Source of the DNA: a virus
Reading direction: 5' to 3' (one strand)
Virus record (IMG/VR): IMGVR_UViG_3300049212_000062
Location: 1-64,000 of that record
Length of the DNA: 64,000 nt
Part shown: in pieces, positions 1 through 64,000 of the stretch
Layout: each line of letters opens with the position of its first letter
How positions within the stretch are numbered: position 1 is the first letter of the stretch
The notes under the pieces: model-generated
What the model was told of the DNA's origin: nothing
Databases searched by the model: none
What the model saw: the letters and a program-made list of their open reading frames with translations, nothing else
Program-made: the position numbers and the translations under genes

Positions 1-94
1 ACGGCCGTAGCCCCGACCCACGTTGCGGCGGAAGCGCATGAGCTGCGCATCGGTCTTCCCCGGGCCGCGCGTGCCATCGTACAGGATGATGTGA
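1..94. repeat. Direct repeat of the window end (genome closure)
   Basis: Bases 1-94 are identical to 63907-64000. The terminase large subunit continues in frame across the junction, so the repeat marks where a circular or circularly permuted genome was cut. The repeat may run beyond 64000, because the window stops there. An assembly overlap and a true short terminal repeat cannot be told apart from sequence alone. Confidence 0.95.
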
Positions 95-213
95 GCCGGG
101 CACCATAGGGCCAGCCGCTGCGAGCCCGGCAGGGGCTGCCAGACAATGCGCGGCGGTGCCGGGGGCGGTGGCGGTTCGAAGGCTACGGGAAGCGTACTGG
201 GCAGGCCAAACAT
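1..213 (-). CDS. terL: Terminase large subunit, N-terminal 71 codons (continues at 63906)
   Basis: This is the start of the DNA-packaging motor. The ATG at 213 overlaps the terS stop as TGATG, the coupling expected for terS-terL. The reading frame carries a proline-rich start and then a Walker A loop, GTRGPGKTD, at about residues 51-59. It runs off position 1 and resumes at 63906 in the same frame, because 1-94 equals 63907-64000. Joined, the protein is about 557 residues, a normal TerL length. Confidence 0.93.
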   Translation of the reverse strand, partial: MFGLPSTLPVAFEPPPPPAPPRIVWQPLPGSQRLALWCPAHIILYDGTRGPGKTDAQLMRFRRNVGRGYGR

Positions 214-713
214 CAGTCGACGCGCGAAGCTTCCATAAGCGCCGACTGGCTTGCCATCGCTTGCTGTTCCCAGGTGTCGATGTCACCGACCGGGATGACC
301 ATGACGCCGCCGGACTTGCCGGAGATGTCGACCTTGGTGGGCGCGTGCAGCCCGTGCATCGCGTTCAGCTCTCGCGCGGCTGACACACGCGACGCGGCCT
401 TCTGCGATTCATCGTTGATGATGGCGCGCAGGCGGGCGCGGGTGTTGATGGCGTCCCACTCTTTTTCCCGCATGGGGTCCGCCCGCTGGTGCTCCAGCAT
501 GGCGAGGCGCCGCTGTACGTAGCTCTTTTGAAACAGGAGCTTCCCGTACTCGTCGCAGAACACGGCCTGGAACCCGCACCGGCTGGCCGCTTTGGTAGTG
601 CTGCGGTCAACGAGGTACTCTTGGCAAAACAAGTCGAACAGGGCGCGCTCGCGCTCCGTCGGTTCTGGCTCCATCGCGGCCCATGTCCACGAATCTTGTT
701 CAAGGGAGGCCAT
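213..713 (-). CDS. terS: Terminase small subunit
   Basis: 166 residues lying directly before terL and overlapping its start. It has the usual TerS plan: an N-terminal helical DNA-recognition region (about residues 15-60, with FCQEYLVDRSTTKAASRCGF resembling the helix-turn-helix of terminase_2 type proteins), then a charged helical oligomerisation region and an acidic C-terminus. It would recognise the packaging site and regulate TerL. A GAGG element precedes the ATG at 713. Assignment rests on position and fold pattern more than on signature residues. Confidence 0.82.
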   Translation of the reverse strand: MASLEQDSWTWAAMEPEPTERERALFDLFCQEYLVDRSTTKAASRCGFQAVFCDEYGKLLFQKSYVQRRLAMLEHQRADPMREKEWDAINTRARLRAIINDESQKAASRVSAARELNAMHGLHAPTKVDISGKSGGVMVIPVGDIDTWEQQAMASQSALMEASRVD

Positions 714-795
714 GCCTCGTTCCCATTCCTGCGGTTGTGCCGGCGCACATGCGCGGGCCGTTGTCGGATATGGTACGCGAAGACTTTTGCGAGGC

Positions 796-1140
796 TTACT
801 GTTGAGTAGTCTTCTTCGCCGCGCTGCGAACGTAGTCGATCAGCGCACCGTGCCTGTCCGCACAGTCAAGGAGGGCGCTGTGCACGGCCTTGACCACAGG
901 TGCCAGCACGTTCAGCGGCTGCGGCTGGCCCTCCGGCGGTAAGGCCGGGATGTGGCAAAGTTCGGTGAGGCTAGCGTCCGGGAGCTCCAGCGCTGGCCGC
1001 GTTGGCGGCAGGGCGGGGCTCACGGCTGAACATGCTATCAACAAGGTCAGCAGGTAGCACAAGGTCACCAATGCTGCCGCCAGCAGGGCATAGCGCAGGC
1101 CGCCTGAGGGCTTGCGCGAGTTGTTGCGAGGTGCGTTCAA
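796..1140 (-). CDS. Rz1: Outer-membrane spanin (Rz1-like lipoprotein)
   Basis: 114 residues in a different frame from Rz, overlapping its 3' part by 170 bp, the classic nested spanin arrangement. It starts at a TTG at 1140 that has a strong GGGAGG ribosome site six bases upstream. Residues 15-36 are a hydrophobic signal ending in a lipobox (LLIAC, Cys37), followed by the proline-rich segment typical of o-spanins. It would be lipidated, anchored in the outer membrane, and pair with Rz to fuse inner and outer membranes at lysis. The C-terminal extension is longer than in lambda Rz1. Confidence 0.85.
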   Translation of the reverse strand: MNAPRNNSRKPSGGLRYALLAAALVTLCYLLTLLIACSAVSPALPPTRPALELPDASLTELCHIPALPPEGQPQPLNVLAPVVKAVHSALLDCADRHGALIDYVRSAAKKTTQQ

Positions 1141-1378
1141 CGAGGTCCTCCCTGTTGCCGAGTTTGATGAGCAAATCGGTAGCCAGTGCGTGTCCCTCGT
1201 TCCGAATGCGCGCCGTCTCCTTGTCGTTGGCTTCTTGCTGTGCCTTGGCCGTCTTCTCTCGCTCCGCCGCCTCGGCCCGCTTGCCTACGCTGTAGCCCTT
1301 GGTCCACAGCGCCGCGCCACCGCCCAGCAGCGCCAACACGGCGACAAGCACGGCAATGAGGCGCAGCTCGAGGCTCAC
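971..1378 (-). CDS. Rz: Inner-membrane spanin (Rz-like)
   Basis: 135 residues from a GTG at 1378 that overlaps the upstream stop codon (AAGTGA). One N-terminal membrane helix (about residues 6-28) is followed by a charged coiled-coil (KRAEAAEREKTAKAQQEAND), and the C-terminus has the short motif VLPADLVDSMF seen in many Rz proteins. It spans the periplasm to reach Rz1. It lies far from the endolysin and holin genes (41.0-41.8 kb), so the lysis functions are split on this map, though all are transcribed leftward. Confidence 0.87.
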   Translation of the reverse strand: MSLELRLIAVLVAVLALLGGGAALWTKGYSVGKRAEAAEREKTAKAQQEANDKETARIRNEGHALATDLLIKLGNREDLVERTSQQLAQALRRPALCPAGGSIGDLVLPADLVDSMFSREPRPAANAASAGAPGR

Positions 1379-1848
1379 TTCTGCACGGGCTGGGCCGGCG
1401 CCACTGCGGCCGGCGGTTGCGGGTAGCTGAAGCGCGGGACGTCGACTATCACCAGCTTGACAAGCGCTGCGCCCATCATGCCGACGCCCGCCAGCACACC
1501 GGTGACGACCCACTTGCGCATCTCCAGCAAGGCGGGCAGGTTCTGCTCCACCAGTTGAAGCCGCTTCTCGTGGTCGGTCATCCGGATGCTGCCTTCTTTC
1601 AGGCTTTCAATGACGTGCCGTTGCTGCGATTCGATGCTGGCGAGCATGCGCAGGCTCTCGCTGACCGAGATGATGGCGTCGGCATTGCGTTTCGTCTCGT
1701 CGGCGATGTGCGCCAGTGTGACCGCAATGACCCGCGCTTCGGCGCTCTGTAGCACGTCGCCAAGGTCAGGGGTAGAGGGTGGTGCCATGTTGGTCAGGAG
1801 CGCCGGGTTGCTGCCAGTGCTCGCGAGTATAAGGGCCAAGTTAGTCAT
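1375..1848 (-). CDS. XhlA-like membrane protein with C-terminal membrane helix
   Basis: 157 residues. The N-terminal two thirds are helical and partly coiled-coil (HEKRLQLVEQNLPALLEMRK). One hydrophobic helix follows at about residues 115-137 (WVVTGVLAGVGMMGAALVKL), then a proline-rich tail. This plan matches XhlA-type proteins that accompany holins and spanins. It overlaps the Rz start, which supports a role in lysis or its control. The ATG at 1848 has a GGAG site about ten bases upstream inside the previous gene. The exact function is inferred from topology and position only. Confidence 0.6.
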   Translation of the reverse strand: MTNLALILASTGSNPALLTNMAPPSTPDLGDVLQSAEARVIAVTLAHIADETKRNADAIISVSESLRMLASIESQQRHVIESLKEGSIRMTDHEKRLQLVEQNLPALLEMRKWVVTGVLAGVGMMGAALVKLVIVDVPRFSYPQPPAAVAPAQPVQK

Positions 1849-2086
1849 CGTGGTGCTCCATCAGCTTGCGCGTGAGCGTCATTGCTCCCGCTGCTTGATC
1901 GAGCATCTCATCGAGTGCCGTGTGCAGCGCCATGCGTTGCGCGTCGGCAAGCTGCCCGTCGCCTGCAAAACAAGCGGCGTCGAAGAGCTGCTTCGCTGCC
2001 TCGTAGGTCCTGGCACAGACAACTAGCTGGACCTGCGTGGCCCGGAGCTTCTCGAGGATCTGCTCGCGGGTCAGGGCTGCTGACAT
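1841..2086 (-). CDS. Small helical protein of unknown function
   Basis: 81 residues from the ATG at 2086 (MSAALTREQ). It overlaps the end of the VRR-NUC gene by about 16 bp and the start of the next gene by 8 bp, so it is translated within a tightly packed operon. The sequence is helical with an N-terminal coiled-coil-like part and ends in an acidic EHHDD. No family recognised. A longer open frame upstream is basic and arginine-rich, typical of shadow sequence, so the inner start is preferred. Confidence 0.7.
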   Translation of the reverse strand: MSAALTREQILEKLRATQVQLVVCARTYEAAKQLFDAACFAGDGQLADAQRMALHTALDEMLDQAAGAMTLTRKLMEHHDD

Positions 2087-2541
2087 TTGTACTCCACAGC
2101 CACCCCCTGACCGGTTGCATAGTCCAAGAAGCACTGCCTTGCGTCCCGCCAAGACCAGCACACGGCGACTGCATAGCCCACGCTTCGCAGATCGCCGTGC
2201 CACTGCTCCTGAGTCTCCGAAACGCGCCCGCCCGGCAGTACCTTCATCTCGATGTACAGCCCTGCGAACACGCCACGGGGGACCGGCCAGCAGATGTCCG
2301 GTACGCCGCTCTTCACACCCTCCGTCTTGAGGCGAGACGCAACGATCAGATTACGCTCGCCGCCGTTTGGCACAGCATACGCCAGACGGGCCAGTGGATG
2401 CGTACCTAGATTTATTTGGATTTGCAACCACGCGAAGAAAGCTCGCTGTTCGGCATGCTCGGTCTTCGCCTTGGCTAGACCGTCGCAGTACGCGTCGACG
2501 TCTAAGCCTGCGGCAACTTCCTGGGCTGTTTTCTTCGTCAT
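2071..2541 (-). CDS. VRR-NUC domain nuclease
   Basis: 156 residues with the VRR-NUC (PD-(D/E)XK superfamily) signature: GGER at about 60-63, SGVPDI with the catalytic Asp near residue 82, YIEMK giving the E-x-K pair at 98/100, and a conserved Q..W helix afterwards. Family members are Holliday-junction or flap-type nucleases, including stand-alone phage forms. It likely trims branched DNA before packaging or during recombination. It sits among small unknown genes, with short overlaps on both sides. Confidence 0.88.
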   Translation of the reverse strand: MTKKTAQEVAAGLDVDAYCDGLAKAKTEHAEQRAFFAWLQIQINLGTHPLARLAYAVPNGGERNLIVASRLKTEGVKSGVPDICWPVPRGVFAGLYIEMKVLPGGRVSETQEQWHGDLRSVGYAVAVCWSWRDARQCFLDYATGQGVAVEYKCQQP

Positions 2542-2891
2542 TTGTTGAACAAGTCGATGGCGTTACGCAGTTGACCACAGTTGGCGCACTGCACGCACGG
2601 CGTACCGTCGGCAGCCAAGATGATGCAGAACAGCCAGCCACGGCAGCATTCACAGTGCCACGTCGGCGCCTTGCTGTAGGTGACAAACTCAGAGAAGATG
2701 CCCTTGCGCGCGTGACAGCGCGGGCACTCGAAGCCTTCGCCCTGGCCTACGTCGCGCGAAGAACCCGGGTCACCAACCTTGGCAACACCGCGGAACCTGT
2801 GCTCGCACGCGCCGCAGACGACCTCGCCCTGCGCGTGCGGGTTGTCGGGCTCTTGGGGCCTGCGTGGCTCAAACTGGTGGACTGTGCCCAT
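2538..2891 (-). CDS. Zinc-ribbon protein with four Cys pairs
   Basis: 117 residues containing four CxxC-type pairs (CGAC, CPRC, CECC, CANC) spread from about residue 26 to 107, enough for two zinc ribbons. No catalytic motif is visible. It overlaps the following nuclease gene by 4 bp (ATGA). Such small multi-zinc proteins in phages usually bind nucleic acid or host proteins, but the role here is unknown. Confidence 0.75.
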   Translation of the reverse strand: MGTVHQFEPRRPQEPDNPHAQGEVVCGACEHRFRGVAKVGDPGSSRDVGQGEGFECPRCHARKGIFSEFVTYSKAPTWHCECCRGWLFCIILAADGTPCVQCANCGQLRNAIDLFNK

Positions 2892-3261
2892 TGGGTCGCC
2901 TCCCGGGCGGTAGTGGGCCCGTGGCGGCCTCGCGCACGTACTTGCGCACGCTGGCTAGGCTGACACCGACCTCCTGTGCGATCACTTCGTACTTCCCGCC
3001 GGCTCGCACCTTCGCCAGCACGGCATCACGCCGGGCGTGGTACGTGCGCATGCGCTCTGCCCCGCGCCGGTTGTGCCCCAGCAATTCCTGGACCCGCTTG
3101 CCGGCGAACTTCTTGATCAGTGTCTCCAAGACTTCAACGGTGTTGAAGCGGTGCGCTACCGGTTCGGCAGTGCAGCCCATGCGCCGAACGACGTAAAACT
3201 CGCCGTTCGGCGTGCGTGTTGAAAGGACGCGCGCAGGCGCCCCGCAGTACCGGCACAGCAC
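2869..3261 (-). CDS. NrdR-like zinc-finger and helix-turn-helix protein
   Basis: 130 residues from a GTG at 3261 with a GGGGG stretch upstream. Residues 3-40 resemble the zinc-ribbon of NrdR (CRYCG..R.L.TR, then RRMGC and RFNTVE). The fourth Cys of the usual CxxC pair is absent: Cys30 is followed by Thr-Ala-Glu, so zinc binding may be altered. The C-terminal half holds a predicted helix-turn-helix (YEVIAQEVGVSLASVRKYV). It is probably a DNA-binding regulator. Nothing visible links it to ribonucleotide reductase control, as no nrd genes occur here. Confidence 0.65.
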   Translation of the reverse strand: MLCRYCGAPARVLSTRTPNGEFYVVRRMGCTAEPVAHRFNTVEVLETLIKKFAGKRVQELLGHNRRGAERMRTYHARRDAVLAKVRAGGKYEVIAQEVGVSLASVRKYVREAATGPLPPGRRPNGHSPPV

Positions 3262-3269
3262 CCAACCCC

Positions 3270-3716
3270 CTAGCCGGCGGCCGTTTGGCCCGTGGCGGGG
3301 CCGCCAGCCTCGCGCGCGGGGTGGTATGGGCAGGAGTCGGACCGTGCACAAGCGCGCGTCGGGCAGTGCATGCAGCCCGGTACGGGCGGCGGGAGCGGCC
3401 ACTCCGGGGTCTCTGGCAGGTTGGCACGCAACGCAGCCGCCAGGGCCTTGTCAACCTCTTCCAGCTTCTGCAGCACGTGGCGGGCCTTGCCGATGTCCAC
3501 CGGGCCCGCCTTGTCGCGCTCTCTGGCAATGTAGACAATTGCCTCACCCTTGAGGTAGCCTCGGAACTCCTCGGGCGTCAACCACGCCTCCAGCGCTTGC
3601 CAGGGCGTGATCTTCAGCTTGCTGTAATGGTCACCGCCGACTTGGTGCTGGTCGAGCCGGTTCGGCGCATCCGTCGAGCGTGTCGCGCCAAGTGACGCCG
3701 GTGAAGCTGCGGTCAT
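3270..3716 (-). CDS. DUF3310 family protein
   Basis: 148 residues with the DUF3310 signature at about residues 26-90: VGGDHY, then PWQALEAW, FRGYLKGEAIVYIAR and a lysine/glutamate-rich helix. The family is common in tailed phages and sometimes annotated as nucleotide-kinase-like, but its biochemical role is not settled. Here a cysteine-rich tail (CMHCP, CARSDSC) is added after the domain, possibly a small zinc site. The gene's first 86 bp overlap the upstream small gene. Confidence 0.8.
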   Translation of the reverse strand: MTAASPASLGATRSTDAPNRLDQHQVGGDHYSKLKITPWQALEAWLTPEEFRGYLKGEAIVYIARERDKAGPVDIGKARHVLQKLEEVDKALAAALRANLPETPEWPLPPPVPGCMHCPTRACARSDSCPYHPAREAGGPATGQTAAG

Positions 3717-3834
3717 AGTGTTCTCGCAATTGGGTTGACTGGGCCGCTAACCACATGCGCAGCGCCTCTTCGCCGTGTAGTTCTTTGACAACCGGGACGG
3801 GCAAGGGCTTCACGAGTGGTACTGCGGTACTCAT
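3631..3834 (-). CDS. Small unknown protein overlapping the DUF3310 gene
   Basis: 67 residues. The first 50 look protein-like (hydrophobic beta start, then a helix LRMWLAAQSTQLREHYD), while the last part overlaps the DUF3310 gene and is arginine/proline-rich. No ribosome site is seen. A TAAACT hexamer lies eight bases before the ATG, compatible with a leaderless transcript. Function unknown. Confidence 0.5.
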   Translation of the reverse strand: MSTAVPLVKPLPVPVVKELHGEEALRMWLAAQSTQLREHYDRSFTGVTWRDTLDGCAEPARPAPSRR

Positions 3835-3838
3835 GGCG

Positions 3839-4075
3839 TCACAGTTTACCGCGCAGCCTCAGCAGTTCAGCTTCACGCTCGTGGTTGCGCTTCGGCAGCG
3901 GTGCCCAGCCGAGATAACGGTTGCCCTTGTCGTCCCAGGGCCCGCGAACGCAGATGCCGCCGACCGTAAGCAAGTGCACGTCGGCGCCCTTGGGCGGCTT
4001 CTCGTCGCCGAGCGCTGGATACTTGTATTCGTCGACCTTGCCGGCGACGTAGCTCGGGCCTTGGTGTGTGGTCAT
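3839..4075 (-). CDS. Small unknown protein
   Basis: 78 residues from ATG 4075, chosen because a GAGGAA ribosome site precedes it. The sequence (beginning MTTHQGPSYVAGKVDEYKYP) contains a VHLLTVGGICVRGPW stretch suggesting a small beta fold and a basic helical C-terminus. No family recognised. Its start overlaps the stop of a 19-codon reading frame upstream, which suggests translational coupling. Confidence 0.65.
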   Translation of the reverse strand: MTTHQGPSYVAGKVDEYKYPALGDEKPPKGADVHLLTVGGICVRGPWDDKGNRYLGWAPLPKRNHEREAELLRLRGKL

Positions 4076-4131
4076 AGCAGTTCCTCGCAGGCAAGCGCCA
4101 CCAGTAGGCAGCAAAGGAAGATCGGGTACAT
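4072..4131 (-). CDS. Possible 19-residue hydrophobic peptide
   Basis: A tiny frame encoding a start followed by PIFLCCLLVALACEELL, whose TGA overlaps the ATG of the next gene. The composition resembles a membrane or lipoprotein leader. There is no clear ribosome site. It could be a translated leader coupling to the 78-residue gene, or chance. Confidence 0.3.
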   Translation of the reverse strand: MYPIFLCCLLVALACEELL

Positions 4132-4140
4132 GGCGGCAGG

Positions 4141-4401
4141 TCAGCAGATGGGGTTGAAGGGTTTGTATTGCGCCTCGAGGTAGGCGTGGGCGATGTGCGC
4201 GTTGACGGCCGCACGTGCGCCGATGTCGAAGGCGTCTGGCGCGGTGTCCAAGAAGCAGCCGACGTCGATTTGGTTCTGCACGTCGTCTTCACTGGCACCG
4301 CGAAGCAACTGCCCCGCAGCCCAGTTCCAGCCGCTGTCGAACCGCTGGGCGGTGCGCTGCGTGCGGCGGTTGCGCAGCCAAGCCATCAGCCGGGCTAGCA
4401 C
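4141..4401 (-). CDS. Small unknown protein
   Basis: 86 residues from a GTG at 4401 with GGAAGG upstream; an internal ATG six codons in is an alternative start. The N-terminus is basic (LRNRRTQRTAQR). The rest is acidic and helical and ends in a Cys. Its start overlaps the end of the preceding gene. No family recognised. Confidence 0.6.
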   Translation of the reverse strand: MLARLMAWLRNRRTQRTAQRFDSGWNWAAGQLLRGASEDDVQNQIDVGCFLDTAPDAFDIGARAAVNAHIAHAYLEAQYKPFNPIC

Positions 4402-4817
4402 GACACGCCTTCCAGCCGACGGAACTTCGGCACCACTTCAACGCAGTGCTTCCAGTTGCTCATGCGCAGCGGCGGCAACGGCTCTTGCCACACCCTCACC
4501 GCGTAGCCGGCGCCGTCCAGGCCCTGCACCAGCGACGTGACAGCGCCCAGCGCGACGTCCTTGTCCGGCACGTCGCGCCACTCGGCCACGCCAACCGACA
4601 GCGGGGCATGCGTCTTGCCGAACACAGACAGCAGCACGCAGCCGCCGGCCAGCAGTAGGGCCAGCTCGTCGGCGCTGGGCTTCCAGAAGCTCTGCACGAC
4701 GTTGCAACCGTATTCCTCGGAAAAGCCCCGGCAGACGTGCAGGGTGCTGACGCAGTCCTCTTGGCCGTCCGGCGCGTGAAGCGCCGTGTTGCAGGCGGGG
4801 TGTTTGAAGTGCTCCAT
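4395..4817 (-). CDS. Unknown 140-residue phage protein
   Basis: A well-balanced soluble protein with a GGAG ribosome site five bases before ATG 4817. It has early cysteines (ACNTALHAPDGQEDC, LHVCRGFSEEYGC) that could form a metal site and a hydrophobic core segment ELALLLAGGCVLLSVFG. No recognisable domain. It overlaps the next gene by 7 bp. Confidence 0.7.
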   Translation of the reverse strand: MEHFKHPACNTALHAPDGQEDCVSTLHVCRGFSEEYGCNVVQSFWKPSADELALLLAGGCVLLSVFGKTHAPLSVGVAEWRDVPDKDVALGAVTSLVQGLDGAGYAVRVWQEPLPPLRMSNWKHCVEVVPKFRRLEGVSC

Positions 4818-4853
4818 GTAGACTCCGATTGTGGGTGGGCAGCGTGTTCCGGC

Positions 4854-5120
4854 TCAATCCCCCGTTTGGGGGCCCTTGGGCAGTGGGCCACGGTCTGCGG
4901 CCATGCGTTTGATGTCAGCGCGCAGACGTTGCTCGCGCTTGGTGAGCATGTCGCGTTGTGCGGCGTGGTGCTCCGCTTCGCTGGTGTGGTGCAGCCGCTC
5001 GCGCTGGCACTGCTCCAGGTCGGCCACAGCCAGCTCCAGCGCCGTCGGCGTGGGCAGTCGGCGGAACAGGTCGCGCCACGTGAGTTGACGGTTGGCGTAG
5101 TAGCGTTCGATGATGCTCAT
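4854..5120 (-). CDS. Small coiled-coil protein
   Basis: 88 residues from ATG 5120, immediately after the stop of the DUF2786 gene. Residues 30-75 form a charged helix rich in Glu, Gln, Arg and His (LEQCQRERLHHTSEAEHHAA). No family recognised. The frame can be extended upstream, but the extension is Ala/Ser/Thr-rich shadow sequence. Confidence 0.65.
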   Translation of the reverse strand: MSIIERYYANRQLTWRDLFRRLPTPTALELAVADLEQCQRERLHHTSEAEHHAAQRDMLTKREQRLRADIKRMAADRGPLPKGPQTGD

Positions 5121-5121
5121 G

Positions 5122-5841
5122 TTACTTGAGGCGCAGGGCGCCTTTGTTGGCCGTGCCGATCTGGCGCGACAGGTTGATGGACTTGCCGTGCTCGATGCCG
5201 CTGCGGTATGCGTCGCCGCCGACACGCTTGGTGAGATCCTTGGCGACGGCCAGCCCGCCGACGTTGGCTTTGATCCAGCCCTCGTTCTCCGCCTTCTCGC
5301 TGTCGTACAGGTTCACCAACACAAGCGCGCGGCTGCTGCTTTCGCCCTTGGCCGCCTGCACGGCCTCGGCGCGCATCTCGTTGCAGCGCCGACGAATGGC
5401 CGTTTCGACGCCCGTGGCGAAGTTGCGGGCTTCAGGGCTGGTGTCGCTGCCGTAGCGGGCGCGCAGTTCTTTGAACACGCTGGCGATCACGTACTCGGAC
5501 AGCTCGCGTGCCGTGATGGCGTTGCTGGCTTTGCCGACGAAGCTGTGGGTTGCCGACTTGCCCCGGCCACGGGCGAAGAAGTAGCTGCAGAAGAACAGCA
5601 AGGCGATGTTGTGGGCAATGCCACGGGCCCAGGGATAGACCGACATGGTGGCGCGCTGCTCTTCGCGCTTCTCCTGCGCCTCCGTGCTGCCAACCTCGGC
5701 GATGTCCAGGTTGTGCTTCGTCATCAGCGCATACGCCTGACGCAGCGCGGTTTCCCGCGTGGTCTGGTCACCGCGCTCGTCGTTGCCGACGGCAAGGCAC
5801 TTGCGGATCTTGTCGAGGATGCGGTCTTGGTCGGTTGCCAT
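5122..5841 (-). CDS. DUF2786 domain protein
   Basis: 239 residues. The N-terminal 45 (ILDKIRKCLA, then AYALMTKHNLD) match the DUF2786 helix pair found in many phage and bacterial proteins. The remainder resembles the domain often attached to it, with FFCSYFFARGRG and a C-terminal GIEHGKSINL stretch. Function in the family is not established; DNA or nucleoprotein binding is a common suggestion. It is the first gene after the best promoter in the window (TTGACA-17-TAAAGT at 5868-5896) and has GGAG before its start. Confidence 0.8.
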   Translation of the reverse strand: MATDQDRILDKIRKCLAVGNDERGDQTTRETALRQAYALMTKHNLDIAEVGSTEAQEKREEQRATMSVYPWARGIAHNIALLFFCSYFFARGRGKSATHSFVGKASNAITARELSEYVIASVFKELRARYGSDTSPEARNFATGVETAIRRRCNEMRAEAVQAAKGESSSRALVLVNLYDSEKAENEGWIKANVGGLAVAKDLTKRVGGDAYRSGIEHGKSINLSRQIGTANKGALRLK

Positions 5842-5865
5842 GCTGGGCTCCTTGTTGCGATGGGT

Positions 5866-5896
5866 GGACTTTACGGTCGTTAAGTCCGCCTGTCAA
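5866..5896 (-). promoter_or_regulatory. Sigma70-type promoter with overlapping palindromic operator
   Basis: On the minus strand TTGACA (5891-5896) is separated by exactly 17 bases from TAAAGT (5868-5873). A 22-bp inverted repeat with GGACTT/AAGTCC ends (5866-5887) covers the -10 and most of the spacer, so a dimeric repressor could block it. The -35 lies in the last codons of the gene upstream. It would drive the DUF2786 gene and those after it. Confidence 0.75.
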
Positions 5897-6152
5897 CCCC
5901 CTTCTTTCGATGTGGTCTCCAGGTGAGCACATTGCCACCGACCGCCAGCTTGTATTGACCACACCTGCCGCCGACGCATAGCGGCAACGTGCTGCGCGAC
6001 TGGGCTTCGAGTCGAATCCACTTGCCGTGGAACGGACCACCGCTGCACCGGTAGCTCGCCCGCTTCACGGGCTCTATGCGGCGCTTGCCGGGTGGGCGCA
6101 TGCGTGCTCCCACCTTACCGGTGTACACGCAGGGGTTCTTGCGAGCTTTCAT
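5880..6152 (-). CDS. Small basic unknown protein
   Basis: 90 residues, strongly basic (Arg/Lys about a quarter) with four cysteines. It starts MKARKNPCVYTGKVGARMRP and has a central CSGGPFHGKWIRLE. It may bind nucleic acid. There is no ribosome site, but a TAAACT hexamer lies seven bases before the ATG. It is the only gene between the terminator at 6181 and the promoter at 5868. No family recognised. Confidence 0.55.
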   Translation of the reverse strand: MKARKNPCVYTGKVGARMRPPGKRRIEPVKRASYRCSGGPFHGKWIRLEAQSRSTLPLCVGGRCGQYKLAVGGNVLTWRPHRKKGVDRRT

Positions 6153-6180
6153 GTCGTGCAGTTTAGCAGCGGCACAAAGA

Positions 6181-6210
6181 GAAAGGGCCCAACCGAAGTT
6201 GAGCCCTTTC
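6181..6210. terminator. Hairpin terminator between adhesin and small-gene units
   Basis: A 13-bp stem with one C-A mismatch and a CGAA loop. The outer arms are GAAAGGGC and GCCCTTTC. On the plus strand a run of five T follows within ten bases; on the minus strand a CTCTTT stretch follows. It lies in the 196-bp gap after the leftward adhesin genes and would end their transcript before the unit below. Confidence 0.75.
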
Positions 6211-6348
6211 CGACGGATTTTTGCCCGTCCACGACCAGAGGCAAGCCTAGCCTTGTGCCGAACGCTTCTAGGGCCGTAGTGGCGGCCCGGTGCTGCGCGT
6301 TGCTGCCAGTATGCCCGGCAGTGTTTGATTGTTAAAGAGCGGGGCGGG

Positions 6349-7206
6349 TCAGACGTCCGACTCGCCGTAGAAACTCATGAAACGGATACCGATGACACCG
6401 GTTACACCCGCGACCGACATCGCGATGCGCGGAGCAAGGAAAGTGCCCTGCGCTGGGATGTCAGACGAATAGGTCTCAAAGTCAAAGGCGCCGCTTGACA
6501 GGGCTTCCAATCTCCAAGCCATAGCCGACCCGTTCGGGTGGGCGTAGATTTCAAACTGATAGCACTCGCCGTCGGTTGTGGTGGGCTTGGCGAAGGACGT
6601 GTTGTACTTCTGCACTGTGCCCGTGCCCGTGCGGCGCATGATTTGGATGTTGCTATCTGCCGTGTCCCAGCCCATGCCGAACACGTCGTCTTGCGCGCTC
6701 GGCTCTGCGTCAGTGAGACCTGACGTTAGGCTGGTGACACCGCAGAAACCGCGCGTCGTGCTGGCCTGCCCGATACCGGGTGCCCAGCGGAACGCCATGT
6801 AGAAGCCGCCCTTGCCAGCCGCGTCGCCGCGCGTCCATTGCGCCTTGTTTGCGAAGATGCCGGCCACGGCAGAAGACGAAGAAGCGGCCTCTACGGCAAC
6901 CCTGCGCATACCTTGAACAAACCCGCCAGTCGGGTCCGTTGTCACGGCTGTGAGCGTCGAGATGCTGCCGGCGGTGAACGCGGCGCCAATGTTGTCGACG
7001 GTCGTGCTGTCGCCCTGCGCCTGCGACATGACTGCCCGCACGCGGCCCAGGTGGCTCTGCAGCACGCTCGGCCTATGGCCCGCCCTGCGCGTGTGCAAAC
7101 GCGCCCGGCCACCGGTCAGGTCGTTGTAGAGCCGGACATAGCCTGCGGCCGGGTCGCTTTGCGAGTTGGCGTCGAACTCCAGCGGGACAAGGATGCGCTT
7201 GCCCAT
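6349..7206 (-). CDS. Tail adhesin or virion surface protein (paralogue 1)
   Basis: 285 residues, beta-rich, with alternating small and hydrophobic residues and no cysteine-rich or catalytic motif. It is a clear tandem paralogue of the next gene upstream: both carry RGDAAGxGGF, ASTTRGF, TDAEPS and GWDxADSNI in order. It begins MGKRIL, a tag shared with the two adjacent adhesin genes. It is probably a tail-fibre or receptor-contact component. It is last in the adhesin block, followed by a terminator. Confidence 0.7.
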   Translation of the reverse strand: MGKRILVPLEFDANSQSDPAAGYVRLYNDLTGGRARLHTRRAGHRPSVLQSHLGRVRAVMSQAQGDSTTVDNIGAAFTAGSISTLTAVTTDPTGGFVQGMRRVAVEAASSSSAVAGIFANKAQWTRGDAAGKGGFYMAFRWAPGIGQASTTRGFCGVTSLTSGLTDAEPSAQDDVFGMGWDTADSNIQIMRRTGTGTVQKYNTSFAKPTTTDGECYQFEIYAHPNGSAMAWRLEALSSGAFDFETYSSDIPAQGTFLAPRIAMSVAGVTGVIGIRFMSFYGESDV

Positions 7207-7207
7207 G

Positions 7208-8077
7208 CTAGGTATCTGATTCGACGTAGCAGTTGAAGAGCGTGATGCCGATCACGCTGCTGACACCGCCAACACTGTGATACATCTTCGGCAAGAGTAA
7301 CGTTGTGTTCGCCGGCAGGCTCGAGCTGGCGCTGCCGCTGGTGGTTGTGCCTGCGGTCAGGTTGTCAAGCTGGTATTCGACTGTTGAACCGTTGGGCGCG
7401 CAGTAGATGGTCGCTTCGTACACGGCGTCTTCGTTGGCCGCCGGCCGGGCCCAGCTACCCGACAGCGTGTCTTTCGCGACGGTGCCGCTGCCGGTCTTGT
7501 GCATGAACGAGATGTTGCTGTCGGCAGCATCCCAACCGAAGCCCAGGACGTTGTTCTGCCCGCTCGGTTCGGCGTCTGTCGGCGCGCCAGTGGCGCTCAC
7601 GAAGCCGAAGAATCCGCGCGTTGTGCTGGCAACGCCGGTTGTGAAGCCGACGCGCATGCACACCAGGAAGCCGCCGCGACCTGCGGCGTCACCGCGATAC
7701 CACTGGCTCTGATTCCAGCGGAAGCCGGCGACGGCCGTTGTGGACGGCGTTGTCACCAGTGCGTCGACACGGCGCTGCGACTTGTAGAAGTTGGTGTTGT
7801 TGACAGCAGCAAGGGTAAGCGTGCCCGTTGTGGTCACGCCCATGCCGAAGGTGTCGATGGTGGCAACGTCACCCCGTGGGTTCCACCATGCCATGCGGGA
7901 CCGGCCGAAGCTCGGTCCTAGCGGCTGTGCCTTGCCACTTGGGCCGCGTTGGAAGAGGCGAGGTTGGTTCGCCATCTTCCCCGCATAAACGCGCAGGTCG
8001 TTGCCCGACCCCGCTGCCGGTGCACCGCTAGCGTCGAGTGCGACGAAGTCGTACGGGGTGAGGATTCGCTTTGCCAT
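7208..8077 (-). CDS. Tail adhesin or virion surface protein (paralogue 2)
   Basis: 289 residues, homologous over its length to the 285-residue protein that follows it, separated by one base. It begins MAKRILTPYDF, similar to the N-terminus of the larger fibre upstream (MAKKILVNYDF), suggesting a common docking segment. The rest is glycine/serine/threonine-rich beta structure. A TACAGT hexamer lies seven bases before the ATG, and there is only a weak ribosome site. Probable receptor-binding or fibre-decoration protein. Confidence 0.7.
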   Translation of the reverse strand: MAKRILTPYDFVALDASGAPAAGSGNDLRVYAGKMANQPRLFQRGPSGKAQPLGPSFGRSRMAWWNPRGDVATIDTFGMGVTTTGTLTLAAVNNTNFYKSQRRVDALVTTPSTTAVAGFRWNQSQWYRGDAAGRGGFLVCMRVGFTTGVASTTRGFFGFVSATGAPTDAEPSGQNNVLGFGWDAADSNISFMHKTGSGTVAKDTLSGSWARPAANEDAVYEATIYCAPNGSTVEYQLDNLTAGTTTSGSASSSLPANTTLLLPKMYHSVGGVSSVIGITLFNCYVESDT

Positions 8078-8096
8078 TCACCGCACTGTAGCCCGG

Positions 8097-9287
8097 TTAG
8101 GCGTGGATGACCACACGCAGCGCATTGCTTGCCGGCGCCACGGCGAAGGTGAATGACGCTTGCGTGGTGCTGGCAGCGACGCACTCGCAGTCCACGAAGG
8201 CATCGTCGCTGTTCTGCCGCACGCTGTAGGTGATGTCCTTGGTGCCCAGGTTGTGCGTGACGGTGATGGTGGTGTTGCTGCCGTTGCCGATGTCCGCGGC
8301 GTACTTGGTGACGACGACAGCGGTGTTGATGGCAACATCGTCCGCGTTCACCGTGATGCCCGTGCCGGCACCGACAGCGAAGGTGCGGTTGGCGCTGATG
8401 TCGCCACCGCCCGTCAGGCCGTTGCCTGCGGTGAGGGTGACGCCGGTGTGGTCGACGTTGCGCGCGTGACTGGTGTCCAGTTGCACGTCGTCGGCGTTGA
8501 CGGTGATACCGGTGCCCGCGCCGACGTTGAAGGTGCTGCCCGACAGGGTCAAGCCCGCGCCTGCGCTGTAGCTGCTGCCACCACCGAACGACACGAACGT
8601 CAGCGACGTGCTGCCGAGCGTGATGGTGCCGGTGTTGTTGCACACCCAGCGCGTGCCGCCATTGGTGGTGCCTTCGCTGACGAAGACCGCCGCGCCCTTC
8701 ATTTCTTCGCCGCTGTCCGCGTCCGTGGCGCGTGTGCCAGAGCCCGACAGCACAACCACGTAGATCCCGTTTTCGGCCCCGGCCGACTGGTTCTTCACCA
8801 GCACGCGGTCACCCGTTGCCAGTGTCACCCCGTCCAGGCCCGTGCCGTCTTGCAGGTCGGTGCTGATGTCCAGCGGGTCTGTGGTGGCGACGCGAACCTC
8901 GTCTTTCCACGACAGGCCCGCCAGCTTGTCGTCGACGTAGGCCTTCGTTGTTGCGTCACCGCTGGCCGTGGGCGTGGCAAGGTTGGTGATTTTCTGCCCG
9001 TTCAGCGACACGCTGGCCGTCGGTGCGGCCATTTGGTCCAGGCGGCTGGTGCGGACCTGGGTGTCGAAGTCGCTGATCGTGCTAGCCGTCTGCGTGCCGG
9101 TGTGACGGCTGCGCGCGGTATCGCTGACGAACGACGTGCCGTTGTGGTACTTGAAGAGGTTGTTGGTGCTGTCGTAGTAGAACTGACCGGCGGTCGGCGA
9201 GCTTGGGTCGGCTGCCAGTACGTGCGCAACCGCGTTCATCACCTGATTCTTGGTGAAGTCGTAGTTGACAAGGATTTTCTTTGCCAT
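8097..9287 (-). CDS. Tail fibre protein
   Basis: 396 residues. An N-terminal tag MAKKILVNYDF is followed by a fibre-type region (LNGQKITNLATPTASGDATT plus KAYVDDKL, the phage fibre repeat KIxNLAxPxxxxDAxxKxYVD), then glycine/threonine-rich beta-repeat sequence. The motif GAGTGITVNADDV occurs twice near the C-terminal third. The C-terminus is a compact beta domain ending in RVVIHA. AGGAG precedes the start. It is the main fibre of this adhesin block and a likely host-range determinant. Confidence 0.85.
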   Translation of the reverse strand: MAKKILVNYDFTKNQVMNAVAHVLAADPSSPTAGQFYYDSTNNLFKYHNGTSFVSDTARSRHTGTQTASTISDFDTQVRTSRLDQMAAPTASVSLNGQKITNLATPTASGDATTKAYVDDKLAGLSWKDEVRVATTDPLDISTDLQDGTGLDGVTLATGDRVLVKNQSAGAENGIYVVVLSGSGTRATDADSGEEMKGAAVFVSEGTTNGGTRWVCNNTGTITLGSTSLTFVSFGGGSSYSAGAGLTLSGSTFNVGAGTGITVNADDVQLDTSHARNVDHTGVTLTAGNGLTGGGDISANRTFAVGAGTGITVNADDVAINTAVVVTKYAADIGNGSNTTITVTHNLGTKDITYSVRQNSDDAFVDCECVAASTTQASFTFAVAPASNALRVVIHA

Positions 9288-9303
9288 GACCCAGCTCCTG
9301 AGG

Positions 9304-9636
9304 CTAGTTGAGGTACGCGGTGCCCGAGAACGGGGCGGAGAACGTCAATTGAATGTTGTCGGTGTCGGTGAAGGCAATAACGCCTTCGACCTCATCGCCG
9401 CCGCTGTCGATGACCAGGACAGCGGGGTACTTGTGCATGTTGTGGTTGATGGTCCACACGGCCGACGCGACGGCCTGCGTGTGCTCGTAGTGCAGGTCAC
9501 TGCCGACCGCACCGTCGTCGCCCTTGGGCCCTGCGGGGCCCTGTGCGCTGCCCAGCGTGACGCTGATGACCGGCGCGGGCTGGACTGTGACGTCAATGAC
9601 CGGCGGTGGTAGGACCTCGAGGTCGATATCGCTCAC
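9304..9636 (-). CDS. Short tail-fibre-like protein with collagen-like segment
   Basis: 110 residues from a GTG at 9636 overlapping the upstream stop. A proline/valine-rich start leads to a short Gly-X-Y stretch (GPAGPKGDDGAVG), then a small beta domain with HNMHKYPAVLVIDSGGDEVEG, a pattern seen at the ends of many phage fibres. Probably a small fibre or fibre-tip subunit. Confidence 0.7.
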   Translation of the reverse strand: MSDIDLEVLPPPVIDVTVQPAPVISVTLGSAQGPAGPKGDDGAVGSDLHYEHTQAVASAVWTINHNMHKYPAVLVIDSGGDEVEGVIAFTDTDNIQLTFSAPFSGTAYLN

Positions 9637-10019
9637 GGCCGGGTCACCTCGCGTAGTACGGTCACGTTCCCGTAGAACAGCGGTGTGACCCGGCCAAGCG
9701 AGTCCTCCAGCTCCATATCCCACACGTACAGCGAGGCCTCCTCAGTGGGCTGCTCGCCGGCCGCGATTGCGGCCGTTTCTTCATCGGTCAAGCCGAACGT
9801 GAACACGCCGTTGACAGCGTCGGTGATGGTGCACGTGAAGGACTCGACGACTGCGGTGTCGAGCGCCTTCTTGCGAATTTGGCCCCGCACCGTGGCGCCC
9901 GTCAGGTTGATGGGCGTGGTGTCGGGGTTTTTGGCGGTGGCAGTTGCATCGAACGTTCCGCCCTGCCTGATGTTCAGGTTGAGCTTACTGCCGAAACTGC
10001 CGATGCTCTGCGTTGCCAT
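9633..10019 (-). CDS. Small virion protein, Ig-like beta fold
   Basis: 128 residues with a run of beta strands (LNLNIRQGGTFDATATA, VRGQIRKKALDT, FTCTITDAVNGVFTFGLTDEET) resembling the baseplate or fibre-associated Ig-like proteins that pair with tail fibres. It overlaps the next gene by 4 bp. Likely structural; no signature allows a firmer name. Confidence 0.65.
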   Translation of the reverse strand: MATQSIGSFGSKLNLNIRQGGTFDATATAKNPDTTPINLTGATVRGQIRKKALDTAVVESFTCTITDAVNGVFTFGLTDEETAAIAAGEQPTEEASLYVWDMELEDSLGRVTPLFYGNVTVLREVTRP

Positions 10020-10028
10020 GGGGCCGCA

Positions 10029-10112
10029 TTATGCGGGCCGCCAGTAGGGCAAAACAGGGTTGAAGACAAGGACGGGCCACCAAAACAGGTAGAAGGCCAG
10101 GAGCGGGGTCAC
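10029..10112 (-). CDS. 27-residue hydrophobic peptide
   Basis: A GTG at 10112 overlaps the upstream TGA (GTGA) and opens a 27-codon frame: a start followed by TPLLAFYLFWWPVLVFNP and a short polar end. It would form one membrane helix. The overlap and strongly membrane-like composition suggest a real small membrane protein, but no role can be assigned. Confidence 0.5.
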   Translation of the reverse strand: MTPLLAFYLFWWPVLVFNPVLPYWRPA

Positions 10113-10315
10113 GTGGCGCTGCTTTCGTATGCTGCCAGCAGGGCCTCGGCCGCGACGTACACGTAGTCCTTGAGGTCGGTCTGACCTTCCTTGATGGTGT
10201 AGCCGTTGGCAAGCAACACCTCGCGGATCTTCGCGCGCCGGCAGTCGGTGGGCGGGACCAGCGGTTGCGCGCACTTGCCGGACGTGCCGCCGCAGGCGGA
10301 GCAGATGGTGGGCAT
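10109..10315 (-). CDS. Small CxxC protein
   Basis: 68 residues with an N-terminal CSAC..GKC cluster, a second Cys at about residue 25, and a C-terminal helix rich in Ala, Tyr and Glu. AAGGAAAA precedes ATG 10315. The cysteines may hold a zinc. No family recognised. Confidence 0.6.
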   Translation of the reverse strand: MPTICSACGGTSGKCAQPLVPPTDCRRAKIREVLLANGYTIKEGQTDLKDYVYVAAEALLAAYESSAT

Positions 10316-10327
10316 GGAACTTTTCCT

Positions 10328-10510
10328 TTAGGCTTCGTCAATGACGCGTTGCGTTTGCTGAAGGGCGTGAGCATGCAACAGGGCAACGACGTAAGCCTGC
10401 GGCACACCTGCTTCCACGACCTTGGTGATCGCCGCCACCAGCTCTTGATCGAACTGGTGGACAGCGCTCGGCGCTGACTCGATAGCCACAAGCGCCGGCA
10501 CATCACTCAC
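10328..10510 (-). CDS. Small helical protein
   Basis: 60 residues from a GTG at 10510 that overlaps the upstream stop (GTGA). It is acidic and helical (QELVAAITKVVEAGVPQAYVVALLHAHA), perhaps a regulatory or membrane-peripheral peptide. The open frame continues far upstream in another gene's shadow, so the coupled GTG is preferred. No family recognised. Confidence 0.55.
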   Translation of the reverse strand: MSDVPALVAIESAPSAVHQFDQELVAAITKVVEAGVPQAYVVALLHAHALQQTQRVIDEA

Positions 10511-10953
10511 GCTGCGCACTCGCTGGCGTTGAGGGTACGCGGCAACCCGCGTTTCTCGAAGAAGTCCTCGGTCACGCGCATGCCGTTGTGCGGCCCGTCG
10601 GCGTCTTTGCCTTTCACGCCCGGCGACCTGCCGCCGACCTTGACCTTGGCGCTGCGCTTGTTGTACTCGGTTGCCACGGTGAGGCACTGCGTTCGAGCCG
10701 CGCTCGCGTCTGTCGTCGACAACGGCTGCGCGCCCTTGTTGTGCAAGCGGGCCACGCTGTAGCTGAACAGGGCGTTGGCGTCCACGTACCACTCGCCCGG
10801 GTCGTGGGCACACTTGGCCCCCACAGCGCACGGCACGGCCCCTGCCGGCACGCCTGCGCCGTGCGCCGGGGTTAGGGCAAAGAACACGTACAGCACCAGG
10901 AACAGCCAAGCGGCAACGCCGATTGCGATCCGTTTCTTGAAGGTCATGAACAC
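10507..10953 (-). CDS. Exported or membrane-anchored protein of unknown function
   Basis: 148 residues. A GTG at 10953 has GGAG seven bases upstream; the ATG two codons later is spaced too far. Residues 5-30 form a basic start plus hydrophobic helix (RIAIGVAAWLFLVLYVFFAL) ending in AHGAG, a possible signal peptidase site. The mature part has paired cysteines (PCAVGAKC) and a C-terminal cysteine, plausible for a periplasmic disulphide protein. It has its own promoter (10987-11015). Possible roles include superinfection exclusion or lysis control, but this is only inference. Confidence 0.6.
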   Translation of the reverse strand: MFMTFKKRIAIGVAAWLFLVLYVFFALTPAHGAGVPAGAVPCAVGAKCAHDPGEWYVDANALFSYSVARLHNKGAQPLSTTDASAARTQCLTVATEYNKRSAKVKVGGRSPGVKGKDADGPHNGMRVTEDFFEKRGLPRTLNASECAA

Positions 10954-10986
10954 GAGTTTTCTCCGTTTTGGGTGGTTGGGATTGGC

Positions 10987-11015
10987 ATCGTACACCCGTG
11001 TCGCCCCATGCACAA
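10987..11015 (-). promoter_or_regulatory. Sigma70-type promoter
   Basis: Minus-strand TTGTGC (11010-11015) and TACGAT (10987-10992) with a 17-base spacer, in the only gap of this part of the operon and about 35 bases before the exported-protein start. It would transcribe that gene and the adhesins below. Confidence 0.6.
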
Positions 11016-11034
11016 CTTGACACAAGTCTTGATG

Positions 11035-11054
11035 GCACGGCGTTGGTGCCGTGC
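11035..11054. other. GC-rich hairpin after the diphosphohydrolase-like gene
   Basis: Perfect 7-bp stem GCACGGC/GCCGTGC with a six-base loop, just after the stop at 11066. No T run follows on the minus strand, so it is at most a weak terminator or an mRNA end-stabilising structure upstream of the 10987-11015 promoter. Confidence 0.5.
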
Positions 11055-11065
11055 GCAAAGGGCAG

Positions 11066-12523
11066 TCACCGCACTTCACGCCACACGCCTTCATTCAGCG
11101 GCTGGATGCCGATGCCGAGGGCGCGCTCGACGGAACGAACAAGGTCGTTGTACGACGTGCTGGGCGCGTCCAACCAGCTGCTGTAGATCTCCGTCACACG
11201 CTCGTCGCTCAGCGGCTGCGCTGGCTGTGTGGCGAGAGCGGCCAGCGTACGATTGCAGAGCAGTGACCCTGCATACCCTGGCAGGTGGACCATGTCGTGC
11301 TCGTGACGGAACCGAAGTTCGCTGGCCAGCGTGACCGGGCCGCAGCGCTCATCGTCGAGATCGTTCCCCTGCCCCACCTCTGCGGCAACAGCCACCGGCA
11401 GCGAGGCGGCTTCGGGCAATGGCGAGTGCTTCGGCTTCGCGGCATGCTTGGCGCGGATCTGGTCCACCTTCGTCCAGATCCTGGCCAGCTCGGCTTCGGC
11501 GGCTGCGTGCATGTCCAGGCCATTGGCGAGGCACAGCGCGGCCAGGGTGATCATCACGCCGCCGGCTTCTTGATGCGGCTCGCCAACCGGGCGGCCGAAG
11601 GTGTAGTCAACCAACTGGTGCGCTTCGCTCTGCGTGCACCCACAAGCCTGCACCAGTTCCAGCGCCTCTTCGAGAAAGCGATGGTTTCGCTCGATCTTGT
11701 CGCTGGCAATCTCGGCGCCGAAGCAAGCCAGCATCCACGGTTGAACGCGCCGCTGCAACGACTCGGGCTGTGTGGCGGCAGGCGCTTGCGGATTGGCGGT
11801 TGGCAGTGGTTGTGTGACGACTGCGAGCAGAGCGGCCTCTGCTTTGGAGCATCTTTCAAGCGCGCCGGGCAGCAGTGGGCCATGGCGGACAGCATCACCA
11901 CTAGCGATGTACTCGCGGCAGGCGGCAGTCACGTCATCGACCGCGGCATAGATGGATGCCTGTTTAGCCTCCCCCTGTGCGGCACCTGCCAAGCGGGCAG
12001 GTGTGGCGATGCCGTACCCGAGCTTCCAGAGGAACAGGCAGAAGTTCGCCACGTCGCGCGGGTCCCCTTTCTCGACGTGCTCGCGGAGCATTCGCGACAG
12101 ATCTTCCTGCGAGCAGGTGTCCCACCCACCGCGCCCCTTGGCGCGGGCTTGAGCAAGTTTTTCCTTCATGGCAGCGGCGAACTCGTCCGCAAAGACATCG
12201 TCGCTATGCTGCTCCTTCGGCTCGGCAACAGCGGGCGCGGCCAGCATCGAATCGCGCTTGTGGATCACCTCGACGGACCCATTGCGTTCAGCCTGGTACA
12301 GGCGAATTGCCGCACGCAGCACCTGATCATCGGTCATCCCCTGCCGCTCAGCCAGTTCGGACACGGCCTTGGCGTAGTCGGCGGCAACAACCACCGGAGG
12401 CAGGGCAGCGCGCAGCGGTTCCTCGCCGTCCCGGATCAGCACGCCCGCCGGGTCACTCTTGATGTCGTCCGGGTGGCGCGGTGTGCCCGTGAACGGGTTG
12501 AAAAGCATCGTCCTGCCGATCAT
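11066..12523 (-). CDS. dATP/dGTP diphosphohydrolase-like (DUF550/PF04447) protein
   Basis: 485 residues from ATG 12523 with AAGGA upstream. The N-terminal 45 residues (FNPFTGTPRHPDDI) and a central GWDTCSQEDL..DVANFCLFLWKLG segment are typical of this large phage family. Residues 262-370 match the MazG-like PF04447 domain: FGAEI..DKIERNHRFLEEALELVQA, HQLVDYTFGRPVGEPHQEAGG and the ending IRAKHAAKPKHSPLP. Related enzymes hydrolyse dATP or dGTP to the monophosphate, including MazZ of 2-aminoadenine phages. No PurZ-like gene is present here, so pool control rather than Z-genome synthesis is inferred. The C-terminal 110 residues are unrecognised. Confidence 0.8.
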   Translation of the reverse strand: MIGRTMLFNPFTGTPRHPDDIKSDPAGVLIRDGEEPLRAALPPVVVAADYAKAVSELAERQGMTDDQVLRAAIRLYQAERNGSVEVIHKRDSMLAAPAVAEPKEQHSDDVFADEFAAAMKEKLAQARAKGRGGWDTCSQEDLSRMLREHVEKGDPRDVANFCLFLWKLGYGIATPARLAGAAQGEAKQASIYAAVDDVTAACREYIASGDAVRHGPLLPGALERCSKAEAALLAVVTQPLPTANPQAPAATQPESLQRRVQPWMLACFGAEIASDKIERNHRFLEEALELVQACGCTQSEAHQLVDYTFGRPVGEPHQEAGGVMITLAALCLANGLDMHAAAEAELARIWTKVDQIRAKHAAKPKHSPLPEAASLPVAVAAEVGQGNDLDDERCGPVTLASELRFRHEHDMVHLPGYAGSLLCNRTLAALATQPAQPLSDERVTEIYSSWLDAPSTSYNDLVRSVERALGIGIQPLNEGVWREVR

Positions 12524-12707
12524 GGCAATTCCTTTCTGAGCAGAAGCAGCCGTAGAAGCTGCTGTCGACCCCGCAATGCGGGCAGCGGGGCGCACGGCCC
12601 TCCAGCAGCGCCGCAACGTAGTCGGGTGGCAGGGTAGCCAGCACCCGCAGCTCCAAAGCGCTGTAATCGCCTTCTGGAGCCCCGGTTGCGGTGCCACGTG
12701 GGTTCAT
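12453..12707 (-). CDS. Small cysteine-rich protein
   Basis: 84 residues. The ATG at 12707 overlaps the stop of the DUF1508-like gene (ATGA). The first 45 residues are helical (DYSALELRVLATLPPDYVAALLEG), followed by CPHCG and CFCSERNC, a possible zinc site. The last 23 residues overlap the next gene and look like shadow sequence, so the protein's functional part is probably the first 60. Confidence 0.55.
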   Translation of the reverse strand: MNPRGTATGAPEGDYSALELRVLATLPPDYVAALLEGRAPRCPHCGVDSSFYGCFCSERNCHDRQDDAFQPVHGHTAPPGRHQE

Positions 12708-12904
12708 GTTTCGTCCACCAGCTTCTTCAAGTCGCGCTCCAGCATGGCCCGGCGCATGCCGTCAGGATAGCAGTTGCGCACGTTCTTCACCATGCTGGCG
12801 AACTGCTTGAAGCCCTCGCCAGCACAGCACAGGATCCGGCCGTTGCGGGCCTTGAGGTGCCAGAACCACTCGCGGGACGGGCCGCGCCAGAATTCGAACT
12901 TCAT
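12704..12904 (-). CDS. DUF1508 (YegP-like) small protein
   Basis: 66 residues from ATG 12904 with a perfect GGAGGT ribosome site. It contains the DUF1508 pattern W.W.LKARNGRI(L/I)..GEGF followed by a helical C-terminus instead of the usual second repeat. Its function is unknown in the family. It is coupled to the next gene by a 4-bp overlap and starts directly after the helicase stop. Confidence 0.65.
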   Translation of the reverse strand: MKFEFWRGPSREWFWHLKARNGRILCCAGEGFKQFASMVKNVRNCYPDGMRRAMLERDLKKLVDET

Positions 12905-12905
12905 G

Positions 12906-14207
12906 TCAACCTCCGTGTGCGATGCACAAGTATTGAGAAGGGCGTGTAAAGCCCACGTACAGCAGCCTAGCACGCATCTCGCGCGACCTGTAGATATCGG
13001 GGAAGTCGCAGATCGCGACGTCGTACGTGCTGCCCTGGCTCTTGTGCACCGTGTTGCTGTAGCTGTGGCGCAGCGGAGCCAGCTTGTTGAGCGGCCTGCG
13101 TTCCTCGAACAACTTGTCGGCCTCGCCGATCTTGCCCTCTCGGCGTAGTTCATAAATACGGTCGGTCAGGGCCCTGTGCGTGCGCATGGCGTGCACTGGG
13201 TCAAGCGCGACCTTGAACACCAGTTCGTTGCCTACCGTTTCACCGTTCACCACAAGGTTCGACGCCAGCCTGTGCGCACGCACCTCGTACGTATCAACGC
13301 CGGCGATTGGGTCAACCTGTTCGGCACCTACCACCCGCAGCATTTCGCCATTGCAGAGCAGTGTGTCTTCGTCGTAGTCGAACGCCTCGTTCACCAGCAC
13401 CAGCTCTTCTGGGCCGAACAGCGCATGGTTCGGGTAGCGCCGTGCGTGCATGGCTGCATTGTTGGCGGCGACTGCGGCGTTGGTGAATGCCAGGATGCGG
13501 CAGTCCATACCCGTGTCGATGGCGCGGTCAGCCCAGTCGTGCACGTTGCGCAGGTTGGTGAAGCACACGCGGCCGTCGTCTTTCTTGGCAAACCCGCGGA
13601 TGTCTTGCAGCGTGAACCAGTTCTTGTCCACCACGCGCTCACGCAGGTAGGTCGCGAGCTGGATGATGGGGCTGTCGGCTGCCTGCCGCTGCACCTCTGT
13701 CATCATGCAGCTATGCGGCACCTCTGCCGCCGGCATGCTGTCGTCGCCCACGGGCTCCAACTGGGCCGGGTCCAGTACGTACAGCACAGGCACGCGCTTC
13801 CACTCGAGCTCCTTGTGGTACTCAAGCTTCACCATGCTGCCCTCGTCGCAGATCACCAAGTCGGGCTCGTCCTGCGGGTTGGTGCCCTTGGTGCTGCGCG
13901 ACTTCTCCATCTGCCAGTCGTCATTCCGGCGCACGCGAAAACCGAGGTAGCTGTCGAGCGTGCGGAAGTCGACGGGCAAGTGCCCGATCTTGGCCCGCAG
14001 CACGTCCACGGCCTTGTTCGTGGGCGCAACGATCATGATGCGCATGTTGGGCCGGTCTTCCAGCAGGCGTTCCACCCAGTGGCAGATCAGCCACGTCTTG
14101 CCGACGCCAGCATAGCCTTTGACGGCTGCAAAGCTGCTGTGCCCACGCTGCGTGGTGGCGAGGTAGGCGTCCAGGAACGCCAGCGCGTTGATTTGGTCGT
14201 TGGTCAT
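12906..14207 (-). CDS. SF1B DNA helicase, Dda/RecD2-like
   Basis: 433 residues from ATG 14207. Walker A is GYAGVGKTW at about 31-39. Walker B is LVICDEGSM near 122, and DPAQLEPVGD near 150 matches motif III. HKSQGSTYD and LYVGFTRPSQY near the C-terminus are motifs V and VI of RecD/Dda enzymes. These unwind DNA 5' to 3' and in T4 help start replication and recombination. It is the only motor gene in the early leftward unit. The upstream open extension is His/Arg-rich shadow sequence. Confidence 0.88.
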   Translation of the reverse strand: MTNDQINALAFLDAYLATTQRGHSSFAAVKGYAGVGKTWLICHWVERLLEDRPNMRIMIVAPTNKAVDVLRAKIGHLPVDFRTLDSYLGFRVRRNDDWQMEKSRSTKGTNPQDEPDLVICDEGSMVKLEYHKELEWKRVPVLYVLDPAQLEPVGDDSMPAAEVPHSCMMTEVQRQAADSPIIQLATYLRERVVDKNWFTLQDIRGFAKKDDGRVCFTNLRNVHDWADRAIDTGMDCRILAFTNAAVAANNAAMHARRYPNHALFGPEELVLVNEAFDYDEDTLLCNGEMLRVVGAEQVDPIAGVDTYEVRAHRLASNLVVNGETVGNELVFKVALDPVHAMRTHRALTDRIYELRREGKIGEADKLFEERRPLNKLAPLRHSYSNTVHKSQGSTYDVAICDFPDIYRSREMRARLLYVGFTRPSQYLCIAHGG

Positions 14208-14209
14208 GA

Positions 14210-14371
14210 TCAGTTGGCACACAGGCGGCAGTCGTGCTCGGCGGTTTGGCGGTCGGTGGTGGTGAACTTCGACAGCAGCTTCCACACGCCCTTTTCCAAG
14301 CGGTAGACCTTGTAAACGCCACGGGTTGACACGACCTTGCCGAAGCCCTTGGTGGTAGTGAAGACGGTCAT
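14210..14371 (-). CDS. 53-residue unknown protein
   Basis: A short frame from ATG 14371 to TGA 14210, two bases before the helicase start. The protein is basic with a beta-like pattern (TKGFGKVVSTRGVYKVYRLE, then GVWKLL) and two C-terminal cysteines (HDCRLC). It is the first gene after the 14403-14431 promoter. Position and codon-like composition support it; function is unknown. Confidence 0.65.
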   Translation of the reverse strand: MTVFTTTKGFGKVVSTRGVYKVYRLEKGVWKLLSKFTTTDRQTAEHDCRLCAN

Positions 14372-14393
14372 TTTGTGTGCCCAGTGCGTTGTC

Positions 14394-14431
14394 GATGTCT
14401 AGACTTTAACAGACATCAATCTCCTACGCAA
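14394..14431 (-). promoter_or_regulatory. Sigma70-type promoter with inverted-repeat operator
   Basis: Minus-strand TTGCGT (14426-14431), 17-base spacer, TAAAGT (14403-14408). A 24-bp inverted repeat with perfect 7-base arms GATGTCT/AGACATC (14394-14417) straddles the -10. This mirrors the layout at 5866-5896, and the two -10 regions share GACTTTA when read on the plus strand. It would drive the 53-residue protein, the helicase and downstream genes. Confidence 0.68.
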
Positions 14432-14442
14432 GACGAGGGCTT

Positions 14443-14937
14443 CTAGCCGATGCGGCGTGTTGGCAGCACTTCGGCCGTCGCGACAATGTGCTCGGCGTAG
14501 CTGGCGCATGGTCGGCGAACGATGTACATGGGCGCACCCATCCACTCGCCCTTCTCCAGCGCTTCGGCGTCGGTTGGCATCATGGTGACACCGTTGGCGT
14601 TGCCGCGCAGTTCGCGCAAGAGCTTGATGTACGTGCGGTCGTCCACATACACGCCGGTCAGTATCGGCTCGCGGTTAGACCGGTCGTTCACTTTGGCCGC
14701 TTCCAGGGCCTTGCTGCACGCCTTAACGATCTTGAATCGCACGGTGAGCGGGGCGCGGTGGTCTGTGAACTTGGAGGGTGTCTGGCCCATGTTAATGACC
14801 GGCGCCGTTAGGCCGCCGACCTGTGCTAGTTGATGAATGCGGTGTTGTGCGGCCTCGGCCGAACTCATCGCGCGGTACGCGCCTAGCCCGTCGTCGAAAA
14901 CCTCGGGCTGGCCCCAATCGTTGTATCGGTAGCGCAC
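14443..14937 (-). CDS. Unknown 164-residue protein
   Basis: From a GTG at 14937, five bases after the previous stop and preceded by GGGGGT. A mixed alpha/beta soluble protein (YRYNDWGQPEVFDDGLGAYRAM, TVRFKIVKACSKALEAAK, GVYVDDRTYIKLLRELRG). No domain recognised. It is the last gene before the 14403 promoter. Confidence 0.65.
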   Translation of the reverse strand: MRYRYNDWGQPEVFDDGLGAYRAMSSAEAAQHRIHQLAQVGGLTAPVINMGQTPSKFTDHRAPLTVRFKIVKACSKALEAAKVNDRSNREPILTGVYVDDRTYIKLLRELRGNANGVTMMPTDAEALEKGEWMGAPMYIVRRPCASYAEHIVATAEVLPTRRIG

Positions 14938-14941
14938 ACGG

Positions 14942-15145
14942 TTACCCCCTATACTCGATGTGAATATCGATCCGATCGACCATAGGGAAGTGCGCCACGG
15001 CGACAACGCGCCATTGCAGGTCTTGCCCTTTGCCGTCGGGGATGAACACGTGCTCGCCCACGCGAGGCACGAACATAGTGTCCAGCGGCTCGGGTTCGAT
15101 TTCAAGCAGCTTCACACCCATGTTGCTGATGTATTGCAGCCTCAC
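14942..15145 (-). CDS. Small unknown protein
   Basis: 67 residues. A GTG at 15145 overlaps the upstream stop and has an excellent AGGAGG site inside that gene. Beta-rich (VKLLEIEPEPLDTMFVPRVG, WRVVAVAHFP, IDIHIEY), like a small OB- or SH3-type fold. Function unknown. Confidence 0.65.
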   Translation of the reverse strand: MRLQYISNMGVKLLEIEPEPLDTMFVPRVGEHVFIPDGKGQDLQWRVVAVAHFPMVDRIDIHIEYRG

Positions 15146-15369
15146 GCGACCTCCTGCAATGTGAGGACCAGCTTGGCGCGCAGAATGTAGCCCTGCGCCT
15201 GATAATGGCCCACGGCCTCCAAAGCGATGACGTGCCAGCCGGTGTCGTACGGCGTTTCGACCGGGCACTCCATGATCGCAACTTGACCGTGAAAGCGCGC
15301 TCGCCGCACGGCTTCTTCGTACGTGCCGATCGCGTGGCAACCGGGTTTCTCGTAAACGGTATGTGTCAC
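15142..15369 (-). CDS. Small unknown protein
   Basis: 75 residues. The GTG at 15369 is preferred because AAGAGG lies eight bases upstream; GTGs at 15375 and 15378 are too close to it. It starts THTVYEKPGCHAIGTYEEAV after the initiator and contains several beta strands. It resembles small phage proteins with an AVRRARFHG helix, but no named family is recognised. Confidence 0.6.
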   Translation of the reverse strand: MTHTVYEKPGCHAIGTYEEAVRRARFHGQVAIMECPVETPYDTGWHVIALEAVGHYQAQGYILRAKLVLTLQEVA

Positions 15370-15466
15370 AGCCACCACCTCTTGATTGACATGCTAAACC
15401 AGCCCCGGCGCCTACGCTTGCGGGGCGTAGGGCGGCACAGGGCGCGAAAGAAGGTTGACCACAGGC

Positions 15467-15805
15467 TCACGGCGCGGCCCAGCCCTTGTCGACGCCATAG
15501 GCGGCCACGGCCACCCCGCCAGCCTTCAGCAACTGCCAGAACGTGCCGGCGAGCTGCACCTGGGCTTCTGCGTAGGCCACGCGGTACTCGTCATAGAGCG
15601 CGATGTCTTCGACAATGGTGCGTGCCACAACCGAGGCGGCGTCGAGATAGGCTTCGCTTGTGGCGCTGTACCATTGCACGGTCATTGCGCTGTACCATTG
15701 CACGGTCCTGGACATGTCGTGCTTCGCGGCTAGGGCTTTCTGTTGTTCGCCAAGACCGGTCAGGTGTTGCGCCAGCTCGCGCAGGTTCTTGAAAACGTAG
15801 TTCAC
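15467..15805 (-). CDS. Unknown protein with an internal 8-residue tandem duplication
   Basis: 112 residues from a GTG at 15805 overlapping the upstream TGA. It is helical throughout, with a C-terminal hydrophobic helix (FWQLLKAGGVAVAAYGVDKG). TVQWYSAM is followed directly by TVQWYSAT, encoded by a 24-bp tandem repeat at 15663-15707. No family recognised. Confidence 0.6.
   Translation of the reverse strand: MNYVFKNLRELAQHLTGLGEQQKALAAKHDMSRTVQWYSAMTVQWYSATSEAYLDAASVVARTIVEDIALYDEYRVAYAEAQVQLAGTFWQLLKAGGVAVAAYGVDKGWAAP
15663..15707. repeat. 24-bp tandem repeat, almost two copies
   Basis: Two identical 21-base cores (GCGCTGTACCATTGCACGGT plus C) spaced 24 bases apart inside the gene at 15467-15805. 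The repeat keeps the frame and adds eight residues, so it looks like a recent slippage or duplication. Confidence 0.9.
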
Positions 15806-16002
15806 GGCAGGCTCCAAGCCAGTTGTTCGGTCAGGTGGCGAATGCGGGCCAAGCACGTCGACTCGCGCTGCGCCAGGGCGACCCAGGGGTCAGACAGCAC
15901 CATGTGACGCGCCATGTCGACGCGCAGCTTGGCAAGCAGGGCGTTGAAGTCCTTGAGGTCACGCAGGATGGCAATGACCTCGGCGATGGTGAGTTCGGGC
16001 AT
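15802..16002 (-). CDS. Small helical protein
   Basis: 66 residues, all helical and amphipathic (IAEVIAILRDLKDFNALLAK, RIRHLTEQLAW), possibly a small dimeric regulator or host-interaction protein. AGGAGC precedes ATG 16002. It overlaps the next gene by 4 bp. No family recognised. Confidence 0.6.
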   Translation of the reverse strand: MPELTIAEVIAILRDLKDFNALLAKLRVDMARHMVLSDPWVALAQRESTCLARIRHLTEQLAWSLP

Positions 16003-16010
16003 GGCGGCTC

Positions 16011-16202
16011 CTAGGCGCGTTGCAGACCGAGTTCCTTGACCCGCAGACCCTTGCCCGCTGCGAGGCCCGCCTGCGGCCGGCTAAGGGCCTGCATGCAGGC
16101 GTCGCGACGGCTACACGGGATCTGCTGCACGACGATGAGCGTCACGGGATCGTACACGTAGACGTCATCGTCGTTGAAGGCTTGGCGCGGGATGATGTGC
16201 AT
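16011..16202 (-). CDS. Small unknown protein
   Basis: 63 residues; an N-terminal beta hairpin (DDVYVYDPVTLIVVQQIP) and a cysteine pair, then a basic end. There is no ribosome site, but a TAAACT hexamer lies 13 bases upstream. An early-type small gene next to the divergent control region. Function unknown. Confidence 0.5.
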   Translation of the reverse strand: MHIIPRQAFNDDDVYVYDPVTLIVVQQIPCSRRDACMQALSRPQAGLAAGKGLRVKELGLQRA

Positions 16203-16218
16203 GGTGGGTGCTGCCAGT

Positions 16219-16413
16219 TTAGCGGGCCAGGGCCGGGGCGGACTTGACGTAGTAGCCGCGCGCCTTGCGCCAGTGGTAGAAGGCGATCTCGGCGCTGGTG
16301 ACGTTGAGCTCTGCGGCGGCTGCCACTTCGCGGGCCATGGCGACCGTTGCGGTGAGGCCCAGTTCGTCGAACAGGCTGAAGAGGATGGCGGTGATGGTGG
16401 TGCGGGTGGTCAT
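16219..16413 (-). CDS. Small predicted DNA-binding protein (WRKxxG domain)
   Basis: 64 residues, first gene of the leftward block, with AGGAG before ATG 16413. It matches the C-terminal domain of the 30394 and 31643 proteins: LFSLFDELG, then a helix pair ending in SAEIAFYHWRKARGY, against SAAIALYNWRKFNGI. The pattern fits a minimal winged-helix or helix-turn-helix DNA-binding fold. As the first gene downstream of the control region it is a good candidate for an early regulator. Confidence 0.6.
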   Translation of the reverse strand: MTTRTTITAILFSLFDELGLTATVAMAREVAAAAELNVTSAEIAFYHWRKARGYYVKSAPALAR

Positions 16414-16460
16414 GATGTAGCTCCTGGGTTGGCGACTGCGTTGTTGCTGTCGATGAATGG

Positions 16461-16489
16461 ACTGTAAGGTCTACATCGATGCACGTCTA
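16461..16489 (-). promoter_or_regulatory. Leftward promoter of the minus-strand block
   Basis: Minus-strand TAGACG (16484-16489), a 17-base spacer and TACAGT (16461-16466), about 48 bases upstream of the first leftward gene. The 24-bp element at 16490-16513 touches the -35, exactly as at 40295-40318. Confidence 0.6.
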
Positions 16490-16513
16490 GTCGGAGTTAC
16501 ATCTGTTACATCT
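16490..16513 (-). promoter_or_regulatory. Conserved 24-bp element, copy 1
   Basis: On the minus strand it reads AGATGTAAC-AGATGTAAC-TCCGAC, a direct repeat of AGATGTAAC plus a CGAC end. It is identical at 21 of 24 positions to 40295-40318, and both copies end immediately before a -35 box. This is the expected place for an activator site or a repressor site shared by two promoters. Confidence 0.7.
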
Positions 16514-17565
16514 CCCGATGTACAGCGTATGTGCCCCGTCACGAGTGAACACGGGGCCACGTTCGGCGCACCGCCCTTGCGGCCAACCCGCAAGCGCTCC
16601 TCTACTCAGACCACCGGCCCGAAGGATTCGAACCGACTACCGGGGCAAAACACAAGGTTAGCTGACACCCGACGCGTTCCCAGACGCGCATTGACCGTGG
16701 CCTGCATACCGCACCAGCCTGCTCACGGTGGCGGCTGGCCGGGTTGGCTTACGCGCAGTGCGGCAACCCTGTTGAATTGGTGGGCGTCTGCGGATACCGC
16801 TAGACAGGCCACCACGCACCGGATATTTCGCCGTAGTGCCTTGCTGGTGGCCGACTGCCCGTAGGTGGCGACAAGTAGTGCCAGTGTCTTCTAACCATGT
16901 AGACACAAGCGCATTCGCCGTAAGGCTTGGGCACCGCCGTACAACCGGCCTGACGCTGCCCGCCTGCGCACAGTACACGGCCGTGATGGACGTGACGCAG
17001 GCTCTGTTCACGCTAACGTTCAGTTCTGGGTGACTGTTCTCGTCCGGCATTGTTGGCTGGTCATGCCTCCCGCCGGCGGGGCTGTCGCATAGCCTCGTGT
17101 CTAGCGTCCTAGCGGACACCACCGACCAAACGCTCTAGCTCGCCGCAAGGGTGCCAGTGCAAAGGGCCAGTTAGACACTGCGCAATGCGCTTGTGTTTGT
17201 TGGTGAGTGCACTGTACGGCCGTTAGTTTGTGAGCACAAGCGATGAGGTTGACCACACCTTGCCTGTGCGTGCCGCCTACGTAATGGGTAATGCTTACGC
17301 TTTAATCGTGAATAACAGTAATGCTAATTGGCTGCCCATAGGTACTACTACACTATTATTATTCGTTTATTTATTTATTCATACAAAAACTCATTATTAG
17401 CTTATTCATTATTTATAATGGCATTATGCATATATGCCAGTAATGTAAAATAATAAGGGAAGTACCATGACGGGTTAAAGGCGCTAATTTGAATAATTTC
17501 AGTAATGCATAATGGTATTACGAAAGCCTTATTGTTTTGCTCTGTGCTGGCAAACAAATATACGG
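16514..17565. other. Non-coding divergent control region with AT-rich island; candidate origin
   Basis: About 1.05 kb without a convincing gene; open frames on either strand are Arg/Pro-rich or lack starts and ribosome sites. The left 750 bp are GC-rich with a perfect hairpin (CTTGCGG/CCGCAAG, 16576-16594). The right part, about 17280-17530, is strikingly AT-rich compared with the rest of the genome. It contains three copies of CAGTAATG (17316, 17438, 17500), two of TCATTATT (17391, 17406) and a TTTA run. This is the pattern of a replication origin plus early promoters, inferred from composition and repeats. Confidence 0.6.
17316..17508 (+). repeat. Three CAGTAATG direct repeats
   Basis: CAGTAATGC at 17316-17324, CAGTAATGT at 17438-17446 and CAGTAATGC at 17500-17508, all in the same orientation within the AT-rich island. 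They may be initiator-binding iterons or promoter-associated operators. Confidence 0.6.
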
Positions 17566-17571
17566 TACACT
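17542..17571 (+). promoter_or_regulatory. Rightward promoter region of the plus-strand block
   Basis: TACACT at 17566-17571 precedes the first rightward gene by 32 bases. The -35 is less clear: TTGCTC (17546-17551) pairs better with TATACG (16-base spacer) than with TACACT. The -10 sequence GTACACTGGC recurs at 18145-18154 before the next gene, supporting use as a promoter. Confidence 0.5.
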
Positions 17572-17603
17572 GGCACCTAGATTATTCGCGAAGGATGTTA
17601 CAC

Positions 17604-18113
17604 ATGGCCGCCTTACCTGAAGACTTCCGCGTGCAGTCTCTTGAGGAGATTGACCCGCACACGCTGGGCAAGCAACCCGGGCCGTTTGACGCCCCGCCGC
17701 GCGAGGAGTGGCCTACGTACGAACTAAGCGGCGAGCGTTGGGACCTGGACAACCCGCCGACCCGACTCCCGCACGAAACCTATCGCATGTGGCTAAGTCG
17801 TCTGTACGCGCACTCTTTGTTCTGGGCCAACGAGGACACCAAACAACAAAAGCAGACCCCGGCATCCGACCGCCCACGCGGCAGGCCCAGCCAATACCCG
17901 ACGCTTCCGGGGGAGCCGGCGGCGGAGCGCACCAAGCGGCTGAATCGCGAAGCGCAAGCGCGCTGGCGTGCGACGCACAAGCCGGGCAAGAAAGCCACGT
18001 ACACACCGGAGCTGCGCGCTGTATACGACGAATGGGTGGCGGTGCGCGACCAAATCAACGCCCTCACGATTCGTGCTACGGAGTTGAAGGCGCGACTTGA
18101 CAACGGGGCGTAA
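17604..18113 (+). CDS. Unknown protein with basic DNA-binding-like C-terminus
   Basis: 169 residues, first gene of the rightward block. ATG 17604 is chosen because GAAGGA lies eight bases upstream and the probable promoter lies just before it. The N-terminal half is acidic (EDFRVQSLEEIDP). It contains RPRGRPSQYPTLPGEP, an AT-hook-like RGRP, then a basic helix (RTKRLNREAQARWRATHK). The C-terminus is a coiled coil. A regulator or replication-associated DNA-binding protein is plausible; no family recognised. Confidence 0.65.
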   Translation: MAALPEDFRVQSLEEIDPHTLGKQPGPFDAPPREEWPTYELSGERWDLDNPPTRLPHETYRMWLSRLYAHSLFWANEDTKQQKQTPASDRPRGRPSQYPTLPGEPAAERTKRLNREAQARWRATHKPGKKATYTPELRAVYDEWVAVRDQINALTIRATELKARLDNGA

Positions 18114-18122
18114 ACACCCGTT

Positions 18123-18151
18123 TTGCGACGTAAGCGGGCCGCGTGTACACT
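18123..18151 (+). promoter_or_regulatory. Sigma70-type promoter
   Basis: TTGCGA (18123-18128), 17-base spacer, TACACT (18146-18151). It lies in the 70-base gap before the HTH gene and would drive the HTH, primase-helicase and following genes. Confidence 0.7.
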
Positions 18152-18183
18152 GGCCCCGCCACCACCTGCCAACCCCCTAAATC

Positions 18184-18465
18184 ATGCACCCTGCCACGCC
18201 ACCGGACAGCGAAACCGCGCAACAGCGGTTTGACAGGCTGTACATCGCCAGCAGCGAAATCTGTCGCGAACTGGGTGTCACCCGCACCACGGTACTCGCT
18301 GCCCGGCGCAGGGGGTTACTGCCTGAGCCCATTGCGGTGAATGGCTGCACCCTGTACATCTGGGAGCGCCACGTTGCTCGGCCGTTTATCGACGCGTGGA
18401 AGGTCATCCTCAACACCCGTCGCAACCACTACGCCGCACAGCAGGCCGCAGCAGTACCCGCATGA
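18184..18465 (+). CDS. MerR/excisionase-type helix-turn-helix protein
   Basis: 93 residues. The segment IASSEICRELGVTRTTVLAARRRGLLPEPI (about 21-50) is a helix-turn-helix of the MerR/Xis type: recognition helix followed by a short wing (NGCTLYIWERH). It is coupled to the primase-helicase gene by a 4-bp overlap. It may regulate the control region or help open the origin. Confidence 0.72.
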   Translation: MHPATPPDSETAQQRFDRLYIASSEICRELGVTRTTVLAARRRGLLPEPIAVNGCTLYIWERHVARPFIDAWKVILNTRRNHYAAQQAAAVPA

Positions 18466-20879
18466 CCACACAGGCGCCCGCGTGGGATCGCCTGCCTGTG
18501 GAACTTCGCCAGCGCCCTCAGTGGCTGTTGGCAGGGCCCAATGAGCTCGGCGAACTCAAAGTCCCAACCACCGTCACGCTGGACGGTAGGCCAGCCCCTG
18601 GCAGCCACAGCGACCCGGGCACATGGCTTGACTACGACTACGCGGCGCAGTGCGCCCGGGAGTTCGGCTACGGCTTGGGCTACGTGCTGTCCGCGGACGA
18701 CCCGTTCACCTGCGTCGACCTGGACATCAAGAACCAGCACAACGCACCTAACAACCCAGAGTTGTGGACGCCGGCTGACCGCATTGAAACCATGCGGTAC
18801 ATTGCCGAGGAGCTGGACAGCTATACCGAGCTGTCGCAAAGCGGCCAGGGCGTGCACGTATGGTGCTACGGGGATATCGGCGAAGGCGTCAAGCGCAAGG
18901 GCGTTGAGGTCTACAGCAAGTTGCGCTTCATTGCCTGCACGGGCAAGACGATTCACGCGCCACCCAAACCCATCGCAGAGCGCCAGGAGGGCCTCGGCGT
19001 GTTGGTTGCCAGTATGCGCGCGGCGCAGGAGGCACAGCGCGGGCACTTGCAGGACAACGAAGACGAGCTGACCGACGACGAAGTTTGGCGGCGTGGCAGC
19101 ACGGCGGACAACGCAGAGAAGTTTATCAAACTCTGCGAGGGCAAGTGGCAAGAGCTGGGCTACCCGAGCCAGTCCGAAGCCGACCTGTCGCTCATGTCCA
19201 TGTTCACCTTCTACAGCCGCAGCAACGAGCAATGCCGCCGGCTGTTCCGGCATACGGCGCTGGGGCAGAGAGAGAAGGCAACGAAGAACGACCGTTACCT
19301 TGACTACACGCTGCGGTTGATCCGCGGTAGGCAGGCGAAGGAAGAAGCCGCTGTGCAGGCCCTGGCAGCCCAGGGGCAGGCCCTGCTGTCAAGGCTGGCC
19401 CAAGCCCAGCAGGCCGCCCAGGGCGCGCCACAGCCCGCCGCAGGCCCCGTGCCGGGCAATGTGCGGGCTGTGGCGCTGGACTATGTGGCGGAGCTACAGG
19501 CGCAGACGCCGGCACCGCCCATGCCACCCCGGCCACCCGAGCCACCGGCTGGCGGTATCGACTGGCCGCCGGGGCTGGTGGGAGACATCGCCCGCTTCGT
19601 CTACAACGCCGCGCCGAGGCCCGTCAAGGAGGTTGCCATCGTTGCGGCGTTGGGCTGGATGGCAGGGGTGTGCGGCAAGGTCTGGGTGATCCCCGGCAGC
19701 GGCCTCAATATGTACATCATCCTTGTCGCCCGCAGCGGTGTCGGCAAGGAGGCTATGCATGGCGGGCTAGGTGCACTGACACACCGATTGCGCGAAGGCG
19801 TACCACTGGCCGGGCAGTTCGTTGACTTCAACGACTTTGCCTCCGGCCCTGCCCTTGCCAAAGCCTGCGCCAACAACAGCAGCTTCGTCAACGTTGCGGG
19901 CGAGTTCGGTCGCAAGCTGCAACGCCTTGCCAACAACGTCGGCGACGGGCCCATGCAGAGCCTGCGCACGGTGATGACAAACCTGTACCAGAAGTCAGGA
20001 CCGGCCAGCATCGCCGGCGGTATCACCTACAGCGCCAAAGACAGCAGCGTCGCCGCCGTGTCCGGTGTGGCCTACAGCATGATCGGCGAAACCACGCCCG
20101 ATACGCTGTACGCCAGTCTGACGGAAAGCATGATGGAAGACGGTTTCTTGAGCCGCTTCACCATCATCGAATACACCGGTACACGGCCACGCAGCAACCC
20201 GTTCCCTAATCTTATCCCGTCACCCGACCTTGTGCAGCGTTGCCAGAACTTATGCCACACGGCTGCCGCAGCTATCGGTAACCACACCCGACATTACCTG
20301 CAACGCACGCAGGGCGCAGCAGCGGTCATGGACGCCTTTGACGCTGAGTGCGACGCACAAATCAACGGCAGCGAAGACGAGTCGGTGCGGCAAATGTGGA
20401 ACCGGGCTCACCTGAAGATGGTGCGAATGGCTGGGCTGCTGTGCATAGGGGAAGACCCACAGAACCCGACCATTGACGTGCATCACTGCACCTGGGCCCT
20501 AGACGTCGTGCGGCGCGACATTGCGCTTATGCAGCGGCGCATGGAAGCTGGGGACGTGGGCCAGGGCGACAACAGCCGGGACAAGAAGCTTCTGCATATT
20601 ATCCACGAGTTCCTCACGCAGCCCCTGGGCCCGAGCTACGGCGTGCCCGCCGTCATGCAGCGTGACGCAGTGGTGCCCCGCAAATACCTGCAGATGCGTG
20701 TCAGCCGCGTCGCCAGTTTCAACCAGCACCCGCTCGGCGCAAAGCGTGCCCTGGACGACGCTATTCAAAGTTGTTGTGACAGCGGCTACATCGTTGAAAT
20801 GGACAAGAACAAGGCGGGTGAGCAATACACCTTCATGGGTCGCTGCTATCGCGTAGTGAACCTCCCTAAGTTCAGCTAG
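18462..20879 (+). CDS. Primase-polymerase/helicase fusion (NrS-1-like N-terminus)
   Basis: 805 residues from ATG 18462, overlapping the HTH gene. The N-terminal about 200 residues resemble the primase-polymerase region of NrS-1-type phage proteins: PQWLLAG, then GLGYVLSADDPFTCVDLDIK with the catalytic Asp pair at 86/88, and SQSGQGVHVW. After a Gln/Ala/Pro-rich linker, the C-terminal half has a P-loop (VARSGVGKE) like DUF3987-type helicase domains. It is the probable replication initiator: primer synthesis and unwinding. It lies close to the putative origin. Confidence 0.8.
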   Translation: MTTQAPAWDRLPVELRQRPQWLLAGPNELGELKVPTTVTLDGRPAPGSHSDPGTWLDYDYAAQCAREFGYGLGYVLSADDPFTCVDLDIKNQHNAPNNPELWTPADRIETMRYIAEELDSYTELSQSGQGVHVWCYGDIGEGVKRKGVEVYSKLRFIACTGKTIHAPPKPIAERQEGLGVLVASMRAAQEAQRGHLQDNEDELTDDEVWRRGSTADNAEKFIKLCEGKWQELGYPSQSEADLSLMSMFTFYSRSNEQCRRLFRHTALGQREKATKNDRYLDYTLRLIRGRQAKEEAAVQALAAQGQALLSRLAQAQQAAQGAPQPAAGPVPGNVRAVALDYVAELQAQTPAPPMPPRPPEPPAGGIDWPPGLVGDIARFVYNAAPRPVKEVAIVAALGWMAGVCGKVWVIPGSGLNMYIILVARSGVGKEAMHGGLGALTHRLREGVPLAGQFVDFNDFASGPALAKACANNSSFVNVAGEFGRKLQRLANNVGDGPMQSLRTVMTNLYQKSGPASIAGGITYSAKDSSVAAVSGVAYSMIGETTPDTLYASLTESMMEDGFLSRFTIIEYTGTRPRSNPFPNLIPSPDLVQRCQNLCHTAAAAIGNHTRHYLQRTQGAAAVMDAFDAECDAQINGSEDESVRQMWNRAHLKMVRMAGLLCIGEDPQNPTIDVHHCTWALDVVRRDIALMQRRMEAGDVGQGDNSRDKKLLHIIHEFLTQPLGPSYGVPAVMQRDAVVPRKYLQMRVSRVASFNQHPLGAKRALDDAIQSCCDSGYIVEMDKNKAGEQYTFMGRCYRVVNLPKFS

Positions 20880-21254
20880 CTACTCAACGCCCGTACCGTT
20901 AAGCTAACGCTCATGCACTCGCGCCTCGCCTCCTACCTCGCCCGCGCTACCCGCTTTGTAGCCGCGTGGTGTGCTGTGGATGTCGCGTGGTGTATCACCC
21001 CAGCTTCTGCTCGCCTCGACCGGCCACGCGGCGCTGAGGGTTCTTGCCGGGCCCCCATGCCGCACAGGCGGCCGCGAGGCGCGAGGGACCGATCCGAAAG
21101 GCCGATGGGCATGGTGCCGCCCTAGCACCGGTATTGCCGCATATACCGAACTATGCATGAGCGACGCACGAGGGTTAGAGCGGGGTGGTGTACACCATGC
21201 AGGGCGCCAGCCCCGCTCACCCGAAACACAACATGCCTACAGAGGGGCAACACC
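20880..21254 (+). other. 375-bp gap with a structured leader before the MazG-like gene
   Basis: No convincing gene; a 70-codon frame at 20913 lacks a ribosome site and is Arg-rich. At 21179-21217 outer arms AGCGGGG and CCCCGCT enclose a perfect palindrome TGGTGTACACCA. This could be a terminator-like or regulatory RNA structure ahead of the MazG-like gene, though no T run follows. Confidence 0.5.
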
Positions 21255-21977
21255 GTGAACCCGAGCCAACACCACATTTTCATCGACAGCCGCTTTGCGG
21301 CGCACCTCGCAGACAACGCCGTGGCCGTGCGCGACAAGCGCGCCGACGGCAGCCTGCCCGACTACCCGCTGTTCGTGGACCGCCTGTTCAAGGAACTGTT
21401 GCAGGTCAACGCAGCCACCATGATCGAGGCGATCAACCGCATGGCGCACGACACCGCGCTGTGCCCCGACGGCAAGCTGAACCCCGCCATGGTCACCGAT
21501 ATGGTCACCATGCTGGCCGGGCAGAACCCCAACGGCAGCGCCATGCACGCGGCGATCGGTTGCGCGGGCGAAGGCGGCGAGCTGCTGGACTGCGTGAAGA
21601 AGGTGTTCATCTACGGTAAGGACTGGTGCGTGCCCGATGCGAAGACCGGGCAGACGGCGCTGGAGAACCTGCTGGAGGAGCTCGGCGACTTCAGGTTCTA
21701 TTACCAGAAGCTTCTGAACATGCTGGGCATCAGCGACGAGGACGTGCAAGCCGCCAACTTCGTCAAGCTCAGCAAGCGCTATGCCTCCGGCCACTACACC
21801 GACGCGCAAGCCCTGGGCCGCGCCGACAAGGCGCACGAGCCGCAATTCATCGGCGACAAGTCCGGCGGCCCCGCCAGCGTGCCGCGCAACGTGCTGGGCC
21901 GTCGCAAGGACGACCACGACACCAGCGGCGAAGCCAACGACGAGCACGGCCCCGAGGGTCACCACAACCTCGGCTGA
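21255..21977 (+). CDS. MazG-like nucleotide pyrophosphohydrolase
   Basis: 240 residues from a GTG at 21255 with GAGGGG upstream. Residues about 95-200 carry the MazG/NTP-PPase helix signature: AIGCAGEGGELLDCVKK, then ENLLEELGDFRFYYQKLL and NFVKLSKRYASGHYTD. The acidic EGGE and EELGD groups bind magnesium. Such enzymes hydrolyse NTPs or dNTPs to monophosphates; phage MazG may also lower (p)ppGpp. The first 90 residues and the His/Asp-rich C-terminus are extra to the domain. Confidence 0.83.
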   Translation: MNPSQHHIFIDSRFAAHLADNAVAVRDKRADGSLPDYPLFVDRLFKELLQVNAATMIEAINRMAHDTALCPDGKLNPAMVTDMVTMLAGQNPNGSAMHAAIGCAGEGGELLDCVKKVFIYGKDWCVPDAKTGQTALENLLEELGDFRFYYQKLLNMLGISDEDVQAANFVKLSKRYASGHYTDAQALGRADKAHEPQFIGDKSGGPASVPRNVLGRRKDDHDTSGEANDEHGPEGHHNLG

Positions 21978-22028
21978 CCACACCAGCACAACACGCCGGG
22001 CCGGGGTGCCCGGCCGCAAGGACACGCC

Positions 22029-22556
22029 ATGGCACTCACTGCCGAACAGACCGCCAAGCTCGCCGAGTGGCAAGCCGCCCTCACCGAGCTGGCCGCCTGC
22101 AAGCCCATCATCGAACGCGAGCGCGAGCTGCGCAAAGAGGCGTTCGCCCTGCTGTTCCCCGACCCCAAAGAGGGCACCAATACGGTGGAGCTGGCGAACG
22201 GCTGGGTGTGCAAAGGCACTTACCCCATCGAGCGCAAGGTTGACGCCGCACTGGTGCAACAACTGCGCGGCCTCAAGGTCATTGACCTGTCGCCGGAGCT
22301 GCTGCAAAAGCTTTCCATTGACCCGGCCGCCTGCGGCAGCGGTGCAAGCGTGCTGGAAGTGCTGCGGTTCAACGTGGACGAGGTGCTGAACTACGAGCCG
22401 AAGCTTGTGGTCAAGCCCTATCGCCAGCTCACAGCAGAGCAAACCCTGCTGTTCGACCGGTGCCTCGACAGCAAGCCCGGCAGCATCAGCATGGAAATCA
22501 CCCAACCCAAGCGCGCCCCCAAGGTGGGCGACAAAGCCGAGGGCTTCACTTCATGA
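22029..22556 (+). CDS. Conserved phage protein of unknown function (DUF7173-like)
   Basis: 175 residues with AAGGA before ATG 22029. The sequence (EWQAALTELAACKPIIERER, then LANGWVCKGTYPIERKVD and ending KRAPKVGDKA) follows a pattern seen in phage replication modules. No catalytic motif. It overlaps thyX by 4 bp, suggesting a role in replication or nucleotide supply. Confidence 0.65.
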   Translation: MALTAEQTAKLAEWQAALTELAACKPIIERERELRKEAFALLFPDPKEGTNTVELANGWVCKGTYPIERKVDAALVQQLRGLKVIDLSPELLQKLSIDPAACGSGASVLEVLRFNVDEVLNYEPKLVVKPYRQLTAEQTLLFDRCLDSKPGSISMEITQPKRAPKVGDKAEGFTS

Positions 22557-23506
22557 ACAGCATCAAGGTACTGGACCACGGCTTCGTCACCCTGCGCAAC
22601 CTTGCCGGGCCGACGCGGCGCGTGCACAACGGCCCGGCAGACTTGCAAGGGAACGACTTCTTGGAAGCCATGCTCGACGGCCCGCGCCCGTTCGACGCCG
22701 ACGACGCTGACCCCGCCAACGCCGCGCGCATCAGCTTCGGCAACCTGGACAGCGACGTCGTCACGCTGCGCGACGGCAGCACCCGCCCGCGCACGCGGCA
22801 AGACGACTACAACCTGAACCGCTACCTGCTGGCGAACGAGCACGCCAGCCCGTTCGAAATGATCCAGGTGTGGATCGAGTGGAAGGTGCCCATTTTTGTG
22901 GACCGCCAGTTCGTGCGCCACGGCACCATTCGGCGCAACGAAGAAAGCGCACGGTACACTCAGCTCCCGGCCGAGTGGTACATCCCCGAGGTGGTTGGCG
23001 GCAAGGCCAAGGACAAGAAGCAAGGGCAGGCAGATAACCTGCCTGCCGACGTGCAGCAGTTGTTCAAGGACTCGCTGGATCTTGCCTGTCGCAATGATTA
23101 CGACAGGTACACGCAGTTCCTTGCCGCTGGTGTTGCCGCCGAACATGCCCGCATGTTCCTGCACGTGAACCATTACGTGCACTACATCACGACGGTGAAC
23201 CTGCGCAACCTCATGCACTTCCTGCGCCTGCGCACGCACGAGCACGCACAGATCGAAGCCCGTGTCTACGCAGAGGCGATCGTGGAGCTGGTGCGCCCGC
23301 ACTTGCCGCAGCTCATGGCACTGTTCGACGAACTGGTGCGTATCAAGCCGGCCATGACGCAGGAAGAGGCGGTGGAACTGGCGCGGTCAGTTGCCGCCAA
23401 GCACAACACGGCCCACGGCTACCTCGCCGACAGCGCAACAGACCCGAACTGGCTGCCGCACGAGTGGGTCGTCGACGCCATCTTGGCCGCTGCCAGCCGG
23501 CGCTGA
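22553..23506 (+). CDS. thyX: Flavin-dependent thymidylate synthase
   Basis: 317 residues. It carries the ThyX core: FVDRQFVRHGTIRRNEESARY around 121-141 and NLRNLMHFLRLRTHEHAQ near 220. The enzyme methylates dUMP to dTMP using FAD and folate. The hallmark RHRx7S reads RHGx7S here (third Arg to Gly), an unusual change in a segment that contacts FAD and dUMP. The protein is longer than the roughly 220-residue bacterial ThyX, with an extra N-terminal region like other phage forms. Coupled to both neighbours. Confidence 0.85.
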   Translation: MNSIKVLDHGFVTLRNLAGPTRRVHNGPADLQGNDFLEAMLDGPRPFDADDADPANAARISFGNLDSDVVTLRDGSTRPRTRQDDYNLNRYLLANEHASPFEMIQVWIEWKVPIFVDRQFVRHGTIRRNEESARYTQLPAEWYIPEVVGGKAKDKKQGQADNLPADVQQLFKDSLDLACRNDYDRYTQFLAAGVAAEHARMFLHVNHYVHYITTVNLRNLMHFLRLRTHEHAQIEARVYAEAIVELVRPHLPQLMALFDELVRIKPAMTQEEAVELARSVAAKHNTAHGYLADSATDPNWLPHEWVVDAILAAASRR

Positions 23507-23508
23507 AC

Positions 23509-23769
23509 ATGGACAAGGCGCCCGACCCGGTATCCTGCGCGGCTGGCTGCAAGCGCACGGCGCAGGACCCTGAAAAAGCGGGTTGGTCCTGCCTGCAGAT
23601 CACGTCGGGCCGGTGGCGCTGTGGCGACTGCGAGCGCGAGCTGTGGCAGGCCCGCAATATGCCGGGCACCGAGGCCAGCTACACGCCGGACACGCTGCCA
23701 CCCGATTCTATTGGCGCGCTGAAGAAGCTTCCAGAGCCGCTGCCATTGCACGAGAAAGTGAAGCCATGA
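23509..23769 (+). CDS. Small cysteine-containing protein
   Basis: 86 residues starting two bases after thyX ends. Cysteines (CAAGC, SCLQ, RWRCGDCERE) suggest a zinc ribbon in the first half; the second half is proline-rich. It overlaps the next gene by 4 bp. No family recognised. Confidence 0.6.
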   Translation: MDKAPDPVSCAAGCKRTAQDPEKAGWSCLQITSGRWRCGDCERELWQARNMPGTEASYTPDTLPPDSIGALKKLPEPLPLHEKVKP

Positions 23770-24116
23770 GCAACAACCTTCCCCGCCGTGGGCCCCGTGT
23801 GATGAACGGCGCTGCGGCCCTGTTCGCGCAGAGCCGCGACCTGTCTTCCTTGGCTGCCGCGACCAGCGTGTCGCCGCCCAGCAGCCCCATGCGGCGCACC
23901 ATGGGCCCAGACCCTGAGGCGTTCCTGCGGGGCGCCGTGGCGCTGCATCAGGTGGCCTGCGTGCAGAAAGCGCTAACCACACTGGCGGAGCAGTGCGCCA
24001 AGCTGCCACAGGACCACATGGCGCGGGAGATCGGCGAGCAGATGATCCAGTTCCTGCGCGACGTGATCGCAAACGCCGAGGTCATCCCCGAGGAGAAGCC
24101 CAGTGACGGCCGGTAA
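23766..24116 (+). CDS. Unknown 116-residue protein
   Basis: Starts at ATG 23766 overlapping the previous stop. The basic N-terminus (NNLPRRGPRVMNG) is followed by a helical domain (VALHQVACVQKALTTLAEQC, GEQMIQFLRDVIANAE). No family recognised. It overlaps the ligase start, so both are co-translated. Confidence 0.65.
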   Translation: MSNNLPRRGPRVMNGAAALFAQSRDLSSLAAATSVSPPSSPMRRTMGPDPEAFLRGAVALHQVACVQKALTTLAEQCAKLPQDHMAREIGEQMIQFLRDVIANAEVIPEEKPSDGR

Positions 24117-25017
24117 GGTTCGGCCCATGCTGGCCTGCCCCTCGCCAAGCGAAGGGCTAGAGTTCCCGCTGTTCGCCAGCGCCAAGCTTGACGGCGTGCG
24201 CTGCCTCATTGGCGGTGCCAAGGCCATGAGCCGGCAGATGGAGGCGATACCTAACGCCTACGTCCAGCGCATGCTGGGCCACGCCTTGCTGGACGGCCTA
24301 GACGGCGAGCTGTGCGTCGGCCCGCCCTACAGCCCCACCCTGTTCCAAGACACGCAGTCGGGCGTCATGCGCCATGCCGGCGAGCCGGACTTCGTGTTCC
24401 ACGTGTTCGACTTCTGGACCAACCCGGAGATGCCGTTCCACGAGCGCTACAAGCGCTTGTTTGACGCCCTGGCGACCGAGCCCTACAGCACCCACCCGCG
24501 TCTGCAACTGGTTGAGCAGGTGCCGGTGAAAGACATGGACCAGTTGGTGCTCATGGAGGAAGACTATCTGGAGCGCGGCTACGAAGGTCTGATCCTGCGC
24601 AGCGTCGACGGCCCGTACAAATACGGGCGCAGCACGGCGAAGCAAGGGTACATGATGAAGCTGAAGAAGTTCAGCACCGGCGAGGCCGTGGTGATCGGCT
24701 TCAAAGAGCTGTACGTCAACGAAAACGAGCTGGAGGAGAGTGCGCTCGGCCTTGCCAAACGCAGCAGCGCGAAGGAAGGCCTCGTGGCCGGCGGGGTGCT
24801 TGGCGCCCTGCTGGTTCGCGATTGCGTCAGCGGCGTGGAGTTCGGCATTGGCAGCGGATTCACCGCCGAGCAGCGCGCCACGTTCTGGAACCACCGCAAC
24901 GAGATCCAGGGCAGCATTGTGAAGTACAAACACTTCGAGATCGGTGTCAAGGACGCCCCGCGCTTCCCCACCTTCCTCGGCTGGCGCGACCCGCGCGACA
25001 TGGGAGAACCGCAATGA
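24103..25017 (+). CDS. ATP-dependent DNA ligase
   Basis: 304 residues from a GTG at 24103 with GAGGAG upstream. Nucleotidyltransferase motifs in order: ASAKLDGVR with the adenylated Lys28 (motif I), LDGELCVG (III), FHVFDFW (IIIa), YEGLILRS (IV) and MMKLKKF (V). An OB-like C-terminal domain follows. It is a minimal ligase of the T7/PBCV type that seals nicks in replication and recombination, co-expressed with polymerase and recombination genes. Confidence 0.93.
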   Translation: MTAGKVRPMLACPSPSEGLEFPLFASAKLDGVRCLIGGAKAMSRQMEAIPNAYVQRMLGHALLDGLDGELCVGPPYSPTLFQDTQSGVMRHAGEPDFVFHVFDFWTNPEMPFHERYKRLFDALATEPYSTHPRLQLVEQVPVKDMDQLVLMEEDYLERGYEGLILRSVDGPYKYGRSTAKQGYMMKLKKFSTGEAVVIGFKELYVNENELEESALGLAKRSSAKEGLVAGGVLGALLVRDCVSGVEFGIGSGFTAEQRATFWNHRNEIQGSIVKYKHFEIGVKDAPRFPTFLGWRDPRDMGEPQ

Positions 25018-25316
25018 CGCTGCCTTACCAACCGTGGCACCCCATGACCGAGCCACGCGACCTGAAGACGTTGGGCAAGCTGGGCGAAGAGCTCGGCGAG
25101 ACCAGCGCGGCGGTCAGCCGCTGCGTGATCCAGGGCATCGACGAATGTGAACCCGTCACCGGCAAGCCGAACAGGCAATGGCTGACGGAAGAGCTGGCCG
25201 ACCTGTTGCTCAACGCCGACTTGGTGATCGAACGTTTCGGGCTCGACCGCGATGCGATTGCGGCCCGCATGGCGCACAAGCGCCCACTCCTTGAAGGCTG
25301 GCACGCCGAGGCATGA
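25014..25316 (+). CDS. Small MazG-like pyrophosphohydrolase
   Basis: 100 residues from ATG 25014, overlapping the ligase stop. KLGEELGETSAAVSRC and LTEELADLLLNADLVIERFG reproduce the two metal-binding helices of the MazG/dUTPase-2 fold. It is probably a dNTP or NTP pyrophosphohydrolase that trims the nucleotide pool, the third MazG-type protein in this genome. Substrate cannot be read from sequence. Confidence 0.78.
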   Translation: MTLPYQPWHPMTEPRDLKTLGKLGEELGETSAAVSRCVIQGIDECEPVTGKPNRQWLTEELADLLLNADLVIERFGLDRDAIAARMAHKRPLLEGWHAEA

Positions 25317-25317
25317 C

Positions 25318-25581
25318 ATGAACCTGCGCCTACCCACCATCACCACACAAGCGGCCACGCCGCCGCGTGTGCTGCACACCATGACGAACGCCGAGCTGGT
25401 GAACATCGCCGAGGGCGTGTTTCCCAACCCGACGCCGATCATTGCCCTGATGATGCACCGGCTGATTGCCGGCAACAGGGCTGATCCAGACTTCATTCAA
25501 CCCGAACCGGTGCAGCACGCGCTACACTGTCCTTGCTGCGGCACACAGTTGCAGATCGAAATCCAAGACACGGAAGCCTGA
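25318..25581 (+). CDS. Small protein with C-terminal zinc knuckle
   Basis: 87 residues. A helical middle (AELVNIAEGVFPNPTPIIAL) and a C-terminal HCPCCGTQLQIEI ribbon-like motif. It lies between MazG-like and Sak4-like genes, with TGATG overlap to the latter. Function unknown. Confidence 0.6.
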   Translation: MNLRLPTITTQAATPPRVLHTMTNAELVNIAEGVFPNPTPIIALMMHRLIAGNRADPDFIQPEPVQHALHCPCCGTQLQIEIQDTEA

Positions 25582-26303
25582 TGCAATTCACAACCACTTC
25601 GCAGGTCAGCGCCAACAACGGCGTCAAGGTCCTGGTATACGGCGGCCCCGGCATGGGCAAGACCACGCTTACGGCCACGCTGGGCCCGGACACGGTGCTG
25701 ATCAGCGCGGAGAGCGGCCTGCTGTCGCTGCGCCGGGCGAACCTGGAGCGGTTGTACGGCGTCAACACGCCGGGCATCAACTACGACATCCCGGTCATGC
25801 AGGTCAGCAATGTCAACGACTTCAACGAAGCGTTGCAGTTCTTGCAGCACGACCAGCGCGGGCGCACGTTCCGCAACGTGGCGCTGGACAGCATTTCAGA
25901 GATCGCCGAGGTGATCCTGAACAACGCCAAGCGGCTTGTCAAAGACCCGCGCCAAGCCTACGGCGAGCTGACCGAGAAGATGGAGTCGCTGGTGCGCACG
26001 TACCGCGACCTGCCGGGCCGCAACGTGTACATGAGCGCCAAGATGGGCCCCATGAAGGACGAGATGTCCGGTGTGGTGAAGTACATGGCAATGATGCCGG
26101 GCCAGCGTCTGGGCCCCGCCCTGCCATACTTCTTCGACGAAGTGTTCCCGCTGCGCGTGCAGAAGTCTGCGCAGGGGCAAGAGTATCGGTTCCTGCAAAC
26201 GCAGCCCGATTTGCAATACGATGCCAAAGATCGCTCGGGTGCGTTGGCGTCGGTTGAAGAGCCGCACCTGGGTAAAGTGTTCGCCAAAATCCAAGGAGCT
26301 TAA
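25581..26303 (+). CDS. Sak4-like RecA-fold ATPase (AAA_24)
   Basis: 240 residues. Walker A is YGGPGMGKTTL at about 20-30, with a Walker B-like region NVALDSISEIAEV near 95. The sequence fits the P-loop family (PF13479) that includes phage Sak4, a single-strand annealing/recombination ATPase working with a phage SSB. The next gene is a DUF669 protein, its usual neighbour. Together they would repair and recombine replicating DNA. Confidence 0.85.
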   Translation: MQFTTTSQVSANNGVKVLVYGGPGMGKTTLTATLGPDTVLISAESGLLSLRRANLERLYGVNTPGINYDIPVMQVSNVNDFNEALQFLQHDQRGRTFRNVALDSISEIAEVILNNAKRLVKDPRQAYGELTEKMESLVRTYRDLPGRNVYMSAKMGPMKDEMSGVVKYMAMMPGQRLGPALPYFFDEVFPLRVQKSAQGQEYRFLQTQPDLQYDAKDRSGALASVEEPHLGKVFAKIQGA

Positions 26304-26308
26304 CGGCC

Positions 26309-27247
26309 ATGGCACAACTGAACTTCAACGCGCGCTCGGTGGACCCGAGTGTCGCACTCGACCCGATCCCGGCGGGGTGGTATAACGCCGCCATCGACCA
26401 GTCGGAGATGAAGCCCACCAACGACGGGCAAGGCGCGTACCTGGAGGCCCGGTACAACATCCTCGACGGGCAGTTCGTGGGCCGCAAGGTGTTCGCGCGC
26501 TTCAACCTGCGCAACAACAACGCGCAGGCGGTGGAAATCGCTTACAAGCAACTGAGCGCCGTGTGCCATGCCACGGGCGTTCTGGACTGCCTGGACAGCA
26601 ACCTCCTGCACGGCATCCCGCACAAAATCAAGGTGTCCATGCGACCCGGCGGCCCCAAGCTGAACCGCGAAGGCCAGCCGACGGGCGAGAACTACGAGCC
26701 CAGCAACGAGATCAAGGGCTGGAAGAACATCAACGAGCCCACCGACACCCCGGTCGCAGCGGCGTCGGTGAACAACGCGGGCTTCCCCGCCCAGCCGCCG
26801 GCCCAGCAAGCCCCGGCCGCGTGGGGTGCCCCGGCGCAGGCCCCCGTCCAGCAGCCGGCTCAACAGCCCTGGCAGCAGGGCGCAGCAGCGCCGACCACCG
26901 CACCGGGCCAGCCCTGGGGCGCCCCGCCGGCCCAGCAGCCCATGCAACAGCCGATGCAGCAGCCGGCCCAGCAACCCGCGCAGCAGTGGCAGCAACAGCC
27001 CGCCGCTCAACCGACGCAACAGCCGGGCTCCCAGCCCTGGCAGCAACAGCCCCAGCAAGGCCCCGCGCCGGCCCAACAGCCGTCGCAAGGCGCCCCGGCC
27101 CAGCCCTGGCAGCAGCAACCGGGCCAACCGGCCCAGCAGCCCGCCCAGCAGCCGCAAGGCGGTGGACAGAGTGCTCCTTGGGCCCAAGGCGCGCCGCAGG
27201 GTGGTAACATGGGCGCACCCGGCGCTCAACCGCCCTGGGCTCGCTGA
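26309..27247 (+). CDS. DUF669 single-strand-binding-like protein with Gln/Pro tail
   Basis: 312 residues with AAGGAG before the ATG. Residues 1-140 match DUF669: IPAGWYNAAIDQSEMKPTNDG, YLEARYNILDGQFVGRKVF, FNLRNNNAQAVEIAYKQL. This family is encoded beside Sak4 and thought to bind ssDNA. The last about 150 residues are low-complexity Gln, Pro and Ala with many QQPA blocks, like the disordered tails of SSBs. The repeats are codon-diverse, so they are selected as protein. An intrinsic terminator follows. Confidence 0.8.
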   Translation: MAQLNFNARSVDPSVALDPIPAGWYNAAIDQSEMKPTNDGQGAYLEARYNILDGQFVGRKVFARFNLRNNNAQAVEIAYKQLSAVCHATGVLDCLDSNLLHGIPHKIKVSMRPGGPKLNREGQPTGENYEPSNEIKGWKNINEPTDTPVAAASVNNAGFPAQPPAQQAPAAWGAPAQAPVQQPAQQPWQQGAAAPTTAPGQPWGAPPAQQPMQQPMQQPAQQPAQQWQQQPAAQPTQQPGSQPWQQQPQQGPAPAQQPSQGAPAQPWQQQPGQPAQQPAQQPQGGGQSAPWAQGAPQGGNMGAPGAQPPWAR

Positions 27248-27307
27248 TTTTGGGTGTCCCTCGACCTACCTAACCGCGCAGTTGCCACTCGCTTCTAGGT
27301 AGCCTTC

Positions 27308-27340
27308 GGGCGGCAGTTCGCAAGGGCTGCCGCCCTTTTT
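27308..27340 (+). terminator. Rho-independent terminator
   Basis: Perfect 9-bp stem GGGCGGCAG/CTGCCGCCC, 10-base loop, then five T. It follows the DUF669 gene by 60 bases and is the clearest terminator in the rightward block, separating the recombination genes from the nuclease/helicase genes. Confidence 0.9.
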
Positions 27341-27353
27341 ACTTGGGCCCAGG

Positions 27354-28379
27354 ATGACGACCTTAGCCACACGGACGCTCCGCGCGTTCGATCAAGCCGT
27401 TGCATTCGATCAAGGCAACGCCTTCCGCATGTGGGAGGGCCGTGTACTGCCGCACATGGGCGACGCGTACCGGCAGGACAACGACCTATTTCGCACCCAC
27501 ATGGGCGCCAGCGGCATCGGCCGTGACTGCGCGCGTGCCGTGTGGTACGACTTCAACTGGGCCACCGCCAAGCGTGCCGAAGCCCGCATGCTTCGGCTGT
27601 GGAACCGGGGGCACTTGGAAGAGGCCCGGTTCATTGCGCTGCTGCTCACCATCGGCTGCACCGTTATCCAGCAGGACGAGAACGGCCGGCAGTTCAAGAT
27701 CAGCGAACTCGGCGGTCACTACGGCGGCAGCGGCGACGGCATGGCCGACGGCATACCCGACCTTAGCCCAACCACTCGCGCACTGACCGAGTTCAAGACG
27801 CACAACGACAAGTCGTTCAAAAAACTTGCTGGCGACAACTGGGGCGACGTGCACGCGGCTATCGTGGCTGACAAGCCGCTGCCCAAGTTTGAAGGCGAGG
27901 GGGTGCGTGCCGCCAAGTTTGAGCATTACGTGCAGATGCAGCAGTACATGCGGAAGATGGGGCTGGGCGTTGGCGTGTACTTTGCTGTCAACAAGAATGA
28001 CGACCACATTTACGCCGAGGTCATCCCGCTGGACGCCGAGCTGGCCGACAAGTTCACGCACCGGGCAATTCAGATTGTGCCCATGCGCGACCCGCCCAAG
28101 CGCGTCAACGAGTCGCCAAGCTGGTTCAAGTGCAAGTTCTGTGATCACCGCGCCGTGTGCCACTATGGCGCCCCGCCTGAGCGCAACTGCCGCACGTGCG
28201 AATGGAGCGTGCCGCGCGAAGACGGCCTGTGGTGGTGTGAGAACAAAGAGCGGCAGATGAAGATGCTTTTTGGTCCATCTCCAGGCGTCAGCAACGAAGG
28301 CGAGAACTTTAGCCTTAGCAAGCAACGGCAGCTCGAAGGCTGTTCGTTCTACACCAAGAACTCCCGCGCGTTCAAGTAA
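27354..28379 (+). CDS. PD-(D/E)XK nuclease, Cas4/RecB-like
   Basis: 341 residues. MGASGIGRDCARAVWY near 50 and RLWNRGHLEEARFIALLL are the start of the Cas4/RecB-type phage exonuclease fold. A Gly-rich GGHYGGSGDGMADGIPD gives the catalytic Asp near 135, and LTEFKTHND gives E-x-K near 145. C-terminal cysteines (CKFCDHRAVC, CRTCEW) could bind an iron-sulphur cluster or zinc. It probably processes DNA ends for recombination with the Sak4/DUF669 pair or degrades host DNA. Confidence 0.82.
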   Translation: MTTLATRTLRAFDQAVAFDQGNAFRMWEGRVLPHMGDAYRQDNDLFRTHMGASGIGRDCARAVWYDFNWATAKRAEARMLRLWNRGHLEEARFIALLLTIGCTVIQQDENGRQFKISELGGHYGGSGDGMADGIPDLSPTTRALTEFKTHNDKSFKKLAGDNWGDVHAAIVADKPLPKFEGEGVRAAKFEHYVQMQQYMRKMGLGVGVYFAVNKNDDHIYAEVIPLDAELADKFTHRAIQIVPMRDPPKRVNESPSWFKCKFCDHRAVCHYGAPPERNCRTCEWSVPREDGLWWCENKERQMKMLFGPSPGVSNEGENFSLSKQRQLEGCSFYTKNSRAFK

Positions 28380-28388
28380 ACTGGCGTC

Positions 28389-30245
28389 ATGGCCCTGCTA
28401 CCACGCAACTACCAAGACGAAGCCGCGAACTCCGTATTCGCATACTTCGCAGAGAAGGACGGTAACCCACTTGTTGCCATGCCCACGGGCACGGGCAAGA
28501 GTGTGGTTATCGCCGAGTTCCTGCGCCGCGTTTATGCGTGGTATCCGCAAGAGCGGGTGATGGTGCTGACGCACGTCAAGGAGCTGATTGCACAGAACTT
28601 CGCCAAGCTGCTCGAAGCGTGGCCGCTGGCACCCGCAGGCATCTACAGTGCCGGCATTGGCCGGCGCGAGACGCACCAGCGCATCACCTTCGCCGGCATT
28701 GCCAGCGTCGCCAAGCGTCCGGAGGAGTTCGGCTACATTGGGATCGTGTTGGTCGACGAGGCACACCTCGTTAGCCCCAGCGAAGCCACCATGTATCAGA
28801 AGTTCTTCGACGGGCTGCGCAAGGTCAACCCCAAGCTCAAGGTCGTGGGGTTGACGGCTACGGCGTGGCGGCTGGGTCACGGCAAGCTGCACGAAGCGCA
28901 CCCCATCTTCACCGACATCTGTTTCGACATCACTGGCCTAGAGGCCTTTAACCGCCTGCTGCGCGAAGGCTACCTGTGCCCGCTGATCCCCAAGTCTACC
29001 GACACCAAGCTTGACGCCGACGGCGTGCACACACGGGGCGGCGAGTTCATTGCCAGCGAGCTACAGGCAGCGGTTGACAAGCATGAACTGTCTTACGCCG
29101 CGCTGAAAGAGGCCACAACCCTCGCGGCCGATCGGTATAGCTGGCTTGTGTTCTGCGCTGGTGTCGAACACGCGCAGCACGTTGCCGCCATCATGCGCGA
29201 CGCCTTCGGCTTTGCCGCCGAGGCCGTGTATACGGGCATGGAAAAAGATGCGGCAGCCATACGGGCGCGCAACCCTGGCATGCACAAGGGCGACCGCGAC
29301 GAGGTGATTAGCTGGTGGAAGCAAGGCAAGCTCCGTGCGCTGACGAACAACAATGTCTTGACCACAGGTATCGACCACCCGGCGCTCGACTGCATCGTGG
29401 TGCTGCGGCCCACTGCCTCTGTCATCCTGTGGGTGCAAATGCTCGGGCGCGGCACGCGGCCTTACTACGCGCCGGGGTACGACCTGACAACCACCCAGGG
29501 GCGCCTAGACGCCATTGCAGCGAGCCATAAGCCGAACTGCCTTGTGCTGGACTTCGCGCGCAACACGGCCCGCCTAGGGCCCATCAATGACCCTGTGGTG
29601 CCGCGCAAAAAGGGCGAGAAGGTGGGAGAGGCGCCAATCAAGCTCTGCCCTACCTGCTCGACGTACAACCACGCAAGCGCTCGCATGTGTGTCTTTTGCG
29701 GCCACGAGTTCCCAGCCTACGGCCCGCGCGTGCAGCAGCATGCGGGTACGCTTGACCTGATCAAAGCCGACATGCCCGTGGTGGAGGTGTTCAAAATTGA
29801 TCAGGTCACCTACAGCGTGCACACCAAGCTCGGCAAGCCGCCCAGCATGCGCGTCGCGTACTTCAGCGGCTACTCTAGGAAGTTCCAAGAATTCGTTCTG
29901 TTTGAGCACGGCGACGGCCTCAGCCAGCGCAAGGTCCGCCAGTGGTGGCGCGCCCGCGTGCCGGGGCCAGATGCCAACGCAGCCGCAGTGCCGGCCACCA
30001 CGGCGGAAGCCCTGGCGCTGGTGCCACACCTACGCGCACCGACGCACCTACGGGTCTGGACAAACAAGCAATACCCGGAGATCCTGGCCGCTTGCTTCGA
30101 CGGCACCGCGTTCGGCACGCAACAGGCCGTGCCGGGCGACGAACCAGCGGTCGACGTAGCGGTTGACTTAATGAACCCAAGGCCGTACGAACCACCGCCC
30201 AAGCCGTCACCTATAGACATCATGGACAACGATATACCGTTCTAA
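28389..30245 (+). CDS. SF2 helicase, RadD-like
   Basis: 618 residues. Walker A is MPTGTGKSV at about 33-41, the DEAH box is VLVDEAHLV, motif III is GLTATAWR, and QMLGRGTRP is motif VI. A four-Cys zinc motif (CPTCSTYNH..MCVFCGHEF) near 420-440 and a C-terminal domain match the RadD (YejH) family, implicated in branched-DNA processing. There is no ribosome site. TAAACT ends six bases before the ATG, so the mRNA may be leaderless or the gene coupled to the nuclease. Confidence 0.87.
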   Translation: MALLPRNYQDEAANSVFAYFAEKDGNPLVAMPTGTGKSVVIAEFLRRVYAWYPQERVMVLTHVKELIAQNFAKLLEAWPLAPAGIYSAGIGRRETHQRITFAGIASVAKRPEEFGYIGIVLVDEAHLVSPSEATMYQKFFDGLRKVNPKLKVVGLTATAWRLGHGKLHEAHPIFTDICFDITGLEAFNRLLREGYLCPLIPKSTDTKLDADGVHTRGGEFIASELQAAVDKHELSYAALKEATTLAADRYSWLVFCAGVEHAQHVAAIMRDAFGFAAEAVYTGMEKDAAAIRARNPGMHKGDRDEVISWWKQGKLRALTNNNVLTTGIDHPALDCIVVLRPTASVILWVQMLGRGTRPYYAPGYDLTTTQGRLDAIAASHKPNCLVLDFARNTARLGPINDPVVPRKKGEKVGEAPIKLCPTCSTYNHASARMCVFCGHEFPAYGPRVQQHAGTLDLIKADMPVVEVFKIDQVTYSVHTKLGKPPSMRVAYFSGYSRKFQEFVLFEHGDGLSQRKVRQWWRARVPGPDANAAAVPATTAEALALVPHLRAPTHLRVWTNKQYPEILAACFDGTAFGTQQAVPGDEPAVDVAVDLMNPRPYEPPPKPSPIDIMDNDIPF

Positions 30246-30297
30246 TCGATGGTCGTTATCTGATTGCAACGTTTTGAGCGTAATGCTCTAAAAACGC

Positions 30298-30326
30298 TTG
30301 CAAGGTGCTCACTGCTCGAGTACAGT
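30298..30326 (+). promoter_or_regulatory. Sigma70-type promoter
   Basis: TTGCAA (30298-30303), 17-base spacer, TACAGT (30321-30326). It follows the helicase stop and a small hairpin-prone stretch (GTTTTGAGC near 30271, GCTCTAAAAAC near 30285), and precedes the 30394 gene. Confidence 0.72.
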
Positions 30327-30393
30327 TGCGTCATGGGTTGCAGCACGGTGCTGCGGTCCACAGAGTGGCAACTCAACAGTTAGGAGCACCAAC

Positions 30394-31062
30394 ATGACCC
30401 CCTTCACGTTCAAGGCCCAAGCCAAGTCCAACGCCAAGCGCTTCTTGGTGCAGACCTGCAAGCTGGAGAACTTCGAAGACTACCTGACCCAAGACGGCGA
30501 CGGCCAGTGGGGAACCTACATGCGTGACGGCGCCCCGGTGCCGCATGCCACGGTGCGCGGCGAGATGGAGGCCAAGGTCGCGGCCCTGGCCGCAGAGGTC
30601 GCCAGCATTGCACCGGCCCCCGCTGCACCCGTGCCCGCACCGGCCCCGGCTTCGCTGGAAGAAGAGGTCGCGCTGATCGCCGGCAACGACACGGCAGCCG
30701 CTGCCTTCGGCGCCCTGGCGTTCGGCCAGCTCACCGCCAGCACCAACACCACGCCGGCCCCCGTGGCAGGCACCACCGCACCCCGCAGCGCGGCCCGCGA
30801 AGGCGCCACGCCCACCAGCGGGCTGAAGATCCAGCGCGACCGCCCGGAACAGAACGGCATCCGTCGCCAAAGCGCCGGCAGCGTCGGCGACAAGCTGTGG
30901 GCGCTGTACGACAAGATCGGTCCGACCTGCACGCTGGAGCAAGCCAAGCAAGCCGCCACCGACGCGGGCCTGTCGACCACCAGCGCGGCGATCGCCCTGT
31001 ACAACTGGCGCAAGTTCAACGGCATCGCCTCCGGCCGCACCGCCACGCCGGCAGCCGAGTAA
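30394..31062 (+). CDS. Predicted DNA-binding protein with WRKFNG domain
   Basis: 222 residues from ATG 30394 with AGGAG upstream. The N-terminus (MTPFTFKAQAKSNAKRFLVQ) is followed by an Ala/Pro-rich linker. The last about 80 residues contain PEQNGIRRQ, DKLWALYDKIG and ALYNWRKFNGI, shared with the 31643 protein and, in short form, with the 16219 protein. The repeated domain looks like a small winged helix. It is probably abundant (own promoter, strong ribosome site) and could organise DNA or regulate transcription. Confidence 0.65.
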   Translation: MTPFTFKAQAKSNAKRFLVQTCKLENFEDYLTQDGDGQWGTYMRDGAPVPHATVRGEMEAKVAALAAEVASIAPAPAAPVPAPAPASLEEEVALIAGNDTAAAAFGALAFGQLTASTNTTPAPVAGTTAPRSAAREGATPTSGLKIQRDRPEQNGIRRQSAGSVGDKLWALYDKIGPTCTLEQAKQAATDAGLSTTSAAIALYNWRKFNGIASGRTATPAAE

Positions 31063-31066
31063 CGCC

Positions 31067-31555
31067 ATGGGCTACGTCAAATGCGTAGCCTGCCCTTGCT
31101 CTGCGCAGTGCGACGAGGAAGGGCAGTGCGTCAATACCTGGGTGACCGCCCAGGACCGGCGGGGCACGTGCGTTCGGAGTACCCTGCCGCCCGGCCACTA
31201 CACGGCAACCATTGCGGCAGTCGATGCGCAAGGGCGCGCGGTGCTGGCGGTGAACACACCGAACGGCGTGGTTAACCTGCCAACCACAATCGCCTCGCCA
31301 AAGCCCGCAAAAGCCCCGCCAAGCGCACCGCGCCCGCCGGGTGGGGGTAGCGTGACAGAGCAGATCTTTGCAGCCTGCGACGCGGTGCTGGCGGAGATGT
31401 ACCCGGAACCCACGCCACTGGACACGGCGCCGGGTGTGAAAGAGCAACGTCTGGCCGCTGCCCGCAAGGTGGCGATACCACGCCTGGAAGCGGCTGGTGT
31501 GAACATCAACAGCGCTCGCAAGGGTTCGAGCATGTGGATTGCCTGCCGTCGCTGA
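31067..31555 (+). CDS. Unknown 162-residue protein with N-terminal Cys cluster
   Basis: Starts four bases after the previous stop. Cysteines at the N-terminus (KCVACPCSAQCDEEGQC) could hold a zinc or iron-sulphur centre. A small beta segment follows (HYTATIAAVDAQGRAVLAV), then a proline linker, then a helical C-terminus. No family recognised. Confidence 0.6.
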   Translation: MGYVKCVACPCSAQCDEEGQCVNTWVTAQDRRGTCVRSTLPPGHYTATIAAVDAQGRAVLAVNTPNGVVNLPTTIASPKPAKAPPSAPRPPGGGSVTEQIFAACDAVLAEMYPEPTPLDTAPGVKEQRLAAARKVAIPRLEAAGVNINSARKGSSMWIACRR

Positions 31556-31556
31556 T

Positions 31557-31585
31557 TTGTGCTCAAACCCGCTCCCTGCTACATT
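31557..31585 (+). promoter_or_regulatory. Sigma70-type promoter with extended -10
   Basis: TTGTGC (31557-31562), 17-base spacer, TGC-TACATT (-10 at 31580-31585). Sixteen bases around the -10 (CCCTGCTACATTGCCA) are identical to the minus strand just upstream of the major capsid gene. Confidence 0.75.
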
Positions 31586-31642
31586 GCCATCACGTCCGCC
31601 GGACGCCCCATTGTCAACCGACCAACCACCAGGAGTCACCAC

Positions 31643-32218
31643 ATGACCGAGAAGACTGCAGAGCAACTGGCGGCCGAAGCCGCCGCGCAAGCGAAGGCCG
31701 CTGCCGAAGCCAAGGCCGCCGAAAAGGCTGCCGCCAAGGCGAAGAAGGACCAAGAGAAGGCCGACGCCAAGGCCAAGCGCGAGGCCGACGCGGCTGCCAA
31801 GAAGGCCGCCAAGGAAGCCGAGGCGCAGGCCAAGAAGGACAAGGCCGCTGCCGAGAAGGCCGCCAAGGAAAAGGCTGTCGCCGACGCCAAGGCCGCCAAG
31901 GAAGCCGCCAAGATGCCGGAACAGAACGGCGTGCGCCGGCCGGGCCCCGATGGCAAGTGCGGCAAGGCGTGGGCGCTGATGGACGAAATGTCCCGCAAGC
32001 TGGGCGCCCCCGTGGCGATCGCCGACCTGCTGTTGGCCTCCAAGGCCGCCGGCATGAACGACAACATGGTCCGCAGCAATTATGCCGCGTGGCGCAAGTT
32101 CAACGGCGTGACCGGCCAAGTGCTGTCCCAGGCTGCCATCGCCAAGGCGCAGGCCACCGCAGCCGCTGCCGCACAGGCCGCGCAAGCCGCAGCGAACGCC
32201 GGCAAGCCGGCCGCCTGA
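31643..32218 (+). CDS. Ala/Lys/Glu-rich coiled-coil protein with WRKFNG domain
   Basis: 191 residues with AGGAG before ATG 31643. Residues 5-90 are almost entirely Ala, Lys, Glu and Asp, a long single alpha-helix or coiled coil. Then come PEQNGVRRPG, KAWALMDEMS and YAAWRKFNGV, homologous to the end of the 30394 protein, and an Ala-rich tail. The plan recalls KfrA- or histone-like proteins. A DNA-bridging or nucleoid-type role is inferred. Confidence 0.65.
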   Translation: MTEKTAEQLAAEAAAQAKAAAEAKAAEKAAAKAKKDQEKADAKAKREADAAAKKAAKEAEAQAKKDKAAAEKAAKEKAVADAKAAKEAAKMPEQNGVRRPGPDGKCGKAWALMDEMSRKLGAPVAIADLLLASKAAGMNDNMVRSNYAAWRKFNGVTGQVLSQAAIAKAQATAAAAAQAAQAAANAGKPAA

Positions 32219-32220
32219 GC

Positions 32221-32248
32221 TTTGATGTACCGCAGCGCGTCGTAAACT
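32221..32248 (+). promoter_or_regulatory. Probable promoter of the deazaguanine operon
   Basis: TTTGAT (32221-32226), 16-base spacer, TAAACT (32243-32248), about 62 bases before queE. It fits sigma70 less well than the neighbouring promoters but lies in the only gap before the operon. Confidence 0.5.
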
Positions 32249-32267
32249 AACGGCGCGCCGGAAACCC

Positions 32268-32291
32268 GCAGCCCGCCTTCGCGCGGGCTGC
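32268..32291 (+). promoter_or_regulatory. Leader hairpin upstream of queE
   Basis: Perfect 9-bp stem GCAGCCCGC/GCGGGCTGC with a six-base loop, followed by TCTCTCCCC, between the putative promoter and the queE start. It may be a terminator of the preceding gene or an attenuator in the operon leader. I do not see a preQ1 riboswitch pattern. Confidence 0.55.
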
Positions 32292-32310
32292 TCTCTCCCC
32301 GAGGTACACT

Positions 32311-33039
32311 TTGAAGCTCAACATCCAGCCCATTGAGAAACTGGACCGCCGTGACGACGACAGCGTCGACGTACACGAGATCTTCGGCCCAACCATCCAA
32401 GGCGAAGGCCCCCTAAGCGGCCACCCCGCCATCTTCGTTCGCCTTGCCGGCTGCAACTTGCAGTGCCCCGGCTGCGACACCGACTACACCAGCAAGCGCA
32501 CGCGCATGACGCCGGAAGGCGTTGTCGCCGAAGTCATGCGCATTCACCAAGGCCCGCGCCTTGTGGTGATCACCGGCGGCGAACCGTTTCGCCAGAACAT
32601 CGGCCTGCTCACGCAGTTGCTTGAAGACGCCGGCTACCAGATCCAAATCGAGACGAATGGTGTGCTGCCCGTGCCCGACGGGCTGGCGGCCAGCACCGTC
32701 ATCGTCTGCAGCCCCAAGACCTTCCGCGTGCACCCCAGCGTCGTTGACCGTGCGTGGGCGTGGAAGTACGTGCTTGACCACAGGCACGTCGACCCAGACG
32801 ACGGGCTGCCGACCTTCGCGCTGTACAACGAGACGCAGGGCCGCGTCGCACGCCCGCCCAGTGACTTCTTCACCGTCCCTGGCCTCATTGGCGCCGTGTA
32901 CGTGCAGCCCATGGACGAGGGCACCGGCTACGCGATCGGCGCGCACAACCACCAGAACCAGAAGGCCGCGCTGGCGACCTGCCTGAAGTACGGGTACACC
33001 TTCCAACTCCAACTTCACAAAACCGTGGGGCTCCTCTGA
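32311..33039 (+). CDS. queE: 7-carboxy-7-deazaguanine synthase (radical SAM)
   Basis: 242 residues from a TTG at 32311 with GAGG upstream. Cys48, Cys52 and Cys55 form the radical-SAM CxxxCxxC cluster (AGCNLQCPGCD), preceded by GPTIQGEGPLSGHPAIFVRL, the QueE hallmark, and followed by ITGGEP (SAM-binding GGE). It rearranges 6-carboxytetrahydropterin (from QueD) to 7-carboxy-7-deazaguanine. First gene of the modification operon; its TGA overlaps the queD ATG. Confidence 0.95.
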   Translation: MKLNIQPIEKLDRRDDDSVDVHEIFGPTIQGEGPLSGHPAIFVRLAGCNLQCPGCDTDYTSKRTRMTPEGVVAEVMRIHQGPRLVVITGGEPFRQNIGLLTQLLEDAGYQIQIETNGVLPVPDGLAASTVIVCSPKTFRVHPSVVDRAWAWKYVLDHRHVDPDDGLPTFALYNETQGRVARPPSDFFTVPGLIGAVYVQPMDEGTGYAIGAHNHQNQKAALATCLKYGYTFQLQLHKTVGLL

Positions 33040-33482
33040 TGTACTACTCGACAAAGACATACGGGCACGACATCGGCCTGTCGGCCTGCTTCCGCCAGCA
33101 CAAGGCGCAGAGCCACTGCCGGCACTTGCACGGCTACGCCCTGGCCGTGCACGTTGAGTTCCGCGCCAGCGAACTGGACGTGCGGAACTGGGTGGTTGAC
33201 TTCGGCAGCCTGAAGAGCTTCAAGGGCATGCTGGAAAACACCTTCGACCACAAGCTACTCGTCGCCGAGGACGACCCGTGGAAGGACGAGCTGTGCGCGC
33301 TGTCGGGTTACGACGTGGCGAACATTGTTATCGTGCAGGCCACGGGCTGCGAAGCCTTCGCCAAGCTGATCTTCGAATACACCCAGCTCTGGCTCAAAGA
33401 CAACGGCTACGCGCAGCGCGTGCAGGTGAGCAAGGTGGAAGTCCGTGAGCACGGTGCCAACAGCGCCATCTACTCGGAGTAA
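33039..33482 (+). CDS. queD: 6-carboxytetrahydropterin synthase
   Basis: 147 residues of the PTPS/QueD family. SHCRHLHGYALAVHVEF supplies the catalytic Cys27 and zinc-ligand His29/His31. VVDFGSLK and FDHKLL are the usual following motifs, and VSKVEVREHGANSA is the C-terminal substrate-pocket segment. It converts dihydroneopterin triphosphate (from FolE) to 6-carboxytetrahydropterin. It overlaps queE by one base (TGATG) and sits four bases before folE. Confidence 0.94.
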   Translation: MYYSTKTYGHDIGLSACFRQHKAQSHCRHLHGYALAVHVEFRASELDVRNWVVDFGSLKSFKGMLENTFDHKLLVAEDDPWKDELCALSGYDVANIVIVQATGCEAFAKLIFEYTQLWLKDNGYAQRVQVSKVEVREHGANSAIYSE

Positions 33483-33485
33483 GGC

Positions 33486-34142
33486 ATGAGCCAACTGTTC
33501 AAGTCCATGCAGCAAATGGCCGACGCACACGAAGCCATGAACAAAGAGCAGAGCACCGTCCCGGTTGTTGACTACGGCCGTGACACGCAGCGCGTGCGCC
33601 CCGAGGAGCTGTTTCGGGGCCTGCTGCACATGCTGGACCCGCAGCCCGGCCGCGAAGGGCTGGGCGACACGCCGGCCCGTGTGGTCAAGGCGTGGCGGCA
33701 CTGGTGCGGCGGCTACGCGATGGACCCGGCTGACATACTGAAGGTGTTCGAAGATGGTGCGCAGAGCTACGACGAAATGGTCTTGGTCAAGGACATCCCC
33801 ATCTACAGCAAGTGCGAGCACCACTTGGCTGACATCTTCGGCACGGCAAGCATCGCCTACATCCCCAACGGCAAAATCGTCGGGCTCAGCAAACTCAGCC
33901 GACTGGCCGATTGCTTTGCCCGCCGTCTCCAAGTCCAAGAGCGGCTGACGGTACAAATCGCCGACGCGCTGGTGGAGCACTTGCAACCCAAAGGCGTCGG
34001 CGTGATCGTACGTGCGCGGCATATGTGCATGGAGTCCCGTGGCATCAAGCAGCAGGGTCACCACACGCAGACACAAGCGCTGCGCGGCTGCATCAAAGAC
34101 GACCCGCGCAGTCGCGCCGAGTTCTTCGCCGCCGTGGCGTAA
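33486..34142 (+). CDS. folE: GTP cyclohydrolase I
   Basis: 218 residues. KCEHHL near 109-114 and HMCMESRGIKQQG near 180 carry the zinc Cys/His ligands of FolE; GLSKLSRLADCFARRLQVQE is the conserved central helix. It turns GTP into dihydroneopterin triphosphate, the first step of both folate and deazaguanine synthesis. Within this operon it feeds QueD. Full length for the family. Confidence 0.95.
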   Translation: MSQLFKSMQQMADAHEAMNKEQSTVPVVDYGRDTQRVRPEELFRGLLHMLDPQPGREGLGDTPARVVKAWRHWCGGYAMDPADILKVFEDGAQSYDEMVLVKDIPIYSKCEHHLADIFGTASIAYIPNGKIVGLSKLSRLADCFARRLQVQERLTVQIADALVEHLQPKGVGVIVRARHMCMESRGIKQQGHHTQTQALRGCIKDDPRSRAEFFAAVA

Positions 34143-34264
34143 GCTACGGCCTACAGCGCGCCGGCCGCCGGCAGGCTACCCCAGCACCAGCGCACCCGGC
34201 CGCACGCGCTGGCGGCCCGCGCAGCCCCGTTCCCGGGGCATATCTACCCAAGGAGCACACCCGT

Positions 34265-34987
34265 ATGAGCAAGGTATTGTTGAGCAGTGGCGGCATGGAT
34301 AGTTTTCTGCTTGCCATGGAGCCCGAAGTGCGCGGCGCCAAGCATGTCTTCGTTGACATCGGCCAAGCCTACGTCGACAAAGAGCTGCGCAGCGCGGCCA
34401 ACGTGGCAGAGGCTGCCGGCGCCGAGCTGATCTACATGAGCGGCGCACGCTTTGCCCAGTATGAGCACAAGCCGACCGGCATCATCCCGTTCCGCAACGC
34501 GGAGCTCCTGCTGTGCGCGGCCCAGCACGGCGACACCATTTACTTCGGCGTCATCGGCGACGAAGTCAACAGCGACAAGTCGCCGCAGTTCGTTGCCGCT
34601 ATGGAAGGTGTGTTGCGCATCAGCCACCGTAAACAATACTGGACGTTCGGACGTGACTTCGACATCCTTACGCCATTCCGAGGCCTAAGCAAGACCGAGC
34701 TTGTCAAGCGCTACCTGGAGCGCGGCGGCGACCTGCACAAGCTGACGCAGACGGTGAGCTGCTACGACGGCGGCGACATGCACTGTGGTCAGTGCAGTAG
34801 CTGCTTCAAGCGCTGGGTTGCCCTGACCACAGCCACCGGCCAGGACGCGGCCAGCCTGCACCCGTGGGTCAAGCACCCGGGTTACTGGCACACGCGCGAA
34901 TACTGGGCAGAGAAGCTGGACCAGCCCGATTACCAACGGCGCCGCTACACGGAAACGATGCAGGCCCTGGACATCGCGCGGCTATGA
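34265..34987 (+). CDS. queC: 7-cyano-7-deazaguanine synthase
   Basis: 240 residues from ATG 34265 with AAGGAG upstream, after a 122-bp gap. It has a PP-loop (LLSSGGMDS, residues 5-13) and a C-terminal zinc cluster (SCYDGGDMHCGQCSSCFKR, about 163-181) as in QueC. It converts 7-carboxy-7-deazaguanine to preQ0 in two ATP-dependent steps through the 7-amido intermediate. Its stop overlaps the dpdA start. Confidence 0.93.
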   Translation: MSKVLLSSGGMDSFLLAMEPEVRGAKHVFVDIGQAYVDKELRSAANVAEAAGAELIYMSGARFAQYEHKPTGIIPFRNAELLLCAAQHGDTIYFGVIGDEVNSDKSPQFVAAMEGVLRISHRKQYWTFGRDFDILTPFRGLSKTELVKRYLERGGDLHKLTQTVSCYDGGDMHCGQCSSCFKRWVALTTATGQDAASLHPWVKHPGYWHTREYWAEKLDQPDYQRRRYTETMQALDIARL

Positions 34988-35916
34988 ACCTCTTCCTTGC
35001 GGCCGTCTACACCAATCAATACAGGTGGGGGCAAAAGCAGTACCCCCACTTCAACGACCGCGAGCGGCAGGTTGTCGACAACATCCCGCACATCCTGGAG
35101 TCATACCACTACGTCGGTAAGCAGCGGTATGTGGACGAGATGCGCGCCAGCGGCGCTAAGGTGTTCTTGGACTCTGGCGCGTTCTCGGCGAAGAGCCTCG
35201 GCATTGACATCAGCGTGGACGAATACTGCGAATACATCCACCGCAACCGTGACATCATTCGGGTAGAGGACGGTGTGCTAATGGCGTCTGTGCTTGACGG
35301 CATTGGCGACCCGCTGCTTACGTACCAGAACCAGATCTACATGGAGCGTAAGGGGGCCAAGCCGCTCCCCTGCTTCCACTTTGGCGAGGACGAGCGTTAC
35401 CTTGAGTGGTACGTTGCGAACTACGAATACATCACGATCGGCGGCATGGTGCGCACAAGCGCCGAAGACGTCATGCAGTGGCTCGACCGCGTGTGGGACC
35501 GCTACATGCTGGACGGGGCCGGGCGCCCGAAGCTCAAGGTGCACGCCTTCGGCGTCACCACCATCTCGCTCATGGAGCGCTACCCGTGGCACAGCGTTGA
35601 CAGCTCCTCGTGGATCCAGGCCGCCAGCTTCGGCAGCATCTACACCGTCGAACACGGGCCCATTGCCATCTCAGAGAAGAGCCCAAGCCGGCACGACATG
35701 GGCCGGCACCTGTCGACGCTCACCGCACCGGAGCGAGAGCAGGTCGAGCGAGAACTGATGCAGGAGGGCTTCGAACACGAGCGTCTTGCGTCGGTGTACC
35801 AAAGCCGCGCCGCGTTCAACATGCTTGGATACATGAAGCTCAACGTCGAGCTGAACAATCACTTCGCCGCCTGCAATGGCGTGCTAGACTGCCACAAGGT
35901 CCAACAACTCTTTTGA
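34984..35916 (+). CDS. dpdA: DNA-guanine transglycosylase (DpdA-type)
   Basis: 310 residues from ATG 34984, translationally coupled to queC. It is a TGT-like barrel: FLDSGAFSAKSLG with Asp63 in the base-pocket position, PCFHFGEDERYLEW, ITIGGMV (equivalent to the TGT glycine loop) and HAFGVTT..RYPWHSVDSSSW with Asp206 as candidate nucleophile. Phage DpdA enzymes exchange guanine in DNA for preQ0 or a derivative. With a full preQ0 pathway beside it, 7-deazaguanine modification of phage DNA is strongly implied. Confidence 0.9.
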   Translation: MNLFLAAVYTNQYRWGQKQYPHFNDRERQVVDNIPHILESYHYVGKQRYVDEMRASGAKVFLDSGAFSAKSLGIDISVDEYCEYIHRNRDIIRVEDGVLMASVLDGIGDPLLTYQNQIYMERKGAKPLPCFHFGEDERYLEWYVANYEYITIGGMVRTSAEDVMQWLDRVWDRYMLDGAGRPKLKVHAFGVTTISLMERYPWHSVDSSSWIQAASFGSIYTVEHGPIAISEKSPSRHDMGRHLSTLTAPEREQVERELMQEGFEHERLASVYQSRAAFNMLGYMKLNVELNNHFAACNGVLDCHKVQQLF

Positions 35917-35922
35917 GGTCTC

Positions 35923-36234
35923 ATGAAATACGTTGTTCTGCGCGTGCGCAAACCCGGCGAAGACAGCGCAATGGAGTTCCCGATTGCCTTCCCGGAGCAT
36001 CTGGTGCACAGCTTCGCCGCCGCACAACTCACCGCAATGCTGCGCATGCAGTACCCGAAGCACACCGAGGTGACGTGCACGGCTGCCGGTATGTTCAGCT
36101 CTATGGTGTTTGCCGGCATGGAGCCGAACGGGAAGTCTGATTCGCTGGGCGGCATTGCCAACCGCGGCGACCAAGACATGCGGTTGTTCATGATGAACAA
36201 CTACGGCGCGATGCACGTGGACGTCGAGCCGTGA
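35923..36234 (+). CDS. Unknown protein in the deazaguanine cassette
   Basis: 103 residues between dpdA and the second queC-like gene, overlapping the latter by 4 bp. A beta-start (KYVVLRVRKPGED), a helix (HLVHSFAAAQLTAML) and a loop-rich end (PNGKSDSLGGIANRGDQDMR). No catalytic motif or known family. Its position suggests a part in making, delivering or further altering the modified base, or in protecting the host from it. Confidence 0.65.
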   Translation: MKYVVLRVRKPGEDSAMEFPIAFPEHLVHSFAAAQLTAMLRMQYPKHTEVTCTAAGMFSSMVFAGMEPNGKSDSLGGIANRGDQDMRLFMMNNYGAMHVDVEP

Positions 36235-36866
36235 AAGTCGTAGTGCTGTGGAGCGGTGGCGTCGAGAGCACGTCGCTGCTGCTGTGGGCCTTGCAGCAGC
36301 CCGACACAGAGGTGCACGCGCACTTCGTTGAACTGCAGAACCAGGAGCGCCGGCACCTGTGCGAGCGGCGTGCGGTGAACCGCCTGCGGCGCCTGCTGCC
36401 TGCCAACCTTGTGGTTACCCGCTCCGCCATCACGATCATGGAAGGGCAGGCTACGGCTATCGACGCCGAAGTGCTGTACCCGATCGGCCGCGTGGTTGCC
36501 CGGCACGTTGGCGCGGAGCGGGTGCTGCGTGGCTGGTGTGCAGAGGACGAGTGGCACCGGGGCTCGGGTGCACCGCCGATGAAATGGCGCGGCCCGTGCA
36601 CACGGTTCGAAACCATCGCACGGCGGGTGCTTGGTGACGAGGCCGAGACGCTTACACCGTGGCTGCCCGAGCTGTACACCAAGGCGAAGGCATGGCACTG
36701 GGCCAACCTGGGCGAACTGGCGCAGCACACCTGGAGCTGTCGCCGGCCAGTCAACGACGAGCCCTGCGGCCTGTGCCATGCTTGCACAGAGCGCGTGCTG
36801 GCTGCCAAGGGGCAGAGCGCGCTGGTGTTCCCTGCGTTGCCACCTACTTCACCACATGCTCGCTGA
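36231..36866 (+). CDS. Second QueC-like PP-loop enzyme
   Basis: 211 residues from a GTG overlapping the previous stop. PP-loop VVLWSGGVESTSLLL (residues 4-18) and a C-terminal zinc-type cluster, TWSCRRPVNDEPCGLCHACT, place it in the QueC family. It is divergent from the operon's own QueC and has no fused glutaminase domain as in Gat-QueC. QueC chemistry passes through 7-amido-7-deazaguanine, so a paralogue could yield an amide or another adenylation-driven derivative. Its product is unknown. Confidence 0.82.
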   Translation: MKVVVLWSGGVESTSLLLWALQQPDTEVHAHFVELQNQERRHLCERRAVNRLRRLLPANLVVTRSAITIMEGQATAIDAEVLYPIGRVVARHVGAERVLRGWCAEDEWHRGSGAPPMKWRGPCTRFETIARRVLGDEAETLTPWLPELYTKAKAWHWANLGELAQHTWSCRRPVNDEPCGLCHACTERVLAAKGQSALVFPALPPTSPHAR

Positions 36867-37809
36867 CCTCAAGTTCGTGCAGGGCGCCGTCGCCAAGAAA
36901 GACTTCCTGCCGGCGCTCACCCACTTCTGCATCGAGAACGGCACGGTGCGGGGCTATAACGGCACCATCGCGCTATGCAGCCCCATCCCGTTCGACATTG
37001 CCTGCAAGCCCAAGGCGGAGACGCTGGTGCGTGCAATCGGCAACTGCGCCGACACGGTGCAGTTGAGCCTCACGCCCGCCGGCAGACTCAGCGTGAAGAG
37101 CGGCAGCTTTAAGACGTTCATCGACTGCGTTGACGGCGAGACGCCGCATTTGTTGCCAACGGGGCAGCGGGTGGAGGTGAACGGGGTTGCGCTGCTGGCC
37201 GGGCTCAAGGCCGTGCAGGCATTCATCGGCGAGGACGCTAGCCGGGCGTGGTGCAATGGCGTGCTGCTAAAGGGCGGCAGCATGTTCGCCACCAACAACG
37301 TGACGCTAGTAGAGTTCTGGGCCGGTAGCACGCTGCCCATTGTTGCCAACCTCCCGCGCACCGCAGTACGCGAGCTGATCCGTATCGGCGAGCCGCCATC
37401 GCATGCGCAGTACGACGAGACAAGCGTCACCTTCCACTACGAGGGCCGCCGCTGGCTGCGCACGCAGTTGCTGCCGGCAGACTGGCCGGACCTGAGCCGC
37501 GTGCTGGACCAGCCTTGCACACCGCAGCCCGTCGACAGCCGTATCTTCGAGGCCCTTGAAGTCATCAAGCCGTTCGCCGACAAGCTGGGCCGGGTGCTGT
37601 TCCAGGGTGGCAGCATGTGCACGCACGAGGCCGAGGGTGAGGGCGCGAGCTACGCTGTGGACGGGCTGGCAGTGGACGGGGTGTACAACATCGAGATGCT
37701 GGAACTGCTGCAAGGCGTGGCCGTGCAGGTTGACTTCACCACATACCCGAAGCCGTGCTTGTTCTTTGGTGAGAACATTCGCGGCGCAATCATTGGGATG
37801 CGCAAGTGA
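36856..37809 (+). CDS. DNA polymerase sliding clamp (beta-clamp-like)
   Basis: 317 residues from ATG 36856, overlapping the QueC-like gene. It has the beta-clamp pattern: KDFLPALTHFCIENGTVRGYNG at the start, LLAGLKAVQAFIGEDASRAW with GVLLKGGSMFATNNVTLVEF (DnaN-like LLxGxxxxATxxxxLV), and WLRTQLLPADWPDLSRVL. It would tether the phage polymerase encoded two genes on. It is slightly shorter than bacterial DnaN (about 366). Confidence 0.8.
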   Translation: MLADLKFVQGAVAKKDFLPALTHFCIENGTVRGYNGTIALCSPIPFDIACKPKAETLVRAIGNCADTVQLSLTPAGRLSVKSGSFKTFIDCVDGETPHLLPTGQRVEVNGVALLAGLKAVQAFIGEDASRAWCNGVLLKGGSMFATNNVTLVEFWAGSTLPIVANLPRTAVRELIRIGEPPSHAQYDETSVTFHYEGRRWLRTQLLPADWPDLSRVLDQPCTPQPVDSRIFEALEVIKPFADKLGRVLFQGGSMCTHEAEGEGASYAVDGLAVDGVYNIEMLELLQGVAVQVDFTTYPKPCLFFGENIRGAIIGMRK

Positions 37810-38258
37810 GAGCTGACTTCGTGGCTGCGGGGTTCGCGTACAGCATTGTCACAGGCAGGCTATATCGAGATGGCGTGCCCTGTTACTCGCTCGATAAACA
37901 CGGTTATCGAATTGTTAGTTTCAACGGTAGAAGTTATCGGCAACACCGTGTTGCGTGGTTGCTTGTGACCGGCGAATGGCCAGCGTTCGAAATAGACCAC
38001 GAAGACCGGCGTCCGTGGAACAATAGCTGGCACAACCTGCGCGAAGCAACACACCCGCAAAACGCCCAGAATCGCGTTGCACACCGCAATAGCAAGAGCG
38101 GTGTCCGCGGTGTTCGTTGGCGCGAGAAAGACAAACTCTGGGAACCACGCATAATGAAGGACGGGCGTCCTGTGAACCTAGGCCTTTACGCCTGTCTGCT
38201 AGACGCTGTAGCCGCACGCAAACGCGCCGAAAGGACGCTCTTCACTCATGCGAGCTGA
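37806..38258 (+). CDS. HNH homing endonuclease with AP2 domain
   Basis: 150 residues from a GTG overlapping the clamp stop. HRVAWLLVTGEWPAFEIDHE and NNSWHNLREATHPQNAQNR (about 47-90) are the HNH nuclease core; SGVRGVRWREKDKLWEPRI (98-116) begins an AP2-type DNA-binding domain. Such free-standing endonucleases spread by cutting unoccupied alleles. The gene is visibly less GC-rich than its neighbours and is wedged between clamp and polymerase, with the 8-base word GAGCTGAC at both edges. It looks like an insertion. Confidence 0.9.
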   Translation: MRADFVAAGFAYSIVTGRLYRDGVPCYSLDKHGYRIVSFNGRSYRQHRVAWLLVTGEWPAFEIDHEDRRPWNNSWHNLREATHPQNAQNRVAHRNSKSGVRGVRWREKDKLWEPRIMKDGRPVNLGLYACLLDAVAARKRAERTLFTHAS

Positions 38259-40293
38259 CGCGCTCGGAATGTTCTGGGAGGACATACCCGTCAAAGCCGC
38301 ACGCGGCGAACGCGGCCCGCGCATCATCCCGCCAACGCCCGACACCGGCTGGCAGCCGCCGCGCTACCTGCCGGACCTGTCGCGCGCACGTGTCATTTCC
38401 ATTGACCTGGAGACCAAAGACCCGGAGCTGACCGACTACAAAGACGACGACGGCAACGAGGTCAAGGGCAAGGGCCCCGGCTGGGCGCGCGGCGTGGGCC
38501 ATATCGTCGGCATTGCTGTCGGCGCGGACGGTGGCGGGCGGTGGTACTTCCCGATTCGCCACGAGGTAGAGCCCGAGTACAACTGGGATCCTGCGACCGT
38601 GCTGGCGTGGGCGGCTGAACAACTGGGCCGGGCACACCAGCCGAAGGTCGGCGCCAACATCATCTACGACGTTGGCTGGCTGAAGCACGAAGGCGTAGAG
38701 GTGCGCGGCACCCTGTACGACGTGCAACACGCCGAAGCACTGCTGGACGAACGGGCGCAGGTCAACCTCGAAACGCTGGGTCAGAAGTACCTGGGCGAAG
38801 GCAAGGACTCGCGCATCCTCTACGACTGGTGTGCACGCGCCTACGGCGGGCCGGCAAGCCCGGTGCAGCGGAAGAATATCTACCGCACGTCGCCGCGCCT
38901 GTCGGGCCCGTATGCTGAGTCAGACGCGGACCTGCCGCTGCGTGTCATTGAACAGCAGTGGCCGCTCTTGGTGCGCGACGGCCTGCTGGACCTGTTCCAC
39001 ATCGAGTGCCGGCTAACGCCGTTGCTCATTGCCATGCGGTTCGCTGGCGTGCGCGTGCACATCCCGCGCGCCGAAGCCCTGTATGAGACGCTCGGCGAGC
39101 GCGCCAAGAAGGCGAACGAAGCGCTGAACGAGATGGCCGGCAGTGTGGTCAATGTCGACAGTGCGGAAACCATTGTGCGGGCGTTCGACAAGCTGGGCGT
39201 CCCGTACCCCAAGACGGCCAAGGGCAAGGCAAGCTTCCGGAAAGAGTTCTTAGAAGAGCTAGACCATCCGGTCGGCGCTGCGATCCGCGATGTGCGCAAG
39301 CTGGAGAAGCTGAAGAACGTGTTCGTTCGCAGCTACATCCTCAACGCCCAGCGCGCCGGCATGGTCTACGGTCAGTTCCACAACCTGCGCAGTGACCAGT
39401 CGGGCACCCGCAGCGGCCGGTTCAGCGGCAGCACACCAAACCTGCAGAACCTGCCAAGCCGCGACGAAGAGCTGGCGCCGCTGGTGCGCGGGCTGTTCAT
39501 CCCCGATGACGGTCACAAGCAATGGCGTCGGTACGACTACTCGCAGATCGAGTACCGGTTCTTGATCCACTTTGCAGTGGGGCCGGGCAGCGACGACGCG
39601 CGCAGCCGCTTCATCGCCAACCCCGCAACCGACTACCACGAGTGGACGCTCGACCTCGTGGCACCTGTCGCCGGCTGGGACATCAGCACCAAGGACAAGC
39701 GCAAGCACCGCCGCAAGCCAATCAAGAATATCAACTTCGGCCTGATCTACGGCATGGGCGTCGACAAGCTGGCGCGCAGCTTGGGCCTCACCAAGAAGGA
39801 AGGTAAGAACCTCTTCAAGGTTTACCACACGGCCGTCCCGTTTGCGCAGGCCACCATGGAGGACTGCATTCAAGAGGCCCAGCGCACCGGCACCGTGCGC
39901 ACGATCCTGAACCGTGCCAGCCGCTTCGACTTGTGGGAGCCGGCCGGGTGGGAGAACGAAGGCGTCGCCCTGCCCTACACCGCCGCGCTCAACAAGTACG
40001 GCAACAACATCGAGCGGGCGCACACGCACAAGGCGCTGAACCGCAAGCTGCAAGGCAGCGCGGCGGACCTGATGAAGAAAGCAATGCTGCGCTGCTGGGA
40101 AGAGGGCGTGTTCGACGTCACCGGCGTGCCCCGCCTCACGGTGCACGACGAGCTGGACTTCAGCGACACTGGCGCACCCGGCACCGAAGAGGCCTTCGCA
40201 TACATGCAGCACGTCATGGAGACGGCAATTCCGCTGCGCATCCCGGTGCGGGCCGACATGGAGATCGGGCCTGACTGGGGACACTGCGAGTGA
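38248..40293 (+). CDS. polA: DNA polymerase, family A
   Basis: 681 residues. The N-terminal 3'-5' exonuclease has VISIDLETKDP (Exo I) and VGANIIYDVGWL (Exo II). The polymerase has RRYDYSQIEYR near 430 (motif A), KNINFGLIYGMG near 492 (motif B) and VHDELDF near 632 (motif C). It is the replicative polymerase, presumably with the adjacent sliding clamp. Its ATG lies inside the end of the HNH gene. No 5'-nuclease domain, as usual in phage enzymes. Confidence 0.95.
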   Translation: MRADALGMFWEDIPVKAARGERGPRIIPPTPDTGWQPPRYLPDLSRARVISIDLETKDPELTDYKDDDGNEVKGKGPGWARGVGHIVGIAVGADGGGRWYFPIRHEVEPEYNWDPATVLAWAAEQLGRAHQPKVGANIIYDVGWLKHEGVEVRGTLYDVQHAEALLDERAQVNLETLGQKYLGEGKDSRILYDWCARAYGGPASPVQRKNIYRTSPRLSGPYAESDADLPLRVIEQQWPLLVRDGLLDLFHIECRLTPLLIAMRFAGVRVHIPRAEALYETLGERAKKANEALNEMAGSVVNVDSAETIVRAFDKLGVPYPKTAKGKASFRKEFLEELDHPVGAAIRDVRKLEKLKNVFVRSYILNAQRAGMVYGQFHNLRSDQSGTRSGRFSGSTPNLQNLPSRDEELAPLVRGLFIPDDGHKQWRRYDYSQIEYRFLIHFAVGPGSDDARSRFIANPATDYHEWTLDLVAPVAGWDISTKDKRKHRRKPIKNINFGLIYGMGVDKLARSLGLTKKEGKNLFKVYHTAVPFAQATMEDCIQEAQRTGTVRTILNRASRFDLWEPAGWENEGVALPYTAALNKYGNNIERAHTHKALNRKLQGSAADLMKKAMLRCWEEGVFDVTGVPRLTVHDELDFSDTGAPGTEEAFAYMQHVMETAIPLRIPVRADMEIGPDWGHCE

Positions 40294-40294
40294 G

Positions 40295-40318
40295 AGATGT
40301 AACAAATGTAACGTCGAC
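40295..40318 (+). promoter_or_regulatory. Conserved 24-bp element, copy 2
   Basis: AGATGTAAC-AAATGTAAC-GTCGAC, matching 16490-16513 at 21 of 24 positions and, like it, ending directly before a -35 box. It begins one base after the polymerase stop codon. Confidence 0.7.
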
Positions 40319-40348
40319 TTGCTCAAGAGGCACCGACCGCTCTACATT
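40319..40348 (+). promoter_or_regulatory. Promoter downstream of polA
   Basis: TTGCTC (40319-40324), 18-base spacer, TACATT (40343-40348), 25 bases before the start of an 85-residue gene. The region CTACATTAGAGxCAT recurs at 40668-40682 before the next gene. Confidence 0.65.
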
Positions 40349-40373
40349 AGAGCCATCGCAACCGGAGACCTAC

Positions 40374-40631
40374 ATGCAAGCCTTTAACCACCCGAACGAA
40401 ATGATTCGCGCAGCCGACCTGCGTGGTCCTGCTGACCTGTATGCAGCCTTGCTGACGGTCAAGAACGGTTTCGGCAACGGCTCGATCCTGGGTTGCTACT
40501 GCATCACCAAGGCGCAAGCGAAGGCCGCCGGCATCGAGTGGCAGTTCGTGGTTGACTCTTGCAACGTGCTGAACCTCAACCTCAGCAATCGCGCCGGCCG
40601 CCGTGGGCACAGCATCGACAACCTGGGGTAA
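40374..40631 (+). CDS. Small unknown protein
   Basis: 85 residues with GGAGA before ATG 40374 and its own promoter. Helical first half (IRAADLRGPADLYAALLTV) and a glycine-rich turn (GFGNGSILGCYCI). Possibly a regulator or host-takeover factor given its private promoter. No family recognised. Confidence 0.65.
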   Translation: MQAFNHPNEMIRAADLRGPADLYAALLTVKNGFGNGSILGCYCITKAQAKAAGIEWQFVVDSCNVLNLNLSNRAGRRGHSIDNLG

Positions 40632-40645
40632 GTAGAATTCCTGGG

Positions 40646-40674
40646 TAGGCGATGCGTCTAGCATCACCTACATT
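40646..40674 (+). promoter_or_regulatory. Possible promoter
   Basis: TACATT (40669-40674) with a poor -35 (TAGGCG, 40646-40651) at 17 bases. It is included because eleven bases around the -10 repeat those of the 40343 promoter. Confidence 0.45.
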
Positions 40675-40705
40675 AGAGGCATACAACAGGAGCCGGTTCC
40701 TAACT

Positions 40706-41071
40706 ATGAAAGCGAGGCTTACGATGCGTGAATCACAGCGCGCCTACAGCGAGGGCTACGCGCCCGAAACCAACCTGCGTGAAGGCAGCGGTTTCCGGGC
40801 CCCCAGCCGCCAGGGGCGCCCTACCCCTTGCCCACGGCGCAAACGCGCAGCCACGGCCCGGCCAGCCCGGTTCGCGCCCTACCTGTGGGCATTTGGCTTG
40901 CTGGTGTTGCTGTGGACGCTGGGTGCCGCTGTTGGGCTGTGGCTGCGGGACGTCCGACCGGTGGACACTTCCGCTTACTGCGCAGCCGTGTACGCGGGGC
41001 AGATCCCCGACTGGCGGCACACCTACGCCCAGCAGTGCGCCGGGCCCAAGCTCAAGACGTCGCGTAGCTGA
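40706..41071 (+). CDS. Single-span membrane protein
   Basis: 121 residues, last gene of the rightward block. A basic N-terminal half (SRQGRPTPCPRRKRAATARP) faces a single membrane helix at about 71-92 (LWAFGLLVLLWTLGAAVGLW), then a short cysteine-containing outer domain (DTSAYCAAVYAG, AQQC). It could be a superinfection-exclusion or lysis-inhibition factor, but there is no direct evidence. ATG 40706 has AGGAG 13 bases upstream. Its last 20 bp overlap the endolysin gene on the other strand. Confidence 0.55.
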   Translation: MKARLTMRESQRAYSEGYAPETNLREGSGFRAPSRQGRPTPCPRRKRAATARPARFAPYLWAFGLLVLLWTLGAAVGLWLRDVRPVDTSAYCAAVYAGQIPDWRHTYAQQCAGPKLKTSRS

Positions 41072-41552
41072 GGCAGATGTCGCGCTCGGCTGCCCGGCGC
41101 TTGGACAAGCCCGGCAGCGGCACCAGCACGCCGGCGATACGGGCCTTGTCCCAGCGCGGCAGTTGATTGCACGCGCCGGCCCAGTCCTTCGCGGCCAGCA
41201 TGCGCGCAGCCGTCGACGCCTGCGGGTTGCAGGCGATGGTCGGGCCCAGGTTGTAGACTGCGTCACTGAACGCTGCCAGCACAGCCGGCGGGGCCTCGGG
41301 CGCGCAGCGGTCGACCTGCACCACCGCGCCCATCATGTCGGCGTCCAGGCGCGCCCGGCATTCTTCCAGGCTGTACACCTTGCCCTTGACCACATTGGTT
41401 GTTGACCCGTAGCACACCGTCAGGATGCCGGGCGGGTCGTAGTAGGCCACTTGCCGCAGGCCCTCGGCTGGCACAGCGAGTGCCGCCGCAACGGCCGCAG
41501 CGACCCCTAGGCGCTTCGCGCGGGGCGTCCGGGTGGGTTGGGCTTCGGTCAT
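41052..41552 (-). CDS. SAR endolysin, glycoside hydrolase 24 lysozyme
   Basis: 166 residues from ATG 41552, overlapping the holin gene by 4 bp. The catalytic triad follows the T4/P21 spacing E-x8-D-x5-T (Glu30, Asp39, Thr45) in AEGLRQVAYYDPPGILTVCYG. Residues 15-29 are an Ala/Val-rich, weakly hydrophobic N-terminal helix typical of a signal-arrest-release domain, so the enzyme would be exported by Sec and freed into the periplasm. It cuts peptidoglycan glycan chains. Confidence 0.92.
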   Translation of the reverse strand: MTEAQPTRTPRAKRLGVAAAVAAALAVPAEGLRQVAYYDPPGILTVCYGSTTNVVKGKVYSLEECRARLDADMMGAVVQVDRCAPEAPPAVLAAFSDAVYNLGPTIACNPQASTAARMLAAKDWAGACNQLPRWDKARIAGVLVPLPGLSKRRAAERDICLSYATS

Positions 41553-41776
41553 GGCTGCGTGCCCCCTGTGCCGTTGATTTGCTGGTCTAGCACCCGCACC
41601 ACGACGGCAGCAGCTCCGCACACGGCGCCGGCAGCCGCCAGCTTGCCACCGGCCGGGGCGTACTGGTTCGCCACAAGCTCGCCCGCCGACAGTACCGCGC
41701 CCACAGAGGCAAGGCGCACCGACCACGCCTTCTTGAGCACGTTCTTCCAGTTCGGGATCAGGTGCATCCTGCGCAT
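41549..41776 (-). CDS. Holin, two membrane helices
   Basis: 75 residues from ATG 41776 with a perfect AAGGAGG site. LIPNWKNVLKKAWSVRLA is a sequence seen at the start of a known phage holin-like family. Two hydrophobic segments follow (about 21-38 and 44-62), with a polar Gln/Asn-rich C-terminus. Adjacent to and overlapping the endolysin gene. With a SAR endolysin it would act as a pinholin or pore that collapses the membrane potential. Confidence 0.78.
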   Translation of the reverse strand: MRRMHLIPNWKNVLKKAWSVRLASVGAVLSAGELVANQYAPAGGKLAAAGAVCGAAAVVVRVLDQQINGTGGTQP

Positions 41777-41789
41777 GGTGCAGCCCTCC

Positions 41790-42242
41790 TTAGGCCCAGG
41801 GGATCGACAGCGCCGAGGTCGGGAACTTGACCGGGTCTCCGTTGGCAATGGAACGCGGTGTCGGCACACCGCCGCTGTCGACAATGGCGCCCCACATGAG
41901 CCGGTTCCCGCTGGTGACGGCGTCGTACGCTTCCCAGTAGGTCACCGTTCCCCATGCCCCGCCAGCGGTGCCGAAGTCGATGTCGGCGTTGTTGCTGGTC
42001 GTGCCGCTGGTGCCGCTGCTGGCGCTGGTGCTGCCTGCGCCTTGCGTGCCGCACCAGTCGGTGAGCGACGTTGGTACTTCGACGCGGGCGTAACCCGTGC
42101 CGCTCACCTCCGTGCCCGCCGTGGCCGCGTTGGGCGTTGTGGTCACCAGCGCAATGAACACAGATGTCGGCGGAGTGAACGTCTGGCCGCGCATGAGCCA
42201 GTCGATCAGGTTGTTCCGCAAGTAGTTCGTCAAACCAGCCAT
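41790..42242 (-). CDS. Minor tail or fibre-associated structural protein
   Basis: 150 residues. The pattern LTNYLRNNLIDWLMRGQTFTP, VFIALVTTTP, GTEVSGTGYARVEV, WGTVTYWEAYDA and RLMWGAIV is a widespread small phage virion protein, often beside fibre-tip genes. Beta-rich. Probably a component of the tail tip or receptor-binding complex. Confidence 0.75.
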   Translation of the reverse strand: MAGLTNYLRNNLIDWLMRGQTFTPPTSVFIALVTTTPNAATAGTEVSGTGYARVEVPTSLTDWCGTQGAGSTSASSGTSGTTSNNADIDFGTAGGAWGTVTYWEAYDAVTSGNRLMWGAIVDSGGVPTPRSIANGDPVKFPTSALSIPWA

Positions 42243-42251
42243 GTCAGCTCC

Positions 42252-42902
42252 TTACCATTCCACAACGCACACGCCGGGCGACCCGTCTTCCGGGCCGGGC
42301 GAGTGAAGACTTTCGTACGTGCCGCCGTAACCTTTGATACCGGCACCACCGCGACCACCCTTGCCGAAGCCTCGGATGATGCCGAAGTGGAAGATGTAGC
42401 GGCAGTAATGATCGTTGTCGTGGAAGACGGTCGGGGCGCCCGGCGGGAACGTTGCCGCGCCCGGGTTGCCCTTCGGCACGACCGCGTCATACCACACACC
42501 GGTCGGCGTGCCGCCAATCTGGCCGCCCGCACTGCTCATCAGTGTTCCGAAGCTGGTGGTGCCGCCCGTCGGTGTGCCGCTGGTGCCACCGGCACCGATG
42601 GTGACGTTGAACGCAGTGCCGGCGTCGTAGCCGGAGATCACGGCGCTGATCATTGGGGCATCGCCGCCCTCGCCACCAGCAAGCACGGTGCTGTCTTCGC
42701 CAAAGCCAACGTCCACGGCGGCATGCCCACGTCCACCACCGCCGCACAGCGTGACACGGAACCGGTTGATGCCAGCGGGTAGCGTGAACGTCCCGTTGCT
42801 GACGTACACCGTGCGACCACCGCGATTGTTGTAGTGGTCGATCATCGCGTTCATTGTCGCCGCCAGTACTGGGTCGGCGACTGCAACGTGGCTAAGAGGC
42901 AT
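42252..42902 (-). CDS. Glycine-rich adhesin or fibre tip protein
   Basis: 216 residues with many glycine runs (CGGGGRGHAAVDVGFG, GGEGGDAP, GAGGTSGTPTGGTT, GKGGRGGAGIKGYGG). This polyglycine-sandwich composition is seen in T4-like gp38 adhesins and related receptor-binding tips. It directly follows the tail tip protein J and overlaps its end by 11 bp. A likely receptor-binding determinant. Confidence 0.72.
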   Translation of the reverse strand: MPLSHVAVADPVLAATMNAMIDHYNNRGGRTVYVSNGTFTLPAGINRFRVTLCGGGGRGHAAVDVGFGEDSTVLAGGEGGDAPMISAVISGYDAGTAFNVTIGAGGTSGTPTGGTTSFGTLMSSAGGQIGGTPTGVWYDAVVPKGNPGAATFPPGAPTVFHDNDHYCRYIFHFGIIRGFGKGGRGGAGIKGYGGTYESLHSPGPEDGSPGVCVVEW

Positions 42903-45333
42903 ATACGTATCCCGGGTCTTGGTTCTCGCCTACCGTGCGGTCTTCGTTGGTGAAGAACCCGTAGCTGTCATGTTCCTCTTCCGACGCAGCATCGTATGCT
43001 GGTGTCTCGTCGGGCGCATAACGGCAGATCCGCTCTCCGTCATCTCCGCCGCCACCACCGCCCCCGCCACCATCGGCGGCATGTACACGGGCATCCTCCA
43101 CAACCGCCCGAATCTGCACCTCGTTGTTAGACTGCGGTGTGATAGAGACGATACGGCACAACTTCGCGTAAGCGTTCGCCGGGCCCATGGCAAACCGGGT
43201 GCGCTCACGGTCGGTGCCAGTGTAAATGTCAGCAGCCGGGTCGGGCGCTTCAAGGAAAACAAAAGAGCGCCGGGCTTCGCTGGGAGCAATCAAATACGGG
43301 CCATACACGTCGCCAGACGCGCCCTGGATGACTGCGTAGTTGTTGCCGACCGTCCACGACAGTTCTTCGGTAGACACCGCCGTTTGCGTTTCTTCAACGT
43401 AGTCTTCAATCTCACCGTTGACGCCCCAGCCCGCGATATCGTGCGCAACGCCAACGAGGTCACCGCAGCACGGGAGGTAGCCCTCCATCTCCGTCACGAA
43501 CGAAATGGCGACACGGCGGTACGTGGCGTCTGCCACCGTGTACAGTGCTTCGCGCGTCGCTTGCTTCAGGTTCGTGATGCCCATGTAACTGAGCTTGGCG
43601 GGCGAAGCCGGCGGGTCTTCCGAGTCGGGGTCGATAATGGTCAGCGTGTTGTTGCTTTCCACCTTGACCACAACGGTCGCTTCGCTCCACGTGGTCTCGT
43701 CGAAGTACGTAAGCTCCAGGCCGTCCGTGCTGTCGTCGGACAGCATGGTGTATTCAATGTTGAAGCTGCCGCGCTTGATGTTGCGCATGGTGAACAGCGC
43801 CACCGGCAGGTCTTGCAGCTCGTCTCGGATGAACGTAAACACGCTGCCGCGCATGAGCGGGCGGGCCCGGCCAGCGCGGGCAATGGCAGACAGCGCGGCC
43901 CACAGCGTGATCCGTTTGTCAAAGATGCCATTGAATTCGTCGCCCCGGTCTTCCCAGACCAGAGACAGCTCGTATAGCGTCTGCAGGTCGATGCGGTTGT
44001 CGGGCACCATGCCGCCGTAATCGCTGTTCCGCAGTGCGTCTGCCAGCGCCCACGCAGGATTCGACGTCTCTGCTGCCGCAGCCCAACCACCGCCGGGGCT
44101 CCACGACGGCAGCCACCGGCGAAGGATCAAGCTGATGCGGCGCTGGGACAGACCGCTCAGTTGGCTGGTGGCGCGAATGCGCAGCGCCATGAACGTCGCG
44201 CTGCTTTCCATCGGCGCGCCGCTGTTGAGGTACGCGCGCATGCCCAGCCATTGCAGGTCGTGGCCTGCGCGTGCGTTGTCGTCCCGCACGTCTTGGCGCG
44301 ACACGCGCACTTCGTAGCGGCCAGCGGCCACGGTGTATTTGTACGTGCGGCGGATGGGCTTGTTCGTGGACGCAGTCAGCGACTCGTTGCCAATCAACGT
44401 CCACACGCCGGCCACGCCACCCGCGTCGGTGATCTTCCGCGCCTCCACAAACCAGCTTGCAGACTTGGTGCCCAGCGTGCCATCGTCTTCGGCAAAGTAC
44501 AGGCCCTTCGGGCACGTGATGTCAATGCCGATGATGGTTGCACGCAAGCCAGGGCCACAGCACGCGAACGGCCCGATGTAGGCGCCGAACTCCATGTCTT
44601 GGCTGGCAACCTCAGGCGCGTTGACGACAGCGGGGTGCACCAGCGACAGCGGCGGGCCGAAGTTCGGACCGACGTACTGCATGGTGACTTCTTCGAAGTG
44701 CGAAATATCCGTGTCGTCAATCATCACCGTCTCGACGGTGAACTTGTCCATTTGCCCCAAGCAGAACAGGGCGTAGTAGAACTGATTGTCGTTGCCGTCA
44801 AACTCTGTGTAAGCCTGCGAAGCGAAGTCCGGCAGGATGATGTGACGCCCGTACAGCACGGGGATCGCTTGGCCGAGGCGCGCGGTGTTGCCTGCCAAAC
44901 TGATATTGTAGGTGGGCGACGGGCTCTGCGCGCCGTTGCTGAGGTCAGCCAGCGGCGCATAAGACGGTGCCGGCATCAGCCCGCTGGCAAGGAGCGCAAT
45001 GCCGACGAAGATCAGCGCCTGCGCGCCCGGCACGATGTAGCCGACGATGATCAGCACAACGCCGAGCACTTGCTGGCTTGCGTTGCCGCCACCCTTCGGC
45101 AACGTCACGTAGACCACATGATCGTCGCTGCTGGGAATCCAGTCCCAGTCGTCTTGAATGGCGAACTCGCCGTTGTACAGGCACAGCGTCGGCAGGTTGC
45201 TCTTCGGCGCCAGCTCGCGCAGCGACTGCCCCGCTTCGGCGCGGAACACCTCGCGATGCCCGACGTTCAGCACGCCGCTCGCGTGCACAACCACCGGGCC
45301 CAGTTGGCTGAGTTCGACTAGCTGGTGGTGCAT
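42892..45333 (-). CDS. Tail tip attachment protein, gpJ-like (with gpI-like N-terminus)
   Basis: 813 residues. ATG 45333 overlaps the NlpC/P60 gene. The N-terminal 110 residues resemble lambda gpI/J-type starts (FRAEAGQSLRELA, hydrophobic VLGVVLIIVGYIVPGAQALI). LGQAIPVLYGRHIILPDFAS is the conserved J segment. The body has the beta-sandwich domains of host-specificity proteins (RISLILRRWLPSW, YGGMVPDNRIDLQ). It ends near a Gly-rich loop (GGGGGGGDDGER). Forms the distal tail tip. Confidence 0.88.
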   Translation of the reverse strand: MHHQLVELSQLGPVVVHASGVLNVGHREVFRAEAGQSLRELAPKSNLPTLCLYNGEFAIQDDWDWIPSSDDHVVYVTLPKGGGNASQQVLGVVLIIVGYIVPGAQALIFVGIALLASGLMPAPSYAPLADLSNGAQSPSPTYNISLAGNTARLGQAIPVLYGRHIILPDFASQAYTEFDGNDNQFYYALFCLGQMDKFTVETVMIDDTDISHFEEVTMQYVGPNFGPPLSLVHPAVVNAPEVASQDMEFGAYIGPFACCGPGLRATIIGIDITCPKGLYFAEDDGTLGTKSASWFVEARKITDAGGVAGVWTLIGNESLTASTNKPIRRTYKYTVAAGRYEVRVSRQDVRDDNARAGHDLQWLGMRAYLNSGAPMESSATFMALRIRATSQLSGLSQRRISLILRRWLPSWSPGGGWAAAAETSNPAWALADALRNSDYGGMVPDNRIDLQTLYELSLVWEDRGDEFNGIFDKRITLWAALSAIARAGRARPLMRGSVFTFIRDELQDLPVALFTMRNIKRGSFNIEYTMLSDDSTDGLELTYFDETTWSEATVVVKVESNNTLTIIDPDSEDPPASPAKLSYMGITNLKQATREALYTVADATYRRVAISFVTEMEGYLPCCGDLVGVAHDIAGWGVNGEIEDYVEETQTAVSTEELSWTVGNNYAVIQGASGDVYGPYLIAPSEARRSFVFLEAPDPAADIYTGTDRERTRFAMGPANAYAKLCRIVSITPQSNNEVQIRAVVEDARVHAADGGGGGGGGGDDGERICRYAPDETPAYDAASEEEHDSYGFFTNEDRTVGENQDPGYVYAS

Positions 45334-45743
45334 TTGCTGACGTGCCGGAAGTAGGAGAGGTAACGCCAGCCCAGCATGCGCAGGTTGGAAGCTGGTGTGA
45401 ACATGACGCCCGTGCCTTCGATGCAGTGCAACACACCGAAGCCGCCGTTGGCGTAGATCCAAATGCCGATGTGGATAGGCAGCTTGTTGCGGCCCATGAG
45501 CACAAGGTCGCCTTCGAGCGGTGTGGTCACCTGCTGCCAGTGTTGGCGCTCTTCGTCGGCTTCGATGGCTTCGGCTGCAAGCCGCCAATCCTCATAGCTG
45601 TACCCGTGCCCGAGCGCGTGCATCTTGATGCCGTAGCGCACCTCCTGCACATAGCGGGCAAGGCCCCAGCAGTCGAATTCGTTAGGCCCCGTGGCGCCAA
45701 AGCTCCACGGTTTGCCGATGAGTTCAGATGCCCAGTGGCTCAT
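45318..45743 (-). CDS. Tail assembly protein, NlpC/P60 peptidase
   Basis: 141 residues. The catalytic Cys25 lies in NEFDCWGLARYVQ and the His91 in KLPIHIGIW, the NlpC/P60 arrangement of lambda gpK-type tail proteins. It may cleave peptidoglycan peptides during DNA entry. Overlaps the J gene by 16 bp and the DUF1833 gene by 4 bp. Confidence 0.9.
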   Translation of the reverse strand: MSHWASELIGKPWSFGATGPNEFDCWGLARYVQEVRYGIKMHALGHGYSYEDWRLAAEAIEADEERQHWQQVTTPLEGDLVLMGRNKLPIHIGIWIYANGGFGVLHCIEGTGVMFTPASNLRMLGWRYLSYFRHVSKCTTS

Positions 45744-46312
45744 CGCACCACCAATCCCGGGAAGCGCCGGGCAATGTAGTCAGACGCAGGGAAGCGCCGG
45801 TTGGTGAGGTCAGACAGCCCGGCACGCGCCACAAGGCTCGTCATGTCGCCACCAATGTTCCGCAGCGTCAGCGTCAGTGGCGGGTTCATGTGCGGGCCGC
45901 TCAGGTCACTGAGCAGGTATGGCCGCCAGATCATCGTGATGGGCACACGGCTTTCCTTGGCGCGGTCCAGGTACGGGATCAGCAGCCGCGACACGTTGTC
46001 GACACGCAGCTCTACCTCCGGCGTGCTGCTGACAGCTTCGGCTTCTGGCGGACGTGTGAACGAGAAGTAGCAAGGGCTGAACGTGACCTCTTCGCCGGCG
46101 TTGAGCGGTGCGTCGTCTTCCAGGTAGGCCAGGAGCTCTTGGTGGTCGTTAACCACACGCACCGGGATGGTGGAGCTGTTCTCGTCGATGAACGTTGGAT
46201 GCAACAGCTCAATCGTGTCGAACACAATGTCGTCAGTCGGCGCTGTTGCGTAGGCTGCCGCCAGCGCATCCGAGTAGGACACACCGCGACGGGGTGGGCG
46301 CATTGAAGGCAT
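45740..46312 (-). CDS. DUF1833 tail protein
   Basis: 190 residues. IELLHPTFIDENSSTIPVRV, EVELRVDNVSRLLIPYLD and RRFPASDYIARRFPGL match DUF1833 phage proteins, which lie between tape measure and J in many siphophages, often taking the lambda gpL position. Structural, in the distal tail. Confidence 0.85.
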   Translation of the reverse strand: MPSMRPPRRGVSYSDALAAAYATAPTDDIVFDTIELLHPTFIDENSSTIPVRVVNDHQELLAYLEDDAPLNAGEEVTFSPCYFSFTRPPEAEAVSSTPEVELRVDNVSRLLIPYLDRAKESRVPITMIWRPYLLSDLSGPHMNPPLTLTLRNIGGDMTSLVARAGLSDLTNRRFPASDYIARRFPGLVVR

Positions 46313-46326
46313 GGCGGGAGTATGCC

Positions 46327-47439
46327 CTAGTCGTACCGGACAATGTTCGTGATGCGCAGGTCTTCAATTTTGCCGGTGTAGTAGTGCATCAGGTCGTAGA
46401 GGAACTGTGCATCGTCTTTGCCGAGCACAAAGCGCGGCCAGATCGGCAGGTTGTAGAAGAACGGTGCCAGCGTGTACACCGTGCCAACCACGGCGCCAAG
46501 CGGCGCCACACCGATTTCCAGGAAGCCTTTCCGCACCTGCACGAAGCAGTGATACCAGTCCGTTGCGGGCACGAGTGCGTCTTCCAGCAGGGCCTCGAAA
46601 TAGCGTGTTTGCGAAGCGTTGTCAGCGCACCAGAAATAAAGCTGCCGCCGACGCACGGCAAGGCCGTAAGCCCGTGCATATGGATCGGCTTCGGGCTCAC
46701 CCTCCGTGGTGTTCATGCACCAGACAACGCTGTCCTTCTCTCCGCCGCGATTCTGGATCCAGCACTCGATGCAGAAGGCGACGCCGGGGAAGCTGGCCCG
46801 CAGATCCCACTCCGTGTTCGCCCCGTAGTCGACAAACGCTTCGTCCCCGTGAATGTAGGCGTGCCGCGCCGGCTCTTCGCCAACGCCGTCCACAAGGTCA
46901 ACCGTGCCGCCAACGGTCTCGGGCGTGAAACTGTTCTTCACGTCGTCCAATTGCGTGGCTGTCTCAAACGGCGCAGCGAAGGCAACGTTGGCCCACAGCG
47001 GGTCGTCGTCCAAGTTAGCCACAGTGAACGGCGCCGGCACCGTGTACGGGCGTGTCGCCAGGACGAAGCGGTCGCGCAGCTCCAGCCGGGCCGTAACGGT
47101 GTTCTGGTCGAAGCCAGCCGGCACCATCTCGTAAGGCTCAACGAAGCGCACAAGGCACCACGCCTCCAGGCCGTCCGGCGACGGTAGCTGCATCCAAAAC
47201 GGCTTGAGCCCGTTCTTCAGCGTGTACGTCCACCAGCTCTCGAACGTGCCGAACTCGTAACTGAACATCTCCCAGGTGACCTCGCAAGTCATCCCAGGGT
47301 CCAGCGTGTAGCCGCGCCGTGACCGCACCGCGTTCTCCTGCTCCGTGGCGGCGACACGGTTGGCCGGGCGCTGCCCGTTAACTGTGGTTACGGGCGGGAC
47401 GTCCAGCGGCAGGAACTCGCGAGTCTGGTTGGAGATCAT
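46327..47439 (-). CDS. Minor tail protein with LamG-like C-terminal domain
   Basis: 370 residues. The N-terminal 130 match distal minor tail proteins (GMTCEVTWEMFSYEFGTFES, KPFWMQLPSPDGLEAW). From about 165 a concanavalin/LamG-like jelly roll follows (FPGVAFCIECWIQNRGG, YFWCADN, DWYHCFVQVRKGFLEIGV), a sugar-binding fold that may help attach to surface polysaccharide. It ends LRITNIVRYD. Confidence 0.75.
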   Translation of the reverse strand: MISNQTREFLPLDVPPVTTVNGQRPANRVAATEQENAVRSRRGYTLDPGMTCEVTWEMFSYEFGTFESWWTYTLKNGLKPFWMQLPSPDGLEAWCLVRFVEPYEMVPAGFDQNTVTARLELRDRFVLATRPYTVPAPFTVANLDDDPLWANVAFAAPFETATQLDDVKNSFTPETVGGTVDLVDGVGEEPARHAYIHGDEAFVDYGANTEWDLRASFPGVAFCIECWIQNRGGEKDSVVWCMNTTEGEPEADPYARAYGLAVRRRQLYFWCADNASQTRYFEALLEDALVPATDWYHCFVQVRKGFLEIGVAPLGAVVGTVYTLAPFFYNLPIWPRFVLGKDDAQFLYDLMHYYTGKIEDLRITNIVRYD

Positions 47440-48791
47440 GGCAGTTCTTCCAGCATGCCCGTCGGGGTGACAACGATGCTAGCTGCGCCTTTGAGTAGGT
47501 TGGGCGTGCCGAAGAACCGGCCGCGCGCTGTTTGAATACCGCTGCCAGAAGCCAAGCCGTACATGCCAATCGGAAGCAGCCGGCCACGCGGGGTAACCTG
47601 GATGTCAGCCTTGCCATACAGCACAAGCGACAGCTCCAGATTGCCTCGTGCATTGGTGATGCCGATGCTGGTGGTGCCGTACAGCTCGTCCGTGCCGCTG
47701 GGCCGGTAGTAGAACATCGGGAACTTTGAGCGCAGTTGCATCGTCACGCGCCAGTACCCGCCGTCCAGTGCCTCTGCTGACGGCTCGCCAATGCACTCGC
47801 ATGTGAACCATGCGTTGCTGTTGTAATTGAGCGGCAACTCGATGTCGAACTGCCGTGCTCCGCCGAGTGTGTCCTGGTGCCACCATTGGTCGAAGTAACG
47901 GTACTGGACCGCCGTGTACTGGAAGCACGCCTGCGTTTTGTACGGCGCGAACCGCATGGTATTGCGACGGCGCGGGCGGCCGATGGCGGGCTCGAACGCG
48001 CTGCGGCTGTCTTCGCGCGTGGACATGAAGTTCTCGCGCAGCGGCCCCGGCAGGTCCGCCGGGTAGCGAATGCCGGTTGGCGATTCATCGACGGGTGGCG
48101 GCTCTGCGGGTGGCGGTGCCGGCGGTGCAATCGGCGGGTCGGCTTCGTCGAAGTAAAGCTTGTGCTCGTCGATGCGCATGTCGCCCAGCGGAGCGGACAA
48201 GCCGTCGGTAACAAACTCGGTGTCTTCGGGGATCGGCGTGACGCTGCCCTGCCCAAGGAACACGCCGTCGGCGAACACGTAGGCCGTGCCGGCGTCGTAG
48301 TACACGGCAATCTCTACCCACTCCCCGGGCGGCAGGTTGTACGTGACAATGAACTCGGGCGTGCCCACATTGGAGCCGCCATACACCTTGATCCGCCCGC
48401 CGAACTCCAGGTCTGCCGGGTCGTAGCCGTAGTCGGCTTTATAGAACAACGTGCCGGAGTAGTTGGCCGGGCCGCCCAGCGGTTGCAGCCAGAAGGAGTC
48501 GGTGTCATCAACTGGGTTGCGCCAGCCGTTCGGGTTGTAGACGCACGTCTTCAGCGTCAACTTGCCGTTGGTGACCGTGCCGAGGTGGTCGGTGTCCCAC
48601 TCGCCAACCCAGAAGTTCTGCTGATACTCGGGGAACTCAGCCGAGCCGCTCAAGCTGGACCCGGACGTGCCCATGCGGTGCACGGTGTCCAGCCCGACAT
48701 AGTCGGTGTATTCGACGACGTCATTAACGGTGTGGCCCTGCTGGTCTACCAACGGCAGGGCGTCGAACTTGAGGTAAACCGCCAACGTCAT
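47436..48791 (-). CDS. Minor tail protein with N-terminal jelly-roll domain
   Basis: 451 residues. Residues 25-215 form a LamG/laminarin-like jelly roll (GSGSLSGS-type start, WVEIAVYYDAGTAYVFADG, MRIDEHKLYFDE). A proline-rich linker follows, then a C-terminal domain related to lambda gpM-type distal tail proteins (YRYFDQWWHQDTLGGARQFD, WRVTMQLRSKFP). Adjacent genes thus each pair a tail domain with a lectin-like fold, in opposite order. Confidence 0.7.
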   Translation of the reverse strand: MTLAVYLKFDALPLVDQQGHTVNDVVEYTDYVGLDTVHRMGTSGSSLSGSAEFPEYQQNFWVGEWDTDHLGTVTNGKLTLKTCVYNPNGWRNPVDDTDSFWLQPLGGPANYSGTLFYKADYGYDPADLEFGGRIKVYGGSNVGTPEFIVTYNLPPGEWVEIAVYYDAGTAYVFADGVFLGQGSVTPIPEDTEFVTDGLSAPLGDMRIDEHKLYFDEADPPIAPPAPPPAEPPPVDESPTGIRYPADLPGPLRENFMSTREDSRSAFEPAIGRPRRRNTMRFAPYKTQACFQYTAVQYRYFDQWWHQDTLGGARQFDIELPLNYNSNAWFTCECIGEPSAEALDGGYWRVTMQLRSKFPMFYYRPSGTDELYGTTSIGITNARGNLELSLVLYGKADIQVTPRGRLLPIGMYGLASGSGIQTARGRFFGTPNLLKGAASIVVTPTGMLEELP

Positions 48792-51679
48792 CGCGCAGAC
48801 CCCACGGCACGGTTGAGGCCGTAGCGGGACTCCATGGCTGTTGCGATGGGCCCGCCCCGGTTGATGTCGCGCGCCACGGTAGCAGCCACGGTGATCTCGA
48901 TCTCACGCCCGTCCGGCGTCTGCCGCTCTTGCGTGGTGGCCCGCGTGCCGTCGGCATTGTTGTTGACAATGACGCGAACGTTGCTGGCGTTGCCTCCAAG
49001 CGAGCTGAGATCCTTGCCGCTGTTCATCGCCTCCAGCGCCGCACGGTTCTTGCGCGTGCCCTCGGCGTTCACAACGAACTCGCGGCCGTGCACCACGCCG
49101 GCAACGGTCTTCTTGCCGTAGTCGCCCGTATAGCCGCCCTGTTCGTATCCTGCGATCTTGGCCACATTCGCGGCAGCCGCCACGCCCACGGCAGCGGCAA
49201 GCGCGTAGTTGTACGGAGGCGGGGCGCTCGCCAGGGCCTTCTGCACGGCCACGATGCCGTCGATGGTTGCCTGCGCGATAGCTGCCGCCTTGCCGATGGC
49301 TGCAAGCTTCTTGTTGCTGCTGTTGGACAGCGTTGCGAGGCTGCTGAAGAACTGCTGCTCGTTGGCGAAGCGCGCCTGATGCTGTTCGATGGCGACGCGC
49401 GTGCGCAGCATCTCTGCGTCTTGTTCACTCAGCAGGTTCTTCTGCCGCATGGCGTCGATCTGCGCGTACATGGTCTCGAACGCGGCAAGCTGCGCCTGGA
49501 TGGCGACCTGCGTGCCGTTGATGTCGAGGCCCATGCTGGTGAGCATGTTGGACGTCGCCGTGGCCGCGTCACCTGTGGTGAACTGCGGGTTTGCGAGCAT
49601 GTTCTGCAGCGCCACAAGTTGCGCCTCGAACTCTTTACGCTTGCCGATACTTTGCTCGTACAGCGCGTCTTGTGCCTGCACCACGCGGTTCAGGTCTTCG
49701 ATGGCCGTCAGCTTGGCACGCAGGCCCGCAGTTTCCTTCTCAGTCAGCGTGATGCCCTGCTCTTGCAGTTGCAAAGTGATCTGTTGCAGTTGGGCGGCCA
49801 CTTGGCGTTCGCCGGTGTCCACCTTCATAATCTCAATCTGTTGGTCCAGCTCGCGGTTGATCTTGCCAAGCGGGTCGATGAGATCTTGATAATACTTGCG
49901 CGCAAGCTCCAGGTATTGGTTCGCCGTGTTACGGTCGATGAGGCCGAACTTGACCGCGTTGTTCAGCGTCTGCTCGGCCTTTGCCAGTTCAAGCACGGCA
50001 GCGGCCGACGGCTTGATTGTGTTCAACAGCGATTGCAGCGCGGTCTTCGCCTTGTCCAGCTCCTGCTGGTTCACCGGCGGCTTGGCCGGCGTACCGGCGA
50101 CCGTGCTGGGCGTGTTGGGGTGCAGCTTGGCAAGCCGATCCACTTCGGCACGGGCTGCGCTGAACTCCTTGGCCCGGTCGATCATCTTGTCCAAGAACTG
50201 CTCGGTTGGGCCCTGTTCGTTGAAGCCTTCCATGAACGCCGCGCCGACGTCCTTGCCCAGCTTGGCAGCGGCCCCGGCTTGCGCGTTGGGGAGCGTGAAG
50301 TCGATGTTGGTGGCGATCTTGCCCAGCCCCGCAAACTCGGTCACAGTGCTGAGGAGTTCGCCTGCCTTGTTGACAAAGCTCCCGATCTTCTCCAGCACCG
50401 CGTTCAGTGCCTGCGTGAACAAGTCAGACAGTGCGGGCGGAACGCCTTCGAAGAGCGCCGTGGTGGCGCGCACGGCACCACGCCACAGGCCGACATATAC
50501 GTCAACGACCTTGGCTGCGCCGCGCAAGATGCCGACGAGGCTGATATCAACTGTGTTCCACCACTTCATGAACGCCTCGCCCAGCGGTCCCAAGGCGGCC
50601 AAGGCTGCGTCGTACAGTGCGCGGAAACCCTGCTGTGCAGCCTCGCCGATGGCGCGCAGCAAGTCCCAGAACGTCGTCATGCTGTTGACGCCCAGGTTGA
50701 TCTTGTCGCTGAACAGAACAAGGGTAGTGACCACACTGGTCAGCACCACCAACAGGGCGCCAATTGGGTTCGCGGCGATTGCCGCCGTCAAGGCCCCTAC
50801 GGCGGCCGTGGCGCCGCGCAACACCGCAGCCGTACCACCAACCAGCAGCAGGCCGCTCGCGAGCCCTAGCGCGGCTTTTGCGGCCGTGTCCAGGTTGTTC
50901 GCCAGGAACATCATGATTTGCGACAGGGTCTTGCTGAACCCCGTTGCTTCATCCATCGCGCCAACGTAGCTCAGTACGTTGTTCTTCAGCACCTGGAACG
51001 ACTGCGACAGCGTGGGGATAGTCTTGCCGAAGCGCTCTTCCAGCTCTGCCCGTGCGTCCTGGAACGCGCCCAGCACAGTCTGCGCGGTGATCTTGCCCTG
51101 TTCGCCCATCAACCGCAGCTCGCCGCGTGTGACGCCGAGCTTCTTGGCAATCACGTCCGCCACGGCCGGCAGTTGCTCCAACACGCTGCGCAGTTCGTCG
51201 CCGCGCAGCGTGCCGCTTGCCAAGCCCTGCGACAACTGGATCAGGCCAGCCTGCGCCTCCGTTGCGCTGGCGCCTGACAGGATGATGGCTTGGTTCAGCG
51301 ACTTGGTGAAATCGATGAGCTGCTGTTGGCTGACGCCGAGTTCCTTGCTGCTGGTGGCAAGGCGCGCATACAGCTCCACGCTACCTTCGACACTGCTGCG
51401 CGTGTCGTTGCTGACATCAAGCAGTGACTTGTAGACGGCGGTTAGCCCTGCTGCCTCCAGGCCCGTGCTGCGCAGGCGGTTCTGGAGGTTCTGGTACGTG
51501 TTGATCAGCTCCAGCACTTCGCGGACAGCCAAGGCCCCGCCGATGCTTGCCAGGGCCTTCTTGAGGAAGTCCACGCCGCCGGCCGCCTTGCGGGCAGCCG
51601 GGTCCAGGTCTTCTAGCCGGCGCTTCACGACGCGCGAGCCGTCCTCGCGCACCTGGATGTCAATGCGTTCTGTGGTCAT
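48788..51679 (-). CDS. Tape measure protein
   Basis: 963 residues from ATG 51679 (MTTERIDIQV), overlapping the previous gene. The N-terminal 200 residues match the tape-measure N-terminal family (SLNQAIILSGASATEAQAGL, QLSQGLASGTLRGDELRSVL). Around 250-340 is a hydrophobic multi-span region (LGLASGLLLVGGTAAVLRGA), followed by long helical coiled coils. It sets tail length and leaves with the DNA. Its length predicts a tail of roughly 140 nm by the usual rule of thumb. Confidence 0.93.
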   Translation of the reverse strand: MTTERIDIQVREDGSRVVKRRLEDLDPAARKAAGGVDFLKKALASIGGALAVREVLELINTYQNLQNRLRSTGLEAAGLTAVYKSLLDVSNDTRSSVEGSVELYARLATSSKELGVSQQQLIDFTKSLNQAIILSGASATEAQAGLIQLSQGLASGTLRGDELRSVLEQLPAVADVIAKKLGVTRGELRLMGEQGKITAQTVLGAFQDARAELEERFGKTIPTLSQSFQVLKNNVLSYVGAMDEATGFSKTLSQIMMFLANNLDTAAKAALGLASGLLLVGGTAAVLRGATAAVGALTAAIAANPIGALLVVLTSVVTTLVLFSDKINLGVNSMTTFWDLLRAIGEAAQQGFRALYDAALAALGPLGEAFMKWWNTVDISLVGILRGAAKVVDVYVGLWRGAVRATTALFEGVPPALSDLFTQALNAVLEKIGSFVNKAGELLSTVTEFAGLGKIATNIDFTLPNAQAGAAAKLGKDVGAAFMEGFNEQGPTEQFLDKMIDRAKEFSAARAEVDRLAKLHPNTPSTVAGTPAKPPVNQQELDKAKTALQSLLNTIKPSAAAVLELAKAEQTLNNAVKFGLIDRNTANQYLELARKYYQDLIDPLGKINRELDQQIEIMKVDTGERQVAAQLQQITLQLQEQGITLTEKETAGLRAKLTAIEDLNRVVQAQDALYEQSIGKRKEFEAQLVALQNMLANPQFTTGDAATATSNMLTSMGLDINGTQVAIQAQLAAFETMYAQIDAMRQKNLLSEQDAEMLRTRVAIEQHQARFANEQQFFSSLATLSNSSNKKLAAIGKAAAIAQATIDGIVAVQKALASAPPPYNYALAAAVGVAAAANVAKIAGYEQGGYTGDYGKKTVAGVVHGREFVVNAEGTRKNRAALEAMNSGKDLSSLGGNASNVRVIVNNNADGTRATTQERQTPDGREIEITVAATVARDINRGGPIATAMESRYGLNRAVGSAR

Positions 51680-52140
51680 TCGCTGCTGCCTGTGATGGTG
51701 AGCTTCGCGCCTTTGACACGCGCCGCGCCCGCCTGGACAGCAGCTTCCACGAAACCGGCCGGCGCTTGCGCGCTCCAACCGTCATTCAACCGGCCGATGT
51801 ATGGCAGGTTGTTTGTCAGGTGAATCGTCGAGTTACGATCCCCGTCGTAGCCCTCGATGACCTCTTTTGCCTTGGCAATGGAGCGTTGCGCCACGGCCCC
51901 GCCAGTGCCTTCGAAACCCTTGCGGACACCGCCCAGGGTGCCCACGGTGCCCTCCGCCGGCCCGTCGAGCTGCGCCTGCCAGTTGGAACGGGCACGCCCG
52001 GTATCGACGGGCGTGCCCAGCACAACGGCGGAGTCGACGGCCAGGGCCACACGACGCACCAGCTTGTCAGCGTTCTCTGCGACCGCGCGGCCCCGCACCC
52101 GCATTTTCCGGCCGAATGATCCGAGGTCGTTCGTTGCCAT
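51676..52140 (-). CDS. Tail protein of the HK97 gp10-like family
   Basis: 154 residues from ATG 52140. VDTGRARSNWQ and LTNNLPYIGRLNDGWSAQAPAGFVE are the hallmarks of HK97-gp10-type tail completion or minor tail proteins. Here it follows the tail chaperones rather than preceding the tube gene. The start overlaps the GT frame by 74 bp and the end overlaps the tape measure start. Confidence 0.82.
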   Translation of the reverse strand: MATNDLGSFGRKMRVRGRAVAENADKLVRRVALAVDSAVVLGTPVDTGRARSNWQAQLDGPAEGTVGTLGGVRKGFEGTGGAVAQRSIAKAKEVIEGYDGDRNSTIHLTNNLPYIGRLNDGWSAQAPAGFVEAAVQAGAARVKGAKLTITGSSE

Positions 52141-52932
52141 TGTTGCTAGGTGGTGGAGGCTTCTTTGCTTGCTTGGCCCGATGTTCGAGGTACACGGCAT
52201 CCAGCTTGCTCACATGGTAGTGCAAGTCCTCCCACTGGTCCCCGATAATGCCGTGTTCCCGGCAGTATCTTCGCACGGCCGACCACGGAATCGGTCCTTC
52301 GGCAAAGCCAAACGCGCGGTCAGTAGTTAGGTCCATGAAGGCTGTGAAGAACAGCTCCAGCCCTAACCACAGGTCCGGCGCGTTGGCGATGGCAGCCGGC
52401 AACGCCTTGCGCTGCCGGACACACTGCTGGAGGATGAACTGTTCAGTCGGCCCCTGCTCCAGCGTGTACAGCAGGACCGCCGTCAGTTTCCCGCGTCGGC
52501 CTCGCGGATCTCGGCGCGGAACAGCGCGGCGCGTTGGGCCTGCTCGACGATGTCTTGGTACAAGTCGGGCAGGTCTTCGAACAACTCCAGGCAGGCTTCC
52601 ACACTGAATTCGCGCGGGCTGAACGTGCCGGCGGGCGACCCGTCCGGGTTCTTGTCCATCAGCTCCACGTTCTCCCAGCCCAGCACCACCGTCTCGGCGT
52701 ACACCTTGCGCATCAGCTTGGTGACCTGCTCGGTGGCGATGGTCTCGGTCTGGATCTGCCTGCGGTACGGCTTGACGACCGCCTCCAGCCGCTTGGCGAA
52801 GCGTTCGTTGGAACCACCGGCCCGCGCAATGCGGATGCAGATGGGCAGCCCTTGGCTGTTGTTGCCGTACTCCAGCAAGACGCCGGTCTTCTCGACGTTG
52901 CCGTCGGTCTTGAATTGTTCGTACAGGTTCAT
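52067..52932 (-). CDS. Tail assembly chaperone fusion made by -1 frameshift (GT-like)
   Basis: If ribosomes slip -1 at GGGAAAC (52486-52492), translation of the 149-residue chaperone continues for about 139 more residues (LTAVLLYTLEQGPTEQFILQ onward) to a stop at 52067, giving about 288 residues. The extension has no convincing start of its own and remains open through the slip site. Lambda gpG/gpGT uses GGGAAAG in the same way. The fusion coats the tape measure and recruits tube protein; it is not in the virion. Confidence 0.85.
52483..52932 (-). CDS. Tail assembly chaperone (G-like)
   Basis: 149 residues between tail tube and tape measure genes, the fixed place for this chaperone. Acidic, with LFEDLPDLYQDIVEQAQRAAL near the end. 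GGAGGC precedes ATG 52932. Its last sense codons GGA AAC and stop TGA overlap the slippery heptamer. Confidence 0.87.
   Translation of the reverse strand: MNLYEQFKTDGNVEKTGVLLEYGNNSQGLPICIRIARAGGSNERFAKRLEAVVKPYRRQIQTETIATEQVTKLMRKVYAETVVLGWENVELMDKNPDGSPAGTFSPREFSVEACLELFEDLPDLYQDIVEQAQRAALFRAEIREADAGN
52486..52492 (-). promoter_or_regulatory. Programmed -1 ribosomal frameshift site GGGAAAC
   Basis: The minus strand reads GCG GGA AAC TGA in the chaperone frame. G GGA AAC fits X XXY YYZ, so a -1 slip reads GGG AAA and then CTG ACG in the extension frame. The site lies directly before the stop codon, which should promote pausing. Confidence 0.87.
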
Positions 52933-52948
52933 GGAGGCTCCGAGTTAG

Positions 52949-52973
52949 GCAGGGGCGCACTGCGCGCCCCTGC
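52949..52973. other. Strong hairpin after the tail tube gene
   Basis: Perfect 10-bp stem GCAGGGGCGC/GCGCCCCTGC with a five-base loop between the tail tube stop (52983) and chaperone start. There is no T run. It may attenuate readthrough so that tube protein is made in excess over the tail chaperone, or protect the upstream mRNA end. Confidence 0.65.
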
Positions 52974-52982
52974 GGGCCTCCA

Positions 52983-54506
52983 TTATGCCTCTGCGACGGT
53001 GGGCAGGTACGCGAAACGCTGCATGAGCAGCGTGTGCCCGTAGGCACTTTCCGCCGCGCTGTTCTCCAGCGGCATCTTGATCGCTTGGTCTTGCTCCACG
53101 TTCAAGCGGCCGTCACCGAACGCCAGCAGCGGGATATCGAACAGGATGCCGGCGTTGTTCTTCGCCACGGCGAAGTCCAGCGTCACGTCGTTGTACCCGC
53201 GCACGGCCTGAAGGCCGTTGGTGTCGCCGAAGTACGCCTCGGCACTGCCGCCGACCTCGAACGTGCCCGTGGACAGGTCGAAGCCGCCCATCACGCCAAT
53301 CGCCTTCAGCGGCGCGGCGTTGTTGTTGATGGTGAGCGTCATGTCGGTGACGAACGCGAACCACGGCGTGAGGTACGAATCGTCGACGGCCACCGCGCCG
53401 ATCATCAGGCGGCTGAAGTCGTTGGAGGTGTTGAGCGCTTCTTCGCCCGGCGCCTCCACTTCGTTCCCCGCGCTCTTCAGCGCCGTGTCGCCACCCAGGA
53501 TCTCGTGATCCAGGCCCACGAACGTCAGGTCCACCGTGATCTTGTCCGCCTGCGTGACGTTGATGGTCAGTTCGTTGGCAACCATGCCGGTCAGGTACTC
53601 GGCCATCGGCTGATCGCTGTCATCCATGCCCAGGTAGCGCTCGAGCTGGTAGGTGCGGCGCTTGATCAGCGTGGGGTCGCCTTCGTTCTTCAGCACCAGC
53701 CCCAGCCAGATGCGGATCGTCTTGCCCGTGCCGGCTTCGGCCTGCGCGTCCCAGGAGGTCTTGTCGAACTCCAGGTAGCCGGCCGCGATGGCAGAGATGC
53801 GGGCGAACCCGCCGTTGTTGGCGAAGCGCTGTCCGGCCACGTCCGCGCCCAGGTAGATCCACTCGCCCACGATGAGGCCGAGTGTGGTCATGTCCTTCGC
53901 GCTGTCGGTCAGCCGCGCCAGCGTGCCATTCAGCGTGATGGCGCTGGTGCCGCTGTCGAACTGGAAGCCGACCGTTTCCACCATGGCCGCAGCCGGCGGA
54001 GTGGCTTCGTCAGCCAGACCTGCAGACGTTGTGATGTCGTTGGCATCGGCAGACGCCACCAAGAACACACCGTTGTTCGCCAGCACGCCGAAGCCGCTGG
54101 ACTTGATCAGGTCGCCGGCGACGAACGTGTCGGCGTAGCTGGTGAAGTTGAACTTGTGCGTGCTGCCGGTGACGCTGGTAACCACATCCTGAGTCGCGTT
54201 GAGCCCGGCCGTGGTTGCCTTCTCACGCGCATCGGCGAAGAAGAACCCTTGCAGCAAGCGCGTCAGGTTGTTGACCGTCAGGTCTTGGTTGAAGTTGGCC
54301 GTCACGTCCATGTCGGTCAGCGTACCCTTCCGGCGCTGGCGACGCGGGTTGATCGGGTTGCGCGACACGGCGGTCAGCTGGCCGCCAAAATCGCCGTAGC
54401 TGTTGGGCTCCAGCGCGTACCACGGCGGCATGATGTCCGGCAGCACCTTCGGTGCTTCTTCCTCGGCGAACCGCAGGCCGGTCTGGTTGGAGTCTTGCTT
54501 GTTCAC
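52983..54506 (-). CDS. Major tail tube protein
   Basis: 507 residues with GAGGTGAA before ATG 54506. Beta-rich with features of phage tail tube proteins: RRQRRKGTLTDMDVTANFNQDLT, TIRIWLGLVLKNEG, TYQLERYLGMDDSD and TGMVANELTINVTQADKITV. It is long for the family, with several inserted beta domains (residues about 90-230), perhaps surface-exposed Ig-like decorations. A strong hairpin follows the gene, consistent with high expression. Confidence 0.87.
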   Translation of the reverse strand: MNKQDSNQTGLRFAEEEAPKVLPDIMPPWYALEPNSYGDFGGQLTAVSRNPINPRRQRRKGTLTDMDVTANFNQDLTVNNLTRLLQGFFFADAREKATTAGLNATQDVVTSVTGSTHKFNFTSYADTFVAGDLIKSSGFGVLANNGVFLVASADANDITTSAGLADEATPPAAAMVETVGFQFDSGTSAITLNGTLARLTDSAKDMTTLGLIVGEWIYLGADVAGQRFANNGGFARISAIAAGYLEFDKTSWDAQAEAGTGKTIRIWLGLVLKNEGDPTLIKRRTYQLERYLGMDDSDQPMAEYLTGMVANELTINVTQADKITVDLTFVGLDHEILGGDTALKSAGNEVEAPGEEALNTSNDFSRLMIGAVAVDDSYLTPWFAFVTDMTLTINNNAAPLKAIGVMGGFDLSTGTFEVGGSAEAYFGDTNGLQAVRGYNDVTLDFAVAKNNAGILFDIPLLAFGDGRLNVEQDQAIKMPLENSAAESAYGHTLLMQRFAYLPTVAEA

Positions 54507-54515
54507 GGATTCACC

Positions 54516-54932
54516 TCATGAAGAAAAGTCGTCGTATGCGAAGTCGACAAGGACCAGGAAGCCGTTGAAGGAGCCGTCCCGCCCTGTCTCACGGAAGCGG
54601 TGCCTTGTGTACCTGATCGCACCACGCGCGACCCTGTATGCGTTCATGATGCTGCGGCACAGCGGGTAACCCGGCGTGGCGCCTTGGCCTGCCGGAATGA
54701 AGACCTGGATGAACAGCGTGCCTACGTGCTCCCACATCTTCGCGCCCACGTGGTTGGACAGCGAGGTCTGACCGCCGTCATTGTGCTGAAGGGTGACACG
54801 GGCCCACGGCACCTCTTCACCCTCCGGCGCCCTTTGATCAGGCGTGTCCGGCCATACGGCAGCATACCCGGTTGCGTCCCAGGTACTCTTGAAAACTGTG
54901 AGCATCGCGTCGCGAGCCGCTTCCGGTGTCAT
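54516..54932 (-). CDS. Tail terminator-like protein (DUF4128/gpU type)
   Basis: 138 residues from ATG 54932 (MTPEAARDAML). The pattern, helix, then ARVTLQHNDGGQTSL, TLFIQVFIPAGQG and a C-terminal FLVLVDFAYDDF, matches small tail-terminator proteins that cap the tube. It lies between connector genes and the tube gene, as expected. Confidence 0.75.
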   Translation of the reverse strand: MTPEAARDAMLTVFKSTWDATGYAAVWPDTPDQRAPEGEEVPWARVTLQHNDGGQTSLSNHVGAKMWEHVGTLFIQVFIPAGQGATPGYPLCRSIMNAYRVARGAIRYTRHRFRETGRDGSFNGFLVLVDFAYDDFSS

Positions 54933-55309
54933 CGCTTCACTCCGATAGCGAACAGCAGCGACACATCGGCCGGCTTGAGTTCGTACACCCAGTCCACCAT
55001 CCACTTGACGCCGCCGTCAACGATGGCGGTTGTGCGGTTGAGGTCGAACGTTGCGTTCGGGCCAACAAGACAGACCTGCTGCACGCGCGCCAGCATCTCC
55101 GGCGTGACCGTTTCTTTGCCCAGCCCGGCGCCGGTAGGAGGCACGAACGTCGCGGCCTGCGACAGCGTGGCGTCTACGCCTTGCTCCTGCGCGCCGCGCC
55201 AGGGCTTGCTCGGGTCCGCCGGCTCGCTGACCAACCGCTCGAACGTCACAACCCTGCCGGTTGCGGCAATGAGCCGGAGCGCGGTTGCGGCAAGTTTCGG
55301 GTAGTCCAT
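54929..55309 (-). CDS. Head-tail connector or neck protein
   Basis: 126 residues overlapping the terminator gene by 4 bp. ATGRVVTFERLVSEPADPSKPW and VCLVGPNATFDLNRTTAIVDGG are typical of the small head-closure proteins in this map position. A beta-barrel head-completion role is likely. Confidence 0.7.
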   Translation of the reverse strand: MDYPKLAATALRLIAATGRVVTFERLVSEPADPSKPWRGAQEQGVDATLSQAATFVPPTGAGLGKETVTPEMLARVQQVCLVGPNATFDLNRTTAIVDGGVKWMVDWVYELKPADVSLLFAIGVKR

Positions 55310-55312
55310 GGG

Positions 55313-55816
55313 TCAGCGGATGACGCCGCCTGCGTTGCGGAGGAATGGGCGCACCAGCATGTCGGCGGCCGGGTATGGCTTGAATGGTTGGACGGTCTGC
55401 CCGGCGTCTTGGTACACCACTTCTGTCTCGATCGGGCCGACGACCTCCTTGGTGCTCTTCACCGCAGCGCCAGTCTGGTCTACAACCGGGTCGGGCGCCA
55501 GTGGCGCGGCCAGGGCACGCAGCGCGTACTCGGCCACAGCCTTCTTGATGCCGTCGGGCACGGCGTCGTCCCAGCCGATGTCCGTGCGCGGGTAGCTCAG
55601 GGCCTGCGTGTCCGGGTGGGCTTCGCTGCCGGCGAACTTGGTAGCCCAGCGGCCTTCGACGTAGTCGGTGGCGCGGATCAGCGCGCCTTGCTTGACGCCG
55701 TCGGTGCCGGTCCAGGCTGTGACCACACGGTCGGCAAAGTAGGCGTCGGCAAAGGCGACGTCGCACAGCGAGTTCGCGTTTGCCAGCCCGGTTCCGTCTT
55801 CTGCAACGAACGCCAT
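55313..55816 (-). CDS. Head-tail adaptor (DnaT-like family)
   Basis: 167 residues. GLANANSLCDVAFADAYFADR, ALIRATDYVEGRW and PDGIKKAVAEYALRALA match the phage family annotated as DnaT-like ssDNA-binding, which structurally is the gp6-type connector adaptor on the portal. Position between capsid and tail genes supports the adaptor role. Confidence 0.78.
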   Translation of the reverse strand: MAFVAEDGTGLANANSLCDVAFADAYFADRVVTAWTGTDGVKQGALIRATDYVEGRWATKFAGSEAHPDTQALSYPRTDIGWDDAVPDGIKKAVAEYALRALAAPLAPDPVVDQTGAAVKSTKEVVGPIETEVVYQDAGQTVQPFKPYPAADMLVRPFLRNAGGVIR

Positions 55817-55820
55817 GATG

Positions 55821-56168
55821 TCAGCCTTGCGCGATCAGTTGGCGCACACCGGCCGGATCCTGCACGTACAGGCTGACCGTACCGGGGGCGCCGGTGTGCT
55901 TGGTGATGGTGACACCGGGCTCGAAGAACCCGATGCAGTGCTGGGCATTGGCTGCGCCAGCCGGTGCGCCGAGCTCCCGCGTGCCTGCGTCCACAAGCTT
56001 GGTTGTTGCCGCCAGCACAGACGACGTGCTGGCGTACAGCGTGCAAGCGGCGGGCAAGGCGACGCCTGTGGTCAGGTTGCCCGGCGTTGCCACCAGTGCA
56101 CGAAAACGGTCGTACTGCTGGCGGCGACGCCGAACGTGCATCGCGTGCTGTGCTGCGGCGCGCGTCAT
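55821..56168 (-). CDS. Unknown head or neck protein
   Basis: 115 residues. A basic N-terminus (HAMHVRRRRQQYDRF) and a beta-rich remainder (CIGFFEPGVTITKHTGAPGT) that could be a small decoration or neck subunit. No family recognised; structural by location. Confidence 0.6.
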   Translation of the reverse strand: MTRAAAQHAMHVRRRRQQYDRFRALVATPGNLTTGVALPAACTLYASTSSVLAATTKLVDAGTRELGAPAGAANAQHCIGFFEPGVTITKHTGAPGTVSLYVQDPAGVRQLIAQG

Positions 56169-56171
56169 GGC

Positions 56172-56924
56172 TTACTTGCGGGCCGGGAAGTGCGGACGCT
56201 TGCTGCCGTGCTCTTGCCGGCGCTTGAACACCTCGTCGATCTTTGCCTTGGAAGGCAGGATGGACTTGAGGTCGACGCCGCGCATGGCTTCGATCTTGGC
56301 GGCACGCAGGTCGCGGCCCGCCTGCTGCGCCTTCAGGTACTGGGTGAACACATTGCCACCGCCCAGATCCGCAGCTTGTCGGGCTTTGTCGATCTCTTGA
56401 ACGATACGGTCAAGAGCCTCCTCCGTCTTCTTGATATCAGCGTCGAGTTGTGCCCGCTCTTTTCGGAGCGAAGCCATGTAGGCCACTCCTTCCGCGTGGT
56501 ACTTCTCGAGCTGTGCGATCGTGTCGACTGCCGGTTGGGCTTGCGAAGCGGTGCCTGCACCCTCACCGGAGGCTGCGGCCGGGTTCTGGACTTGCCCATC
56601 GGTGCCTCCGGCGGCCACGGAATCGGGGGCAGGCGCATCGTTTGCGCCTTGGGTGGTGGGTTGGGTGCTGGTGGTGGGCTGCGGGGCCTGTGCGGCGCCC
56701 GTGGCGGGCGGCAGGGTGGCGCCGTCGGTGGCGGCCTGCCAGTAGGCGCCGGCAGTGGCGCGGCTGTAGCCGGGTGCGGCCTGCGTCACTTGGTCGCGGG
56801 TGAGTGCGGCACCACCGGCCAAGAGCTTGACCGTGTCCAGGCGGGGCGAGCCGTCGGCGGTCCAGTGGTTGTCGTTGGCGGGGTCCAACTGCCGCAGCGC
56901 GGCCAGAATTTGTTCAGCAGACAT
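56172..56924 (-). CDS. Structural protein with disordered linker and coiled coil
   Basis: 250 residues. Residues 1-70 hold a helical bundle (ILAALRQLDPANDNHWTADG, ALTRDQVTQAAPGYSRATAG) found in phage structural proteins. Residues 70-135 are low-complexity Ala/Thr/Gln/Pro. Residues 135-195 are a charged coiled coil and the C-terminus is basic. It lies just after the capsid decoration gene. A capsid-associated or DNA-binding internal protein is plausible. Confidence 0.62.
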   Translation of the reverse strand: MSAEQILAALRQLDPANDNHWTADGSPRLDTVKLLAGGAALTRDQVTQAAPGYSRATAGAYWQAATDGATLPPATGAAQAPQPTTSTQPTTQGANDAPAPDSVAAGGTDGQVQNPAAASGEGAGTASQAQPAVDTIAQLEKYHAEGVAYMASLRKERAQLDADIKKTEEALDRIVQEIDKARQAADLGGGNVFTQYLKAQQAGRDLRAAKIEAMRGVDLKSILPSKAKIDEVFKRRQEHGSKRPHFPARK

Positions 56925-56985
56925 GCACGGGGCTCCTTGAAGACAAGGCGCCCCGTTCCCGTTGCGTCACGGGGCGCCGGTTGGG

Positions 56986-57495
56986 TTAATCGTCGCCGAG
57001 GACGGTGTAGGCGATGACGACGTAGCCACTGGCCGTCATGTCGGCGGTGCCGCTGACGTTGGCATCATCGATCAGCAGGTTCAGATTCAGCTCCAGGCTG
57101 CCGTCCGTGTTGTCCAGGATGGTGCCCATGGCTCCGCCGCTGCTGGCGCCCCGCACCACGGGCGACACGCCGCCCGTCGCCGCGCCGAGCGCGGTGGACG
57201 GGATGACGTTGACGTCGGTGCCGGACAGCGTGGCGTCGGCCGTGGCCGTGGTGCCCACGCTGTAGTCGCCGTCGTAGGTGGCCTGGATGTCGGCGTCGGC
57301 TGACGTGAACTGCAAATACGACGCAGCGCCAAGCAGCAGGATGTTCCCTGCCGGCAGGTCGCCGAGTACCGCTGTGCCCCAGCCGACGCCGGAGGTGCCG
57401 GCGACCGAGATGGCGAGGGCGTTGACCTTGATGACCTGCTTCACAACAGCCTGAAGCGACAGGTTGTTGCGGAGCGAACGGGGAAGACCCTTCAT
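56986..57495 (-). CDS. Capsid decoration-like protein
   Basis: 169 residues with AGGAG before ATG 57495, directly after the major capsid gene. The first 35 residues are basic and helical; the rest is Thr/Ser/Gly/Ala-rich beta structure (LPAGNILLLGAASYLQFTSA, DADIQATYDGDYSVGTTATA). The place and composition fit a head decoration protein. Confidence 0.7.
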   Translation of the reverse strand: MKGLPRSLRNNLSLQAVVKQVIKVNALAISVAGTSGVGWGTAVLGDLPAGNILLLGAASYLQFTSADADIQATYDGDYSVGTTATADATLSGTDVNVIPSTALGAATGGVSPVVRGASSGGAMGTILDNTDGSLELNLNLLIDDANVSGTADMTASGYVVIAYTVLGDD

Positions 57496-57522
57496 GCTGC
57501 TCTCCTAGGAGGTGGTTGCGAA

Positions 57523-57542
57523 GGGCCCGGCGAACCGGGCCC
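57523..57542. other. UUCG-capped hairpin after the capsid gene
   Basis: On the minus strand an 8-bp perfect stem GGGCCCGG/CCGGGCCC closes on TTCG, the most stable RNA tetraloop. It sits eight bases after the capsid stop, followed by TTCGCAACC rather than a T run. It is likely a partial terminator or 3' end stabiliser that raises capsid over downstream expression. Confidence 0.75.
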
Positions 57543-57550
57543 AGGTGCGA

Positions 57551-58582
57551 TCAGAACTCGCGGGAGATCAGGCGGGCCATCTTGATCATCTTGCGCTCGC
57601 CCCAGACGCGCTGCCACGAGTCGGCGTGCGCGAGGTTGCCCGAGGTGGATGCATTGGACGGGCCGCCGTTGGCCGGGCTGGCGACGGCGAACTTGTGCCC
57701 TTCGGGGTGGATGGCCCACTCCGTGCGGTTGTAGAGCACCTCGGTGCCCGCGCCGTTGCCTTCGGCCGGCAGACGGTCGGTCTCGGTCGGCACCTTGGGC
57801 GAACCCATGCCGAGGCGCACGGCGCCAGCGCCGAACAGCCAGGACTCGAACACGCCACCCGTGCGCGGCACGCCGTCGTCCACCACGACCTCGCGGCCCA
57901 GGAACGTCGGGATCTGGATCGTCTGCGTGGCGTCGGGCACGAAGTCGATCATGTTGTTCTTCTGCATGCGTGCGTAGACGATGCTGTGCACGAAGATGAT
58001 CGACACGCTGTCCATGCTGTCGCCCATCGTCACGGCGGTGTCGACGAACGCTTCGGCGCTGAAGTTGGTCACGCCATCGACGAACGAGCTGCCGCTGATG
58101 TCGTTGGTCATGTCGTTCTGCACGTGCTCGGTGCCGGTCGGGGCCGCCGCGTTGTCGGCGTACACACCCTTGATCGTGGCAACGAAGGCGGCCTGCAGAC
58201 GGCGCACCCAGTACATGCCCACGCGGCTCGCGATGGCGTCGGCCGGGTCGCTGCCGGCCAGGGCCGCAGCCAAGTCGGCGGTCTTCCACGAGTTGTTGCG
58301 CGACAGGCGCACGGCGATTTCCACCGCCGAGCCGATCTTGTTCGGCGTGCTGGTTTGGGCCGGGTCGTCCGTCGACACGTTGTCGGCGTCGTTGTCCAGA
58401 TCCTTCCACGACGGCGCGTTGAAGGTCAGGCCACCGCCGGCGAGGTCGGCGTCGAGCTTGGCGTCACGAGCGACAGCGCCGCTCTGGATCAGCCGCGACT
58501 TCTCTTCGGTGATCTGCTGGACGTAGGGGGAAAAGATTTCCGGGACGATGACGTCGGCGATGCGGACGGTTCCTGCGGACAT
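57551..58582 (-). CDS. Major capsid protein
   Basis: 343 residues from ATG 58582 with GGAGAA upstream. RIADVIVPEIFSPYVQQITE and LIQSGAV at the start, then NAPSWKDLDND, AVEIAVRLSRNNSWKTADLA, GMYWVRRLQAAFVATI and HSIVYARMQKNNMIDFVPDA place it in the HK97-fold coat family with that conserved N-terminal arm. No obvious protease cleavage arm; a separate scaffold gene lies upstream. Confidence 0.9.
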   Translation of the reverse strand: MSAGTVRIADVIVPEIFSPYVQQITEEKSRLIQSGAVARDAKLDADLAGGGLTFNAPSWKDLDNDADNVSTDDPAQTSTPNKIGSAVEIAVRLSRNNSWKTADLAAALAGSDPADAIASRVGMYWVRRLQAAFVATIKGVYADNAAAPTGTEHVQNDMTNDISGSSFVDGVTNFSAEAFVDTAVTMGDSMDSVSIIFVHSIVYARMQKNNMIDFVPDATQTIQIPTFLGREVVVDDGVPRTGGVFESWLFGAGAVRLGMGSPKVPTETDRLPAEGNGAGTEVLYNRTEWAIHPEGHKFAVASPANGGPSNASTSGNLAHADSWQRVWGERKMIKMARLISREF

Positions 58583-58688
58583 GCGCAATTCTCCAGTGGG
58601 TGAGGTTGGTCAAGTTTGGTTTCAACTCGACGCCCGCACCATGGCGCAGCGGTCGACAGTTTCAAGCGGGCCCTGCCGCATGCGTGGC

Positions 58689-58694
58689 AATGTA
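58689..58694 (-). promoter_or_regulatory. Probable extended -10 promoter for the capsid gene
   Basis: Minus strand TGC-TACATT, within a 16-base block (CCCTGCTACATTGCCA) identical to the 31580 promoter. No good -35 at 17 bases, as is usual for extended -10 promoters. It lies about 105 bases upstream of the capsid start, beyond the scaffold gene's hairpin. Confidence 0.5.
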
Positions 58695-58723
58695 GCAGGG
58701 CCGCCTGAACAGGAGTTTGAAGA

Positions 58724-58741
58724 GTGCGCCTCCCGGCGCAC
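58724..58741. terminator. Hairpin after the scaffold gene
   Basis: Perfect 7-bp stem GTGCGCC/GGCGCAC with a four-base loop, eight bases after the scaffold stop. The minus strand continues TCTTC, so termination would be weak. With the -10 element just downstream, it could uncouple capsid from scaffold expression. Confidence 0.5.
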
Positions 58742-58748
58742 TATTTCT

Positions 58749-59579
58749 TCACGCAGCCTTCTTCACCGGCCGCTTGCCGCCGACAGTGGTGCCGGCAGCC
58801 TTCGCCAAGCGGTCCGCATGCTCGCGGCCCTTGGTGCGCAGGATGGCACCCTGCTCGGTCATGTTCCAGTGCTCGGCGCTCCACGGGTTCACGCCACCAG
58901 TCGCGCCACCGCCACGGTTGCCCGCCGCGCCACCACCGGCCGTCGTGCCCCACCAGTGCGGGCGCTTGCCCTGCATGTCTTCGAGCCACTGCTTCGGCGA
59001 CAGGCCAGGAGTGACACCGACGCCATCCTTGGTGACCACACTGCCGTCTTCCTGCACTTCGAACAGGCGCTCGCCATACAGCTCGATGTCGTCCACGGCG
59101 CTGTCGGTCACCTTGGCTTCGCGGGCGGCCTTGGTGACGGCGTGGTTGACCTTGCGGCGGACCTCGGCTTGCGTGTACTCGCCGATCTTCTGGTCACGTT
59201 CGGCGACGGCGCCCTTCAGCTGGTCGCGTTCGCGCTCCAGCGGGGCGAGCTTGCCCTTGATGCGCGTGTCCACCAGTTGGTCGATCTGCGCTTGATCCAG
59301 CTTGCCCTTCGCGGCTGCTTCCAGCTCGGGGATGCGGTCGAGCTTGGCTTGCAACTCGTCGATGCTGCCGAGAGACGAGAACGGCTTGAACTTGTCTTCG
59401 GCCTCGCGCGCCTTGATGCGGTGCTGCGCGGCCTCGTCCTTCAGGCGCTTGACCTGCGGCATGCCGTCGAAGCCTTCGAGGTCCAAGACGAACTTGCCGG
59501 ACTTCTCGTCTTTCTTGTAGTGCTCTAGGAGGCCCGAGTCCAGCTCCTCCACCGTGTCCACGATTGCTTTCAGGCTCAT
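58749..59579 (-). CDS. Capsid scaffolding protein
   Basis: 276 residues from ATG 59579. SGLLEHYKKDEKSGKFVLDL, then a long charged coiled coil (residues 45-160) and a Gly-rich C-terminus (TTAGGGAAGNRGGG) ending in a basic patch. This is the standard plan of GPO-type scaffold proteins immediately upstream of the coat gene. The basic end likely contacts the capsid. Confidence 0.85.
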   Translation of the reverse strand: MSLKAIVDTVEELDSGLLEHYKKDEKSGKFVLDLEGFDGMPQVKRLKDEAAQHRIKAREAEDKFKPFSSLGSIDELQAKLDRIPELEAAAKGKLDQAQIDQLVDTRIKGKLAPLERERDQLKGAVAERDQKIGEYTQAEVRRKVNHAVTKAAREAKVTDSAVDDIELYGERLFEVQEDGSVVTKDGVGVTPGLSPKQWLEDMQGKRPHWWGTTAGGGAAGNRGGGATGGVNPWSAEHWNMTEQGAILRTKGREHADRLAKAAGTTVGGKRPVKKAA

Positions 59580-59639
59580 GCCCGTTCTCCTGTTCAAACG
59601 CCGCACATGCGGCTCACTTGCCAGCAGGCCCCATGCCCG

Positions 59640-60842
59640 CTAGAAATCTGTCGGGTCCAGCCCCGCTGCCCGAAACGCGTCGGCTTGTTTGACTGCGAGC
59701 TGCGCCAAGGTTAGCTCACTGCCGTCAGCCGCCACGAACTTGTCCAGTGTAAGGCCGCCGTCCCTGAAGAGCTTGGCCCTCGTTACCCCAAGTGTGTCTT
59801 CCTGGAATTGGCGGCTCTGCTGTTGCAGCCACTGTTGATAAGAAGTCACCGAAGGCACACGCCCTGTCAGCTCGCGCACGCGCTTGCGGGCGAAAGCGTC
59901 GTACTGGCCCTTTGTGCCGCGTGGCAGGTCGTCACGGCTGGTCACCTTCGGCAGCTTGTTAGCTTCCGTGAACTCGCGGAGTAGCTGCTTCGTGGTGCTT
60001 GCCTTGGCCGGGCGCTCGCCCAACTGCTCGCCGTCCAGCACAGCAACGCGCAGGCTTCGGCAAGCGATGTGCAACGGCGGGCGTGGCCCTTTGCCGACCG
60101 GAAACTGCTTCCCGTCGTTGGCGCGGCAAACGGGCGTTGTGCGGCTGTCCAGTGTGGCTACGAACTGTTCTGCCAGGATGATGTCGGCGTTGGCACGCAT
60201 GGTCTCGTCACGGGCGCTGTTAGCCACATGCTGCACGGCCGTCCGCGTGATGGCCTGCACCTGCCTGCGGGTCAGCTCGGTGACGCCGTCGGTGCCTTTG
60301 AGTACGGTTGTGCCCATCACCCGGCGCGTGATAGCATCGGTGCTTTCGCCTGCCACCATGCCGACCTGAATGGCCGCGTGGATGCGACGCAGGTCTTCGC
60401 TTGCAAGCGTGTCGGCCCAGTCTCGCAACAGGCGCCCTTCGAACGGCCTGGACAGCGCGATCGCCTTCAGCAGCGCTGGCGCCGGCAGCGTGGTCGTGAC
60501 AACCACGGGGGACACGGTACTAATCATGTTTGCGATGGCGATTGGCTCTTGGTAGGCCAAGTCAACCATCTGGTCTTCAAGCCAAGTCGTCGCGTCCGAC
60601 CACACGCCGAGGCGCAGCTTGTCGATCGCCTCCAGCAGCGCGTTCAGTCGCTTGACGTCCGCAGGCGTGTTGAGGCCCGTACCGGCCGCCAGCCGGCGCG
60701 CGATGAGCGCAGCAATGTCTTCTTCGCTCTTGTCCAACAACCCGCGAATGCGGTTGCGCACGTAGCCGCTGTAACGCAGCAGGTACGTCTGATGACGAAC
60801 CAGTGCGTCCAGCAGCAACTCATTCGCGGTGCGCTGGGCCAT
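59640..60842 (-). CDS. Head morphogenesis protein (SPP1 gp7/Mu F-like)
   Basis: 400 residues. RRQVQAITRTAVQHVANSAR, then FVATLDSRTTPVCRANDGKQ and PPLHIACRSLRVAV (about 190-275) is the Mu F/SPP1 gp7 signature. It follows portal by one base overlap. A minor head protein, often ejected with DNA. Confidence 0.9.
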   Translation of the reverse strand: MAQRTANELLLDALVRHQTYLLRYSGYVRNRIRGLLDKSEEDIAALIARRLAAGTGLNTPADVKRLNALLEAIDKLRLGVWSDATTWLEDQMVDLAYQEPIAIANMISTVSPVVVTTTLPAPALLKAIALSRPFEGRLLRDWADTLASEDLRRIHAAIQVGMVAGESTDAITRRVMGTTVLKGTDGVTELTRRQVQAITRTAVQHVANSARDETMRANADIILAEQFVATLDSRTTPVCRANDGKQFPVGKGPRPPLHIACRSLRVAVLDGEQLGERPAKASTTKQLLREFTEANKLPKVTSRDDLPRGTKGQYDAFARKRVRELTGRVPSVTSYQQWLQQQSRQFQEDTLGVTRAKLFRDGGLTLDKFVAADGSELTLAQLAVKQADAFRAAGLDPTDF

Positions 60843-62443
60843 TACTTACCGCCCTTGGGTGCTGGCGGGGCGGGCGGCTTGTTCGGCGCAGGCGGGGCCG
60901 GAGGCTGCGGCAGCGTGGCGACCCGCTTGGCGCGCTCCAGGTCTTCCTCGGCAATGAGGTCGAGTTCGTCTTCGTAATCCATCTGTGTGAGGTTGCGGTC
61001 GCGCATGACGCCGTGAATGGAACGCAGCGACAGCGGGGCACCCATGGTGCGCGCGGCCATGAGTTGCGTGATCTCTTGTGCGGTCACCAGTTGCGTCTCG
61101 AACTGCAAGTTCGGCGTGACTTTCACGGCTTCTGGGTCTTGCCCCATCCACGCGGCAGCGATGCGCAGAATGTTCTGCAGGGCTGCCGCACCGGTCTGCG
61201 CGATCTGCGTCAGCGACGCGGTTTGCGCGGCGACACGTGTGGTCAGTGCATCGCCGCTTTCTTGCTTGCCAGCCGCAGGCGAAATCATCGTGCCGGCTTT
61301 GCTTTCGGCCAGCTTGCGGTCGTCCAGCAGTGCCAGACGCTGACCGTCGATGCCTTCGGCGCCGACGCCGATGTACTTGGCGTCCCCGTTCAGGTCCATG
61401 TTGATGTGCGCGCCTGCGCCCACCCGCAGCGGGTCTTCGCCAGCCACAACCGTCTGACCGTTTTGCTGCACGGTGCCGATTGTGACAAGCGTGGCTTGAC
61501 CCTGCATGAACAGGGTGAAGCGGTAGTCGGCCTCGCCCCGGTACACGGTCATGCACAGGCGGCCAAGGCCGATCAGCGGAGGGTTGTCAGGCGAAGACGT
61601 GATGTCTTTGCTGTTCACCATCACGAATGGGATTTGTGCCAGCGGTACACCACGGTACACCGGCATCAGCATGCCGGCAGGGTCGAAGGAGGTGCCGCCC
61701 TCGTTCATCTCGAACACGCCCTGCATGTAGACCGGGCTTCCCACGCCCTCGGTTGCGTCGTCCGGGACGGTGCTGTTCCCATTCTCGTCTCCGGCGTCGC
61801 CGCTGTTGCCTTCTGCTGGCGCGGGCGGGACGGGCATGCCAAGTTGCAGCACGCGGTAACGCTCTGTGTCCTTCCACTCGAACTCGTTGATGCGCACCGG
61901 GCCGCTCTCGTCTAGCACCACCATCGTGAGCGCGTTGACGCCAACGTGGTCTGAGCTGCTGTCCCAGTTGCGCACGGCCTCGGCGACGTACATGGCGATG
62001 TACGGCATTGGCGCGGTTGGGTCGGGGTTGGGCGGGAAGTCCAGCAGCAGGCCCAGCCGGCCGCTCACCAACTGTTCTTCATTGATGCGCCGCAGCAGGT
62101 TGAGCAACGACTCGCCGTCGGCCGTTGCCTTCTCCCGCAGCGGCTCCATCGCCGGCGGCAGTTCGATCTCGGCGTCCTTGTCGTGCAGCATGCCGATGTA
62201 CCGTTCCACGGCATCGCTGACGTAGTCGGGGAACACTGCGCGGGCAAGGTAACCTTGATAAGAGACGTAACCCGGCTTCTTCGGGTCTTGGTCCAACGCC
62301 CCGTCCAGCACCTGTGCCGGCGTTGCGGGCAGGTACACAAAGCCCTTCGCCTTCACCGCGCCTTCGCCGGAGTAGGAGTCGCGCATCAGCTCCCAGTCTT
62401 TGACATGCGCGTCATAGCTCGGGTGCGTGCTGTTAAGTGCCAT
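60842..62443 (-). CDS. Portal protein (DUF4055)
   Basis: 533 residues. HPSYDAHVKDWELMRDSYSG, FVYLPATP, YLARAVFPDYVSDAVERYIG and the central VNALTMVVLDESGPV follow the DUF4055 phage portal family. The C-terminus is Pro/Ala-rich (PPAPPAPNKPPAPPAPKGGK). It forms the dodecameric DNA channel and lies three bases after terL, in the normal terL-portal order. Confidence 0.9.
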   Translation of the reverse strand: MALNSTHPSYDAHVKDWELMRDSYSGEGAVKAKGFVYLPATPAQVLDGALDQDPKKPGYVSYQGYLARAVFPDYVSDAVERYIGMLHDKDAEIELPPAMEPLREKATADGESLLNLLRRINEEQLVSGRLGLLLDFPPNPDPTAPMPYIAMYVAEAVRNWDSSSDHVGVNALTMVVLDESGPVRINEFEWKDTERYRVLQLGMPVPPAPAEGNSGDAGDENGNSTVPDDATEGVGSPVYMQGVFEMNEGGTSFDPAGMLMPVYRGVPLAQIPFVMVNSKDITSSPDNPPLIGLGRLCMTVYRGEADYRFTLFMQGQATLVTIGTVQQNGQTVVAGEDPLRVGAGAHINMDLNGDAKYIGVGAEGIDGQRLALLDDRKLAESKAGTMISPAAGKQESGDALTTRVAAQTASLTQIAQTGAAALQNILRIAAAWMGQDPEAVKVTPNLQFETQLVTAQEITQLMAARTMGAPLSLRSIHGVMRDRNLTQMDYEDELDLIAEEDLERAKRVATLPQPPAPPAPNKPPAPPAPKGGK

Positions 62444-62445
62444 GG

Positions 62446-64000
62446 TTAGGTTCCCTTTGTGCGTCCACTACGGGCGCCAGTAACGGCGGACAATACCTTG
62501 TAACGGGTTTCGTCGCCAATGTGATCTTCGCTGTCGGTGTCAACGTCGTCCTGGTCGTCCTCGTCGCGTGGCAACGTGGGGAACAGGTCGATGAAGTGGG
62601 TGCAAGTGTTGAAGACAAACAGGCCGGGGCGCTCGCGCGGCACTCGGACCTTCTTGCCCTCCTTGTTGACCACATACTCGGGAAGGCCGTCGTTCAGGTA
62701 CGTGCGCACACGTTCCCAGCCGAGCTTCCGGCTCCCGGGCGACTTGTCGCTGCGTGTCCAGTTCACGCCCTTGAACGTTTTGCCGCGCACCTTCACGGGC
62801 CGCTGCATGTCAGCGGCAATGCTGTTCCCGTTCTCGATGTCCCAGATGCTGTTGTCAGCCGGGCCGGGCTGCACACGGCGGTTGAGGCCGTCAGGCGATG
62901 TCCAGCCAAGCGCCATCTCACGTTCAACAATGCCCGCCGCGATGTCGTTCGCCAGCATGCGCAGACCTTGGTTCGGTTTGCCCGTGGTGCCGTACCACTC
63001 TGCAACGCGGAACAGGTCGCCGCGCACGGTACTGCGCCACGTGCCATCGGGCATTTGCACGTCACTACCGTCCGACTCAGCCCACCAGCCGACGCTGAAC
63101 GGCTTGCTGCTGCCCCAGTCGAAGCTCCTGTCGATCTTCCATGTCGGCGGCAACTGGAACGGCACCAGGACGTGGAAGTCGCTGTCCCACACGTCGTCGA
63201 ACATGCCGCCGGCAACAATGTCCCAGCTTCCGCCGAGCCATGCCTTGCGCTTGTTCTTGTCCGTCATCTGCTCGAGCTCGGCAATGTATTCCGGGCTCAG
63301 GTAGATGTTCTCGCGGTAGCTGCCGAAGAGCCGTACCTGCGTCTTAACGACGTTCTCGCGCTGCTGCGTGCGCGGGTTGAACACGTTGACCGACTTGCGC
63401 ACAATGCGCCCGGCCGGTGCTGCGTTGATGAACCGCTTCTTTACCCAGTTGTGCCCCGGGCCATAGGGGTTCGTTGTGGCAAAGACCTCCAGGGGCAGCT
63501 CAGGCAGCACGTGCCCAACGCCGCGCGAGTCGCCCTCGTTTAGGATGAGGATCTGGCCCGTGCGGTTGTACTCGTCGCCGTCGATGGTGAGCGGGTAATC
63601 CTGCGGGCGGTAGCTGCTGCGGTTGCACGACATCATCATGTCGAACAACTCGTCGGTTGGGTACTTGGTCAGCTCGTTCCAACCAATGAACGGGAACTCC
63701 TGGCCGTGGTAACCCCAGTAATCGGCGGGCCGCTTGATGACACGAAACAGCAGCTCTTCGCCCGTCTCCCAGCGCCAACGGTAGTCGGCTTTACTGGACA
63801 TGAAGTGCGGCTTGGGCCCCGCGATCTCTGGGAACCATCGCATCGACTTGGCAACCAAGTCATCGAGGTTCTTGTACTCGCGGTCGAAGATGACACCGCG
63901 CCAAAAACGGCCGTAGCCCCGACCCACGTTGCGGCGGAAGCGCATGAGCTGCGCATCGGTCTTCCCCGGGCCGCGCGTGCCATCGTACAGGATGATGTGA
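62446..64000 (-). CDS. terL: Terminase large subunit, main part (N-terminus at 213-1)
   Basis: About 487 residues after the first 71, which are encoded at 1-213. LGGSWDIVAGGMFDDVWD and DRSFDWGSSKPFSVGWWAES with the Asp-containing nuclease start, then DIENGNSIAADMQR and a C-terminal KVRVPRERPGLFVFN..HFIDLFPTLP, fit the ATPase and RNaseH-like nuclease halves of TerL. FIGWNELTKY contains the Walker B/Glu region. It pumps DNA into the prohead and cuts it. The window ends interrupt the gene; no frameshift exists at the join. Confidence 0.93.
   Translation of the reverse strand, partial: HIILYDGTRGPGKTDAQLMRFRRNVGRGYGRFWRGVIFDREYKNLDDLVAKSMRWFPEIAGPKPHFMSSKADYRWRWETGEELLFRVIKRPADYWGYHGQEFPFIGWNELTKYPTDELFDMMMSCNRSSYRPQDYPLTIDGDEYNRTGQILILNEGDSRGVGHVLPELPLEVFATTNPYGPGHNWVKKRFINAAPAGRIVRKSVNVFNPRTQQRENVVKTQVRLFGSYRENIYLSPEYIAELEQMTDKNKRKAWLGGSWDIVAGGMFDDVWDSDFHVLVPFQLPPTWKIDRSFDWGSSKPFSVGWWAESDGSDVQMPDGTWRSTVRGDLFRVAEWYGTTGKPNQGLRMLANDIAAGIVEREMALGWTSPDGLNRRVQPGPADNSIWDIENGNSIAADMQRPVKVRGKTFKGVNWTRSDKSPGSRKLGWERVRTYLNDGLPEYVVNKEGKKVRVPRERPGLFVFNTCTHFIDLFPTLPRDEDDQDDVDTDSEDHIGDETRYKVLSAVTGARSGRTKGT
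63907..64000. repeat. Direct repeat of the window start
   Basis: Identical to bases 1-94, inside terL on both ends. Removing one copy gives a closed genome of 63,906 bp. Confidence 0.95.

Follow-up and report, generated by a model that had tools for sequence, protein, structure and literature searches.

A phage gene cassette for probable 7-deazaguanine DNA modification, with a non-canonical QueC-family protein in the putative QueC role

The window analysed here, 64,000 nucleotides in all, comprises positions 1-64000 of a 64,033-bp IMG/VR virus record from an uncultured phage. Its + strand carries a replication module (primase, MazG, thymidylate synthase, ligase, Sak4, SSB, Cas4 exonuclease, helicase, clamp and DNA polymerase), and between the helicase and the clamp lie, in this order, queE, queD, folE, queC and dpdA, spanning 32311-35916 (Table 1). 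An earlier note on this DNA had named these five pathway genes; their coordinates, order and strand proved right, and their families were matched by PHROG, Pfam and TIGRFAM-type identifiers. The same note described the genes as contiguous with start-stop overlaps, which is true of queE/queD (1 bp) and of the queC gene, here termed queC1, with dpdA (4 bp), whereas queD and folE are separated by 3 bp, and folE and queC1 by 122 bp. Downstream of dpdA, a gene for a 103-aa protein follows after 6 bp and overlaps by 4 bp a second queC-like gene (queC2), which in turn overlaps the clamp gene by 11 bp. All five core reading frames are intact, and no sigma-70 promoter-like or terminator-like match was found within 32000-37000. 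The whole analysis was sequence-based, and several of the viral records used for comparison are fragments.

Table 1. Genes of the cassette and its downstream flank, with positions in the window
Gene	Position	Strand	Assignment	Family or structure matches
queE	32311..33039	+	7-carboxy-7-deazaguanine synthase, radical SAM; TTG start	phrog_2076 1e-53; TIGR03365 2.6e-23
queD	33039..33482	+	6-carboxytetrahydropterin synthase	PF01242 5.8e-19; phrog_2389 6e-42
folE	33486..34142	+	GTP cyclohydrolase I	PF01227 9.7e-67; phrog_2197 8e-76; TIGR00063 above cut-off
queC1	34265..34987	+	DK-type QueC-family protein, 240 aa, NSDKS for YPDC	PF06508 4.8e-19; PDB top match Cap9
dpdA	34984..35916	+	DNA guanine transglycosylase	phrog_887 6e-81
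103-aa gene	35923..36234	+	probably no pathway enzyme	phrog_3988 4.9e-12
queC2	36231..36866	+	second, eroded QueC-family protein	PF06508 2e-10; PDB QueC 2pg3 3.5e-8
clamp	36856..37809	+	DNA polymerase processivity factor; flank gene fixing synteny	phrog_947 6.6e-74

The cassette is not a chance assembly, since related phages have the same genes, flanked by those for a Cas4 exonuclease and a helicase on one side and for a clamp and a DNA polymerase on the other. In particular, the Queuovirinae cassettes of CAjan (dPreQ0), 9g (dG+) and Pseudomonas phage MiCath share both the gene set and this position. They differ from the one in the window in that, here, no gene occupies the QueC slot between queE and queD, a QueC of the DK type (defined below) lies between folE and dpdA, and queC2 is an extra gene.

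Two observations concern the flanks. An HNH endonuclease gene (37806-38258) is wedged between the clamp and polymerase genes, overlapping; its codon usage is strongly foreign (z -7.6), so it is likely a recent homing-endonuclease arrival. Just upstream of queE, a 'QNG[IV]RR' domain is repeated within 30388-32218 (at 31559-32218 and again near 30844-31026), and it likewise occurs twice upstream of the cassette in the closest uncultured relative, locus L003.

Alignment with the QueE proteins of 9g and CAjan showed the cluster motif CNLQCPGC and the GGEP motif to be conserved. DpdA is about 60-64% identical to the DpdAs of MiCath, PaMx25 and CAjan-group phages, and 76% identical to that of L003; by sequence, it has no meaningful match in the PDB. 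Its residues D63 and D206 lie in the motifs LDSGAFS and SVDSSSW, whose aspartates we regard as the catalytic pair of the TGT family. Both are invariant in an alignment of six sequences, and the two motifs are the same across the best 80 loci of the survey described below; loss of the catalytic aspartates, which the earlier note had raised as a ground for doubt, was therefore not seen. Arg157 was considered as a sign of altered base specificity and rejected, as it is also present in DpdAs that accompany a canonical QueC (L010, L013, L021 and L033). Nor is the loop after the GG motif peculiar to DpdAs with DK-type partners. As for QueD, the protein encoded here and the QueD of MiCath/Rhizobium-type phages have HGY where 9g and CAjan have HGH, and the AGH motif of the latter two is absent; the metal site may thus differ from that of the 9g and CAjan enzymes.

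The protein in the QueC role, QueC1, belongs to PF06508 but is not a canonical QueC, a point that the earlier note had missed. Cap9 of type IV CBASS (9nto) is its best match among PDB sequences (E 3.7e-8), QueC itself being marginal (0.23), and the predicted structure (pLDDT 87.7) likewise ranks Cap9 first, with a TM score of 0.78 as against 0.74 for QueC (both by target length). In common with canonical QueC (PF06508 cluster 1), QueC1 has an SGGxDS P-loop (SGGMDS), a VPxRN-type loop (IIPFRN), a zinc motif with Cys-Tyr (SCYDGGDMHCGQCSSC; the spacing is x7, versus x8 in the canonical C(x)8CxxCxxC) and adjacency to queD, queE and folE. According to the motif table and the tree alignment, it retains the equivalents of R99, D133, K165, Y189 and the zinc cysteines. 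What it lacks, by comparison, is the YxQxHxxE motif, with Ile at the Y35 site and the Gln and Glu retained, and the YPDC motif, with NSDKS at the Y131 site and the Asp retained; it also has a C-terminal extension and an extra, invariant S-x-R-x-QYW motif, a candidate for taking the place of Tyr131. Eight close relatives all have NSDKS. The Y35A, R99A, Y131A and Y189A variants of E. coli QueC have no activity, and Y131F retains part of it (PMC13329287).

QueC1 also resembles Cap9 in its short motif 2-motif 3 region. Unlike Cap9, however, it adjoins dpdA, with folE and dpdA as its neighbours in all intact close-relative loci, it contains neither a Y/FxQ(x)5E nor a YxDC (Tyr-x-Asp-Cys) motif, and no CD-NTase gene is adjacent. 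Gat-QueC features are lacking as well: the protein has only 240 aa, and no GATase_6 match was found anywhere in the record. QueC1 instead falls into what we term the DK type, having D-K-S/T at the YPDC site and no Tyr at 35, and grouping with that branch in the tree. As the record holds neither a canonical QueC nor a Gat-QueC, but only two divergent PF06508 proteins, we filed the system as a variant.

A search with an alignment of eight phage QueC1 proteins, which depends on short exact matches and so covers near relatives, recovered 43 viral loci of the DK type. A dpdA homologue was present in 42 of them, and the remaining one (L094) ends inside queC1. The site corresponding to YPDC reads D-K-S or D-K-T in most members, and DQ, DN or DKD/DKN in a few. 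Among genome contigs, a three-row alignment returned no loci and a wider one returned 11. Ten actinobacterial loci in bacterial genomes encode DK-type proteins, with QueD and QueE adjoining in eight within the stretch fetched. These proteins (from Streptosporangium, Streptomyces, Amycolatopsis and Micromonospora) share with QueC1 the D-K-S site, the C-terminal extension and the side of the tree; they differ in being only about 30% identical to it, in lacking dpdA at their loci and, in many cases, in having a SAGLDS P-loop and Cys-Ser/Met for Cys-Tyr. The tree places phage and actinobacterial DK-type proteins apart from canonical, Gat and Cap9-like ones with a support of 80/94, below the starred level, so the split is likely rather than firm. 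Within the phage collection, relatives of the L131 version occur in four records only (two faecal clones, Bacteroides phage BS162P1 and phage NCTB). To our knowledge, no member of the DK-type branch has been assayed, and we know of no product measured for any of them, nor of any base measured for the phages that carry them.

We also compared the occupants of the QueC slot in a survey of viral loci made with a DpdA alignment. Among the best 80 dpdA loci, which, given this selection and the need for short exact matches, are near relatives and do not represent all phages, 43 encode a Gat-QueC, 31 a canonical QueC and three a DK-type protein (L003 plus the near-identical L004 and L005), while three have none in the short stretch covered. 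Where the order is readable, canonical and Gat-QueC genes lie between queE and queD, and DK-type genes between folE and dpdA. Searches of the whole records behind L003, L005, L091-L093 and L095-L097 revealed no QueC-family protein besides the DK-type one; in these relatives, a protein of the QueC1 type must therefore do the QueC step, if the pathway works. At L091 and L093, the unit is reduced to queE-queD-folE-queC1-dpdA-clamp, with nothing intervening. The QueC slot was taken over by the DK-type branch while DpdA stayed near the partners of canonical QueC. In L091, L092 and L093, queC1 (48-56% identity) and the replication genes are as in the window, but DpdA is very different, implying that DpdA and QueC1 were each exchanged independently.

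The earlier note had also placed the two genes downstream of dpdA in the operon, outside the minimal set. One of them, queC2, does encode a second divergent PF06508 protein, but the 103-aa gene is probably a generic phage neighbour rather than a pathway enzyme: homologues of its product occur in 273 phage records, most of them from Pseudomonas phages, and the gene is present at three other dpdA loci that have no queC2. Roles as a new pathway enzyme or as a Cap9-like protein substrate were rejected: Pseudomonas phages commonly encode such homologues, and the N-terminus, MKYVV, does not contain the MG motif typical of known or proposed deazaguanylation substrates (PMC13279940).

QueC2 retains a P-loop (SGGVES) and the four zinc cysteines, and has lost almost every substrate residue, including the equivalents of Y35 (Leu), R99 (no RN loop), Y131 (no YPDC), D133 and Y189 (Arg). 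The gene was absent from every other dpdA locus surveyed and from 11 other whole records tested, and in relatives the interval between dpdA and the clamp is occupied by unrelated small genes. Its native codon usage (z -0.6) speaks against a fresh insertion, a reading that was rejected, and, together with the overlap with both neighbours, marks it as a settled gene. The predicted structure (mean pLDDT 51.9) was too poor for a fold search. Among viral contigs, no relatives emerged except one weak 43-codon segment. The protein does share WSGGV[DE]ST, EVH and ELxN motifs with the singleton QueC-like proteins of Ackermannviridae (EspM4VN type), at 27% identity, but the similarity is weak (E 6e-3, over residues 2-59) and long branches bar a placement in the tree. 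Two further matches, on short contigs labelled 'Escherichia phage' (OR844673.1 and OR845151.1), were discarded: they look like contamination by host queC, the query span and the 26.3% identity being those of E. coli queC.

From the gene content, order and motifs, we infer each catalytic step of the following route, its end product and its protective role. The operon would build a 7-deazaguanine base from GTP, to be inserted into phage DNA as protection against restriction. FolE would yield dihydroneopterin triphosphate, QueD carboxytetrahydropterin and QueE 7-carboxy-7-deazaguanine (CDG). QueC1 would use ATP to adenylate the CDG carboxyl, which would then be amidated, and would probably dehydrate the amide to preQ0; DpdA would then replace guanine in the DNA with preQ0, the most likely result being dPreQ0. 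QueC2 may be an accessory ATP-using enzyme that is dispensable in relatives.

That the phage DNA contains a 7-deazaguanine is the most likely reading of the locus, and to this extent gene content, synteny and the DpdA residues lend good support to the earlier claim of synthesis from GTP and exchange into DNA. The further part of that claim, preQ0, cannot be taken as established, since the QueC step would fall to a protein with no counterpart of Y35 or Y131, and E. coli QueC cannot do without either (PMC13329287); we consider the chances about even that the operon makes a preQ0-type base, present in the phage DNA as dPreQ0. The note's suspicion of a different end product, which it attributed to the extra genes, was reasonable, but the stronger reason for it is the main queC, not the 103-aa gene. 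In favor of dPreQ0, DpdA resembles the DpdAs that are paired with canonical QueC. dPreQ0 was measured in CAjan and Rosebush, which have the same minimal gene set, and both DpdA-dependent DNA modification and protection from restriction were demonstrated for CAjan (PMC6884629). Searches of the record found no gene for a glutamine amidotransferase, QueF or YhhQ, the lone QueF match being folE.

Rather less probable is that QueC1 stops at the amide or, in a Cap9-like manner, joins some other amine to CDG, so that DpdA would insert 7-amido-7-deazaguanine (dADG) or an N-substituted 7-carboxamide; to dADG or another C7 amide as the base we would allot about a quarter of our confidence. Such chemistry would suit a protein that has lost Y35 and Y131 while retaining the ATP site, the zinc site and the base-reading Asp, whose top PDB match by both sequence and fold is Cap9 and whose relatives sit in actinobacterial QueD/QueE clusters, some with a peptide synthetase. 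At position 131, the QueC of phage CP21, a relative of the Campylobacter phages CP220 and CPt10, has Phe. The DNA of CP220 and CPt10 contains dADG; Tyr is kept at this position by all the aligned QueCs of phages with a measured dPreQ0 (CAjan), dG+ (9g) or dPreQ1 (Dp-1 and HVTV-1) (PMC6884629, PMC8306585). The product of Cap9, the closest solved relative of QueC1, is an amide and not a nitrile (PMC13279940). Yet in Cap9 itself position 131 is Tyr and position 35 is Phe, so amide-only chemistry needs no loss of either residue. DpdA shows no change relative to preQ0-type partners, and the operon has no conserved gene for an amine donor or a substrate protein; at L091 and L093 it consists of the five genes and the clamp only.

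It is unlikely that QueC1 and QueC2 split the work, with one forming the amide and the other either the nitrile or some additional modification, to give a phage-specific base. The placement of queC2 within the operon, overlapping both neighbours, its native codon usage and the retained P-loop and zinc cysteines would agree with such a role, but L003 and L005 have the same QueC1 and DpdA without QueC2, five functional positions of QueC2 are lost, and unrelated small genes fill its site in relatives. Least likely of all is that the cassette has lost its function in DNA modification, with a broken QueC step or a pathway that feeds only host tRNA queuosine: although QueC1 is without the essential tyrosines and some phages have pathway genes without dpdA (PMC6884629), the five frames are intact, dpdA and queC1 overlap, the catalytic residues of DpdA are conserved, and an association with dpdA in nearly all viral loci of the branch is not expected of a dead gene.

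As far as its sequence tells, the cassette is of a known kind, and what sets it apart from known phage examples is a DK-type protein in the QueC role. QueC determines which 7-deazaguanine a phage can place in its own DNA, and dozens of uncultured viruses have a QueC branch that is linked to dpdA and lacks the two essential tyrosines. Either not every QueC needs these tyrosines, or modified phage DNA of one class has been overlooked. In the latter vein, we tentatively entertain the idea that the whole DK-type branch might use ATP to form the amide of CDG, or to ligate an amine to CDG, rather than act as a preQ0 synthase; the carrier phages would then have either dADG or an N-substituted 7-carboxamido-7-deazaguanine that is new to science, and in the present phage QueC2 may modify this base further.

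Other QueC-like genes came to light in the comparisons. A second phage type (Rhizobium phage type; L008 5676-6512, L013, L027 and similar loci) retains YPDC and has lost the zinc cysteines (TSYDG...VGHDHA), and may therefore be a zinc-free QueC. The actinobacterial DK-type clusters (L108-L112 and L114-L123, some on plasmids) encode QueD, QueE, sometimes FolE, a peptide synthetase, a phosphoribosyl- or deoxyribosyltransferase and sugar-phosphate enzymes, and possibly make uncharacterised 7-deazapurine natural products. On an Agrobacterium plasmid (L113 5001-5591), a short QueC-like gene lies among TIR-domain genes, an arrangement that resembles a defence operon of the kind known for Cap9 or QatC.
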